The notes beneath the pieces are model-generated. The model saw only the letters and a program-made list of their open reading frames with translations. It did no database searches and was not told where the DNA came from. From Lepidurus packardi (taxonomy: Eukaryota > Arthropoda > Branchiopoda > Notostraca > Triopsidae): a stretch of DNA of 64,000 nucleotides. Made by a program: the position numbers and the translations under genes. This document shows positions 1 to 64,000 of this stretch, piece by piece; within the stretch, counting starts at the first letter, position 1; each line of letters starts with the position of its first letter. The stretch is taken from assembly GCA_023053545.1 (NCBI GenBank), contig JAKZAN010000142.1, positions 1-64,000 on the forward strand. Reading direction: 5' to 3'.

Positions 1-208
1 CCAACCCCAACCCCAACCCCAACCCCAACCCCAACCCCAACCCCAACCCCAACCCCAACCCCAACCCCAACCCCAACCCCAACCCCAACCCCAACCCCAA
101 CCCCAACCCCAACCCCAACCCCAACCCCAACCCCAACCCCAACCCCAACCCCAACCCCAACCCCAACCCCAACCCCAACCCCAACCCCAACCCCAACCCC
201 AACCCCAA
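1..208. repeat. C4A2 telomere, left chromosome end
   Basis: About 35 perfect tandem copies of CCCCAA run from base 1 to 208 without a mismatch. The C-rich strand is 5' to 3' here, as expected at a left chromosome end. CCCCAA is the telomere unit of oligohymenophorean ciliates; spirotrichs use CCCCAAAA. A short degenerate echo (AACCCCAACCC) follows at 231-241. Confidence 0.98.
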
Positions 209-499
209 TCGATCAGCCAGTGTCATCAGGAACCCCAACCCGATAAAAGACAAGGGCCCTGTGATGGATAGTTTTTTCTTCATAATTGAGTTCCATCACT
301 TGACTTTAATTTTTTCAAGCATTAAAGTTCCCTATTCTGTACTTTTAATAGTTGTGTATAAATAAAAAATCAACGAATTCATGAAATGAATTTTGTATAA
401 AAAAATAAGTATTAATTAGTTTATAAATTTTTAGAAAAAAATCCTTTTAGCAGCAGGAAAAATACTCAAAACAAATTATATAGGCTGCCTACCCTCCTT
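209..499. other. Short subtelomeric spacer
   Basis: Apart from the telomere-like echo at 231-241 this is AT-rich unique sequence leading to the first gene. I see no gene or repeat in it. The first start codon lies only 291 bp from the telomere, typical of compact macronuclear chromosomes. Confidence 0.7.
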
Positions 500-1459
500 A
501 TGAACGTCGCTACAGATACTTCCACAGTAAAGCCTATTATCAATAAGAATGGATTCGCACAAAGGCTTACTTTCATGCAATCTGTGTTCCCGATCTATAC
601 TATGATCGGTTTCGCAGAATTATTTGGCCTCTTACTATACACACAAACTTTTCCTGTGTTTCTCTTAGCCATAATTCTCTGTTCGGTGACCCTACTAATT
701 ACGATCTATTTTTGGATAAAAACAACTCTCATAGATCCTACAGACCCCATTCAGATCAAACATCTCGAAGCTATCCAAACAAATATAGAATTCGACTCTT
801 CATGCTACTGGCATTTTTGCCGATAGTGTCAAACTTATGTAAATGAAAACTCTTTCCACTGCTTCCAATGTAGAAGGTGTGTCTAATTCTTTGATCACCA
901 TTGTAAATGGCTCAATAATTGCATTGGTAGAAAAAACTACTTTGAGTTTATCGGTCTTATTGTTAGCCTCACCTGTCTGTGCTCATAAAGAGTTGCCTTC
1001 CAAGCCATCTTAGTTTAATCGGGTTCTCAAAATTACTAGGAATTTGAGGCACCCTTACCTGAGGTATTATGGATACTAGCACTTGCTTTCCTTGTTCTAG
1101 ACTCCATTTTACTCTCGTTAAACTTGTACCTAGTTGGCCTTCATCTTTATCTCGCAATAACAAAAAAATCAACAATTGGATTGATTCTGTAGTATCGTCG
1201 AAGACAGCGACAATAAGCTGAAGTAGCATAATTGAATAAAGATGCAATGTCTACATACAAACCAATTTGCAATAAGATATACGACTCTGGATCATATGAG
1301 AGGACGATAAGTCAGGATTTGTCAAGCATCGGTTACAGGAGAAACCAAAAACGAATGGTCATGGAGGTTCGGAAACTTAAGGAGATCAAACCAAATCAAT
1401 ACAAATTAAGCAAATAGAATAAATAGGAAATCAATACCGAAGTGTTTCACAATATTTGA
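500..1459 (+). CDS. DHHC-type protein S-palmitoyltransferase
   Basis: A single frame of 319 aa opens at ATG 500 and stops at TGA 1457. Two hydrophobic helices (about residues 29-50 and 51-72) precede a cysteine-rich domain with CYWHFC, CFQCRRC and the catalytic DHHC at residues 132-135, followed by [11 protein letters not shown]. Further hydrophobic helices follow, giving the four-helix layout of this family. Family members attach palmitate to protein cysteines through an acyl-enzyme on the DHHC cysteine in Golgi, endoplasmic or plasma membranes. TAA/TAG codons lie inside the domain (for example in RxCVxFFDHHC), so the gene is visible only with UAR as sense. The charged C-terminal tail is species-specific. 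It is the telomere-proximal gene and converges on the next gene with a 46-bp gap. Confidence 0.93.
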
Positions 1460-1505
1460 GCACAGACAAAAAATCTACTGGCAGAAATCTATTCGTCCTT
1501 TTTAA

Positions 1506-2475
1506 TCAACAGTCCTTAAAAGTTTGACTCTTTATTCTTTCGTTTGATCTGTATCGATTCATCATGCTCTTCGTATCTGGATTCTCCAGAGATTTATTAT
1601 TTCTCCTGTGGTCATTGGTAGCAATCTGCTTTTCATAGTAATAAGTCTTCAGCCTTTGACAAAATAATTTGAACTTCAAATACATCCTGCCCACTTCCTT
1701 TGCCTCATCTACTGTGTCAGCATCCACGGCGAATCGACAATGGATTTGTCTCTCAATTCCCAACACGCTATAACCTGCCAGTTTGTGCCATACCTTTAGG
1801 TTCAACTCTTCGCTAGGTCGAAACGGATCAAAATATCCAAATTTCTTAATCTGAATTTATTGGGGCATACAAGGAGGTTGTCCTACGAGATTGGCATATA
1901 GTGCTCTTGAGGCTTGCAAATTGTCCCTAAACTCTATATTTGCTGCGGAATCATTAAGATATCGGATTTCGATAGGATCAAAGTGCTCAAAATAGGCCAA
2001 AAGTCCTTTTTGTGAAAGAAGATCAATGCCATAGACATGTAACTAAATAAATAAAATGAAAAGTGTTTGCGTTAAGAAAAGATAGTTATTTTACGACATT
2101 AGACAGAACTCTATCTTTTTCGTAATTGGGTGTTTTTTATTGACAAAAAAACTCCAAAAGGCTCTTCCCTGTCTCAAACTTATACCAGTTGTTCATGGTT
2201 TCGATACACTTCTTCCTTTGAAATTCAGCACTCCTTCCCCCGACGTCTGCCTTATGCAAAAACAGCTGCTGTAGAATACCTTCTCGAACCATTCCTCCAA
2301 CATCTGATAGGGGAGCAACATTCTGATGGCTGGAGGCTTCCTGTAGTAGACGTATTTTTTCGGGATTATTAATAGGGAAAAACTTGTGGATCCGCTCTAT
2401 TTTTTTGTTTGCTTCGTGATGGAGTTCCTTTTTGGCGGTCTGGCTGAGGGATCCTGGGTGCATGGGAGAAGTCAA
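1506..2475 (-). CDS. NCBP3-like cap-binding complex protein
   Basis: Two exons (2475-2095 and 2042-1506) joined by a 52-bp GT-AG intron (2043-2094) encode 305 aa. The second exon opens with an RRM-like stretch: HVYGIDLLS, YFEHFDPIEIRYLND, NIEFRDNLQASRAL. A C-terminal segment with RQIHCRFAVDADTVDEAKE and GRMYLK follows. This order recalls NCBP3 (C17orf85), an mRNA cap-binding complex subunit, where a diverged RRM is followed by a WxxLG...RYAT...K region. The N-terminal third is polar and helical. Assignment rests on recalled motif order; another RRM protein is possible. Start: the first ATG of the frame. It is divergent from the next gene across about 400 bp. Confidence 0.55.
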
Positions 2476-2884
2476 GATAATTTAGTAGGCAGATTATGAG
2501 AGACAATGAGGATGAGGATGAGTATGAGTGAAGATTAGATAGTGCTAGTGCACATCAGTCTGAAAATTGTATGTAGGACTATTTTAGAATTGTGGATTGC
2601 GGATTCTGGATTAACCAAAGGGGAGTGGCAGATACGGTTATTGATTAAAGCTAAATAAACATTAAGATTTTGAATTATAATGTGGTGATGAAAGGAAAAC
2701 AAATATAGGTATAAATAATATTAATTTGCCTGAAGGGATGCTAAATGTTAGTTAGCACATGATAAAATAGTGTGTCGAAAAGAGAAAATGGAAAGTTATC
2801 TGACTAAACTTAAATGAATAGAAAATCAATACCTCAGTTCACATTCTTGGTAATATATATCAAGAGCCATTTACTAAAGAAAGA
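2476..2884. other. Intergenic spacer between divergent genes
   Basis: AT-rich spacer shared by two divergent genes. It must hold both promoters, but I can name no specific motif. No RNA gene seen. Confidence 0.5.
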
Positions 2885-5203
2885 ATGCTTATCTGTGCCA
2901 CCACTCTCTTCGAGCTCTACAAAACTCCACACCCACAACCCCACTACTCCCTCAAAATTAGACATCCTCACCGTCACCTAATCTCCGACTATATCCATTG
3001 TGCAGCAAACTTCATCCCCCTCTATGCTAAAATATAAATATAAACATCTCAAGACAGTCTTCTTCTCAGACTGCCCTCCAATACCAAGAATCTTTTCTAT
3101 GATAGTCAAAATAACCATCTGCCCCATAAAAGACTCTCATTCTTCGCTCTACTTGTCTATTCAATTGCCAAAACCAAATCTGTGTTTGGTCCTCTTACAT
3201 CCAATTGCAGTCACCGGAGTGAAATCCACAAAGCATTACTATTCGAGTATGAAGGAACCATCACACTTTTGTCTCTCCCTCTCATAGAAATTGAATAGTA
3301 AAGTCTAACGGAGGTCGAAGAGCTCAGATACTTACTGAACCAATTTGCTTCCTAGAATAATTCTATCTAGAAGGTGTTTCTAAAAAAATTAAAATCCTTA
3401 AGAACATTTCAGGAAGTCATGTAGGAATTAGAATCCTTAATGCTCATGATGAATCCACAGTTGAGCCATGGCTAAAGGCGGGGAGTGCTGGGAGTCCGAG
3501 TGAGAGCGCGAGTTGAAGGGGAAAATATTTCACCCATAAGTAAACTTCGCGCTCACGACGGTAGATTTTCTTCGGAACGGGATGGAAAAAACAGGAAAGC
3601 TTCGCCTTCTCATGACATGTTTAGACGATACGATCTTAATTACTGCCGGGCGAAGAATAAATAAACTAGATCATCGCAAAAGAGTCATCTGAAATCTAGT
3701 TCAACAACCCCCAACGCGAGCTATAGCAACGAGAGCCCCAAAATCAGAAATACTTACGTTGGCAATCATAATAGTAGTTGTGAGTTTAGCCTTCACCAGA
3801 AAAATGAGTCTACACCACTTCATCTCCTAATGAGCCGAACTTCAGGTCGATTTTCCCAGAAATCGATGAACAAAGCGAAGAGAAAAGATGATTCGTAATC
3901 CCAGTAAATCAAATAATGCATAAGTTCCTGCACACAGACATATAATAGTTTGTAGTCAACAACCCCGGACTCTTCTCTAAATATAGTATCTCAAATGATC
4001 GATAATTTTCTTTTTTCAAGAAAACAGAAACTTAGCCCTCAACTACAGTTCTCATTAAAAATATATGATTCGAACTTACGAAGGCAAACTGGTAGCCTTA
4101 ACTCCTATCTTTACGAAAAACCAATCAAAGATCAATAGAATACCTTACCTATTGCTACTGTCAGCAGTCATAAAGATAAGCACTTATTAGACGATGATTT
4201 GGAGACTTTCGAACTTTCACCAGGTGCGCCCAAAACACACACATTAGAACAAGTATCGCAATCTGTACCTATCAGTGATGGACATGAGTACAATAGCAAT
4301 TCATAACTCAATCGAAAGACTCTTCAAAAGGGTCAAGAGAAGTGCAATTAAAAGAGATACTATTAAAGTTGCCACATTCCAATAATTAACATATGCGAAG
4401 ATATCAGTAAAAGTGCCAATAGCAATAGGAGAGGAAGAAAAACAAGCTCGAGAGGACATGACAATCGGGAAACCTCAAACAATCATGACACAAAATAAAG
4501 AATAGTCGATCATATAGAATTGGCAAAAGATAGGTCTCGGATACTTTAGGAGCAGCTCGCACAAATAAATATTCTGGGGGAAACAGTCACTTACGCCAGC
4601 CAATTCTTTAAGAATTCAGAAATTTCACTCAGTATCGCTTGGCAAATACCCATGTTCTTTATCTACAAGAAATTTCTTTAGCATCGAACTGCCATTTGCC
4701 ATAGTCCTGAACGCTACATCACTCCTCACCAGAACTAGAACATCCTAACATTTAAAACATCCAATCAACTCTTCTGGTAGCCTACAAGGAAGATAAAATT
4801 AGAGGAGTAAAATTAACAAATAGAGAAAGCTGTCAAGAAAATGCTATCAGTAGCAGCCAATAAGACTAAAACTCTTAAATCCCAGGATTATGGAAAGGCT
4901 ACTCTTATTTAAACATATCTAAATCTGAATCATGAACCCGAGAACTCTCAGATTTTGCTTAGGCTGAACATAGACATGGCCAATAACTTGCATAAAAAAT
5001 ATATCGAAAGAGAAGGCACGATGAAGATGCTGGTGAGAGTGTACGAGAGCCTGCTGGTGGCCCAAAAGTATCCTTTGGACTTAACAAAGAGGGAGCTTTC
5101 ATATAAGCAAAACTACTATCTGGAACTATATTTCAATGAATTGAGCCTTGAGGTTAACAAGCTAGCCGGTACTATGAATGTCCCAGCAAATAAACCATAG
5201 TGA
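2885..5203 (+). CDS. Uncharacterised 772-aa protein
   Basis: One uninterrupted frame from ATG 2885 to TGA 5201-5203. I do not recognise the family. The first 180 residues look folded (FYDSQNNHL, KALLFEYEGTITLLSLPL, then a charged helix). Residues about 190-560 are low-complexity and rich in Ser, Asn, Lys and Gln, probably disordered. The C-terminal 180 residues are helical and charged, ending in a segment with IDMANNLHKKYIEREGTMK, LVAQKYPLDLTKREL and YNELSLEVNKL-like spacing. TAA/TAG codons are spread along its length. The ordered ends around a disordered middle suggest a scaffold or regulatory protein, but this is only inference. XPB follows 76 bp downstream on the same strand. Confidence 0.7.
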
Positions 5204-5279
5204 TCATCTTCATAGTATCTAGTATTTTTTAAAGTTTCGCAGTCTGCGTAATATATAATATTTTTGATAATTTTATACA

Positions 5280-7355
5280 ATGAGCAATTCTTATAACCTT
5301 AAGCGCCAGGGCGAGGATCTCGAAGAAATTTAGAATCCACTCAGGAAGAAGCTAGTGATATCTTGTCCACTCCCTCCTTCGGAACTCAAACCTAAACCCA
5401 TATTTTTGATGAACACTTCCATCTATCTACTTACATCTGCTGAAGAATATAAAGAAGCATATAGCATGCTGGCCCAGATCAGCCAGCCCATGTCGAGACC
5501 TACATACATGCAGCATTACTAAATCAACCAAAACTCAATCGTCAAAGCTATCACTCTCGGTTACACCAGCCAAGACATTATTCAGGTACTGGAAAAATAT
5601 ATGAGAAATGTGCAAATCCCTCCCGAAATGATCAATATCATCAAACTCACTACCATGAAGTACAATTGCGCAAGGATGTACTTAGAATAGATTGAAGACG
5701 GCAATTTCTACTTCCTAGAAATTGATGAGCAAACTTACTTGGAGTTCAAGCCAAGTGATTTGAAGGATTTTAGTCCTCCTATAGCAAAGGAAATCAACCG
5801 CTTTCCCGAGAACGGTAAAACTATCATCAAGCTCAAACTGGGATGTCATAAATAAAATTTCATTGCATAAAAACTTTACAAACTCAAAATCCCTTTCCAT
5901 TATGAATTCGCCTACAAATCTAAAAGGAACAAGTATCAGAGGAAAAGATATAAGACAGGCTTTGAACTCAATATAGATGATGGAGTGCTGAGTCTCAAAG
6001 ATCTTAAGATATAACTGAAGACTTTCACAAAGCTACGTAGTTACCAAGAGGAGGCTCTAAAGTCAATATTCTTCTATAACAAAGCCAGAAAGTAGGAAAT
6101 GGCAAAAAGTGGTGTGATTGTACTGCCCTGTGGGGCAGGTAAGACTTTATTAGGTATTTCGGTTGCGTGTAAAGTCAAGAAAGAGACACTGATTGTTTGT
6201 GCTGGAGATGTAGGCGTTGAACAGTGGAGAAGAGAGGTTCTAAAGTGGACTTCTGAAATCCATCCTGATCAGGTAATAACTCTAACAGCAAAAAGTGATA
6301 AGGATTTTAAAAGGAATGTTAAGGATGATACTCCGATAATACTAATCACATCATACAAGTTCCTTTCTTCCAAATTTTCAAAAAATTAAAAAGGGGACTC
6401 AATTAACTCCAATTACGAGTGGCTGCGTAAAATGCCCTGGGGTCTCGTAATATATGATGAAGTGCAAGGGCTCCCTGCTAAAGACTGTCAGGAAATTCCT
6501 AACAATATTCAATCACATTTACGGATAGGACTCACTGCGACTCTATACCGAGAGGATGAAAATATCGACATGCTGGACTATTTAGTTGGGCCTCTTCTAT
6601 ACTAAGGGAATTGGAAAGATTTTGTGGAATCAGGCTATTTAGCAAATCCATATTGTATTTAGATTAGAGTAAAAATGAGCCCTCACTTTATGAATCGCTA
6701 CTATGATAAGAAACTAACGAAGGATTCTCGAGAGCTCCTTTATCGCGCAAACCCAAATAAACTTCGTTGTCTTTCATATTTAGTGAAGGTGCACGAGGAG
6801 AGAGGAGATCAAATAATTATCTTCTGTGATTCTGTTCCTCTGATCCTCCACGTTGCAAAAGCTATCGGTAGATTCGCAGTTTTTGGAGAAGTACCGATTG
6901 AAGATAGGAACTTTATTTTCGAGTTTTTTAGAACTGGAAAAATTAAAACCGTCTTGATGACCAAGACAGGTGATGAGGGTGTCGATTTGCCTAATGCTAA
7001 TGTTGGAATAGAGCTTACAATATTCCAAGGATCCAGAAGACAGTCTCTCCAACGACTTGGCAGGATCATGAGACAAAAGGAGAACCCTACAAATGAGTAT
7101 AATGCTTTTTTCTATTCTCTAGTAAGTGAAGACACAGACGAGAAAAAAGGCTTTTTGAAGAGACAAGGATGTATGGTAGACTTGGGTTTCCAATACGATA
7201 TCCTAAACTAAAAGGACCTGGAATATCATGACGAGAATAACAAGTATAATTACTTGACAAAGATCAAGTAAATCCAAGATGAAGATGGGTATCTGAAAGA
7301 ACTTCTTGCAGAAAAATAGAAGGAAAGGGAGAGAGAGAGGGAAAGGCACCCATGA
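5280..7355 (+). CDS. ERCC3: TFIIH/NER DNA translocase XPB (Rad25)
   Basis: A 691-aa intronless frame. XPB is the 3'-5' translocase of TFIIH that opens promoters for RNA polymerase II and acts in nucleotide-excision repair. Seen: the N-terminal XPB domain (around SIVKAITLGYTSQDIIQVLEKY); Walker A LPCGAGKT with K288; motif II DEVQ at residues 393-396; motif III TATLYRED with the XPB-specific RED at 424-426; motif V DEGVDLP; and motif VI QRLGRIMRQ. The human motif II is DEVH, so the fourth residue differs here. TAA at 6603 and TAG at 6660 fall on family-conserved glutamates (LYEANW and AEV in animals). Length is a little short of human XPB (782 aa), mainly in the N-terminal linker. The C-terminal tail is a Glu/Arg-rich helix. 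Confidence 0.97.
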
Positions 7356-7473
7356 TGCAAAAGAATATTTTATTTGATAGAATGTTCAAACGATCATTTA
7401 TTTAGTTTTTTATCCCAAACCCAATTTGAAAGCCTGAAAGATTATAATCGTTATTGGTAATATACTAAATTTG

Positions 7474-10400
7474 ATGGAACAAACACTCATCTAGAAGCTT
7501 GAACACTACCACATCTCCGTCCAGAAACTCTCAGAACTTCGTAACGGTATGCCTTTATCCTTTTCACTCTTTATTTAGGTCTCCAAATTAGGGGTCTCCT
7601 ACAACTAACTCGATTTCCTGCTTTTTCAGATCTCAAGTTAAGAGAAAAAGATCTGCACCACTAAGGACACTGTGTCACTAATCTGAACATCATCCTCAAG
7701 ACTCTCAAGAACCATCCACAATGCACTCCTTCTCTCAGACAACTCACTGCATTCACTCTTATCGAAGTACTTAATCACCCCAAAATTCAAATTTAAATAT
7801 ATTGTATTTTTGAATATTAGGACTCCTCCAAAATGGCTCTTCTCTTAGAATGGATACTGAACGAGATCAAATCCGCTAATTTTTGTGCATAATAAGGAAT
7901 AGCTGAATAGTAGAACCATTATGACGAGGCCCATGAATTCTAATTTAACAACTATCCACAACCTGATAGCCTTCAGTATACTCCCAACCCCCATGGTATC
8001 GAGAACCTGTATTTCGTGAGCGATCTGAATAGATTAGAGAAATCATCAGAACAGGAATTTGACCGTTCAAATGCAATGGCAAAAGTCCAGAACGACCCAA
8101 CGAGCACTCTGGAATCCCCGACTGCCTAATAGTAATTTCATCCTGCGATTCCACAATAGCAGGTTGTGCGCAGCGATACTGGCAAATTCAAGATATTCAA
8201 GCCTAAAAGCAGCATTGCTAGATAGGATGATGTGCTCTAAAATGTTTCTGATCTCAATAAAGCTGTTAATCCAGACGTCGTTGATAGAACAGACAAAATA
8301 AGGGAGCAACTGAAGGACCACAAGACTCTATAAAAACGAGACCAAAACCAATACCAAGCGTAGAATAGTTTTATACGAGCCAACCGAGTTGAATTGTAAT
8401 AGGGACAAAGAAAAACACTCCCAGTCCCAAACTTTAAGAATAGATCGACTCAAGAATAGCATCATAGAAAAAGACAGTCCCCTAAAAGTGTGTTTGAAAC
8501 ATAATCATCGGTTGAGAAGAGATAATTTTAGAGTCTGGATAAAAATTCAAACATTTCATCAAGAAGATCCAACAGCAAGAAAAACGAAAACAAGTTATCT
8601 ACGTTTTTCGAGCTGGAGGATGTTTCGTGTGTTCTGCGCAAAAAATTGGTTGAATGGCTGATTGAAATCAACTTGCTTTCTAGCATAGCTCTGCGAAACT
8701 ATGATAACCTGCATTTAATTTGCAAAAATGGGCTCATATTCCCAGAGATCATCAATTACAAAAAGGGTAGGGGAGAGGATATAAAATACTAGAAGAGTCC
8801 TAAAAACAAAACCGAGATTCAAGCCAACTACCGTAAGGTCTTCCAGGAGCTCGAGAAATATCCATCTTTTTCTTCTCAAACCCTCCACAGGTATTAACAT
8901 TTTGTGCCTCAGGCTGATGAAAAAGCGTTCTGGATGCTCCTGAAAGACATCCATAGCCACTTTACAAATCAAAACACCCGCAAATACTCCAAGCAAATAG
9001 TGTCCCGATAAATTTCTGATCGCTCAAAACAAGGTTAATCCTCTAACTGCATTGATGAATACCAAAACATCAAATCTCGTAGCAATCTCTCATCCAAATA
9101 GAAACAAGTGAAAGAGGTTTTCTCGGGAAAATGCTTACCAAATGTAATGGAGAAGATGAAACCATTCAACTAAAATACCAATTCTGGACAGCCAGAAGAA
9201 CCAATACAGAGACCACCATCTCCATTATTATAGAACCTCATGAGAAAGATATCAAGTGACGCAAGCAAAGATTGCCTCGAGAGTAAGACAAGAAGTTCTG
9301 ATATTCCCAATAATAACAGCTACAAATATCTGAGTTCAAAAAAGAAAGACTCTTACTCATCTCCTTTCCGAAAGAATTCATAACTGAGACAGAATAAAAT
9401 CTTGATGACAAGGAGTCACATTTCTTTAGAAAACTCCTTGGTACGGTCGAGGATAAGTTCTGTCCATTCCAGTACACCTAAAAGCACAAGCCATAGAATC
9501 TGCGACATTCCATCAGTGACACTTGAGATGTAGATCGTCGCATTATAATATTTGAAATAGATCGGCTACTCATCTGTCAATTCAAAAAAACCTGTCTCTT
9601 CATCACTAAATTCAGCAGACCTGTTCACTGATCCAATAAGAAACGGGACCTTACTGAATCTGGTAGTCTGTAAGCGTTTTGGCTGTAAGTCGAAGTTCCA
9701 TATTAAGCCTAAAGGGATAACTGAAGTACGTGAGAACTTTACAGGGGCCTTTTCGATCATGAGAAAGAAAGCTCCCAATACTTTCCCTGGAGAGTTATCA
9801 GGAAATCAATAATAAATAATCTAATAGGTTATCAAAGGTTAGAAATCTCTTTTCTATGCTTTGGTTTACTATCTAGTCAAATGGTAAAACCCTTCTAACC
9901 AAGAAAAATCTGCAGCTCATTTAGCAATATACTATAGTGACCCAAAACTCACCTTTCATCCATCAGATCAGAATAATATCAGCTCAATTCAACGGAGACA
10001 ACTGGTCTTATCCTGGCTCAACTCTATAATCAATCTCTCCTCCCGCTTTCACATTAAAGATGTTCATAATGTCGTTCGGTTGTCAAAGGCTGGCTTATTA
10101 TTTATCTAGCTAGCTAACATTCTGACTTCAAGACCAATAAAACCCGTTCATTAAAAACCCGAATATAGTTTTCAGTGTCAAGCAAACATTACCAAAGCGC
10201 TTCAGCACTTTGCTAATGAGTATGAGTATTTAAATGGACTCGGCTTAGAGTGGAAGTCGAGTGAGGTTAGTGAAGGCCACTAAGACATAGTTTTTGATAT
10301 TCTGATGTAAATAAAAAAGGCAGTCTAAATTCATAAAAAGTCTCAGACTTAAATCACGAAACTCGAAAATCCCCCCTCTTTTCTACAAGTCTTCCAAAAC

Positions 10401-10898
10401 ATTACACGGGAATAGACGAGTAAGAGTCGATACGAACAGAGTTAAATTAGTGATCAGACTGATCTAGAACAATCTTTTTCTAAGCCTAGTTTCTCTATTT
10501 GCCAAAACCAGATGAACAAACAGATTCCTTCGCAATCTCATGAAACTCGCGATATATAAGTCGACTGGATGAGGAAAATCGGGTTCGTCTGCAAACTAGA
10601 AATCAATTCTGGGGTGTTGCTATCACGTTTGCTGGAGAAGCTGACAATGAAAAGTCTCGATGGTATAAACCCCTGCCCCCGCTCGAAGGCAGAAATGCTG
10701 TCAAACATCAGGAGAGTGCTAAAGTAGCTAAGAAAGGGAGCAGGTAACCGGTTGTTTGAGAAGATAGACGAGATAGGTATTCTGAATGCGGACTAGCACT
10801 AGACACTGAATATTTACAGACTAATTCGAGAAGCCTATAAGCATAGTTATGTATTTACAGAGAAGAACAAAAGGAGAGTATCTATAAAGCAGGGCTGA
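7474..10898 (+). CDS. Large protein with calponin-homology-like domains
   Basis: A short first exon (7474-7546) and an intron, then a single open frame of 3.3 kb to TGA 10896. The intron most simply ends at 7629 (83 bp), joining KLSELRN to DLKLREKDL; a 32-bp version ending at 7578 keeps the same frame. Total about 1,110 aa. Three regions look like CH domains: near 8660-8960 (LVEWLIEINLLSS, then NGLIFPEIINYKKG); near 10010-10290 (VLSWLNSIINLSS, GLLFIELANI, CQANITKALQHF); and near 10560-10850 (VDWMRKIGFVCK, LLSRLLEKLTMKSLDGI, then SNIRRVLKELRK). The rest is Ser/Lys-rich linker. CH domains bind actin or microtubule tips, so a cytoskeletal or axonemal role is plausible. Individual domains are diverged and need a profile search. 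A second intron at about 7770-7823 is possible. Confidence 0.65.
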
Positions 10899-11057
10899 AA
10901 GTCAGTGATACAAATGCCTCAGATAGAGATTGCGAAGTAGTTTCATTGATATTTTAAAGTTTGTAAAGTTAAATGTGGGATTTGAGCCAACTATCACAGA
11001 ATATTAATCGAATAAAAACTTTACCCTGCCCATAATCCACTCTCCCTTTTTCTCCCC

Positions 11058-14000
11058 ATGAGTCAAGGCAATCTCGTATCTCGCATCCCTGAATACTCTA
11101 TCCTCAGCAGCAGGGTTTTATCTTTCGACCCCAACCCTTCTTCGAGTGACTTTGGTTCGTATCCACGTAGCAACATGCTCAGTACCAAGCGCATCGAGAT
11201 GCAGCGTAATCTAGCCTCAAACATCGCCTTGGCATCTGATGCTAACCATATTAAGATTCTGTTTCTGCATGTGTCGTAAACTTTAAAAGGACCTGAAGTG
11301 GACAATTTCCAGTAGTCTCTGCAGAATGAATATAAGATGCACTTGAGCTACTAGACCTTTAGATCCCCGCCATTTCTAACAAGAATCAATTTCTCGAAGC
11401 TTCCCATCAGTTGTGTGATTGTAAATTATTCCGATATCGAGTGGGCCAAGAGGTTCAGTGCCAACGCCCTGGGAAAACTAGCAAATTTCACGATATATGT
11501 ATATTGCAGAGAACCTCAGGAAATCAACAGCTTGGCTTTGATGATTACATAAAATCTAAAGGCAGCAACAAATTTTGACGATATAGAACTAAGCATCAGG
11601 GCGGACTATGAAGCATATAGTGATAAATATGTCCACGAAGTCACTGAGAAGAGGATTAGGAACAAGTTTTACTACAAGAATAAGCACAATGAAGTACTCA
11701 ACATCTACTATGAGGAAAAATTACGCAAAATTATTTAACCTTATGTTAATCCGATTTCGAGCAATAAGAAATTCAAGAAAACCAACTTTTTCTGCTTTAA
11801 GGATATGAAATAGCTAGTTAAATGGACCAAGTCCCGTAAGGTCTTCAAGAGAGGCCTTACCAGACACATAACGCAATCTATAATTTCTAATTCTAGCAGA
11901 TAAATGAGTTTTGTCGGACAAGCAGGCCCCGGATCACTCAACAGTATTGGAGATCTGGTGAAGGTATCATAAGCAGCGGACATCAATTACTTTCTGATTA
12001 GTGGCTCGCATCCAGAACTAAAGGAAATTTAAACTTTTTGTCTGGCAGACAAAAACACGAAGATGCTGGTTTTAAAAAACGAGGCAGATCTGAACGCAAT
12101 GCAACATCAAATGAAAATATTCGCCTCTGAATAAGGTCAATTTACCGAAAGAGATAGACTGATTATGAGCGAGAAGCTGATTGTCATGATTCATCATGAA
12201 GATGATATTACGAGACGAGAACTCGAGGAACAATAGAATTTTAATTTCCATGCTGAAGTAGTTTTGGTCCTCTCATCAGAACAACTGGCCCGCGAACTCT
12301 GGAGGATACATGAAAACTAAAACTATTACGGTCTCATTCTCATGTTCGAGGATAGATACTAGTAATTTTCAGATACTGTCGACTTACTCATGCTTGGCAC
12401 TTCTGATCACACAGACAATTACCTCCGGGTTGATAACATAAAGGTAGTCCTCAAAAGACCCAGGAATCATCCTGACGACTTCATCGACTATTCCTATGTC
12501 CAATAGCAAAATCACAAACCATTTATCGTCAGACCTGAGGACCTCGCCTAAGTTGACTCAGACTACTCTCTTATCTAGCAGATCTATAGGGCAAGAAATA
12601 CATTTTATCATCCGGCCCAGGGCATCATCGGCACTAAGGTCTTTATTTATATCCGCCGATCGCGAAGTACACTCATTGAGCTTCTTAGCACATAAATCAT
12701 GGCCAATAAGAGATTAGAACTTGAAACATACTAAGATAAGCAACAATTGTAATATTTGGTGAGCAAGACTCACAAAAGTCAGTGTGCCCTAGTCGTGACG
12801 AACCAAAAAGAGCTTATTGAGGTTATGAGATCTATAAAAAACTAGTAGAATATCTATGTACTACTAGTAAGTCCAAATGAAACTATAAGCTATGATCCGC
12901 AGATTCTCAAAACTGGCACAGAATAAGATATCAATAATTTTATCAAACAGATACCAAACAACTAATTTGCAGGAGCCTGGGGTGAAGAGAGTTATGAAGA
13001 AACTATCAAATAGCAAAAGGAGACAGCTTCTTCAGCCAGTCTCAATATCCAAGAAGAAGCTCTCAAAAGGATGGATATGGATGATGATCGACCTAGAAAA
13101 TTCTTTTTTCTACCTGGTCGGCCTATCGTGACCATTCGTATGCCAAATAATGAAGAGTCTAACAACTCATTACTTTTCGAAACGCGGATAAAAAAAAAAT
13201 TGAATGATGATGTTAGCTTTAAGACTTATCGGACATCGGAAGAAATCAGGGATATGGATAAATGGGAGGAACCACTTCAGTTCCTAATTATCAACAATTC
13301 ATATTTATAGTGGACAAAGAGGATGGCGTAGCAGTAAATCAACCAACCGTTTGAGATTATTTACTACACACAAAAAAAACTTGGCCCTTTCGTATAACTC
13401 ATCACTAAACCCAAGTACAAAAGATTCAAACTCATTGCCAACAGGTGGCAAAGCATCGAGGACTATATTATTGGTAAGTTTAAAAGGGTAACAAACCAGA
13501 AAGACATATATCAGTTAATGTCTAATCAACATCTACATATTTTCCTCCCGAAATCAGACACTCAACTCCAAAAATATCTTGATGACTACGCCTATCATTT
13601 TAATAATGAGATCGCTAAACGATGTAAATACCATTATTTCAACCTACAAGATCAGAATCAACTACTGAACGAACTCACAAAAATGGGTGAAAAGATTCTG
13701 GCTTTCTTGATTGTTAACGAGGACAGGCAAAAGGTACTTGATTAGTACTCAGGAGGAAATCTCATCTACTCGACACCCGATACTTTTAGGCAGTTAATAG
13801 TGTCTTCACTCAACTTGAATGCGCGAAACAAGCCCCATGAGAAAACCTAAGTCATTACTAAGGATGATAACGAGGCAGCAAGATATATAGCAAGCATTCG
13901 TTTTATCAAAGATAGTGAAGATCAGCCCAAGCCTGTAGTGTTTGTCAAGGAAACGAATCTGTCGTGGAGATATTTTCTGAAACGAAACGAACGAATGCAC

Positions 14001-17000
14001 AATAAATTTCTTTACAACTAATTCAGACGCTCGGTAGATCTCAGATCAAAGATTGAGAATCTGCGACTGTAAAAGAAAAACGAAATTTGGATACTAGTGC
14101 AGGGCTCGAATTAGTATTAAAAGTATAGGAAAAAACTCATGGGCTACACTGTTAAATTTATCATCTATGATTCTGCTTTTCAGACTCCGCTTCAGACCGA
14201 TGATATAGTACTGGCCTCTTCCGAAACCCATGAAATCTAGGCCTATCTTCTCAACTATCGAAAACATTCCAAACATATCATTCCTGATTCTGCTCTCCCT
14301 ACAAGTCAACAAATGCAACAGGGGATTTCCTTTATATATAACGCTGAGTTTCCGATACGGTAGGAATGTCAAGAGCTATGGAAACAAAGAGTTAGGGATG
14401 CCTTATTCTAAAGTTATTCCACATTAGAATAAATGAATTTACTTTTAAAGAAAGCTTAACGATCTCAAAGATTCGTCTATTTGGTCCTGACTCGTTAATA
14501 GAATGCTTGCCTCCAAACCCAAAAGACGCTAAAAAATCTAAGAAGAATAGTGATGCAGAGCCAGATGCAAACAAACTATGGTTTATCATTTGAGAGTCCT
14601 TAAGTGATCTTTTGTGGGAACTTCGTGGCTGATCAAAATATTTTTTTAAGAAACCTAGCCTTTACTCTGAGTAATCCCTGTACTAAGATAGCTAGAAAGG
14701 ATTTCGGGTCTCGTTAACCTATTATCGACATTTTCGTTAAGGAAGGCATGTTCGAAAAGTAGAGACTAAGGAGAAATGAAAAATTCAACCGTAGTTTTAA
14801 ACTACATTATTACCAACACAGAGAAGATTTGTTGGACAGTATCGAGACCATAAGTAACAAGAACGCTGTCGTGGTAGTCGGAGAGTCAGATCTAGAATCC
14901 CACCTTAATATGAAGCCCAACTTAAAATTTATCAGCTATGATCCTAATAAATAAAAAATCTCCGACGATATAACTAAAGCTATCCTAGTTTCAAACTCAC
15001 CCCAATAACTTTTGTTATACTTTCGAAACCTACCAGATAATAGACTATAGAAAGCTAGAGCTATTAGAAGACCTGTCAATATTTACATAAAGAATGACGT
15101 CGACAGTCTTAAACCTTTAAGAAGAACATCATAAGAAGCTGCAAACAGAAACGCCTATCTGCAAATCCATGGTTACGCATACCTGAATCAGCTTTAGAAT
15201 AATTTGTTAAAGCTGCCTAATAATGAGATGGCGATTATCTTGATCGATAAAGTAGGCATCGACCAAGAAAAATAAGTTTAAGAAATCATCAATAAAGTGA
15301 AGCTCAGTGATCCGAAAAAATAAATAAAACTGATACTGCATTCGAATCGAGGCAGAAGACCTAAGGAAGAATCGATCAATAAGATACTCGTAACTGATTC
15401 TGATTAGCTCATCCAGGATTTTATAGAGAACATCCCTTTAAACCCACATCTCCCATTATAACAACATCAGCCTGTCCCATCCAAACTTCCATCAGATATC
15501 CCATTACCATTATTTACCTCTATTCCAAAAAAGGATAACTCTGGCTCCCAAAAAAACATTATAATAGAGTATAAGAAAAAGCAGCCGGCCACCAGACCTC
15601 CATCTCCCCAAACCTTCTTAGACTGTTTAGATGCACCCGCTGCTCAAATAAACTTCGCCTTCACATTGTCAATGTACCTGAGTAACGCTTAAGCTTTAGA
15701 ACCAAACCTTGCTTCACCTCTTATAAAACCCAACCTCCCAAATGTGTAAGTACCAATCCTAGAATCGAAGGATATTATAAGGAGTGAGAAACAGATGGAG
15801 AAAGGATGGAGGCTGGGGCTACTCTGTCTGGAAGATAGTTGGATGTCCCGAACGATTATGTTCATCTTGGATAATACAGCCAAACATATTAACGTGCACG
15901 TACAAAAAATGTCATCGGTAAGGCAGATATAAGAGTTTTTGAACATCAACTACAGAAAGTTTGAGAAGTTCAGCTTGATTCTGGCTCCCTACCAACTAAC
16001 ACACTTCATTGAGGCTTCCAAATTGGAAGACTTGTATCACACACTGAGAGTTTTTCTTCTACATGATCCTATAGTTCTAACTGAAATGTCAATCATCTTC
16101 AATCTCGGGTGGGAACGTTCTGATCTATCCTTACCTTTCCGCAATAAAGAACTTCCCTTAGAGTTAATTAACGCTGAAAAATACTATATCTATGCCCAAC
16201 CTCAATACCTGAAGAACCGCATAACCATGCCGGAGGCTTCATATTTTACTTATAATAACGCCATTGAGTTAAAGGAACTTCTATCAAGCGTAAATGAGCC
16301 AGCCTGTTTCAATCTTGTACTTATCGATAGATAAATGTTCAAAGCGGTTCGATAGATCCCCTATCTCTTTCCTAATACAAGACTACTTGTCTTGAGTCCT
16401 TTTGTGACCAAGAGGTAATTTTTCGACCTAAATGGACAGGATTTTTGGATATTCTCAACAACCAAGTAAAAAAGCATCGAATAAGAACTATCTCGATTGC
16501 TCACATCTGTAATACCGACTCTCCGCAGATCCTCTCCAGGTGTCTACGACCCAACGATCAAAACTCTGATGCTCACTGCTGAGCAGACTCCATTTATCTC
16601 TCATCTTGATCTAAGTGACTATAAAAAAGTCATTATAGAACCTGGTTAAAACCTGAAGTTCAACAAACCAGAGCTTTTGACTGGTAACCAAAGAGTATTT
16701 ACTTTGAACTCCTAAAATACTGGGAAGCTTATTGTTGAATCTCAAAAGGGCTTAAATATATAGGCGCAGAACAATTCCAATAAACTCAACGTATCGCTCA
16801 GACAGATCAGAAACATTGAGGAAGCCAGCGAAATCAGATAGTAAATATTAGTGAATTCACCTAAAGATCACTTTAAAAATGATGGTTCGAATGCAATATC
16901 CTAGAATCTGAAGAATGTGGATATTAGAAGCGAAAATAGTTTGTGCATGAAAAGTGAGGAAGGCCTCAAGATCCATAAACATTAAAGAGACAGGCAGCTT

Positions 17001-19697
17001 CACTCTATATTTAGCAAAAAGTTTTTATAAAGATACTCATGTCTAGGTTTCTACTACTTCGGATCAGATCATTTAATACCCTACAGCACAAGTATCCGCT
17101 GTCTCAGCTCTCCCGCTGATCTTGAAACCGAATTCAGAACTAGTCCCCATCGAATTATGGTCATTTTCTGCAAAGAAGACTCCCTAAATACGATACCCCG
17201 ACAGATATTTGCAAGTTAAAGAGTCAAGATTTTGGTTGTTTCATCTTACCATTTAGAAGGATTCTTAACTGTAGAATCAAAAGAAATCCCAGATGTCGTG
17301 GCTCGTCTTTCCTAATACGATCGAAACTGTCGTTTAATCTATTTACTTGTCCAATAAAACTTCAAGTTTAATCCCCGATAACTCATTTAAAGGCTGCAAA
17401 AAGAGGAACAACCCTATACAGAGATTCAGTTCGATGATACAACACATCTATCAAACATAGCGAGTAGATTTAGGGAAAGGATCGTTAAGGCTTACGTTGT
17501 CTGCCAAGAAAACATCAAAGACACTGTCAGAAATATAATGCATAACCATAAAATTAATTTTTAGATTCACAGCTCGAAATCCTTGGGTCAACGTGCTTCT
17601 CCTTCATCGAGGCGCAATCTTAACAATGCTTCAGTTACTAACGTCCTCAAAATGAATGATATCAAGTACGATCTTGTTGAGATAGACGTAAAAAAGCCAG
17701 TAATTAGTTAATAGTATGACAGTCTGTAGTCTATTCTGAAAAAGGAAACTGATCGGCATTTTGTTTGCCATGAGAAGAACACAAGACTTATTGAGATGTT
17801 ATCTTCATTGCCTGGGAGTATCCATATTATAGGGAGCGACGACTAATTAGCCTTAAAGATTGGATAACTGCAAGGTAAACCAACGGTGTTACTCACATAA
17901 GGATAGGGAAACATACCTGTAAATATCGATCGCAATGGATCGTTTGTGATTTATTTAAAGAATAAAGGAAGATTGGTGGCTCTCCCAAAAAACACGAAAG
18001 TAGTCACCTCTCTGAGACAGGTTGCTCAGTTATTAAAGGTGAGTAGCCCCCCTAAAAAGCCTAACTTGAAGCTGGAAGATTTCTAGAATGTCAAAATAGT
18101 CTACGATGACGCTTTATCCCGAGAGAACAAGATTATCCTGCTTATGTTCACCGATTAAAATAAGCGAACCATTCCTCTGCAGGTTTCTCATTGGCAGGAA
18201 CTACAGAATCTTGCGCGATAGTCCCCTAATACTCTTTTTATCGCTATGGTGGGTAAAGATAAGGCTCGGACCCTCAAACCTATCCCCTAAGACCTCAACG
18301 TTGTGCTTGTTAAAAGGGATAATGACTTTAAAAAAATATACAGAAATAAGTAATATCCTCGACATGCAGGCCTAGATACTATTGTTGAAGAAGATGAGTA
18401 GGAGATCATCCTAGACTTAGACCACAGATACACTAGTATGCCTGATTCATTTCTAAATGAATTGCTTTATAAGCTCGGTAATCCACACCCAAAATCGAAG
18501 GTGCCCGGCATAGGAAAATCAGAAGGCGGCCCTCATTAAAGCAGCTAATCTCCCAATAGGTAGGCTCCTAAAAACTACGATGATATGTAGACCATCACCG
18601 ATCGATTGCGTTAATTTCTGCCAATTCTGAATGGAGAGGTTGTTAGGATATTGTTACCTTCAGAATAGCTCGATTTAAAGGATCTGCTCTCTTCGGAGTT
18701 CGATACTCTCATGATCGTTAAATACACGAATTTTGGTTATCTAGAGAGCTACCTTGCTCGCAACGCTAAATATCCGACTGTTGTTTTGTTACGAGATGAT
18801 CTCCTCCCAAAAGCGGCGGAATTAGCCTCAAAATATCCCCATATTAGGATCATCAGAATCGGCTACCGCCAATAACAAAATGCAGTCGGCGTTACTCTCA
18901 GTCTTGGCCCACATCAAACCATTTAACTCTTAAGATGGATACTAGACTAAAATTTCATAATTTAAAAAAGGCTCAACAATGAGCTCGACAGAATACAAAA
19001 GCCGACAATCAAGGGCTAATAAAATGCTCTCCTACCTTTAGACCATGTGTCACAAAAGATGGTCCTATGCTTAAACTCACATCGGAATGAATTTGTGAGG
19101 GTAGCTGTTTAGAAGATGTGCGGTGACAGAGTAGAGTTTCTATAATACTTCAATGCGGGAAATCTCAGAGCAAGACTCGAAACTCTTTAGGAGGATGAGG
19201 TTGTTCTGATCCTCAGCAACGATGACCAGATTAAAGATGTAGAGAGTATCAATACAAGAAATCAGCGATGCTACTACATCCGGTATATTTCAGACCATAT
19301 GAAACCATCAGAAACCTTCCAATACAATGATCGACTATTGTACACAGGTTTCACCCTGCAGAGCGTCTCTAACTTCATCAATAACCTGGTGTACAAAACT
19401 TATAAAAGACTCGAGAAAAGGTAAAGATCAGCAAGATCAGGAGGGCGACAACTCAGACACATCAGCTCAGCACGAAGTCTAAGAAATATGAGCGAATAAA
19501 AAAAATACCGAAGAAAATACATCCCCAGTACTTTCGGAACTGCACCACGATTCGAGTACTTTGATGATAAGTATGTGCCGATAGTGGAACCAGCAAAGAG
19601 TGGGCGAGGCAGACAAGCATAAGAAACTGGAGGTAATAGAGTATTGCGTCGACCCACGAAAGAGAGGCATAGTCAATTCTAAGAATATGGGTTTTGA
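11058..19697 (+). CDS. Giant 2,879-aa protein of repeated alpha/beta modules
   Basis: One uninterrupted frame of 8,640 bp from ATG 11058 to TGA 19695-19697, with well over 100 TAA/TAG codons and no intron needed. I do not recognise the family. It is built of modules of roughly 100-130 aa with a recurring strand-helix order: a strand such as KVFIYIRRSR, VNIYIKNDV, VRILLPSEE or KMVLCLNSH; a helix; a strand-turn such as ELETYEDKQQL or EFLEYFNAGNL; a helix; a very hydrophobic strand such as CALVVTNQKE, MAIILIDK or EVVLILSNDD; a helix; a strand such as IYVLLVSP or IKLILHSN; then a short strand and helix such as KILVTDSDELIQDFIENI or LLYTGFTLQSVSNFINNL. This resembles tandem degenerate receiver- or flavodoxin-like (beta-alpha)5 units. 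I see no conserved phospho-acceptor Asp or P-loop. The last 100 residues are basic and Arg/Ser-rich. Function unknown. Confidence 0.85.
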
Positions 19698-19780
19698 TGT
19701 TTTTCTAGTATAAATTAAATATACGAATACTCAGTATAGCTAAGTAAAGATTTTCTTAAGACTGTTGAGTTATAGCCACC

Positions 19781-21011
19781 ATGGGCAGAAATTCAGACTC
19801 CAATGACTCAGACCATGCCAAGAAGAAAAAATACAAAAAGGATGCCAAGAAGAAAAGAGATTATTCAGAAGACAGTACTGATGCTCGCAAAAAGAGGAAG
19901 CATAGAAAATCCCGTTCACGTTCGCCTGATCGCCACAAAAAAGATAGATTCAGACGCCGCTCTCCTTCCAGAAGCAATTGGGATTCCTACAGAGACCGAG
20001 GCAGGAGGTGGGATAGACCTGACTCCCGTCGCGAATGGTCCAGAGAAAAAGAGTAACATCCCAAACACATATGACTCTACTATCACTATAGGTTCTTGTA
20101 TGATAGTCCTCCAAGTGAAGGAGGCGATACCTCTGACGATCCCGAAAAGATGCAAAAGCTGCGTCAACTAAAGGCCCAACAATAACTTATATCTTCAAAG
20201 GCAGATCGTAAACTATACTTGGGAAACTTACCTCCTAATATCACTGCACCCCAACTCATGGAACTCCTCAATGCAGCTCTCAAAAAGATGGAGATCAACA
20301 CCTAACCAGAAGGTGACTCCATAATCAGTGCTTGGATCAATCCTGACGGGGTAGGACATTATGCCTTTATTGAGTTTCGAACGCCTCAGGAAGCCACGAA
20401 CGGGACAGCTCTAAATAATGCGACTCTCTTCGGGTATCAATTGAAAGTGGGAAGACCTAAACAATACCTTGAGTATAACAAGCAGCTTATGGAGGATGTG
20501 GGGAATCTGAGTACGATGGAGGGAATTCTAAAAAAAATCGAGAATATAGGCCTGAAAGAGAATACAGAACAGCTAAAGATCGAGGAAAGGATTATATGCC
20601 CTCCTACAAAAGTGGTAGTGCTTAGGCATATCGTCAACATGGAGGAGCTATCAATTGACGAGGAGTTTCAGGAAATATACGTAGACGTCAAGGAAATGGC
20701 CGAAAGGTTTGGGAAGGTCATATCAATTAGCATACCAAGGTATTTTTCGATGTCATTCTAACATGTGCTATTGCTTACTACTGTTAATTAGACCAAATCC
20801 AGCTATCAGTGTAGAAAGCGCGCCCACTCGCGTGAAGGGTCTCGGCCTGGTGTTTATCTAGTACCAAAATGTGGAGATGGCGAAAAGTGCGAGGAGACAA
20901 TTCGTGACGAAGATGTTTTCAGAAAAATCAGTATCTTGCGGTTATCTAGATGAGTAACGCTACCACGCGGGTGAGCTCGACATATGCTAAAAAGTCGTTA
21001 TTACTTTCTGA
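19781..21011 (+). CDS. U2AF2: U2AF large-subunit-like splicing factor, RRM1 + UHM
   Basis: Three exons (19781-20052, 20092-20739, 20792-21011), introns of 39 and 52 bp; 379 aa. The first intron holds an in-frame TGA, which supports its removal. The N-terminus (residues 1-90) is an Arg/Ser/Lys-rich RS-type domain. Next is an RRM with RNP2 LYLGNLPPNIT and RNP1-like HYAFIEFR, matching U2AF65 RRM1. The C-terminal domain has VVVLRHIVNMEEL, SISIPRP, GLVFIEYQN and LDEERYHAGEL, matching the U2AF65 UHM, which binds SF1. In U2AF65 a second RRM lies between these; here there is only an approximately 50-residue helical linker. The family recognises the polypyrimidine tract at 3' splice sites. A homologue with reduced RNA-binding capacity fits very short introns, but that link is inference. 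Confidence 0.88.
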
Positions 21012-21090
21012 AGCTTACGCACTTTCTCCAAAGTTTACAGATATAAAGATTACGTCCAATTGATATGCATTAGGCATTCTACTCTCAATC

Positions 21091-21113
21091 CAATTCAATT
21101 CAATTCAATTCAA
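21091..21113. repeat. CAATT microsatellite
   Basis: Four tandem CAATT units plus CAA lie in the 126-bp gap between two convergent genes. Probably neutral. Confidence 0.8.
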
Positions 21114-21137
21114 AAAGCATTTCGAGCGCTTTCAGAA

Positions 21138-22140
21138 TCAATCCTCTTCTTCGGATATCTCAGCAAAAGAAGATGAACTACCACTATATCTTTCCATCAG
21201 ATACTCCTATTTGTTTCGTTGGTACTCCGATTAGGCTTCCTGGAGCTGTCGCAATTTGGTCAACATCTGTAAGATGTCCTGCTCCGGTATCTCTTCGAGC
21301 ATTATGGATTCGCCTTTGATGTGTGATGGTTTTAAGCAACTTATAAACTCGTTCACACTCGCTGGTTGCAGTTGGGATAAAAGGATACCTAAATGTTTGT
21401 ACCAAGTTAAATTAGAATGATTAGTACTCATTTCATATTTGTATTTCTTTAGAGTCTAGGTATCCACCCTGTGACCAACTGGGTCGTTTGCTTATGAATT
21501 TCGACTCACATCATAGGAAGATATACCCGCATCATTTCCAACTTAGGTTTTGAGAAGTGGCTTAGGATCTGCAGACGATCGTATAGCTATGTAGATGTCT
21601 TTCAGATAATAGTAGGAAGCGCTATACATTGGATTCTGTATACTATCCAGATGTGAGAACAGATAGTCAAGGTCTGAAAGAAAGGCCTTGGTACTCTTAT
21701 AGCTGTTTTGTGATATTTTAAAAGCAATTTAGTCGTAGGTCGTGCGTGCTAGTCTCCATTTAAAAAATAGTAAAATTCAAGAATGAGAGATGAGTGCTTA
21801 CGATCAGTATAGCTTGATATGAGGTCACTCATTTTTTTCAGATGAGATTGGTGAGCATTTATTTTTTCCCAAAGTTCATCCCATTTGTTTTTGAAATGCC
21901 CAGATCCGACTTAACCAGACCTCTGATGCTGCTTTTTCAGAGTAGGACCCTTCGTCTGGTGGGATATTAGTTATCGAAGATGCTTTTAGAAACTAAAAGT
22001 GTGAAATAATGTAAAAGGTACATGCTTCGATCTGGAGGAAAGATGGGCTGGGTAGATGGGGCCAGGGCGCGGAGAAACCATTCAGAAGGTAAGGAATAGG
22101 AAATCAGAAGAGCCGATTCGTCGGTAATTTGAGCCTACAT
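21138..22140 (-). CDS. Possible bromodomain-like protein
   Basis: Three exons (22140-22022, 21992-21802, 21748-21138) with 29- and 53-bp introns encode 306 aa; all three junctions keep one frame that is broken without splicing. The N-terminus contains FEKHLRELISHQ and FKNKWDELWEKINAHQ. The middle has TTYDEIAFKISQNSYKS, FLSDLDYLFSHLDSI and a Tyr-rich helix. This recalls the ZA-B-C helices of a bromodomain (an acetyl-lysine reader) but lacks a clear acetyl-lysine-binding Asn in the usual context. The C-terminus is acidic (SFAEISEEED). Divergent from XPD with a 193-bp shared upstream region. The function is a guess from fold pattern only. Confidence 0.5.
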
Positions 22141-22333
22141 TCTATATTTTTGACGGAAGTGGAGTATGATTTTGAATTATTATCCAACCTGTACATACAA
22201 AAATTGGAGGCATCAAACCTGAAGTGATCTCCTGTACCTTTTGAGCTTTGTGATTCCTCCTATAAAAATATGCATGAAAGGAGGCGCCGGAATCAAACTC
22301 TATACATAATACATACGAAACTAATTTGCCAAC

Positions 22334-24655
22334 ATGAAGATAATCATCGAAGACTTGGTCGTCGAATTTCCATACACATTAGTCTTCAACGAACAGTTGT
22401 AGTATATGACCCACCTTAAGAGGGCACTGGACAGTCAAGGACATGGTCTTCTAGAGATGCCTACAGGTACAGGAAAAACTATCTGTCTGCTTGCTCTCTT
22501 AACATCCTACTTGAGTAGCCGTCCTCGATATAAAAAGGTAACTCATCAGAAAATTATGCCAGTTGGTCTATTGCACCCGCACTGTAGGAGAAATGGAGAA
22601 GACTCTCAAAGAGATCGATAATCTACTGCAGAGAAGATATAAAGTTGACCATAATAGCAAGAAGTTTTTGGTAGTGGGACTGACGTCCAAGAAAAACCTA
22701 TGTGTCCATAAGGATGTTGACATTTGGAGACAGCACGACAAAGTTGACTACTAATGCCACAAAAAGACAGTTTCGTGGATGCGTCACAAGCATAAAGGAC
22801 TGGAGTTGGAGTCTGAGATGCTATGCCCTTTTTTCTAAACATATGCTGCCTCAACCACCAAACTCAGTCAGGAACAAAAGTATACTGTGTATGGACTCAA
22901 TGAGCTCAAAGCCTATGCTCATGAAACTGTAAAGTGTCCTTATTTTACTGCAAAAGATTCGGTGAAAGACTCAGACATCGTAGTTTTTAATTACCTCTAT
23001 CTATTGGAACCACGATTCGCAGGATCTTTCATTAAAGATTTAGCTAAAGACACAATTGTAGTGTTCGATGAAGCGCATAACATAGACGATGTCTGCATTT
23101 AAGCGTATACTGTTAAACTAACAAGAGATGTGCTCGAAGGTGCTGACCGAAATATCGAAACCCTACAGAATAAGATGCAAGAGATGACAGTCTAAGCCCA
23201 GGGCAAATTCGAATAAGAATATCAGAAATTGCTGAAAACCCTGCGTGGAAACACCCCTGATGAAAAGCAAGAAAAGGATAATGCTGTTCTTGATAAGAAA
23301 AAGATAGTACCTAACTCAATCATCAACACTTCCGAGTACCTCAAGAAGCTCAAACAAATCAACCGCCTGCTCAAGATCAAACTGCAATACAAATATATAC
23401 TCTACGAGGACGTTCGAAAGTTCACGGACGATATTTCTCTCCACACTGAGGTCTAATAAAATTTCTATAAGCTTGTCTCTAGAAAGCTATCCTCAATTCT
23501 TGACAGTTTTCAAATATCAGAACTGGAGGCGTTCTCTTATCTTGAAAGGTTCGCCTTCAGCATTGAAATGCTTCAGTATTCAAAGGGTTTCAAAATAATA
23601 TTCTAACCCCACCCTTTTGATAGCGGGCTTGCTGATCCAAGACTTACATTTGCTTGTCTTGATGCTGCCATAGCTATGAAGCCCGTTTTCAGCTCTTTTC
23701 CGTGTGTCGTACTCACTTCAGGGACGATAAGCCCTTTGGATCTGTATCCTAAAATATTAGGATTTAAACCGATAATTTCTAAATCGATCAGCATCTAGTT
23801 AGCTCGAAACCCAATTAACCCAATGATTGTGACGTCTACAGTGGGACGAGTACCGCTTACTTCTGAATATACATCACGGCAGGACAAGAATGTGAGCAGA
23901 AGCTTTGGCTAGTTACTTTCCCGGCTTTCTGACGTGGTTCCCGATGGTATCTTAGCCTTTTTTCCTTCGTATCAGTACATGCAGTTCGTTGTCAAAGAAT
24001 GGGACGAACTCAATATGATCGAAACACTAATGAAAAAGCGTTATATCTTTATGGAAAAAAAAGATCCAGTGGAGAGTTTGGACCAACTCCAGAAATATAG
24101 GAAAGCATGTGATATTGGCAGAGGAGCTATTTTTCTGGCCATCGCAAGAGGAAAAATTGCAGAAGGGATAGATTTTGAAGAACATTATGGTAGATGTGTT
24201 GTTATGATGGGGTTCCCAGTCCAGAACTCCAACGAGCCTATCTTGAAGTAAAGGATTAAATATATGGTCGAGAGCGGACAGATCAAGGATAAGAATACAT
24301 TTTTCGAGTTCGATACTATGAGGCAATGTGCCCAGTGTTTAGGGAGAGTCATGCGCAGGAAGAACGATTATGGGCTCATGGTCATGGCTGACGTGAGGTT
24401 CAGGAATCATGGAAAGTATACCAAACTTCCAGTTTGGATTCGTAATTGTTTGGATAGCAACAATATCGACATCACTATTGATGCAGCCATAGCTGAAGCA
24501 GGATCCTTCTTCAGGCAGATGGGCGTAGAACACGAGATGGTAATTAACATTTTAATAAAAAAATATGCATATCGTTTTGAATTTAGAGCGAAAAACTGTT
24601 TAAAAAAGAAGCATTTTTCAGCGCCCAGCTCGAGATGCTAGGCAGCATACATTGA
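22334..24655 (+). CDS. ERCC2: TFIIH/NER Fe-S helicase XPD (Rad3)
   Basis: Three exons (22334-22537, 22563-24539, 24587-24655) with introns of 25 and 47 bp give 749 aa (human 760). XPD is the 5'-3' helicase of TFIIH. Walker A PTGTGKT has its lysine at residue 48, as in human XPD. The four cysteines of the 4Fe-4S cluster are present (KNLCVH, the Cys after DY plus TAA, LCPFF, KCPYF). Box II is DEAH (D237 region: [10 protein letters not shown]). [20 protein letters not shown] and [17 protein letters not shown] match motifs V and VI. The 25-bp intron restores LVYCTRTV. The last intron restores a natural C-terminus (LEML near the end). Both TFIIH helicases lie within 20 kb of each other. Confidence 0.97.
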
Positions 24656-24710
24656 TCCAAATATGGTTTCAAGCAAGTCTAGAAAAGTATTTATGAATAG
24701 GGTATGGTAT

Positions 24711-25562
24711 TCAGTTCGAAGCTGGTTGGCCAGAATACTCGTGATCGTGAGAGCTATCCTTCATTAGTCTGTCTACCGAGTCAGCGATGTTTTGGAAATC
24801 TGATTTAGACATGTCCAGCACGAATTCCTCCATCACATTTACATAACTTTCATAAATTTTGACGAAGTATTAGTTCTATCTCATGAATTCAGGGATTTTC
24901 ACATGCAACAGCTTATCGTAAAAGTGATCCATAAATGACTACGATTGACCTTTCCGCTCAATGTATTTGCTATCTCTCCCCACTATGTACGCCCTTAACT
25001 CTTCTCTCGAAGTAGGCCGCAAAGTGTCAGAAGTAAACAGAGCTTTTTTAGTCGAGTTGGAATACTAGTAGGCTCGTATAATTCCTATGACACCTATTGC
25101 CTAGAGCCTATCAGCATAGCGGGGGTAGTAGTAGAGAATATCATCTTTCGCAGAGTATGAGTCTCCATTCTGACTAAACGACACAAGATCTACCATCTTA
25201 ACAATCGTTTCCTCGCTCTCCTCCCCAATATAACGTAATGAAGCTTGGGAGGAAACGCAGTGGTTAATATTCCTAATTATCGAGTATAGGTTTTAATGGT
25301 TCTTATTCTAAGGGAAGAGTTTGGGGTCGTCAACGTCATGAAGGAGAGAAGCGAGTTACACACACTCAAATAGTGACAAGGAGCTTAAGGGATTGTGAGA
25401 GAGTGATCTTTGATAGGCCTGTAAAGCCTGTCGGACATGGTAGTTTACCCTGAGAGTATGCTGGAAGCCATGACTATTGCATAGTTGTTTCGACTGATAA
25501 AACTATTTGAGAAGAGAAATGCAAATGTTGACCGGAGCCGAAGACTTTTCTAAGGTTTGCAT
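24711..25562 (-). CDS. HD-domain phosphohydrolase-like protein
   Basis: A 283-aa frame from ATG 25562. HGFQHTLRV, LASLLHDVDDPKLF and a following Asp-rich helix give the H...HD...D metal-binding pattern of the HD superfamily. It most resembles the small bacterial/eukaryotic HD hydrolases with ALLHDIDD. Substrate unknown; likely a phosphomonoesterase or phosphodiesterase by family. It converges on XPD with a 55-bp gap. The frame stays open upstream without a TGA for at least 95 more codons (see the next entry), so the true start may lie further out. Confidence 0.75.
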
Positions 25563-25847
25563 AGTGTGACTTTGTTGAGGAACTAAAATGTATATTGATT
25601 AGAACATAAAATTTAAATTTTCCTGCAAACAGTATTGTTCATTGTTCAATTCAACGGGACTAAGTTTTCTCAGAATTATCAACTGCTATTGTCTTAAGAT
25701 CCAACCAACCAAACTAACCAGCACGTACCCATCACTCATTCCCTTATCATCTTTCACATACTTTTTGCCTTCTCTCACCTTCTTAACATACTCCTCTCCC
25801 ATCGCCATATAATTTTGGGTGCCCATGCTTCCATGATATCCTTTCAT
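25563..25847 (-). other. Open frame upstream of, and in frame with, the HD gene
   Basis: From ATG 25847 the frame encodes MKGYHGS, EEYVKKVREGKKYVKDD and YVLVSLVGWILR, and then runs through AT-rich sequence straight into the HD gene with no TGA. It is also open upstream of 25847 to about 25990, but without an ATG. Either the HD protein is about 378 aa, or a small separate gene ends through an unseen intron. The AT-rich stretch 25600-25640 looks like spacer. I cannot decide which. Confidence 0.35.
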
Positions 25848-26420
25848 CGTATATACTGCGGCAGACTCAGAAGTTGCTGTTCGTTGAAGAATAGTGTCCA
25901 AAGTGCTTGCAGTGGTGTGGAACAGCAGTTAAGACAGGGTAGCATCGAAATATGATATTGTCAGGTCATTTAAGCTTAAAGATGGACAGGTTGAAACGAT
26001 TATGGATTTTTTTATTAAAAAAGAATGAAAAATAGAAGAGCAAGAAATGAAAGGAGTTTAGTTTGAGAAAAATGAGTATTGATTGTGGTTTAGTGAAGGG
26101 GTTGAGGTGAGTGTGTATGGGCTGGGAAGTTAATACGTCAGTGGTAATAGGGAGATAATCGATTATTTAAGAGTAGAAAAATAATTCTCCACAGAAGCAG
26201 AGTATATCTATCAACCCCGTGCATACCAGCCTGAATGCTATTGGAAAATGGGCACTGGAAAAGATTATAATTTTATAAATCGTACAAATTCAAGGCTAGA
26301 TCCCTTACACAACAAAACCCACTGCCCTTCCAAAAACTACTCAAAATTTACTCTTATTTTTATCGTTTTCATTCTCTTTCATTCTTCCCCAAAATCTCGG
26401 ATAATCACCAATCTCATCAA
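25848..26420. other. Spacer, pyrimidine-rich on the minus strand
   Basis: No convincing gene. The minus strand is C/T-rich between about 26000 and 26160, like a 5' untranslated or promoter region of a minus-strand gene. 26160-26420 leads into the plus-strand HTH gene. No RNA gene recognised. Confidence 0.4.
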
Positions 26421-26931
26421 ATGCGAGGCCGAAAAGCCAAGTGCAAATACGCCAAAGTCTCCAATCTCGTCAAAAGGCAGTTCATTCAGAAGGTCACCCT
26501 CAAAAACTGCACCATCAAACAGGTAAGAATTTTTATCAACACCTCAAAAACCTCTTATACCTACCAAATTTTTCCAAATACAACTCCCAAATCACCCCCA
26601 TATTTCCTTTCCCTCCTCTTAGGCCGCCAAAGAGTTCAAAATTAACTACTCCACAGCCAAAACTATCTATAGACTCCATAAAATCAAGTCAGCACGTCTT
26701 ATAGACTCCAAAGATGCAATCCATTGGAAGATGCAGCCTTAAGACGATACCGACTCTTTCAATATCCGAAAACAATGTCATTTCCGATAACTCTAAGGTA
26801 TCAAGAGAAACATCGCACCCTTGAGCCCCGACAAAAGACTGTTGTCTCCAACCAAGATTCTGAAATTGAATGCTCAGAAATCCGTAGTCACACGAGTCTA
26901 AATCGTTTCGACGATCGGCAGTTGCTGCTGA
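26421..26931 (+). CDS. Small helix-turn-helix protein
   Basis: Two exons (26421-26522, 26623-26931) around a 100-bp intron; 136 aa. Residues about 14-55 (LVKRQFIQKV, CTIKQAAKEF, INYSTAKTIYRLHKI) form a helix-turn-helix of the homeodomain-like/Psq type found in transcription factors and, in many genomes, transposase DNA-binding domains. No catalytic domain follows, only a basic, Ser/Lys-rich tail (SPDKRLLSPTK). A sequence-specific DNA-binding role is likely; domestication from a transposase is possible but not shown. Confidence 0.68.
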
Positions 26932-27624
26932 TAGGGCCATTCTTTAGCTAAAAATGTCTGGATCTAAGTTTATGGATCTTAGGCTTATGATTTCTTATCT
27001 CTTTTTGTGATTCTAACAAATAAAAACAAAGGTTGTTAGGAGGGAAAGTGTATTTGTGCATGCGTCAAAACCCTCTCGTAGAAATAGGTGAGGATAACGA
27101 TTTAAAGGAAGTGAGTACTTCTAAGGCCAACTAGAAAGAAATGGAGTTCAGTGGCCAGAGAAATGTCAATATAACTTAGGCTATATCGATGTTGAGGACA
27201 AGGATCTGATTGTAACAAATGAGTGAGTGAATAATGGCGAAGGCATGCCACGGCAGCAATCCCTTTATAGTTCTCTAATTTGGTATATAAATTGTATTTA
27301 TTCACATTACTTCTGTCCTAAATGCTTTGCCATCTTTATTAGGGATGTCTCAGATAAAAAAGATGATCCTTTACTCGACAATTAATCAATTAATACACTT
27401 TATGCACGTCAGTCGCCTTTAAAAATACTCATATTTTAGGGGAAATCCCTATTCAGTCATTCAGCCCTATATCTTTTCATGCAAAATTCCTTTTATTCAA
27501 TTATGGCAATGCGTGCTTCCTCATAATGACCAAATATCAAAGCTAACTCACTCGTACTCTATTTAATGACAAACTAATGTGTGGTCATCACGCTGTCAGC
27601 ACTTCCATCATTACACATATCCTA
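26932..27624. other. Intergenic region with one short open frame
   Basis: The largest apparently gene-poor gap here. A 49-codon plus-strand frame (ATG 27060 to TGA 27207) has E/K-rich composition but no recognisable motif. The rest is AT-rich. No tRNA or repeat identified. Confidence 0.4.
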
Positions 27625-28817
27625 TCATCTTCGATCCATGCCAAGTTATGGACTTTCTTCCATTGCTGCGATATAAGGATTCAAGCCCATATTCTTGTCA
27701 AAGGAGTTTCGGTTGGTTATTATAAACTCTCGACTCTGCGACACGATTGGATTCCAATTTTCAGGTTGACTTATTGCTCCTGTAACTGCAGGGGATGCTA
27801 AAATCTTGATCTGGGCACTTACTTGGGGTAAAGCCGAGCAGCATGTGCAACCTGACATCTTAGCTTTTATTTCAAGTTCATAAACACATTTGACCATCCT
27901 ACCGTCGGTTGAGGGCTGTAAGGGTTTGTTTTCCTTGCGATTTGTCAAACGGATTGAGAGCCGTTGGGCATTCTGTCCGAGAGAGGCCTCACCAGCCCTT
28001 ACTCCAGGGAACTGGATTTAAGAGATATTTTCTTTGAACAGCTTTTCGTTGCCTTGGTTAGAGACGAGAATGACTTTTTTGTAGAGTGCACAATTGATTC
28101 GAGTGACATCCAAACGACACTGAAGGTTATCTATTTCGCAAATTATGAAAGCCTAGTCTCCGGGAAGATACGCGTTTTCTGTAGAGTATGATATTGGGAA
28201 GGGAGACTTACTGTCAAAGTAGCAGCGAATGGTTGTCCTGCCCTGATTCAGACAACAACATGTTTTGGGTTCCACCGATAGCTCACCATATAATGGCCTC
28301 TGAAACTCTCGTAAAGGCTATCTTATTATAAGTTCTTGTTCGTGACTCAGCTGGATGTCTTTTGAGAGCGAGGTAAGTTCTGCTTTTAAGGTGTACTTAA
28401 TGTTGCCCTTATAGTTACTTTTCTCCTCAAAAAAGCTGCCGGGCAAGTAATTATTGAGGCGTATCGAGAAAGGAAAAGCATATTGGCCTTGAGACACTGT
28501 GTTACCCTCAAACGGTACCAGGACAAAATAATGGGAGTACAACAGGTTCTATCCCGTGAAGTGATTGAAGGAATCCTGTTGTTCTTGATTGGCTCTGGGA
28601 ACTCTCCAACAAGCCAGCTACTTACCTAAGTTTAACCTAGATGAGGAGTATAGTTACCTTCGATGAACATCGTAAGACGATCAGCCTGGAATGATTGGAG
28701 GCAATTTAGGTAGACAACGCCCATAACGATATCTCCTGCTACATAGAAGGGCTGTTCGGTCCGAATCAGAATATTCCCTTGTGGAGATTTGTTACCCATT
28801 ATCGCAACGTCAGACAA
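27625..28817 (-). CDS. Arrestin-domain (ARRDC-like) protein
   Basis: Exon 1 (28817-28658) and exon 2 (28625-27625) flank a 32-bp intron (28626-28657). A further 33-bp GT-AG intron near 28150-28185 would convert YFDSK... to the classic YFDKNAYLPGD. The N-domain carries ILIRTEQPFYVAGDIVMGVV and KELACWRV. The middle has HYFVLVPFEG, YAFPFSIRLNNYLPGSF and YTLKAEL, typical arrestin beta-sandwich strands. The C-domain begins at AYLPGDEAF, FIICEIDN. About 375-385 aa. Alpha-arrestins adapt cargo to ubiquitin ligases and endocytic machinery. A C-terminal PY motif is not obvious. The start lies 49 bp downstream of the next minus-strand gene. Confidence 0.85.
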
Positions 28818-28866
28818 TAGGAGTAAATTGATAAAATTATGATGCTTTTAATAGGATCAGACAGTA

Positions 28867-30285
28867 TCAGAATGATTTGGTGAACAGAATACGCACACGA
28901 TCAAACACACTTCTCAACTTGTAAATTTGTTCAGCGTTCATCTGAGGCTTCCGAAGGTCACATGCTGCACGGAGCCCGACGAAGTATTTCTCCACTTGTT
29001 TTACATAGGTTACAGTTGAACAAGTAAGACGTACGAGCTCTTCTATTTACAGATTCTCGATGCCTCCTTTATTGATCGCCCCCAATAAACAAATCAAGAA
29101 GGATTTGTCGCTTATTTTATTTTTTGAAAGAGCCTCGATCACATCGATCATTTCACCTTGGGTCAAATCCTTGATAGAGAACAATGCGGCTTCTCCTTCT
29201 TCAGTCCGATGTCTTGGGATTAGCTTTTGATTGAAGGATATTGCTTTCTATCGCAACTGAACCCAGACTCCGTCCCGAGCTTGCTGAGTTGACAGTATTT
29301 TAATTATCATTAGGTATGAGCTTAGATCGAGATTATCGGTCCAATTGAACCTGATTAGTTACTCCATCCACTTGATTAGAAAAGATCCCATCTGTTTCTT
29401 CGTATCTTCATTAATAGTCTTGTAATGGTAGAGGTTGGAGACTAGAAGAACGTGCTGGGATAGGCTGAGTGCGGCTGGCTTGAGGTATGGCTCGTCAGAA
29501 TCATTATTTAACATGAAAAGTCCTAGTGGACTGCTTGCTTCCAACGCCAAGAGGAGTACTGCTAAAGGTTTCTCGTTCGACTGGCCTCGTAGAGTCAAAT
29601 ATATGTTTTCAAATACTTTTTCAAATAGATGGCTATTTTCCTGAATTTGATTTTTTGGTAATTTTTCAAACAATGAGAATGCAGCCATAGAGAACACCTC
29701 GACATTTTCTGCACTTCCTTACCATATTGAAGCTTGTTCCAACCATGGTAGGAGCTTCGAGGCTTCGTAGAGTTCAGCCAGACACAGTAATAACAACTCC
29801 AGGTCTTTCAGAGTACGAGGATAGGGGATCTAAGGCTTCACCTCCGGAACATATCCTAAGACCTTCTGAAAAAAGAACTGCAACTCAGAGTCTGTCATAT
29901 TTTCGATATATGGGTAAAGCGCATACAGGATGGATTTGACTTTTTAGGAATCAGCTATTTCTGAAAGGGAATGTAGTACTCCTGGGATATCTATCTTGGA
30001 ACTATCTTCCTCGATGTGCAGCATAATTTTCTTGTAAATCTCATCCTGATCATAAGCCCCAAAGCCCAAATCCAAAGCAGGTGATTTGCGGGTGGTTGTT
30101 GAATTCTAAAGTGGATTAAGGGACACTTAGCTCTAGAGTTCTTTGAGGATTCTGGATTTATGTTCGCCATAGTGTTAGCGGGTCGAAAATGTGAGGAGGA
30201 GTTTACTGCGGTGAGGGGACAGGCAAAGGTTAGTGTTTGCAGGACCAAGTTTAAGGAACTTGCAGAGAGACCGAAAACAGAGCAT
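28867..30285 (-). CDS. Probable mitochondrial helical-repeat protein
   Basis: One 472-aa frame, ATG 30285 to TGA 28867. The first 40 residues are rich in Arg, Leu and Ser with almost no acidic residues (MLCFRSLCKFLK, PHRSKLLLTFSTR), a good mitochondrial presequence. The rest is all-helical: IYKKIMLHIEE, ILYALYPYIENM, LLLLCLAELYEASKL, FSMAAFSLFEKL and so on. The pairs of amphipathic helices resemble RAP/FASTK- or OPR-type organelle RNA-binding proteins of alveolates, but I see no C-terminal RAP domain. Role in mitochondrial RNA metabolism is an inference. Two other mitochondrial genes (TAM41, LysRS) lie in the same region. Confidence 0.6.
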
Positions 30286-30401
30286 CAAAATAGTATTATT
30301 TTTAACAAAATTGATAAGAAAAACAATACATAGCTCTAACTATTTATATTCTTTATTCGGACTAGAGTTTGAGTTTTTATCTCACAACCAGAGCATGCCT
30401 C

Positions 30402-31286
30402 TCATTTCCTCTTCTTCTTGATTTTCTCCAACGTATAGGTCAGGTTCTTCACCCAACTTGAAGAAAAACCATGATACATAGCCATTCGCAACGAACTCCT
30501 CTGGTTTTTATCCCTCAAATATTCCTACATCCGCTCCTTACTACTTCTCAGATCCATCAACATGTCTCTATTAACCCTCATTCTCATTTCTCCGCTTTAT
30601 TCTTTCTCTACTCTTAATACTGGTTGAATCTAAGACATCAGTGGTCTGTATAGTCTACAGAAATTATCGAAGTTGCCCTTTACAATATTGGAGACCTTAT
30701 GAATGTTTTATACCCCGAGTGAGTACCTCACATCTCCTAAATAGCTGATCGATGAAATTGCAGTATAGAGTTCGGACTATTTCAGAGTCTACTTGTCATG
30801 AAGCACTAGCGCAACCAGCATTGCGTTTTTCAGATTAGCTTTGAACTAATTGGTCAGTAGATCTGGTATTTTATTGTAGACGAACCGGACAGGCTTGTGC
30901 AGTCTCCCTGCAAAAGTGAGTAAATGCCATTAAGCTAGATCTTTTTTGAACTACGAAGTTGAGACGACTCCGTACTTGATGGAATGGCCATCAACAATAA
31001 CATGAGAATTGAAATGGGCAGGAAATATCCAGTTATTGATAGTATTTACGTAAGATGGGCCCAGAAGAGCAGACAGTCCAGAGTAGTGTTTCGGATTCAT
31101 TTTGAAGTTCTCCACATGGAAGTGAGCTGTGTCTTGCGTGACAAACAGAAAGTCCACGAGGTTTTTGAGATGAGGGCTTGGTTTTACAAAATTTTGAGGG
31201 AATACTGCAGACCCGTAAGCTATAGCAATATCCATCGGCGGAAACCTTTGGATAAGAAGCGATCGGAACACCTCCTTCGAAAACAT
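30402..31286 (-). CDS. TAMM41: Mitochondrial CDP-diacylglycerol synthase TAM41
   Basis: A 294-aa intronless frame. TAM41 makes CDP-diacylglycerol for cardiolipin synthesis on the matrix side of the inner membrane. Seen: the nucleotidyltransferase motif AIAYGSAVFPQ; then LVDFLFVTQD; ENFKMNPKHYS; NWIFPAHFN; the signature IKYGVVST; and AGRLHKPV. The C-terminal helix (YTLEKIKKKRK) matches the basic tail of the family. Length is near that of the yeast and human proteins. It is divergent from DPH6 with only 73 bp between start codons, so they probably share a bidirectional promoter. Confidence 0.93.
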
Positions 31287-31359
31287 TCAACTGCTGTTGA
31301 TAAAGATTAGTAATTTGATCATCAATAATAAATATTCAGCATCTCAATAACTGTTCTAT

Positions 31360-32180
31360 ATGAAGTTCATCGGTCTTATTAGCGGCGGAAAGGATTCAAT
31401 TTTCAACATCTTGAAGTGTATCGAAGACGGTCACGAACTAGTTGCCTTGGCCAATCTTTATGCTCCCGAGGAAGGATTAGAAACTGATAGTTATATGTAT
31501 CAAACAGTCGGCACCAATGCTGTTCTCGCTATTGCTGAAGCTATGCAGAAGCCTCTCTTCCGAAGATGTATTAAGGGAAAGCCCAAAATCAAAACTCTCG
31601 AATATGAAGGGTACTCTATTGAAGAGAAAGAAGAAGACGAAGTTGAAGATCTGATGGCCGTTCTGAAAGAAGCAAAAGGTGTATTTCCTGATTTGTAAGG
31701 GGTTTCGTCAGGAGCTATTGGATCTACATATCAAAAGCTTCGTGTTGAAGACGTCTGTAAAAGGCTTGGAATGCACTCTCTAGCCTATTTATGGAAACGT
31801 GAGCAATCCTAATTGCTACAATAAATGATAGACAAAGGCATGGATGCAATTCTGGTGAAGGTAGCATGTGAAGGACTGTTCGAAAAGCATTTGAGCAAAA
31901 CTCTGGTGGAACTGCAGCCTTACCTCTAGAAGCTAAAGAGCAAGTTCGGCATGAATGTGTGTGGCGAGGGCGGAGAGTTCTAATCACTGACTTTGGATTG
32001 TCCTCTGTACCAAAAAAAACTAATCATGTAAGCACAATGTTCAGTATCTGATTTGTATTCAGAAAGTAGTTTGATATAGTATATCACGACACATGCCCAG
32101 AGGCGCCTGTGGTTTATCTTAAGATCAACAAGATCGATCTGCATGAAAAACCCATGCAGACGCAGCCGGCCTTGCTGTGA
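31360..32180 (+). CDS. DPH6: Diphthine-ammonia ligase DPH6
   Basis: Two exons (31360-32027, 32063-32180) with a 35-bp intron; 261 aa. DPH6 performs the last step of diphthamide synthesis on elongation factor 2, adenylating diphthine and amidating it. The PP-loop SGGKDS is at residues 8-13. VGTNAV, SSGAIGSTYQKLRVEDVCKR and CGEGGEFE with LTLDCPLY match the family. In CGEGGE(F/Y)E the last Glu is encoded by TAA at about 31980, direct evidence for UAR = Glu. The C-terminal YjgF-like domains found in some fungal homologues are absent, as in the short eukaryotic form. It converges on the next gene with an 18-bp gap. Confidence 0.95.
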
Positions 32181-32198
32181 CGAGCAGAACCAACAGAA

Positions 32199-35100
32199 TC
32201 ATAATTTATTGAGCATGATTCGATTTTGTAGTGTTTTGAACAACCTTTTGTGGCACCATCCCAAGACCTACTTTTTTAGATGGTTTGGGACGAAGGGAAA
32301 GTTAAGTTTGCTGGTCTAGATTCTGATTGTATGAGTTGTTTAATTCTTGCTGAACAGATTTGTCTGAAGATATTCGTCATGGGGATTCACGAAAATCGAA
32401 CAAATCGTCTTGATATTCTTTTTGAGACTGCCTTTTTGCTTTACCAGGTCTTTGTATATAACTGGGAAGTAGCCTGGTTTGCAGTGGGTCTTCAGGTAGT
32501 TCATCGATATGTTGAGAGGAGTTTTTATTAGTGAAGCTGAGGCGGGAAGTCGAGTATTTAGGAATCGATGGCTTAGCCTCCACTGTAGTTGATTCAGTTG
32601 TAAGATATCCTGACAGATATCATTAAAAGCGTATAACTTGAGTGTTTCGTCAAGGGCTTAGGCTATCACTTTACGTGAGGTCTGGAACATTGCAACAATT
32701 TCAGAGTGATTCAGCATACCAAGATGTCCGACTCCTTGGTTGAGCTGCGTCAAAAAGTAATCTGTTTTGAGCATCAAATTGATGCTTTGAGAAGCCAGTA
32801 CGTCCTGAACCTGTACATATACCTTGTAGTGGTGCACCAACTCTGAGATACTCAAAGCAGCAAAGTCATATAACACAGGAAACTCAGTGCCAATCCGTAA
32901 CAATCGCATTTCAATCCGCAACAGACGCTTCTCGATTTCTACAAACTCAAGAAAGTGTGATTCCTTTGCCAGGCCTCGAAACCTGTCGATGCTAATGATG
33001 AAATACTGTTAAGAGGAGGGTTTGGTCTGATCCAAAACGAGAGACAACAATTGGACAAACTTGAGCCATATCTTTTGCTGTTCCATCAGGCTTTCACCTT
33101 CTAAGAAGAGACGTAAGTTTTGTTATTGAATCTAGGTTGTATCCCCCAAGATAGCCTTGGAGTTGGCAGGGCTGAAATATTTGAAGATGTCCTTGTCTAG
33201 ATGGAAGGTGAGTTGCCGGTTTGTTTTTGATAGATAGACAATGACCGTAAAGTTGCAGTCATGGGACATCTTACAAACTGTAAATACACCAAACTTGAAA
33301 GTCTACCTCCCAGAGAGTTAGATATATTTGAGTTTAATGGTACATTGGACAATAAATTTGACAGTAGCCAGACGACGATTTAGGAAACTGTTGTTACTTA
33401 ACTAGACCTTCGATTGTGATACTCCCTTGTGTTCCTTCTGGGCGACATTGAACTTATTATAGAAGAGGTACTTGGGTCTGGACTCTTCGGGCTGCACAAT
33501 GCTTAAGTAGTAGTAGAGGTAGTCTTTCTCATAACGGAAGAGGCTGCTAATTTGGTTAGCAACTTAAAAAAGACTCTCCTTAGCCAACATGCGGGAAAAT
33601 TGCTCCCCATCTTACCTCGAAGTGTTTTTAATGATGTCTTCACGGGTCGCGATGAACTTAATACAGCGAGATTTAGAATACATGGGTACGACTTAGAATT
33701 TGTAGAGTCCGCAGCGTATCCTGTAGAGGCTCTTCGACTGGTAACCTGTCAGGCTGAGGGTACAAGGACCTAAGTTATTCACCTTCCAAACATACTTTAT
33801 TTAAGTCCTCCAGAAATAGTTATCCATAAATATCTTGGAACCTTTCGATGACTACTTCTGCTAGCTGATCAGGTTGAGCTTTACGTACTTATAGAATAGC
33901 TATTCACGCCCTTCCAGGAATTCACCAATGCATTACTTGGTTTCCCAGACACCAGCACAAAACTTAGGATCTTCAGAAAGGAGGGTTACGGGCCATGTAT
34001 GACTTTCTTTGTTTAAGCCTTCATATTAAGCAGGGAAAGTCGGTACAGCTGCTGCGTAGGTATCTTGGCGCTGACATTCGATGATTGTGTTGTCTCGGCT
34101 CTATCCTCTTCGCAAAACGATATTTCGGAACTTGGTTTCGTGATCGGCAGTACGCAACCGTGGATAGCCTGGTGCAATGTGCGTACTTTCCTTAAGGAGA
34201 TTGGTGGAGAGTCTTTCATGCGATGGCTGATGATTTTGGGACTGGCAATTAAGAGTCAAAAACTCATTGAAAATAGCCCGAATTCTTTATTTTTAACGGA
34301 GTCTTTGGGAGTGCGAATCGCAGGAAATGGGAGAAAAATCAACTTTGGGTTCAAATTTTTTCTTCAATTTCTCAATCTTGGATACCCATGGCTCGGATTT
34401 TTGGAAAACGACTCCCACTTGTTTTATTATTTTTTGCTTCCGGCTAGTCAGTCCAACCGATAGTTTTTCTGCAAGTTTTCGACTTTTCTAGATGTCTGTA
34501 ATGCAAGTCCACAACCCTGTCTTTCTTCGATCAGATACGAGGGTATTGCGAATAAAATGGATCAGCACCAGCCTCATCTTACGCTCATCTCGAGGACTGT
34601 TCAGACCTAGCTGATGAACCAAGGGGTTCGCCGAAACACTGTTCCTGCTGTTGTTGGGATATTTCCTTTGTTTGTGCTTCACAACAGATAACCGGATAAT
34701 GGCTGGGTATTAATTTTGATCCCGACTTGGTTAGCCCAGATCGATGGACTCCTCCAGAAAATACTCCCTAAACTGGGCGAACAACCAATCCAAAACTTAG
34801 TTACTGTACCGAAGAGGAGGAGCTGCAGGAAGCTGGAAAAAACTTTAAAATCTAGCAGTGTATCTCGCTGCAGCATATTTTCGGAAGAATACCTCCAGTC
34901 TCAGAATTCTATCACCTGGAATCGTGATCTCCATCTTTTATATCCACTTGCATTGATTATCCAGCAGCACAGGGCTTTCTTTACTCCTACAAACAAAACT
35001 ATACGCCTTTTGTCTAAGATCCAACAGTTATTTCGTAATGGATGGTTGCCCGACTTTGTTTTTGGACGCATTTTACGTAGACTTTACATGAGAATTGACA

Positions 35101-36794
35101 CCATTAGATTCCAACTTGGCTTTACCCGCAATCTTCTCACTCTCCCCTAATGCCTTAGGCCAATACACTGAAGCCTAACTCTAGCCATAGGATTCATTCT
35201 TTTCATTGGATGCTCCGAGAGAAGACAATTAGATTGTTAATTGATAGGAATTAGGTTTGAGATGATCCTGTACAAATTATGGAGACTCGGGGAGTAGGTT
35301 GTTGGTCTCCTCGGGACGGTGTATTTCTTGATGAGGAAGGCTACTCTTGTCAAGCTTATTTGGGATATTCTAGAAGTTTATGGAGCGGCGGGGTATTTGT
35401 CTGTCTTGTGGTTGCTGTAGCTCCAAAGTGTTTCGAGAGTTCTTGCTGAGTTGGTTCTGTATATATTTAATGTTGACAGGCCCACTTTGGCTGTGAACCA
35501 GATTCCTCTTGTGGTTGCTAAAGCTGCTATTATTGGAACCTGCAAAATGGTGCAGAGTTTCACCCACAACAGCCCGACATGGACTCCAGAATAGTCCATC
35601 TTTCGATTGAGACAAAGATATACGTGAGTTGAGTGGTAGCATGTCGTTGTGGCTGAAACCCTTACTGTCTCTTGCTTTTAGTGCTGCTCCCAAGTTCATA
35701 TGGGAACTGGATTTATTCGAGCGAGGACGAGGAAGCAGCCAATCATTGAAATCCAAATCGCATGTGTTAAGATCTTAAAAGCTGAGCTCTTTCTCATGAA
35801 ACGAGTACTCCATAGGTGATTGGACAACTTTATTCTAATGATAACTCTGCAGTTGTGGGGGAACTAAGGGATATTTAGCTGATGACTTGGGGAGCCGCGT
35901 ACTGTCTTGAAAGAGTGACAACTTGAAGTTCCTGTTATGGCTAGTGAGTCTCTGTTTAGAGCTGGGTTTCTGGTTTAGTTTAATTGGTGGAGCATCAGGA
36001 AATTAGGTTTGGGTTTTGGTGTAAGTGGAGTTTGGTCGTTTGGGGTGGTTTCTATTGTTATCACAAATCTTTGGGTTCTCAGCATATAATTTTTTATGCA
36101 GATACAGGATCCTATTGGAAAAATTAGAATTGAGTCTGGTTAGTTTGATTATATCTACAGCCTTGTTCATTTAGGATGCTTCCTTCTAGATGTCTTTCCT
36201 TTGGTTCCACACTCGACTCTTCAGGAAGTGAATTTTGAGTGCTAATGAGCTCTTATCTTCATCTGTAGGACATCGTTGCAGCAGTCCTTCAAGTTCCGCC
36301 AAAACTTACAGCCCGAGGTCCAGATCTTTCTGATCATCATTGATCAAATTTTTTGCATACAATAAGTATAGGATCGATAATCTTGACTTTGTGTGTTTTA
36401 TGCTTTCGAGCCCTACACGCAGATCTGGGATGGCTTGTCTGGCAAACGACACTAGCTACTAATGAAGCTCAGCTTCGTTTAAGAGCTTCGCATATAAGTT
36501 CGATAACATTTATTTGATCAGATAGGTTGAGGGTTTAGGTTGACTCACCCGGACAACTTGATCATACAGTAACTTGGCTCTATTAATTTTCTGGGCAGTC
36601 TCATCTTAGTTCTTTTCGATGAAATCAATCAGGCGCTGGTAGTCTTGGGTTAAGTTTTATTCAGGATCTTTAGGAGAAGAAAGGTGAAGTTAGGCGTCGC
36701 ACTAGTGCTGGATGCTGGCGTCAGAAGAGCGTTAAGACTTGTTATTCCTGATATGAGTGGAGCCAAAAGATGTTTGGTTGTTATGGGCGGACAT
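32199..36794 (-). CDS. Uncharacterised 1,531-aa protein
   Basis: One unbroken frame of 4,596 bp (ATG 36794, TGA 32199-32201). I do not recognise the family. Residues about 50-210 are helical with TPR-like spacing (RAKLLYDQVVRV, SNLYAKLLNEAE, YLLYAKNLINDDQ, LALKIHFLKSRVW). Residues 210-560 are Ser/Asn/Pro-rich and probably disordered. The C-terminal half is folded, with many aromatic and hydrophobic strands (YVWKVNNLGPCTLSLTGYQ, YLYYYLSIVQPEE) and long helices near the end (ELVHHYKVYVQVQDVLA, MLKTDYFLTQLNQGVGH). No catalytic motif seen. The C-terminal part could be a structural subunit of a trafficking or ciliary complex, but nothing fixes this. Confidence 0.7.
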
Positions 36795-36969
36795 GTTGTC
36801 GAGGTGGCTCCAGGTTTGGAGTGTAAGATTTCGGAAAAATAAGAATAGGCTGGCAGGACCAAATAAGGAGTCAACTGGAAATCTCTGTTATTTCAACGTC
36901 TAATAACCCTCAGTAGAAAAAGTACACAAATATATTACATAATACTACACTGTACATAGGCGGCGTTTA

Positions 36970-37707
36970 TCATAAAATTAATTTCAACCTACTTTCAAAG
37001 CCACCTTCCGGACTCATCTACCTTTCACTCACCTCCACCCTAACCGCGCATTACCTTAACCCCACGCACTAATACACCAGCGGCAGCACCTTACGCTCCA
37101 GCATATAGTATGGATGCTTCCTCAGCAGCTATAGCACTTTGCTCTCGATATCACATTACAAATAAAGATTTTCTGACTTGACCTCCTCCACAAGCCCCAG
37201 CACCAGCTCAGATAGAGGTTCTTGCTAGATTTAGAGGCCATCTCTTAAGTTCCCCTATAGCGAGCAAAAACTCCTGTTGTTGTAGTGTAATTACAAGGAA
37301 CCACTAGATTATTGTTTGGAGGGAGGATTGAAGCTGTCAATAGAGGTCAGACTTTGCCTTGGGGGATCTTTGGTTGTTTTTTTTACAGTAGCTAGAGTCG
37401 GCTTCCGGCCGATATCAGCCATTAGCGCATTCTACTTGCTGAATCCAATGTTGTGGAAACGGATAATTGAAGACTTGCTTGTGCGAACTTTGTGGAACCC
37501 ATACATGTTGAGCTGTCTTACAAAACTCGAGAACCTAGAATGCCGGAAATAGTGAGGGAGAGTCAACTTTTCAAACTTATCGATGTCATAGACTGCGAAG
37601 GTGTTTTGATTAGACTCCCATGCGATGACAGGCTGGTTGCGAGGATCAGAAAGGATGTCGGTGAGCTTAGCAATGAAGGTATGCTGTTTGGAGGAATGTG
37701 GGTGCAT
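36970..37707 (-). CDS. Heat-shock-factor-type transcription factor
   Basis: A 245-aa intronless frame. Residues about 10-95 are an HSF DNA-binding domain: FIAKLTDILSD, VIAWESNQNTFAVYD, LPHYFRHSRFSSFVRQLNMYGFHKV (winged helix-turn-helix with the recognition helix SSFVRQLN). A short linker and a C-terminal helical, acidic segment (LSELVLGLVEEVKSENLYL) follow; the latter could serve as a short oligomerisation helix but is much shorter than a full HR-A/B. HSFs bind inverted nGAAn elements. Length is small for the family, so this may be a minimal HSF-like factor rather than the main heat-shock regulator. Confidence 0.9.
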
Positions 37708-38023
37708 AGATTTGGTGGGTGGTTGGAGGGTGATAATAATTTTTAGTATTATAGTGGATTGGCGGACTTTAAAAAGGAGTGTTTAAAATTGGGTGGGTAA
37801 TTTGGTTAGTTTTGCTAATTATTCTGCTACTTTTTTGAATATAAGAGCTTGTGCGATGGAGGCTTGCTAAAGATTCACGCCCAACCCTTCTGGAGCACCC
37901 ACCTCTATTCGTGTTCTTCTTTGCTAAACTTGGCACTATACCCCTATGTTGTCCCTCTTTTCTCATCACAAAACTAGATAGCCTCAAACAATAACAAACA
38001 ACAACATGATGCAATCAGGTGCC
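37708..38023. other. Intergenic spacer
   Basis: Between the kinesin stop and the HSF start, both minus strand. It should contain the HSF promoter; no motif recognised. Confidence 0.4.
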
Positions 38024-40179
38024 TCAGGAAAGTGTGCGGCCGCTAAGGTTTGCACGAGGCAGTCGAGAGTTCAGCTGGGAGCCTTCCTCTTGCAGCTTTC
38101 TGAGTTCTTCTTCGATGTGCCTGGTTTCCTGTGAGTCCATCTCCACTTTATTCCTACCACAGCAAATAACGGATGTATACAATGTAATATTTTAATTTCT
38201 TACCTAAAGATTTGGTACTCTTTCCTCCATCTATTTTCCAGCTCCAGTATGTTTTAGTACGCATCGAAAATTCCCAGTTCTGAACTGCGCTCCATCAGCT
38301 TCTGTTCTGTGTCCTGACTCTACACTTCTTATTATTGCTCCATGATCGGTCTTTTTAACTAGTTTCGTAGATCGCCCAGTCCTTACAACCCCAAACAGCC
38401 CTCATGTGTTAAGCTTTTTTACTCATAACTCATATTCAAACTCAAGGTCCCAGACTCCAACTCCCGATACCAGCGTTTACGTCTCAACTCCTATATGACA
38501 TTCAAGCGGCTCTCCTCAGGTCTCACAGTAGAGATGATTTCTTCTACGATCGAAGCCACAGATTTGCGATGAATATCATTAATAAGAATAAGGGATTCAT
38601 TGAGATTGTTGGTACAGAGCGTCTTGGGCTCGGTGCGATCGGTGAGAGGTAGTTTGAACTCGTATTCATTAGCACTTACGACCTTATTGTCTCGGCTGGC
38701 TGTGGCTTCTTCGGAGTCCTGCCTGAGACGGTTATTCTCCTGCTCCAACTCGAAGATCCTGTCATTGAGAGAGTCCACAAGTCTACGAAGTTCGCTGATC
38801 TCATCATTTTGCTTGCAAACAAACTCCTTTTCGCAGTCTAATTCAAACTCTAGGATTTTGATTTTTTATTCTAGATCGTCGCCTATGACGCTAGCAGAAC
38901 CACTCACGCTCTACTACTGGCTCCTGGGTTTAGGAAGAGGCGGTAATGACTTCTTTTTATTAAGCACAGGTAGATTGGCCTTCATCTCTTCGAGGATGTA
39001 TGTTTCGTAGCCTTTGACCCTCTTTTCCAGTTCAGAGTTGTCTTATAAAACACGATCCAGTTGCAACTGAAGTTCAGCGACTGTCTTCTATCTGTTTACT
39101 ATTGCTCGATTGCGTATCTTTTTGGCAATCATTCCAAAACGTAGAGTGGACATAGTTTCTTGAATGTTTGTCGGGTGGGGAGAACACGTTATAATTAGAG
39201 AGGTCTTTGAGTTACCCCCCAGTGACTACTGCAGCAATCTTGTCAACTTCGATTAGCGATAGGGCACATGGTTGGCCTTGCCGTCCTTACTCTCCGTGAG
39301 ACACTTTATCACTTTAGAGAGTGTAGCGAGGCTAGAGTTGATTTTGTTAGCCTCATTAAGGGCTTTACCTTCGACCCCAGTCTTGTTAATTTTTTCTGAT
39401 CCAGCTAGATCGACGATGTAGAGTTTGCCGTACTTCGAAGACATGTTTTCTGTATTGTTTTGGTATATGGTGATTGCGAAAATCAGGTGAGACCGAGACG
39501 AGCGATCATTCATATTAGTATGAGCTACCACCCGATTCCTATTGCTAATTTGGAAGAGTGTTACAAGTTCCGATTCATGGTTGATTATTTTTTCGCTAAG
39601 GTCTTCAACGTAAATTCCCTTCTTGTGATGGGATCTAATCTTGAGATCGGTCTTGGTGGTGTCGAGCAAGTCTCGGATTTTTTCGAGGTACAGTTCCATA
39701 GCGGATACCTTCAGCCTGATTTCGATGTGAGGAGGAGCGTACTTGATGGCGTTAAAAACTTGTTCGATCTCAAAATAGTCATCATCAATTTCAAATTAGT
39801 CTAGCTAAACAAAAAAGAGTTGTACCACACGCGGGATAATGCCTTTTTCTGACTCCTCCAGCCCAGGCCCTAATATTGTGTGAGTCTTGCCTGAAGAAGT
39901 TTGTCCATAGGCGAAGATGGTGCCGTTAAACCCTTCCAGGACACTAGATACGACAGGCCTCGCAGCAGCCTGGTAGACGTGGGCTTGTGTAGCATCACAA
40001 TCAAGTATCTCGTCGAAGACGTATTTATTATTCTCAAAGTCCTTGTAGGTTTTGATGAGGAGGGTGGAATTAGTGAGTTTCTGGAAGACGGGAGAGGGTA
40101 GGGAGTCAGATTCACGGGTGGTGAATGGCTTGAATCTGCAGCATACAGTGATGTTTGCTTCGGAAACCTTAGTGTCCAT
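38024..40179 (-). CDS. Kinesin-1-like microtubule motor
   Basis: Exon 1 (40179-38204) and exon 2 (38153-38024) with a 50-bp intron; 701 aa. The motor is N-terminal: VCCRFKP near residue 15, P-loop GQTSSGKT, MNDRSSRSH (switch I), LYIVDLAGSE (switch II), HVPYR, SKLTRLLQ(E)SLGGN, and a C-terminal motor strand RFGMIAKKI. The TAG at 39228-39226 takes the Glu/Asp position of LLQ(E/D)SLGGN, strong evidence for UAR = Glu. The tail is coiled coil. The motor is closest to kinesin-1. The segment around 39780-39800 (VELDEFEIDDDYF) is an insertion relative to the family and could be an in-frame intron. Confidence 0.93.
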
Positions 40180-40542
40180 GAGTAGTAATCGAGGACTAGC
40201 GAGTAAAGATCAAAGTGGTAATAATAAATGAAAATATGTGTATAAACTTTATACATGTTGCTTTGTTGTTAGTGCATTTCAGGGTGATTGACCCATAAGC
40301 CATGCCATATTCTGAACGTGCCTGCTTAAATTATATTGGCGACACTATTTAGTGCCCCTCTGCTGCTCAATAGCGATACACCATCAGATTTCTGATTATG
40401 CACACCAAGAACCTAGCGCCTGCCGACCACCTCGTTCATTACTCTATCCTATCTGCCATTAATACTACAAGCCGGATAGCAAAACATATCAAAATCAAGT
40501 TAGTAATATTTTATTTGCAGTAACCCAAGCATCAAGTTCTAA
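40180..40542. other. Divergent intergenic region with possible upstream exon
   Basis: Between the kinesin start and the MGNQ kinase-like gene. An ATG near 40398 followed by a 22-bp GT-AG interval (around 40499-40520) would splice in frame into the MGNQ start. The upstream part lacks family signal and would destroy the N-terminal glycine, so I treat it as untranslated. Confidence 0.35.
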
Positions 40543-41675
40543 ATGGGCAATCAAGCCAATACTTCATTCGAAGAGCAATTTTGCAATAACTACACCTTCA
40601 TCCAGCTCCTCCAAGACCCTAACTTCGGGCTCATCAGAATCTATCGCAAAAACCACATCAACTTTGATTATCTCATGCTCTACGACTAATCAACCGCAAA
40701 CTTTTCGCCATCTATGCGCCAGGAAAGACTCATCCACTTGGCTCATCTCCACCGCACCCCGCACCCCAACGTGCTCCCCTTGCTTCACTACACTATTTTG
40801 CAGGGTACACTAACATTTCTCTTTTGATGATGCAGAAAAACTCAGTTCCTGCAGAGTGTAGTTTATCCGATTGTACATTGAGTACCAGAACTTCAGCCTG
40901 GCGAACCTGATCTAGCACAATGCGCGAATGAGGCTAGTCTTCGAAGTAGACGAAGTGCTGTACATCGTGAACTGCGCATTGGGTGTGTACCACTATTTTG
41001 AATGTAAGCCAATAGCCATTTCAAAAATAATAATGATCATAATATTCTGTTGTTTGATGGCAGTTAGCCCTCAAAGCTACGTGGTTTTCGATCAGAACGG
41101 CCGAGATGTTCGTCTCCACACTTGGCATCATCTACTTCAGTCCCATCAAGATAGCTCCCAGTTCCACCACCGCAGATATCTGCGGTGGCTGTTCCGTCAC
41201 GACTACCCCTACTACTCTAGCCAAACAGCCTCCTTACTAACGAACTATGAACAGGAATCTTAAAAACGAGCTCAAGAAACTTGTGCTAGAGATAACTCAG
41301 CACTACCCTAAACATATTTTACCCAAATACCAACACATACTCTCGAGTATCGACACATCAGAAAGTATCAGCTAGATCAGACTCCCCCAATCTATCCAAG
41401 GATGTCTAGACATGCAGAAGCAGATATATAAACGACCTGAAAGACTCATATCTTAGAGCGAGGAGGTTCGTAGAATTGAACTCAAAAGCGAGAATAACTC
41501 AAGGAATGTCTCAACGAGTACTTCGAAAAACTCTGAAAGGTGCCGGTAATAAAAGAAAAGTCTGAAGATTCGGTCGAGTTACGAGAGAGGAAACGAGGGT
41601 GTAGTGAATCTAAATGAAGAGTGCACATCTAAGAGCGAGAATGCTAACGAGAAGAGACGAAGACATGTATCGTGA
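40543..41675 (+). CDS. Diverged kinase-like protein, probable N-myristoylation site
   Basis: Three exons (40543-40804, 40836-41003, 41068-41675), introns 31 and 64 bp; 345 aa. The acceptor at 41067 was chosen because it keeps a frame open to 41675. Residues about 25-190 follow a protein-kinase course (QERLIHLAHLHR, HPNVLPLLHY, RLYIEYQNFSLANLI, VDEVLYIVNCALGVYHYF), but no VAVK lysine, HRD or DFG is visible, so it is probably a pseudokinase. The N-terminus MGNQANT fits the N-myristoylation pattern (Gly2, small residue at position 6), as in VPS15, whose animal form also begins MGNQ. VPS15 is far longer (HEAT and WD repeats), so orthology is unlikely. The tail is Glu/Lys/Ser-rich. Confidence 0.6.
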
Positions 41676-42239
41676 ATATGTTGAGCTGGGCTGGGTGGTG
41701 CCTGCATTGATTCGTTGCTTCTGGGTGATTGATTGTTTTTCTAATATATATATGAATTTTCTTTCGGCTTCATTTCCATTAGACTATAGCAACACGATTA
41801 GTTATACTGTATTTAACTACAATATAACTAGTTGCCGTTTCAGTACTCATCTAAGGGAAACTAGGCTGTACCCTAACCTACTATCCATGAAGTTTCAACC
41901 TAGCCACCCTAACATACTGGGGTCCTCACAATAGAGGCGAAGTAGATATTTACACTTGATAGTGGTTCTGAGAGGGCCGGGAATTGAACCAGATGGTTTA
42001 TGAATTTTCTTAATATATATATATCAGGTCCTACTGGAATCAGCAGAGGAAGCTCCGGGTTCAGCCGCATATTGCGATGCAGGGTGCGGGTTGAGGCCAG
42101 AGTTGATATTGTTTTTCTAATAATATACTCCACTATCTCATTTCGTCAAATATCATTCTGCTCCTAATCGTGGTTTAATCACTGGATAGCTACAATTATT
42201 TGTCACTGCATATATTAAATGGTTCTCGCTCTTGATTAG
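41676..42239. other. Intergenic region between convergent genes
   Basis: 564 bp, unusually long for a convergent gap here. It contains TA-repeat tracts (near 41748 and 42016) and a tRNA B-box-like GGTTCAATTCC on the minus strand near 41977, but no foldable tRNA. I find no coding frame I can support. Confidence 0.4.
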
Positions 42240-43770
<1,531 letters not shown>

Positions 43771-43876
43771 TGGTCCAAAACTTTCAAATATCAGGGTTTT
43801 AATATTAACTTTGGAAATAACATACTAATGTACACAACTAAGAGAAGAGTCAAATCCAGAAGACTTCAGGGCACCA

Positions 43877-44275
43877 TCACAGGTTCTCGAGCTATTTGTA
43901 AGCTTCGTGTAGTTCATCGTCTAGGCTACTTTATAGACTCTCCTTAATAAAAAGGTCAAATGCTCTTGAATCGCTCAATATGTAATCATTCTCGGGGAGT
44001 TTGTCTATGATTGAAAGGGTTTTGCTTTTGATTTTGGCTAACAAGTCAACAAAACCCATGGATAACTGCATAAAGGGTAAATGGTCATTGGGGGCAGTTT
44101 TGGGGTCGACTTGGACTGTAGATTTGAGGGTAGTGAGAAGTTCATTATCAATAGGGTCAACATCTTTGTCATCCTTGAGGATGTCGGAGTAAGTGCGGAG
44201 TTGCTGTTAGAGAGAATCGACAAGAAGCTGTGCTTGTTGTTAGTTGATGTTGATTTGGTCAAGGAAGGAGTGCAT
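43877..44275 (-). CDS. Uncharacterised 132-aa helical protein
   Basis: An intronless frame, ATG 44275 to TGA 43877. Almost entirely helical and acidic: QQAQLLVDSLEQQLRTYS, LLTTLKSTVQVD, FVDLLAKIKSKTLSIID, RAFDLFIKESLESSLDDELH. Size and composition resemble small structural subunits of complexes such as Mediator or BLOC, but there is no diagnostic motif. 106 bp upstream of the LysRS start on the same strand. Confidence 0.6.
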
Positions 44276-44527
44276 GATGAGGGAGAGTTGGGAAATCGAG
44301 GAAAGGAGAAGAAAAGTGTAGGGGTTATTTGAACTGAGAGTATGAATGATAATTGCACACTGAATGACTGAAGAATGGTATGTCTAGTTTGGATGATGGA
44401 TTTTATAACTACAGTCACAGAAAATAAATATAATGGCTATTTACCTTCTCATCAATAATCGCAGAATTATTTCATTTTACAATCCTTCAATATCATTACA
44501 CCCCTACTAACTAACTACTCAAACCAT

Positions 44528-46058
44528 ATGGAAAATATCCTTGGTCTTCTTGGAAAGCCTAAACTCTTCAAAATACTCGAGGACGAGTCCATCCTCACCC
44601 GCATGCCACTGGTCTTCTCGTCCCGATTCTCTAAAACCAAAGAGGCTCCTGCAGAAAAGACACGCGAACTCAGACTTTTTAACACCGCCATAGTCATGCT
44701 GAAGCAGGGCTCCAACACCCTCAAAAGTATCGATCTTTCGTTCGACCTCTCCTTCGAAATCATCCGAGACACCGAGAAATCAGAAGGGCAGGTATAATTT
44801 CCTCATTTTCATGTTACTTTAAAATTTGTTGTGGTATGCAGGAGGAATATCGTAAAATTGGTAAGCCTGTGGGTGTCAGACTCAAATCAGAGCAGTTCCA
44901 AGTATTGGAACTTTTCTCAGACACCCCTCTTGAGCTCGAAAGATGGGAGCAAGAACTCTGCAGAAGAATCAATCAAAGAGGCTTCCATTAACTTTTTCGA
45001 GCTATGAAAAGAGTCGGGAAAGGCAACTTCGCCTCAGTATATCTCGGATAAAGGTTAAGGGATGGAAAACATTTCGCGATCAAAGCTTTCGCAAAGGAAG
45101 CCACCTATTCTCAGGAGAATGGTAGAGCAGGACTGATCAACGAAATAAAAATCAATCGCATGTTCGATCATCCCAACCTCATGAAAATGGAAGGAGTGTT
45201 CGAAAGCGATAATTCACTTTACATAGTACTGGAATATGTTGGTGGCCAGCAACTCTTCAATAAACTCCAAGTCAAGTATAAGTTCAACGAAGCCGAAGTC
45301 AAGTTCACAATGCGGGGGCTACTGCAGGGTGTAGCAGAGATGGCACGTCGTAACGTCATCCATCGGGATCTCAAACCCGAAAACATCATGTTTCGTGAGG
45401 ATGGCAGAGAAGTGGTCATAGTGGACTTTGGACTGGCTACCGTAGCTGACTAAAAACACTACTTGTTCGTTCGTTGTGGGACTCCAGGGTACGTCGCACC
45501 GGAGATCATCAACATCAAGGACATGAACAGCAAGAGCCACCCAATCGCCGATGTGTTCAGTCTCGGCTGCATTTTCTACCATCTGCTTTTTGGTAGAAAT
45601 CTATTTCCAGGACGCAACTTTAATGAAGTGCTGGTACAGAACCGTGAGTGTGACTTTGTCCTAGATGGACCTGAGTACGACAACATCCCTTTCGCAGGTA
45701 TGCTTCATTGATGTTTATTCTCCGATATATACTTGCAGCTGCTGACCTTCTACGGAAAATGCTTCAAAAGCAGCCAGAGCTGCGGGTCTCAGCGGCTGAG
45801 GCACTGCGGCATCCATACTTCGTGGAGACTATAAAATACACTCCCAAGATCAAGCTGAAGGACAGTGCGAGTCTGCCTTCAGACTTAGTGAACCAGAACA
45901 ACGAGCCTAACTTCAAACTGATCGTCAAAGAACCACGCGAGAATAATAATTAGGATAAAAATATGAAGGAAATAGGCAAGCAGCTCAATGGGGTCCGAAT
46001 AGTCGTCCCAGAAAAAGTAGTCATCAATGGACACCCTAAAGTCTCCCAGCATCATTGA
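44528..46058 (+). CDS. Ser/Thr protein kinase with N-terminal PH-like domain
   Basis: Three exons (44528-44791, 44842-45697, 45739-46058), introns 50 and 41 bp; 479 aa. Residues 1-150 look like a PH-type domain ending in ELERWEQELCRRIN. The kinase domain has GKGNFASVYLG, FAIKAFAKE (VAIK-type lysine), NRMFDHPNLMKM, VIHRDLKPENIM, VDFGLATVAD, CGTPGYVAPEI and SLGCIFYHLLFGRNLFPG. All catalytic residues are present, so it should be active. The TAA after VAD is where ciliate relatives have Glu (VxxEKxYL). The closest recalled relatives are CDPK/CAMK-type ciliate kinases, but no EF-hands follow, only a 60-residue tail. Likely membrane- or lipid-regulated through the PH-like domain. Confidence 0.92.
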
Positions 46059-46114
46059 CCATTCCTTTTTTATTATAATTGTTTATACCCTTTTGCAACT
46101 CATGAATCCAAGAC

Positions 46115-49100
46115 TCACTCCTCCTTTTCTGACTCTTCACTCTTCAATGCTTCCTCGATTGCCTCTGCTTCGCGTTCATAGCCTTCGTCATTTTTTAAGG
46201 GCCCTGCATCACCACTCATGCGATCGTACTCGCTTAAAGGCTTTTTCCCTTCCATTAGATCTCTATAACGTCTTAGAGCTCGACTTTTGTGGAAGCAGTC
46301 ATATTTATTTTAAAACTACGCAAGGTTGACCTGTATCTTTTTGCCATCAGTGCGTCCCAATTGCCCGGTCACCTTGTTTTCGAGTTACTGGCGCTTTTTA
46401 CCGGTGAGTTATGCGTGGAGTTTCCTGAGATATTCGCGACGACGTTTGTCCTCTGCCTCCATTTCTGCACGTTCACGATGCACGACAGCAGCATTTCTCT
46501 CTTTTATGAGTTTGGATTTATTGGCAAAGGGAATTTCTTCGAACTTCTTGACCTTCTGAAACAAAGTTTTATGATCTGGATCGTCTAATAAATCTTGGAA
46601 TTCGATTTCGTCTAGCCTCTATAGAATCTCCTCATCGCTCAGGGAAGTCGGATCCACTTTTTACTGAGATGTGGGCTGGAAGTTGCGACGTTTCTGTCTT
46701 TTCTCCTCCTGTTCTTTCACAAACTGAGCAATCCTCTACGCTTCTTTCTCCTGACGCCTGCGCCGACCGTCCTCAGCATTTGGGTCTGGCTGGTAGTTTT
46801 TGTTGATCTCTGGCTTGAAAGTGACTTTGCCGATCTGCCTGAGGAGATCTTCCTGTTGTTTTTTTTCCTGCTCCTCCTTCCTCTTCTTTTATTTAAGGAT
46901 TTCCTCTTTTTTCTTGTTCTTATCACCCAGCTCCCTCCTCTCTGACTCTATTTCTGCTTGTTTCTTCTTTTCTGCCTCTTCCATCTTCCTAAGCTTCTCT
47001 TTGATTTTTTCCCTCTTTTCGCTCTCTACTGCTGATGGATCATCAGGATACAAGCCTTCGGGCACATCGAAGTTTGCTGTGCCCTTATTTTTCTTTCGTT
47101 TCTTGCGCTCTTAGGCCATGACTTCTTCGTACTTTTTGTTCATGTCGATATCGACCTCGGCCACCTTCATAATGTTATCCTCCAGCGACTGCTATCGCTG
47201 ATGTCTTGTCTGTGCTTATTTTAAGGCCTTGGCGATTTTGTCTCTTTCGTAAAATGAAAACGGTTTCTCCGTTTCCATGGTCTTTTTCTTGGATAACTGC
47301 TTATTCATCTGGCTCTTCTTTCTTCTTTATTCCTATAGTTTCTATAGTCTAGGCTCCAATATTTATTTCGGCAGTTGCACCACCTTTGCTCCTTGCACCA
47401 ACTACGCAAACTCTTTCTTACCACTGCCTTAGTTATCAATTTATCGGACCTTCAGCAGATCAGTGATTTCAAATGGCTAAGGTACAGTGTAATTATGAGT
47501 TCTTTGCAGTAGTTCTGCTTTGGCATTGAGTTGCGAAGCTCTTTGTTGGATCGCGATCCCAGCTTAATCCTGGAGATTCTTGCGATTTTGAAGGCTTTTG
47601 ACAGCATCATTAACCTTTAGGGATAATTTCTCCTTCTCTACTTCTCTTACTTTTTTTCGAGCTTCGATAGATTACCCAGACCAGCCAAGGGGTCTTCCTC
47701 GTCTCGAAAAAAAGTGTTTAAGTTCTGGCCAGCACACATAATCGTCAGCCTCTTTTAAAATCCTCTTCAGGACCATTGAAATCGTTTCGAGGGGCAGCTG
47801 TGTTTCGACACTATCGATACGAGCCATCTCTTCTTTGATGATTCTGACCTGGGGGTCGCTTCTAGCAGCATCCACAAAATCAACAGTGCATACATAATCC
47901 TGGTAGACGCGAGGAATCGTATTAAATAGGTCTTGTAGTATCTGCAGTTCTTCGAGCCCGATATCGTATATTTTGGACTATGGGGATGATGCTTTTGGGG
48001 GAATATGAGCTTATGATATTCTGACTTTCTGCCAGTGTTCAAAGTAGTCAATGAACTGGGCAAAGGTTATGAACTCCTTAGCGAGTTTAAGCGTTGGGTT
48101 CTTTTATCTGTGATAGTCAGCTAGAATGAGGTTGAAAAGCTGCCTTAGAGTAATTGTTTTGTTTACCACTTAGATACGCAGAGCAGGCTGATCCAGAATC
48201 TTTATCACAAACGAATCCGAAAGCAATAAGTTGATTAGTTACTCGCGCTTGACGATCTTCTAGTCTGCACTATCCAGAACTGTGAATACTTCTTCAAACC
48301 TTTTCAGCTCATAGTCAGTTATCAAAAGACTATTAAAGGCGCCAGACCCATTTACTTTTGTAGATTACCCGCCGTCCGCCTCTACCAGCTATATTTTGGG
48401 GTGCACCAGTGATCTTTGAAGGACCATCAGATGGAGACATTCCTCGAATTCAAGGATACCCTTTCTTTTCGCTGGAAAGGATTCGATATCGGTGTAGAAC
48501 CATTTGGAGTCTATTTGGAATTCTTTCAGAATGATAGGACTGGCTGTGATGTAGTCGAAGAGTTCCTGCTGGGAGATGACTCCCCGATTCTGCTTGTCGA
48601 TCTCCTTGAAAATATACTTGACAATGAATCTGTCGTTTTTGGAGAGGATGATTTTGTCTAGCCCATACTGTTGTTTGAGGGATTCTTATGTGCTTCTTTC
48701 AATTGTCATAGTTTTTTCCTGCTTGCTTTTATCGGGTAGCTATATGTTTAGGCCCCCCGATTCTTTTGACATCAGCACTATCTTCTCATGACTCCTAGAT
48801 TTTTAAGTTTTCCTTTGTCTATATTTATCCCAGTCGGGTGTGAATAATGCCTCTCTGACTGCACTCTTGATGGCTTTGTTCGCCAACTTCTCCACCTTAT
48901 ACTATCGAAATTTCGCATCATACTCTGCCAGTTTCGGATCCATTTTCTTGCGCTCCTAAAACAGTCTCTACAGTTCCTCTTCACCTATTTCAGGTTTTTT
49001 GCCAGCTTTATCTTTATTGGGTGAGTTTCGAGTCGGGTCTTGGAGTAACGAATAAACCATTTCTTTTCCAGAGATTTGGCGCTAGGTGTCTTTTCCGAAA

Positions 49101-49681
49101 AGTCCTTATTGATTAGATGCCTTTCCAGGATCCAACAGAGGTCTGACTCTTTATTTTTTTTCGAAGTATTTCTACTAGATAGACCTCATGGCTTATCTGT
49201 GTGCATGCAACTTGGCTTCAATGTTCTCCAGTGTCAAAGCTTCCAATGAAGATGTTACATGTATGACCTATTGTTTCCTACTCCATTAGTCACAGATCAT
49301 CAGATTTTCTTGGACTCTACCCATGACTAATTTTTCTCTATTGCCTTTGAGCTGATCGATTTTTGCTTAGATTTCATTGATTACTGCCCTTGATGTTGTT
49401 TTTTCATGTATCTGGGTCCCAATGCCCGGCGTTTGCACTAAATCCTTTGCTGAATTTTGTGTATTAATGACATCTAAGCGATTTAGTATGTACTCTGTAG
49501 TTATGGGGTTAGTGTTGGATGTGTGTGCCGGATGTATATTTTTGGGGTTTCTTATTTGGGAGGAAGCAAATATTTTTGATGCTTTAAGAGGCAATACAAC
49601 TGGTTGGAGCTAATGAGATTGTAAAGGTAGTGCCGAAACCTTGGCGAGAGACTGTGAAGATTTGGTGGCAGTATTGCGCAT
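46115..49681 (-). CDS. Large EF-hand/coiled-coil protein, possibly ciliary
   Basis: One unbroken 1,188-aa frame, ATG 49681 to TGA 46115. One good EF-hand lies near residue 360 (IFKEIDKQNRGVISQQEL: Asp1, Gly6, Ile8, Glu12). A degenerate one (FTVLDSADEKIVKRE) lies near residue 455. The C-terminal 500 residues are long charged helices rich in Lys, Glu and Arg. They include KPFSFYERDKIAKAL, a motif type seen in several ciliary proteins, and VTFKPEINKNY. Size, EF-hands and basic coiled coils suggest a calcium-responsive axonemal or basal-body protein, but no specific family is recognised. It converges on the kinase with a 56-bp gap and is divergent from Rpn9 (181 bp). Confidence 0.75.
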
Positions 49682-49862
49682 GGGAGAAGCCTGGAAGCGG
49701 AAGTAAGACAAAAATACAAAATTAGAGAGGGATCAATGTGGGCGATGAAGAATAACTTTATATTACTGTTCGGGTAAAAAGGCAGTAGTACACATGTGGT
49801 GCATTGGTTGTCCAGCCTCTTTATAAATTTAAATATTTTTTAAAATCCACAAGTCACACCTC

Positions 49863-51081
49863 ATGAACCCAGATATCAAGAAAAGGTATCTCGACGCCTT
49901 CAAAGCCCAGTCCAAGACCATATAGCTACTCCAGACCCTTCATGCAGAAAAACTCTGGAACGAACTCTCTAATGAAACACTCAAGCTTCTCTTTGCCCCC
50001 GATGTCAAAGGAAAAGTCATGCTCGATTTCTACAAAGATTTCGTCTCGACCTTCGAGAACAGCATCGACCCCATCAAGCTTATCAAGATCGTCAGAGAAA
50101 GCATCAGCACTCTTTCTAGTACTTTTAAATTGCTATCTATATCTAACCAAATAGACAAGGATAAACTTGATTTCCTGCAAGGCTTCCAAAGGACGGCTCC
50201 CTTGTCAGATCAGTCAAAGCTGGTTGTAAGGGCCTTGGAAGGGCTGTGCTACGTAGAGATTGAAAACACCAAATGTCTGACGATTCTGGAATCCATTCGC
50301 AAACACATCGACTCCCACAAAGACATCGAGAAGTTTGTGTATTCTACATTTTACGAGTTCAGCTTCAAATACTACCGATCTAAGTCCAAGTTCAAACTGT
50401 TCTATACTAATGCCCTACAATACCTGGCTTATACGCCAAGTCAGGAAATCAGTGAGGATGATAAGATAAATCTTAGCTTCGAAATGGGAAAGAGCGTGCT
50501 TCTTTCGCAGGAGATCTACAATTTCTCCTAACTCTTGGACCAGCGATTACTGAGATCACTACTTGAGAACGAGACTACACGGTGGTGTTTCCAATTGCTG
50601 GATATTTTCAACAAAGGTAATGTGCAAGCTTTCCAGAACTTCTTAAAATCACCCCCTAAGGACGCTGAAGTAATAAAAAATAAACAACATAAATCTACTG
50701 CTTCAATTATGTGTATTTTAGGTCTTCATTAGTGCCAATCGATTGACCCTTGAACAGAAAATCAGGATCATGGCTTTCCTTGAGCAACTCTTCAATCTAC
50801 CCAAGAATGATCGGGTACTTTCATTTGACAAGATAGCCAACCACGCAATCATTACTCAGGACGATGTCGAAATGGTAGTGATGAGAACTATGGCATTGGG
50901 GCTTACCAAGGGAGGCATTGACCAACTGAAGAAGACTGTGACTATCACCTGGGTGGCTCCTAAGGTTTTAGAGGTAGATAGAGTGAAAGTGATGGAGGAG
51001 AAATTTGGGTAATGGAGTGAAGGATTGGAGAAACTTGTGAAGCTGATCGAAAATCCGGTTGAACAGGATGTTGAGGCATGA
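49863..51081 (+). CDS. PSMD13: 26S proteasome lid subunit Rpn9 (PSMD13)
   Basis: Exons 49863-50669 and 50722-51081 with a 52-bp intron; 388 aa (human 376). A PCI-domain subunit of the proteasome lid. Seen: LWNELSNETLKLL; the helical repeats; SKFKLFYTNALQYLAY; the family signature YNFSELL in which the Glu is a TAA codon; the PCI winged helix LTLEQKIRIMAFLEQLF, FDKIANHAIITQDDVEMVVMR; and a C-terminal strand VTITWVAPKVL. The stop TGA at 51079-51081 shares its A with a downstream ATG (see the next entry). Confidence 0.95.
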
Positions 51082-52136
51082 TGATTGAGAGGAAACAGAC
51101 TTTGAAGGGATGCACAAAAATATGTTTTGGGTTTGTATAATCTGTATTCATTTGGAAATCTCTGTATGAGGCTCGTTATAGCTTATTAACTGGCCTGGGA
51201 TGGAAGCCTGACTGGATTTTGGGGTCGCTACAGCAAATATACTTTAATTATAATTTTCCACATCCACAGATGGAAACATTCCATAGTCGCATCTCTGGCT
51301 GTTTTTTCCCCCATGATTATACCTCCGTCCATCAACCTACTTGCGCCTTCATCGCTTATCGCAGTACGATGTTAACCCTCGCACTAACCCACATCGCTGC
51401 CATGTCCTTGCTTGACTTCAGATTCTATGCGTAATGCTCACCCTTTCAACTCTTCAGCCTCTAATACCTAACCAACTGGGGATTTCTGCTCACTATCAGT
51501 TACTTTTTCTAGTCCTTTGTTGAGAGTCTGTACTTCAAAAAGTACTATCGAATTCACGAGGTTAAGACCTGGAAACTAACTCATATATTTTTCCTTAACA
51601 CTCTTATTATTGAAGTTGTGATTACTGTGGTTTATTGGGTGCTCCTTTTTCCCAACCAGAATGCGTCTCACCCTTATGAGTCTGTCCTAGACTGGTACAG
51701 AATCCTCAGTACTCACGTTATCCCCCTATCTCTTCTGCTAGTGGAGTTCGCTGTGACAAATTATGGACCTTGGAACTGTTGGCCGCTGCTTGTCAGCGCT
51801 TTCACATTGCTTGCCTACCTGGTGGTGAACTACTTTTACTCAGTTCGTAATTTTAATCATTTTAACAAGGCAGACGTGAGAGTAATCTATTAAGTAATTA
51901 ACTATAGGAGCTTTTGGACTGCAGTCTATATATTGGGCATCACTGTTCTTATGTTGGTTAGCTTTGGCGTTTTCAGGACTCTGTTCTGGTTAATAAAGGA
52001 AAAGCAGACCTTGGCCGTACTTCAAAAGACCCCAGAAGCATAGCAAGGCTAATAAATGTTCACAGTAAACAAACTACGACGCGTAAATCCGCAGTAGTTG
52101 GCAGACAGTCCACAACATATTCATATTAATAAATGA
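51081..52136 (+). CDS. Polytopic membrane protein, uncharacterised
   Basis: Frame open from ATG 51081 to TGA 52134; 351 aa. Coding-like sequence is already present before the next in-frame ATG (51270): FIWKSLYEARYSLLTGLGW, DWILGSLQQIYF. About six hydrophobic helices follow, for example MLTLALTHIAAMSLL, WGFLLTISYFF, LIIEVVITVVYWVLLF, IPLSLLLVEFAV, VSAFTLLAYLVV, VYILGITVLMLVSF. The spacing loosely recalls AIG1/FAR-17 type lipid hydrolase membrane proteins, but I see no catalytic Thr/His pair I trust. If the first ATG is used there is no spacer at all after Rpn9 (TGATG overlap). If 51270 is used the protein is 288 aa. Confidence 0.65.
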
Positions 52137-52196
52137 TCTACGGTTATTATTTGGGTCCCTACTTAACGACTGCTCAGAATATATGAATGTGAGGTA

Positions 52197-53138
52197 TCAG
52201 TCCGTGCGAGTGTTCTCCAGAAAGATCTCCGCTACCATACATCTCGCGCTACCGCCACCAACTTCCTCGATGACCTGTAAAGGGAAAACAACAAAAAGGT
52301 CCACATGCTTTTCAAGGACTTCATGTTGCTGTTGGGTGAATCCTCGGTTTGCCTTTTCACTGAGAATCAAAACCTTCTTTCCTTCTTGATTTTTAACCAA
52401 AAGAATGTTTGCACAGAAATCTTGTTAGGCCTGTTTTGCCGATATTTCTATCACTTCTCTGTCTTGTCTTAGCATTTAGAGAATTCTTTAGCGGTCCTTT
52501 TCCACAACTGACTGGGGGGATATCACAGCAAATGTATCCCCAATACTCAGCATCACGTTAGTGTGGTAAAAAGGTTGTCCACTTATCGACTGCGTTTCGA
52601 ACACAACAGAAGTATAGCCTGCATTGGCACCAAAATCCTCCAAAGACGATTAGGCTCGTTGGCTCTTGTTGATAAAGACCCTTTTGAACTTACGGTCGAA
52701 AATTAGGACTCCCGTTCCTTCGATAACACTTTTGCTCCAGGATCTAACACCCAATACCTCGAAGCCGAAGCCAGTTAATAGAGGTAAGATTTCAGTGATC
52801 TGCAATTTCTCAAGGGTGCGGGAACTGTTACGCATTCTGAACAGCCATATGTTATGGGAGTCTGTGGCAAACCAATTGTTTGGGAAAACGGCATCAGGAG
52901 TATGGATATCATTCATTTCAGGAAAATGTCTTTTGTCGAACACCACTACTTGGACTCCAGCCTTACTCAGAGTATCCACTGATTTTTAGAACTCTGCAAG
53001 AGCCCGATCCCGAACATCGCCTAAGTTCTTCATAAATTCATTGTCAGAAGCTGTGTCAGGATTGTAAGCGAAGTCAACAGGCGCTACCATGAGTACAGCC
53101 TTAGCGAGAGGGTGGGTGTAGGGGTGATTGGGTTGCAT
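52197..53138 (-). CDS. CtlX-like amidinohydrolase (arginine deiminase superfamily)
   Basis: A 313-aa intronless frame. Markers of the guanidino-group-modifying superfamily: an N-terminal VAPVDFAYN, PDAVFPNNWF, VIEGTGVLIFDR, FYHTNVMLSI with the catalytic-type His, and the C-terminal EVGGGSARCMVAEIF with the nucleophilic Cys. This matches the CtlX (citrulline utilisation hydrolase)/DDAH-like group common in bacteria and scattered in protists. The likely reaction is hydrolysis of a C-N bond in citrulline, arginine or a methylarginine; the exact substrate is not evident. Patchy eukaryotic distribution makes past transfer from bacteria possible, but codon use (UAR Glu codons) is native here. It converges on the membrane protein gene with a 60-bp gap. 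Confidence 0.88.
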
Positions 53139-53431
53139 TTGAAGGCTGATGAGGTAGTGTAGCTAAATGCGCAGCGATTTATGAAAAATGATTATAAAGG
53201 CGGTAGTAGTCAAAACTAGGCAAGGAAAGTTAAAGGAGTTAGAACATAAAATGGGATAAACGCAAGCAAAAGAATGAAGAATATTTTCTTTTGCCTAACC
53301 TAAGGAAGGGGTGCCGAGTTATTAATCGACTGGTGGTTCTGTGGTGGTGGCTGCCTGGAATTATAAAGGAACATCCAAATAAGGTGTCAATATACACAAA
53401 TATAAACACACTTACACACCACCACTCTTTC

Positions 53432-54692
53432 ATGCGCAGCAGTCAGAACACCCATCCTACATAATCACCCTCCCAGCACGAATACATCAGGTTCCAAGAG
53501 TAGCAGATCCAGTACCTCCGCCAGCATACCCAGAAACAAGCAAGGCTCTCGGTACTCCTCGAAGAAGAGTCCTTTGAAGAAATACATCGTGAGTTAGACA
53601 CACTCCAAAGGCACCCCTCTCTCAATTATGCACCAATTCATGCCCCACTCTCACCTCGAATTTCTGTAACTGCCCAAAAAGACCTGAAAGACAGTATGTC
53701 GACCACTCACTCCAACTTTAAAGAGCTGTCAGAAAGAGCCAAATCTTGTCGGGAGCCCGTGACGGACCCGAGAGGCTTGAAAAAAGAGGATTTCGTATTA
53801 GGGGCGCTGCTGGGAAGAGGGAAGTTCGGGTCAGTACACATCGCTCGGTAAGCATAGATATTTTAGTTTTGATGATCTAAGTTAGTTTTTGGATTGCTCA
53901 ACGTTTCATCTGTCTTGTTCTCCATCTTTTGTTTAGACACAAAAAAACAGGTTTCGTCTGTGCACTCAAAGTCATCAACAAGGCCAAAATCCTACAGGAA
54001 AATCTCCTGACTCAACTCATCAGGGAAATTAAAATCCAATCCTACTGCGATCATCCTGGTCTCACTAAACTCTATGGCTATTTTAGCTCCCTCGACTAAA
54101 TCTTCCTCATCACTGAGCTCTCTTCGGAAGGACAGCTTTATCAGCTCATCCAGAAATCCAAGCTCACCCATAAGATACTCGCTGAGACAGCAATCTCACA
54201 AATAATTAAACAGATCTGTGAAGGCGTCCGCTACATGCATACCCTTAAAATCATACACCGCGACTTAAAGCCTGAAAATATAGTGATGGAGAGAGGTGTA
54301 GTGAAGATCTGCGACTTCGGCTGGGCAGTGTCACATAATGTGAATCTAAGAAGCACCTTTTGTGGGACTCCTTTGTATGTGTCACCGGAAGTGCTGAGGG
54401 GCGAGAGTTACGACGAGAAAGTGGATCTTTGGGCAATCGGGATACTGGCATGGGAACTCTTGTATGGGGACATCCCTTTTTAGATCAACTGCGAACAAGA
54501 ACTGTCCAAAATCGTACATTCTTGTTATTCATCATATCCATTCTGTAGGTGACTGACGACATCGTGTTTCCGGAGTTCCCCAAAATATCTGAGACCTTCA
54601 GAGATTTTATTGAGAAGATACTACGCAAGAACCCAAAGGAGCGTTTGAAGATTAGCGCCTTGATGGATCATCCGTTTTTGCGGACGGCTTGA
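53432..54692 (+). CDS. Aurora-like Ser/Thr kinase
   Basis: Three exons (53432-53847, 53937-54513, 54549-54692), introns 89 and 35 bp; 378 aa. Residues 1-115 are a polar coiled N-terminus. Kinase: LGRGKFGSVHIA, FVCALKVINKAKI, REIKIQSYCDHPGL, IIHRDLKPENIV (HRD at 246-248), KICDFGWAVS, CGTPLYVSPEVL. DFGW and the short lobe are Aurora hallmarks, and the TAG after GDIPF takes the place of Glu in Aurora PPFE. The activation loop has an RSTFCGT stretch. Aurora kinases control mitosis and, in ciliates, micronuclear division and cilia. The final exon ends within the last kinase helix, as in Aurora. Confidence 0.9.
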
Positions 54693-54924
54693 ATAGTCCA
54701 GGCTTATCCTGCCTGCCAATCTATCTGCTGTCTTGGGCATTCTTCATTAATTGGTGTAATGATATTCAGCATAGCGTAACTACGGGTCACACATCTGGCT
54801 CAACGTATTTATTGTTCAAATAGGTGCGATAAGCACGTTCTTATTTTGTTAATTTTTCCAAAACAGAACCCTTGTATAAGTATCGTTAGACCATCCTTCT
54901 TCCTTGATCTCTGTGTTGCCAAGC

Positions 54925-56318
54925 ATGGGCCCCAAAAACTCAAAAGTTTCATCTTAACAAAAACATCCGGTCCTCGGAAATGTCAAGATACTCGAAAGGG
55001 ATGGCGCCAAATTTATCTAAAAAGGTTTCCCCATCAAAACCGCGTAGTAAGCATAGGCCTTTAGGCAAAGTCTAAGCGATGCTAAACTTCAAAGTCAGCA
55101 ATATCTCTTTCTTCCAACTTCCTCCAAAAAAGAGTCTGCAGGAATGTGCGGATCTGGAGGCTACCTAAAAGTAACTCAAAAACTCATTGTTCAATTTAGG
55201 CAGAATACCCTTTCTACTGTCATTGTCTTGAGGGCTAAATCATAGACAGGGAATTGACGGGGCGACACTTCAAAGAGATCGAAATCTGGTATCTTTTGGA
55301 GTGTTTGACTGTAACAGGCAGGCAGCTCGAAAACCAGAATGGAGGGATAGGAGACATAAGACCAAAAAATATCTTAATGAATTAAGAAGGGAAAATTAAG
55401 ATTTTCAGCCAACACTCGGCACCAAATGGACAATCCGCTCTGCTGAAGGCATTTCAAAGTGGCGATCATAAGTATTTATCCCCTGAAGAACTCCAGGAGT
55501 TGTCCAGAAACAATGCAGTTCCAGTACTCAATCATGTTAAAGCCGGGGTCTTTAGTGTGGGTATAACCCTTTTGGAGGCAGCCACTCTTAGACCCTCATC
55601 AGAAATCTATACTCAAAACTATTCCATCCACCAGAGCAATCTGTAGTCTCTGCGAGGAACAATATGTCACAGGTATTCAGCACTGCTTGCATATTTGATT
55701 GGGAAAATGACTGCATTGAATCCGCAGGAAAGACCCTACTTTTCGGAAATCAGCGCTCTCCTTGCACCTTATACACACTAAATACAGTAGTTACAATCTT
55801 TCGCAGTCGATATCAATGCTTCGGCGGATAGCCTCACCAAACATCACTCGAATCCTCTTAACCTCAGGACAGAGTGCTTTAAAGACATACGAAATGAACT
55901 CCACTCATTCAACCGAACACCCCGTTCTTCAGCTTTGAATAGTTATGAAATCCCTCGACTTCCCTCGACTTTGAGTACTGGTTCTAATTTCACGTTCGGA
56001 GTCAATTAATATATGGCTGACAACGCCAGGGACTCCATTCCTCTAAATTCAGTTTTTTAAAATAAATCTGTCTTACCCATGCCGGCACAATAGATCCAGC
56101 CGAACCAGCCTCTACCATTAAACCATCATCTCTCAGTGCGGCAGGAGGCAACTTTCCAGGGAGGCTACGGTATCTTAGCGCCAGAATCAGGAACAGGGAC
56201 TAGGAGTATGCAACAGAATCATCTGAGCTTGGGAGGTTTAGGCCAAGGATATCTTTCAGAAACAAGCCGAAACGTGAGTACCCCTCAGATCGTTTTTTAT
56301 TATGGAGGAAGACGTTGA
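54925..56318 (+). CDS. Probable pseudokinase
   Basis: Exons 54925-55170 and 55200-56318 around a 29-bp intron, which joins GGYLK to AEYPFYCHCLEG; 454 aa. The N-lobe has LGNVKILERDGAKFI and FPIKTAEEAEAF. The C-lobe has IWYLLECL, GGIGDIRPKNILMN in place of HRDxKPxN (His lost, Asp kept), then KIKIFSQHS in place of DFG, and KYLSPEEL in place of APE. A C-lobe helix AGVFSVGITLLEAATL is normal. Loss of DFG and of the usual VAIK context argues against catalysis. The last 150 residues are Ser/Asn-rich and disordered. A scaffolding or allosteric role is likely. It sits directly after the Aurora-like gene. Confidence 0.75.
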
Positions 56319-56606
56319 TATAAAATTTGGCTATACGATTTTATGAGAGAAGGACCTGAAATTCAAAACTGGATCTTGCGTATATATCATAGCCCAATGG
56401 CCTGCTAACTGCAACTTCCAAAAATGAGACTGTTATGACGGGAATGATAAGCATCCTAGAGTGAGGATAATATTGGATTGTAGAGTGAGCAGAAAGAAGT
56501 AGGCACGATCGAAAACTACACATCCACTCTAGAGAAGCAGAGTATTTGATAACATATACGAGATATATTTTATTACCAGATCCAAATCAGAAGCAGAAGA
56601 CTCCCA

Positions 56607-57964
56607 ATGCTCCGAGGACTCAAAGTAATAGGCCAGAACAAACAGCAGCCCAAGCACGCACAGCAGCCTCAGCACAAATAGCCGTCCCAGCATAAAATCA
56701 GTACGCCCAACCACCTCACATCGAAACGCAAACATCAATTTGTAGAGAAATGGGCGATGGAAAACGATGAATTCGAATAACAACCCCCAACCCTTGAAGA
56801 CCTTGCAGTCCTTCACAAGGACATCCTTGAGACATTCTTCGATGGTATTTTCCCCTTGCACTCTCCCAAATATCCGTTTTGATAGCCCGGTTCCCTCTAA
56901 TCATCCTTTCAATCAAACTCCATCATTCTGCAATATCTAAACTTGGTATTTAAAATATAGGCGATCGCTAAAGAATGAGGGTACTTCAGTAAAGACTCGC
57001 AAAAGAAGATAAAGCATACTTTTAAGCAGAAGCTAAGGCGCGCAACCCTCTGCATACCAATATCCTCTTATCTCAGCAACATGAGGACGAGGCAGATCAT
57101 GATGAAGAGACCTAGATAAGGGCTAGCAGGAATCGTTTCGACTCAAATCGGCAAGTGTACAACGAAGATGAAGAGGCCGAAAAACACGGGAAAGACCAAT
57201 CAAATACCAGAAATAACAACGGAAAATCACATCAAGATAAGAGTAGGAAGAGAACTAGGGAAGAAATGTCAGCTTTTAAGTTCTTGCCTTCCCAAAAGAT
57301 TTTAGCCGACTGTCGTCTATGTCCTGAGAACGGAAACATTGATATCCTGAGTGCTTCCGACAGCGTTTATTTGGCCCTAAGCACCAAAAACCAGTTTCCG
57401 GGCTACATGCACCTTTATTTGTGCCCTGTTGAGCACGTGAGCAGTTCTCTGGCCCTGGAGAATGGAGTCATGGATTAAATCAATAACTATAAAAAGTGTT
57501 TGATCCAGATGTTCGATAAACTAGGTCTGCATGCAGTCTTCTTCTAAAACTACTTCAGACAACAGAGCCATCTTTGTATCGAGGTATTGGGTATTCCTGC
57601 AAAAAAAGCTGACGATGTACCCTTTTACTTCAAGCAAGGGCTAAATAGTTCCGAAGGAGACTGGAGCAATAATAGTCCTATTATCGAAATCAAAAAATAG
57701 AAAGGAGGGTTGTTAAAGCAGATTCCTAAAAAATTCCGGTACTTCTACATTGACTTCAGTTTGGGGTACGGATTCGCACATATAATCGAAGACGAAAAGA
57801 GATGGTCAGGAACTTTCGCACATGAGCTATTGGGTGCAATGTTGGGTCTCGACAAACATCACGCTCTGAGCTACCATAGGATACCATCCGAGGAAGGGCA
57901 GGCTCTTAAGGAGAAGTTCGATAAAGCATGGAAGGAGTTCGACTGGACTAGTCTGCTTTCGTGA
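56607..57964 (+). CDS. CWF19L2-like spliceosome protein
   Basis: Exons 56607-56844 and 56886-57964 around a 41-bp intron; 438 aa. The C-terminal half matches the two CwfJ C-terminal domains: CRLCPENGN, YLALSTKNQFPGYMHLYLCP, a C-terminal HIT-like fold, then VFF(E)NYFRQQSHLCIEV (a TAA for the Glu of the family's LETN), FRYFYIDFSLGYGFAHIIED and LLGAMLGLD. The N-terminal part is charged helix and RS/KE-rich linker. CWF19L2/Drn1 relatives act with the lariat debranching enzyme in intron turnover after splicing. The long N-terminal region carrying the zinc site of larger relatives is only partly present. Exon 1 is less certain than exon 2. Confidence 0.85.
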
Positions 57965-58225
57965 GAAGCAAGGAGTATATGTATGGTGTGATTAAGTGAG
58001 GATATTTTGTTGGGACAGGGTCCTTATAAAAGAGTAGAGTCTAAGTGTGGAGTATCTAAACTAGTCTACTAAAATGAGGTGTTACAATACCACGAATGAA
58101 CCGCCCTTCGGATAAGAGGTTTGGACCCACTTAGATCTTTGGAGAGTGAGCAATTAAGGAATGAAAATAAAACATCCTAATACTCAAATAATAGGCCAGA
58201 AGAAAATTAAAGAATCTTTGCTATA

Positions 58226-58795
58226 ATGTTTACACGGAATTCCATACCAGAAGCCACCAATAGTCTCAACCGTTAAAACTCCGCCACCAGCGTATCCAGC
58301 AACAATCTCCACATCGCACATCTCGTGCGCGATGTCGAGTCCCTCAACTAGTCAGTTCGCGAAGAAAACCATCGCATCAAAAACATACTCAGTCTCCTCC
58401 AACTCCAAGACGCCAGCCTTGCCCCTTCTAATAAGAAGATTGTTTCCACCTCCAAAGGCTTCAGCTTCGTAGAGAGACTAGAGGAGGAGGACAGTCTAAC
58501 CATCAAGGCCAATATGGATCATCATGCAGATAGTAGGATGGATGAATCGGTGAGGAGTTAGACCGTTCTGAGTAGCAGCCGTATTGAAATAAATGTGAAA
58601 GATGAGATGAAGGACAAAGAATGTTGGGAAGGGAATAGCCACAAGAGAGGAAATAGTATGGGGAAGAATAAGAAGTTAAAGTGCGAGACGAAAAAGTTGA
58701 ATTGGTAGAGTGTATAGAGTAAGATAAACTCTGGGGAGAATTGGAAGATGAAACGTACATGTAAAATGCGGGCCTTCCTGATGAAGAATAAGTGA
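58226..58795 (+). CDS. Uncharacterised 189-aa coiled-coil protein
   Basis: An intronless frame, ATG 58226 to TGA 58793. Residues about 25-65 form a coiled coil (HIAHLVRDVESL, REENHRIKNILSLLQLQ). The remainder is Lys/Glu/Ser-rich with a basic C-terminus. No family recognised. Confidence 0.55.
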
Positions 58796-59097
58796 CTGAC
58801 ACCCCTTCCCTTCCGGCCTCAAATTAACAGAACATAAATGTCTGCATACATGCACACTTCTTGTATTCCGTACATCCGATCCGAAATATGTTCTAAATCC
58901 TTGCCGAGGCATTAGCAGCCAGTTCATGTGTTTTTTATTTGTGGCACAGTGCAGCTATTTTTTAAGTTCTGATTCTAAGTGAAGTAAGCTTGTGGAGTTC
59001 ACATCTATCAGTTTTAGCGACCTATCAGCTCAACTCCTTCGCTGATAGGCTCGGATATCTTACCCGTTCAGCGTAGATAGCAGGATAAATATTAAAG
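58796..59097. other. Intergenic spacer
   Basis: 302 bp between two same-strand genes. An imperfect hairpin (CTATCAGC near 59024 and GCTGATAG near 59042) lies within it. Nothing else is recognised. Confidence 0.4.
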
Positions 59098-60741
59098 ATG
59101 GAGTCATACATAGCACCTTCCGAAACCCAGAAAACACCTCTCCCTATGATTGACAATAAGGCTCTCTAATTTTCCTTGACTTTGGACTTTAGTTCTACGG
59201 TATAACAACATTATTCTGAGCTTCCACAGTAATAACATCTTAACATTAATATCGCGTGCCGTCCAAAACATAGCATGGAGGGAACATCCTATCGGAACAG
59301 CTTCAAACACACCAACAAGTGGAGGGTCAGCACCAAGAAGAACAAACTCGAATGCCCGCGCTAATTATACCTCGACTACTAGCTCCTTCCAGCTTCTAAA
59401 CTACCCTATCCTAACTATAATAAATGTGTCCCCGAAATATCTCGTTCAAGGAAAAAGAATCTGCCTTTTCCTTTCAAAGTTCCAACTCTCTCCCACACCA
59501 TTAAACTCTATGAACCCTCCAGTCTCAAAGACACTTCGCTGGACTATTCTCAACCCAAACTGCTGCTTCGCAAACAAAGTACTTTGGCCGCCAGCCCCCC
59601 GCTAACTCCTCAACTGGAACCCTTACCAACCCCAATACAATCCATCAAATAGTCGAAGACATTGCACTCCAAAGTCATGCTTTCAAACGAGGAGAAGCAA
59701 AATATGTCCAACTGCTTCCCCAAACAGTTACAGAAAAGATAAGTCATTGGCAAGTAAACCACCCTACAATATCTATCCCATCTCTGTCGAATTACTTTAT
59801 AACCACTATGAAGAGGCGCAGTGTCAGTTATTTGGAAAGCTTTTGACTCAGAGCTATAGAAAGATGTCGCTGTCAAGCAGTTTCTAAAGGATACTAGAGA
59901 CAGTTGCGACAGATAAAGACGATTCGTCAAATTGCTTCGCCACGTACGTACCGAGAATTTCATGCACTTCGAATATCATTGCCGTGTGGCTAATACTGAT
60001 TTTATGGTGTACGAACTGGCTCCACGAAGCCTAGCTAAGAGCCTTTATGATATGAAAGGTGATTTCTACAAGGGGTAAAGAGTCTACAGAATCGTGTTCA
60101 CTCCCTACTACTGGGAGTTCGTGAAGCCTCAAAACCTAGCCTCATTCATCAGGAAAATGACTCAAAGTATTGCGTATCTCATCGACAATAACTACTCCCA
60201 CAATGATCTTAAACCAGAAAACATCCTGCTGGATGATCAAAATAACCCCAAAATATGCGACTACGGCTCGATGAGTCTCATGAGTGAGCCGGAAATGAAG
60301 CACATGACAACACCCTAATATATGCCTCCAGAAGTCTTGCAGGGAAGTTCTTCCAATATCTCCGCTGATCTTTGGTCGCTAGCTATCATCGTGATAGAGA
60401 TTCTCAACGGCGTGCCTGTTTGGTAATAACATATTGTCATTAAATACTGGTGCAGGATGTGCTACAAGTGCTGGATATAGGAACGAGGGATGACTATCCT
60501 GCACCCGGGGCTGCTGGGCGTGAAGGGGAAGGTATACAGCAAGATCGTGTAACGTATCGGAGTGATGCGGAAAGACCTAATGAGATGTGTATCGTTCGGG
60601 ACGCAGGAGTACAGCAACCAGGAGTTCGGGAGCCTGTTGAGCCTATTATAGGGAATGTTGGAAGTAAATGAGTAGAGGAGATCAAGAGTGCAGGAAATTT
60701 TGAACCATAGATTTTTAGAAATGAAAGAGCGCGAGTCCTGA
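59098..60741 (+). CDS. Protein kinase with long disordered N-terminus
   Basis: Exons 59098-59753, 59814-60422 and 60456-60741 (introns 60 and 33 bp); 516 aa. The first intron removes an in-frame TGA and restores the glycine loop VIGKGAVSVIWKAF. Residues 1-215 are Ser/Pro/Lys-rich. Kinase motifs: DVAVKQFLKD (catalytic Lys), a hydrophobic MVYELAP hinge, YSHNDLKPENILLD (HND for HRD, catalytic Asp kept), KICDYGSMS (DYG for DFG), MPPEVLQG and WSLAIIVIEIL. Catalysis is possible despite the variations. The C-terminus ends EILNHRFLEMKERES, typical of the last kinase helix. Kinase group not clear. Confidence 0.85.
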
Positions 60742-61011
60742 TTGGTTAATGTATACTTTTTGACAATACTTTTGGTGCTTGAGGGGTAATGTGAAACTCT
60801 TGTTAGTTGAAGAAGTAAAGTGCATACAAAATGACTATCCTCATTTCGCATTGTTATTACGGTTAGACGTTGAAGCGTAATTTATAATTGATCTAATATT
60901 TAGTCGTTATAACCTCTGTTTTTACTTGCTAAGATTATCTTCCAAACCCAACCCCCACCAGCATCGCCATCACTATCAATCATAGCATAACAAAGTATTG
61001 CATCATTTCCT

Positions 61012-61958
61012 ATGAAGAAGTCAGCCAACAATACTCTCAACAAGTGTTAGAAGATATTCACACTCTTCGATGATGTAGCACCCCGACCCTTCACTATCTA
61101 CCCCAGACCCAAATCCCGTGACCCCAGCCAGGACAGTTCGCTAAGCAGCAAGATGTCCAGGACTCTTAACAGCCAAAACAAAAACGCCCTGAGAATCAAC
61201 CATAATAATAACAGTAACTCCCGCTATCACTTCTCGCGAGGTATGCACTCCACATCAAAACCCAGCAGGCTGAACAGCACCCCCAAGAATAAATCATTAC
61301 TTTCGAATCACTCGAGCGCTAGTTCTTTCAAAAGTGGAACGTACATCAGTCCTTACAACCAACAAAGCAGACTTGATAAGATCATGCAACTTAAAGTCGC
61401 CAGACCTTCTGTCTGCAATAAGGATCAATACTATCGCAACAAGGTAAAGCCTGTTTTTCATCAATTAATGATAAGCTTTAGCGCAAATTTTAGTTGGAGC
61501 GAAGTTTCTCTTCGATAGCGAGTGAGCTTTCCGATAAATAAAATAGCAATAAGGCAAACAAGAAGCCTAGCAGACTCGACAAGATCATGCAACTTAAAGT
61601 CACCAAACCCCATGTTCCTTCTACTCTTTCACGGTACGAGGTTCCCCATGGACCCAAACCCCCAGTCCGCCAAAAACGTGAAAGCAGCATCCTGGAGATC
61701 AAGCAGTCCAAGCAGATCATCGAAAAGATCAGGAAGCAGGAGTAAAGGGAGGATATGCTTTGGAAGCATTTTGAGCGAGAGAGGGAGTCATCATTGAAAA
61801 ACCAGAAAAAACACGATGAGAGGAAGGTGAAGGAAGAACGAAGAGTAGAAAAACAAGTAGAGTCGCTGGTGTCGAAATAGATCCTGAAGCTGGCAGAGTA
61901 GAAATAGAAAGAGGTGAGGAAACGCAAGGTGTTCAATAGCTATGTTTTTCCTAATTGA
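61012..61958 (+). CDS. Basic low-complexity protein with internal duplication
   Basis: Exons 61012-61443 and 61494-61958, intron 50 bp; 298 aa. The N-terminal half is Ser/Asn/Lys-rich; the C-terminal third is a long charged coiled coil (EIKQSKQIIEKIRKQEER, VEKQVESLVSK). The 11-residue motif SRLDKIMQLKV occurs twice, once in each exon (61366-61398 and 61569-61601; 31 of 33 bases identical, both differences synonymous). No family recognised; a cytoskeletal linker is possible. Confidence 0.7.
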
Positions 61959-62232
61959 CGCGCAACAGCAGTTCTGAGAATGATGTCACACCTGCTGTAT
62001 ACTTCCAAGCCTAGCAAGATATCTAATAATAAGTATCTCCCCTAAATACCTTGGATGTAGTGTGCAAAATAATAACCCATTATCTTTCACGATGAGTCGA
62101 TAGCTGCTCCCAACACATCAGCAACATAAAATGTAGCCTCATCCATCCATAACATGTTTTTTATATAAAAATCTCATTCCCCTTCTGCTTCCCCCTTTCG
62201 GTCGGTTTTGCTGCATGTATTAGTTTTCAATA

Positions 62233-62517
62233 TCATTTTTGGGATGCAGGAGACTGCACATCCAGGATGTTTCCTCTTGCAAAGTAGAGGTTCTGCACTA
62301 GTTTCTGTCTTCTCAATATGTCAAGATGCTCCTCACCTTCCGCCAGCTCTTTGCTAATGAGGTCCTGATTATTGGTATGTTTACTGAGGTGGTACAGGTT
62401 TCGGTAGTTGTCAGTTGCTCTCCTGCACAGGTAAAGTTTGAGATTGATGTCTCTAAAAGCATGAGCCTCTTTGAGGACTTGGCGGTACTGAGAGAGGATA
62501 GTTTTGATTATGGACAT
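62233..62517 (-). CDS. LYRM4: LYR-motif Fe-S assembly factor ISD11 (LYRM4)
   Basis: A 94-aa intronless frame. LSQYRQVLKEAHAF is the LYR motif region (QYR here); YLCRRATDNYR, then LDILRRQKLVQNLYF, follow the ISD11 pattern RRQ...LY. ISD11 is a small mitochondrial subunit of the NFS1-ISCU cysteine desulfurase complex and binds acyl carrier protein. Length matches human LYRM4 (91 aa). Another LYRM family member is possible but the C-terminal RRQ-x6-LY spacing favours ISD11. Confidence 0.83.
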   Translation of the reverse strand: MSIIKTILSQYRQVLKEAHAFRDINLKLYLCRRATDNYRNLYHLSKHTNNQDLISKELAEGEEHLDILRRQKLVQNLYFARGNILDVQSPASQK

Positions 62518-62792
62518 TTTTTGTGTTGGCTCTGGAGGGATATGCTATCTAGTATATGTGTTTGTTAATTAATGACATAATTTATAGCTTTGCTTTATGT
62601 TTTCAAAGACTAGGAGTGAGGATAATGGTTGGATCTACAACCCAGCATTTCATCCGAGGTTGGAGGTCCCTTTGCTTCACGCACAAAATTGAGGAGAGCG
62701 TTGTGGATTGTTTTTGGCTTGGAGTTAACTTTTAAGATCTTCAGATATACATCGCCTTCCCATTAAAATTTAGTCGAGTTTAAAATAACAAA

Positions 62793-63719
62793 ATGGAGCC
62801 AGAACATCCCGCCAGCCACGAGTCCTAGCCCCCGAATCAAGACTAAGAACTTCGCTTACAGTAGGAGTTCGAACAACAGGGAATCAACAATTAACCTTAG
62901 GAAGATAAGGAACAGAACCCCCCTCAACAGGATCAGGATTAAGAGATTGGTGACATTGATGAAGATGGGGATGACTATTTGTAGTAGCTCCAGTAACCCG
63001 AAGAAGATTAGGATCAGCAAGATCTCTAAAAGCAGGGAGCCGGGAATCTTAATACGGCTGCTGTCCCACCCAAACCCCAAACTGCCTTCGGGCTTTTCAT
63101 GAAATCCCTGGCCAAGAGTGAAGGCGTCAAATTTGATTTAAAAACGTCAGCATCCACATGGAGTTAAATGTCTCTTCCTGAAAAACGTCCATTTGTTGAT
63201 CAGGCTCTTGCTATGAAGGCGGCATATAATAGCTATTTGCTTGAGAACCCAGATTCAGCACCCAAGGTCGATCTAGCTTTTCCGAACTCCCGGATCAAAG
63301 CTATCATGCGCCAGGATCCAGGGGTAATTACGAAAGCTTCGACCGTTCAGACTATGAACAAAGCCACCGAATTCTTTGGCGAGTACATCCTCAAATTGGT
63401 CAGCAAAACCAAAGGTTCCTCAGCTAGTCGGAAGAAGAAGGTTGAACTTGGTGACCTTTGGAATTTAATTAATATCGACAGAACTCTGAACTTCCTCAGG
63501 CCGCTCATCGAATAGAAACAAGTATTTGACATTCCGAGAGTAGCTGAGAAACCAAAAAAAAATCCGATTAGCGGAGGAAATCCGGTAGCAAACCCTACCA
63601 CAACTATAATGTCGACCGAAGAAGCCCATAAACCAAGAGCCTAAGCCAAGTCATCGCGTGAAAAGCCACCTCATAGAGACCCGAAACAACTTACTCTCTT
63701 CCAGATGTTTAGAAAATGA
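62793..63719 (+). CDS. HMG-box plus NF-Y-type histone-fold protein
   Basis: A 308-aa intronless frame. Residues 1-95 are Glu/Gln/Asp-rich (many TAA/TAG Glu codons). Next is an HMG-box-like segment (AFGLFMKSLAK, WSEMSLPEKRPFVDQA, AYNSYL). Then a histone fold of the NF-YC/DPB4/CHRAC type: FPNSRIKAIMRQDPGV, KATEFFGEYILKLVSK, LGDLWNLINIDRTLNFLRPLI. The C-terminus QLTLFQMFRK resembles a PCNA-interacting (PIP) box. HMG boxes bend DNA, and this histone-fold class acts in chromatin remodelling, DNA polymerase epsilon or NF-Y. I do not know a named protein with this domain combination. One continuous frame joins all parts. Confidence 0.78.
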
Positions 63720-64000
63720 TAGTTCATTTAGTCCTATGTCGATGGAGGAGTGTGGGAGTTATCACTTCTTGTTTTAGGAGTTCTAGATGCTGACAAAGTA
63801 GCCTCCAATATGAGTTATATCGAGGATTTCCTATGTAATGGATATAATTTGTTTTGTGGGAAAAGAGTTGCAAAAGTATCCATTCTAACCTCTATTCTTC
63901 GAACCTCCCTATAGTAGTCGTGCCACTCTCAATTGTTTTTAGCGAAGGCCTTCTCCATTTCTACTCTGTGAACGCAGGGCCGTCGAATTGAGCTCTAACA
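63720..64000 (-). other. Partial minus-strand coding stretch at window edge
   Basis: Two minus-strand frames are open here. One carries EWHDYYREVRRIEVRMDTF and continues to about 63680, but has a TGA upstream (near 63931) between FAKNN and EWHDYY. The other is open from the window edge to TGA about 63738 (TEEKWRRPSLKTIES, FEEERLEWILLQLF). A gene probably enters from beyond base 64000 with an intron in this area. I cannot assign a product. Confidence 0.3.

Follow-up and report, generated by a model that had tools for sequence, protein, structure and literature searches.

A predicted giant ciliate protein with repeated alpha/beta units and its paralogs

The DNA analysed here, hereafter the window (64,000 nucleotides; contig C131, assembly size 108.6 Mb), carries a giant gene whose encoding organism is a ciliate and whose product repeats an alpha/beta-type unit and, judged by significant homology, belongs to a family of at least three giant paralogs. 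Read with genetic code table 30, in which TGA is the stop, the gene (11058..19697, forward strand) extends from an ATG at 11058 to a TGA at 19695-19697 and encodes a protein of 2,879 aa (336.3 kDa, pI 6.61), with 109 in-frame TAA/TAG codons translated as glutamate. The first-pass annotation had described an intronless frame of ~8.6 kb under this code, and at the DNA level it is indeed a single ORF of 2,879 codons, open throughout. Each of the remaining five frames across 11058-19697 contains 45 to 111 TGA codons, and from the window's own TGA rate the chance of meeting none over 2,879 codons is ~10^-24; the frame is real. The code is sound as well, since neighbouring frames read in it are recognised by Pfam: 5280-7355 as an XPB helicase, 22593-24803 as a helicase of XPD type, 38071-40179 as a kinesin and 7833-10898 as a CH-domain protein.

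The two helicase genes, XPB-type and XPD-type, share a strand and are ~15 kb apart; both the giant gene and the CH-domain gene are located in this interval. By eye, the XPD frame apparently lacks its N-terminal part, which would imply exons upstream. The CH-domain frame encodes 1,021 aa with one Pfam CH domain at residues 721-798, and additional stretches resemble, again by eye, degenerate CH copies. Another long frame, 32199-36794 on the reverse strand (1,531 aa), gave no Pfam row above the cut-off.

The protein had been proposed to consist of roughly 20 strand-helix modules recurring every 100-130 residues. In a self-comparison, the best off-diagonal alignments scored 114, 109 and 106, as against maxima of 52-74 in six shuffled copies; the repeat pattern exceeds an effect of composition. 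Nineteen units, U1 to U19, were placed by eye from their first strands; the strand-1 spacing obtained in this way ranges from 99 to 172 residues with a median of ~137, and one gap of 246 residues spans a linker. The recurrence was thus upheld, at a somewhat longer spacing than proposed. The two closing motifs quoted in the annotation, KILVTDSDELIQDFI and LLYTGFTLQSVSNFI, were found to coincide by position with the strand-5/helix-5 ends of U10 and U19.

To grade the units, all of which lie on the forward strand, each was scored by a profile of 12 or 13 others, with 200 shuffled versions of the unit as the yardstick (leave-one-out). Eight of the 19 beat all 200 shuffles, namely U3 (12159..12602, residues 368-515), U4 (12615..12983, residues 520-642), U5 (13107..13493, residues 684-812), U6 (13518..13892, residues 821-945), U9 (14703..15053, residues 1216-1332), U10 (15057..15452, residues 1334-1465), U12 (16164..16541, residues 1703-1828) and U19 (19041..19418, residues 2662-2787). 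Five are weaker: the score was reached by one shuffle in 200 for U8 (14313..14693, residues 1086-1212), U14 (17019..17321, residues 1988-2088), U15 (17316..17597, residues 2087-2180) and U17 (18114..18497, residues 2353-2480), and by four for U7 (13917..14291, residues 954-1078). The first four of these score 4.2-6.5 bits, no better than the best unrelated frame of the window, which reached 6.6 bits with the full profile of 16 window units. The other six units are unsupported by this measure. U2 (11685..12122, residues 210-355; 76/200), U11 (15795..16157, residues 1580-1700; 22/200), U16 (17742..18062, residues 2229-2335; 50/200) and U18 (18627..18977, residues 2524-2640; 18/200) are drawn by eye, U13 (16545..16832, residues 1830-1925; 106/200) is a possible unit, and U1 (11241..11672, residues 62-205; 21/200) resembles U5. 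Of the predicted count of about 20, therefore, 19 can be drawn, with eight firm and five weak by sequence.

As a control, five non-unit stretches were reached by 138, 32, 20, 53 and 8 of 200 shuffles; they include the linker (15453..15794, residues 1466-1579; 138/200) and the C-terminal tail (19419..19694, residues 2788-2879; 53/200), both on the forward strand and neither of them unit-like, and the tail gave no Pfam row above the cut-off. These shuffle controls are not the strictest possible and favour the module claim, because shuffling destroys strand/helix periodicity, so that any alpha/beta domain may beat its shuffles. Direct matches within the chain were also observed, among them those between residues 2682-2777 in U19 and 543-632 in the U4 region (E 1.4e-5) and between residues 1221-1324 in the U9 region and 957-1066 in U7 (E 2.3e-5), both in a three-protein search space, and between residues 85-141 of U1 and 708-764 of U5 (E 2.4e-4), with all three values uncorrected for ~270 query windows.

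Structure prediction bears on what these units may be. AlphaFold2 modelled U4 as a confident alpha/beta sandwich (pLDDT 84.9, pTM 0.78), and the nearest solved folds of this model are response-regulator receivers. U10, modelled together with U9 as a two-unit construct, showed the same receiver-like fold at moderate to lower confidence, U9 being the low-confidence half, and helix 4 is unassigned in both the U4 and the U10 models. The receiver/flavodoxin-like fold proposed in the first-pass annotation, modelled here as a (beta-alpha)5 fold, is therefore predicted with good confidence for U4 and with moderate confidence for U10, that is, for two of the 19 units. The two-unit model as a whole, including the way its neighbouring units pack, is of low confidence (pTM 0.48), so that a rod-like arrangement would be no more than a possibility; its top Foldseek rows are tandem SIS proteins. 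Fold rows with SIS-type sugar-phosphate regulators and isomerases among them would suit a multi-site sensor, in which part of the units would hold small ligands (nucleotides or sugar phosphates, for example) at the sheet edge. Two sugar-isomerase entries that appear as weak sequence rows (E 0.59 and 1.2), and which we take to be SIS proteins, would suit it too, as would a Ser or Thr at the end of strand 4 in 13 of 24 alignable units. We nevertheless consider such a sensor unlikely: the tandem SIS rows align at a TM of ~0.3 with an rmsd of ~19 A, Pfam gives no SIS row, and the unit alignments lack any invariant or nearly invariant column.

Given that receivers are the nearest solved folds, we asked whether the giant could be a phosphorelay hub of degenerate yet partly active receiver domains. 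For the active-site alignment, 24 of 31 units were kept and seven were dropped as mostly gaps. An Asp close to the end of strand 3 was found in four of the 24 and a Lys close to strand 5 also in four, and the acidic pair after strand 1 was found in two, with strand 1 wholly gapped in five units and partly in others, so that some are not assessable. Both acidic sites coincide in one unit, at residues ~1285-1410 of the paralog on contig C161, which has the strand-1 acidic pair as well as the Asp at the strand-3 end; this unit gave no Pfam row and is a hint of descent from receivers, no more. The remaining 23 do not show both sites, and the receiver active site appears to be lost in most alignable units, in keeping with the earlier statement that no phospho-acceptor is visible, which holds for most units and fails for the four with an Asp near strand 3. 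Moreover, Pfam returned no Response_reg (PF00072) row, be it with the whole proteins, with 16 window units or with three paralog pieces. When profiles were compared by hhalign with six receivers of E. coli K-12, the probability was 0.2% for the window units and 0.3% for six paralog units. By sequence, an assignment of the units as receivers was ruled out by the missing Pfam match, the 0.2% profile probability and the single unit in 24 with both sites. The genome does contain 34 receiver-family matches (on C42, C43, C44, C53, C55, C67 and others), all without in-frame TAA/TAG codons, and the contigs that carry them look bacterial, from a symbiont or a contaminant inside the ciliate assembly. 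Taken together, we regard a phosphorelay hub as highly improbable.

The giant protein is not alone in its genome. A search of the assembly with it revealed two further loci, at E 1e-20 (C161:2788-11367, a single frame of 2,860 aa) and 6e-17 (C125:45274-53172, a single frame of 2,633 aa), as well as one weak locus at 7.8e-4. In the reciprocal search the C161 protein recovered the window's gene at 6e-21, its sole match at E <= 0.1, so that the C125 gene was not found; direct matches between C161 and C125 (E 1.4e-5 and 3.9e-5, uncorrected) appeared in the window-wise comparison only. In a MAFFT alignment the two paralogs are 21% and 22% identical to the window's protein and 13% identical to each other. 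The paralogs match the window's protein strongly and collinearly over residues ~460-860 of the latter and weakly elsewhere; U5 has the strongest paralog match (E 4e-23 to C161), and U4 is matched in both (E 4e-12 and 4e-4). A profile built from 16 window units exceeded 2 bits at six places in one paralog set and five in the other, and stayed below 8 bits throughout 200 shuffled copies. The six paralog units that gave 0.3% against the receivers, chosen among earlier matches, aligned to the window's units with a profile probability of 95.1%. Frames of at least 120 aa flanking the paralogs did not match frames of the window, except for one kinase-like frame. As the genome search scores best candidates only, three giant genes is a lower bound. 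At C4:1801925-1802203, on a 13.5-Mb contig, residues 1647-1764 of the giant have a weak counterpart (25.8 bits), perhaps a decayed fragment or chance.

As the annotation had stated, P-loops are absent, with no GxxxxGK[ST] match across the three giant chains. The hydropathy-window maximum is 1.46 for the window's protein, in which this measure indicated no clear membrane-type stretch, and a borderline 1.68 for the C125 paralog. Since P-loops are lacking in the three chains and clear membrane stretches in the window's protein, the domain copies are diverged and some linkers are present, a scaffold, which the annotation had suggested beside a multi-site sensor, is the simplest reading, and we lean, on balance, towards a non-catalytic, beads-on-a-string scaffold of tandem receiver/flavodoxin-fold units. 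Units of ~95-150 residues (eight firm, five weak and up to 19 by pattern) would follow each other in tandem, joined directly or via linkers; they may have kept the fold as binding surfaces and diverged toward different partners; and the chain would form a long scaffold, a bead string perhaps tens of nanometres in length. We infer the scaffold role from these features. Going further, the family might represent a new class, with at least eight and up to ~19 receiver-fold domains per chain that abandoned phosphotransfer and diverged into docking sites, serving as a ruler or scaffold of peritrich-code ciliates, a proposal that we hold to be possible though somewhat doubtful. If the scaffold reading is true, a mainly bacterial switch fold has been multiplied into a 300-kDa-class ciliate scaffold in at least three copies, which would add a new repeat class to the giant scaffolds, would illustrate how an alpha/beta domain can be pared down to its structural pattern, and would make the family a concrete candidate for study in ciliate cells.

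The annotation had also recognised no known protein of this architecture, and none was found within the libraries searched, namely Pfam, NCBIfam and PDB sequences; relatives outside the own genome were likewise absent from the family libraries, the PDB, and viral and prokaryotic contigs. That the contig collections were viral and prokaryotic leaves room for a ciliate structural protein described earlier under another name, which we judge fairly unlikely, as these three libraries returned nothing for the tested proteins. Sfi1-type centrin- and spasmin-binding repeats are helical, whereas U4 and U10 are modelled as alpha/beta and Pfam gives no row on the whole protein. The giants of protist myonemes are repetitive scaffolds of Sfi1 type that carry many centrin/spasmin sites (PMC12661445). 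This speaks against such an identity: giant size and repetition are shared with the window's protein, and the type of unit differs for U4 and U10 as modelled. The closest known systems include response-regulator receivers (PF00072) together with pseudo-receivers, the N-terminal domain of KaiA for instance, from which the giant differs in its 0.2% profile probability, in having both acidic sites in one of 24 units, in the unassigned helix 4 of the two models and in carrying many units per chain. With SIS domains, which occur in tandem in glucosamine-6-phosphate synthase and head the Foldseek rows of the two-unit model, it would share a tandem alpha/beta sandwich; this likeness comes from a low-confidence model at a TM of ~0.3 and an rmsd of ~19 A, with Pfam SIS absent. 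Finally, when unit profiles are run against PDB sequences, de novo designed Rossmann 2x2 and 2x3 proteins come first or close to first (for a mixed profile, one of 2x3 design leads at E 1.3e-4); these are artificial single domains, and the match reflects the strand/helix pattern that they share with the units of the giant.
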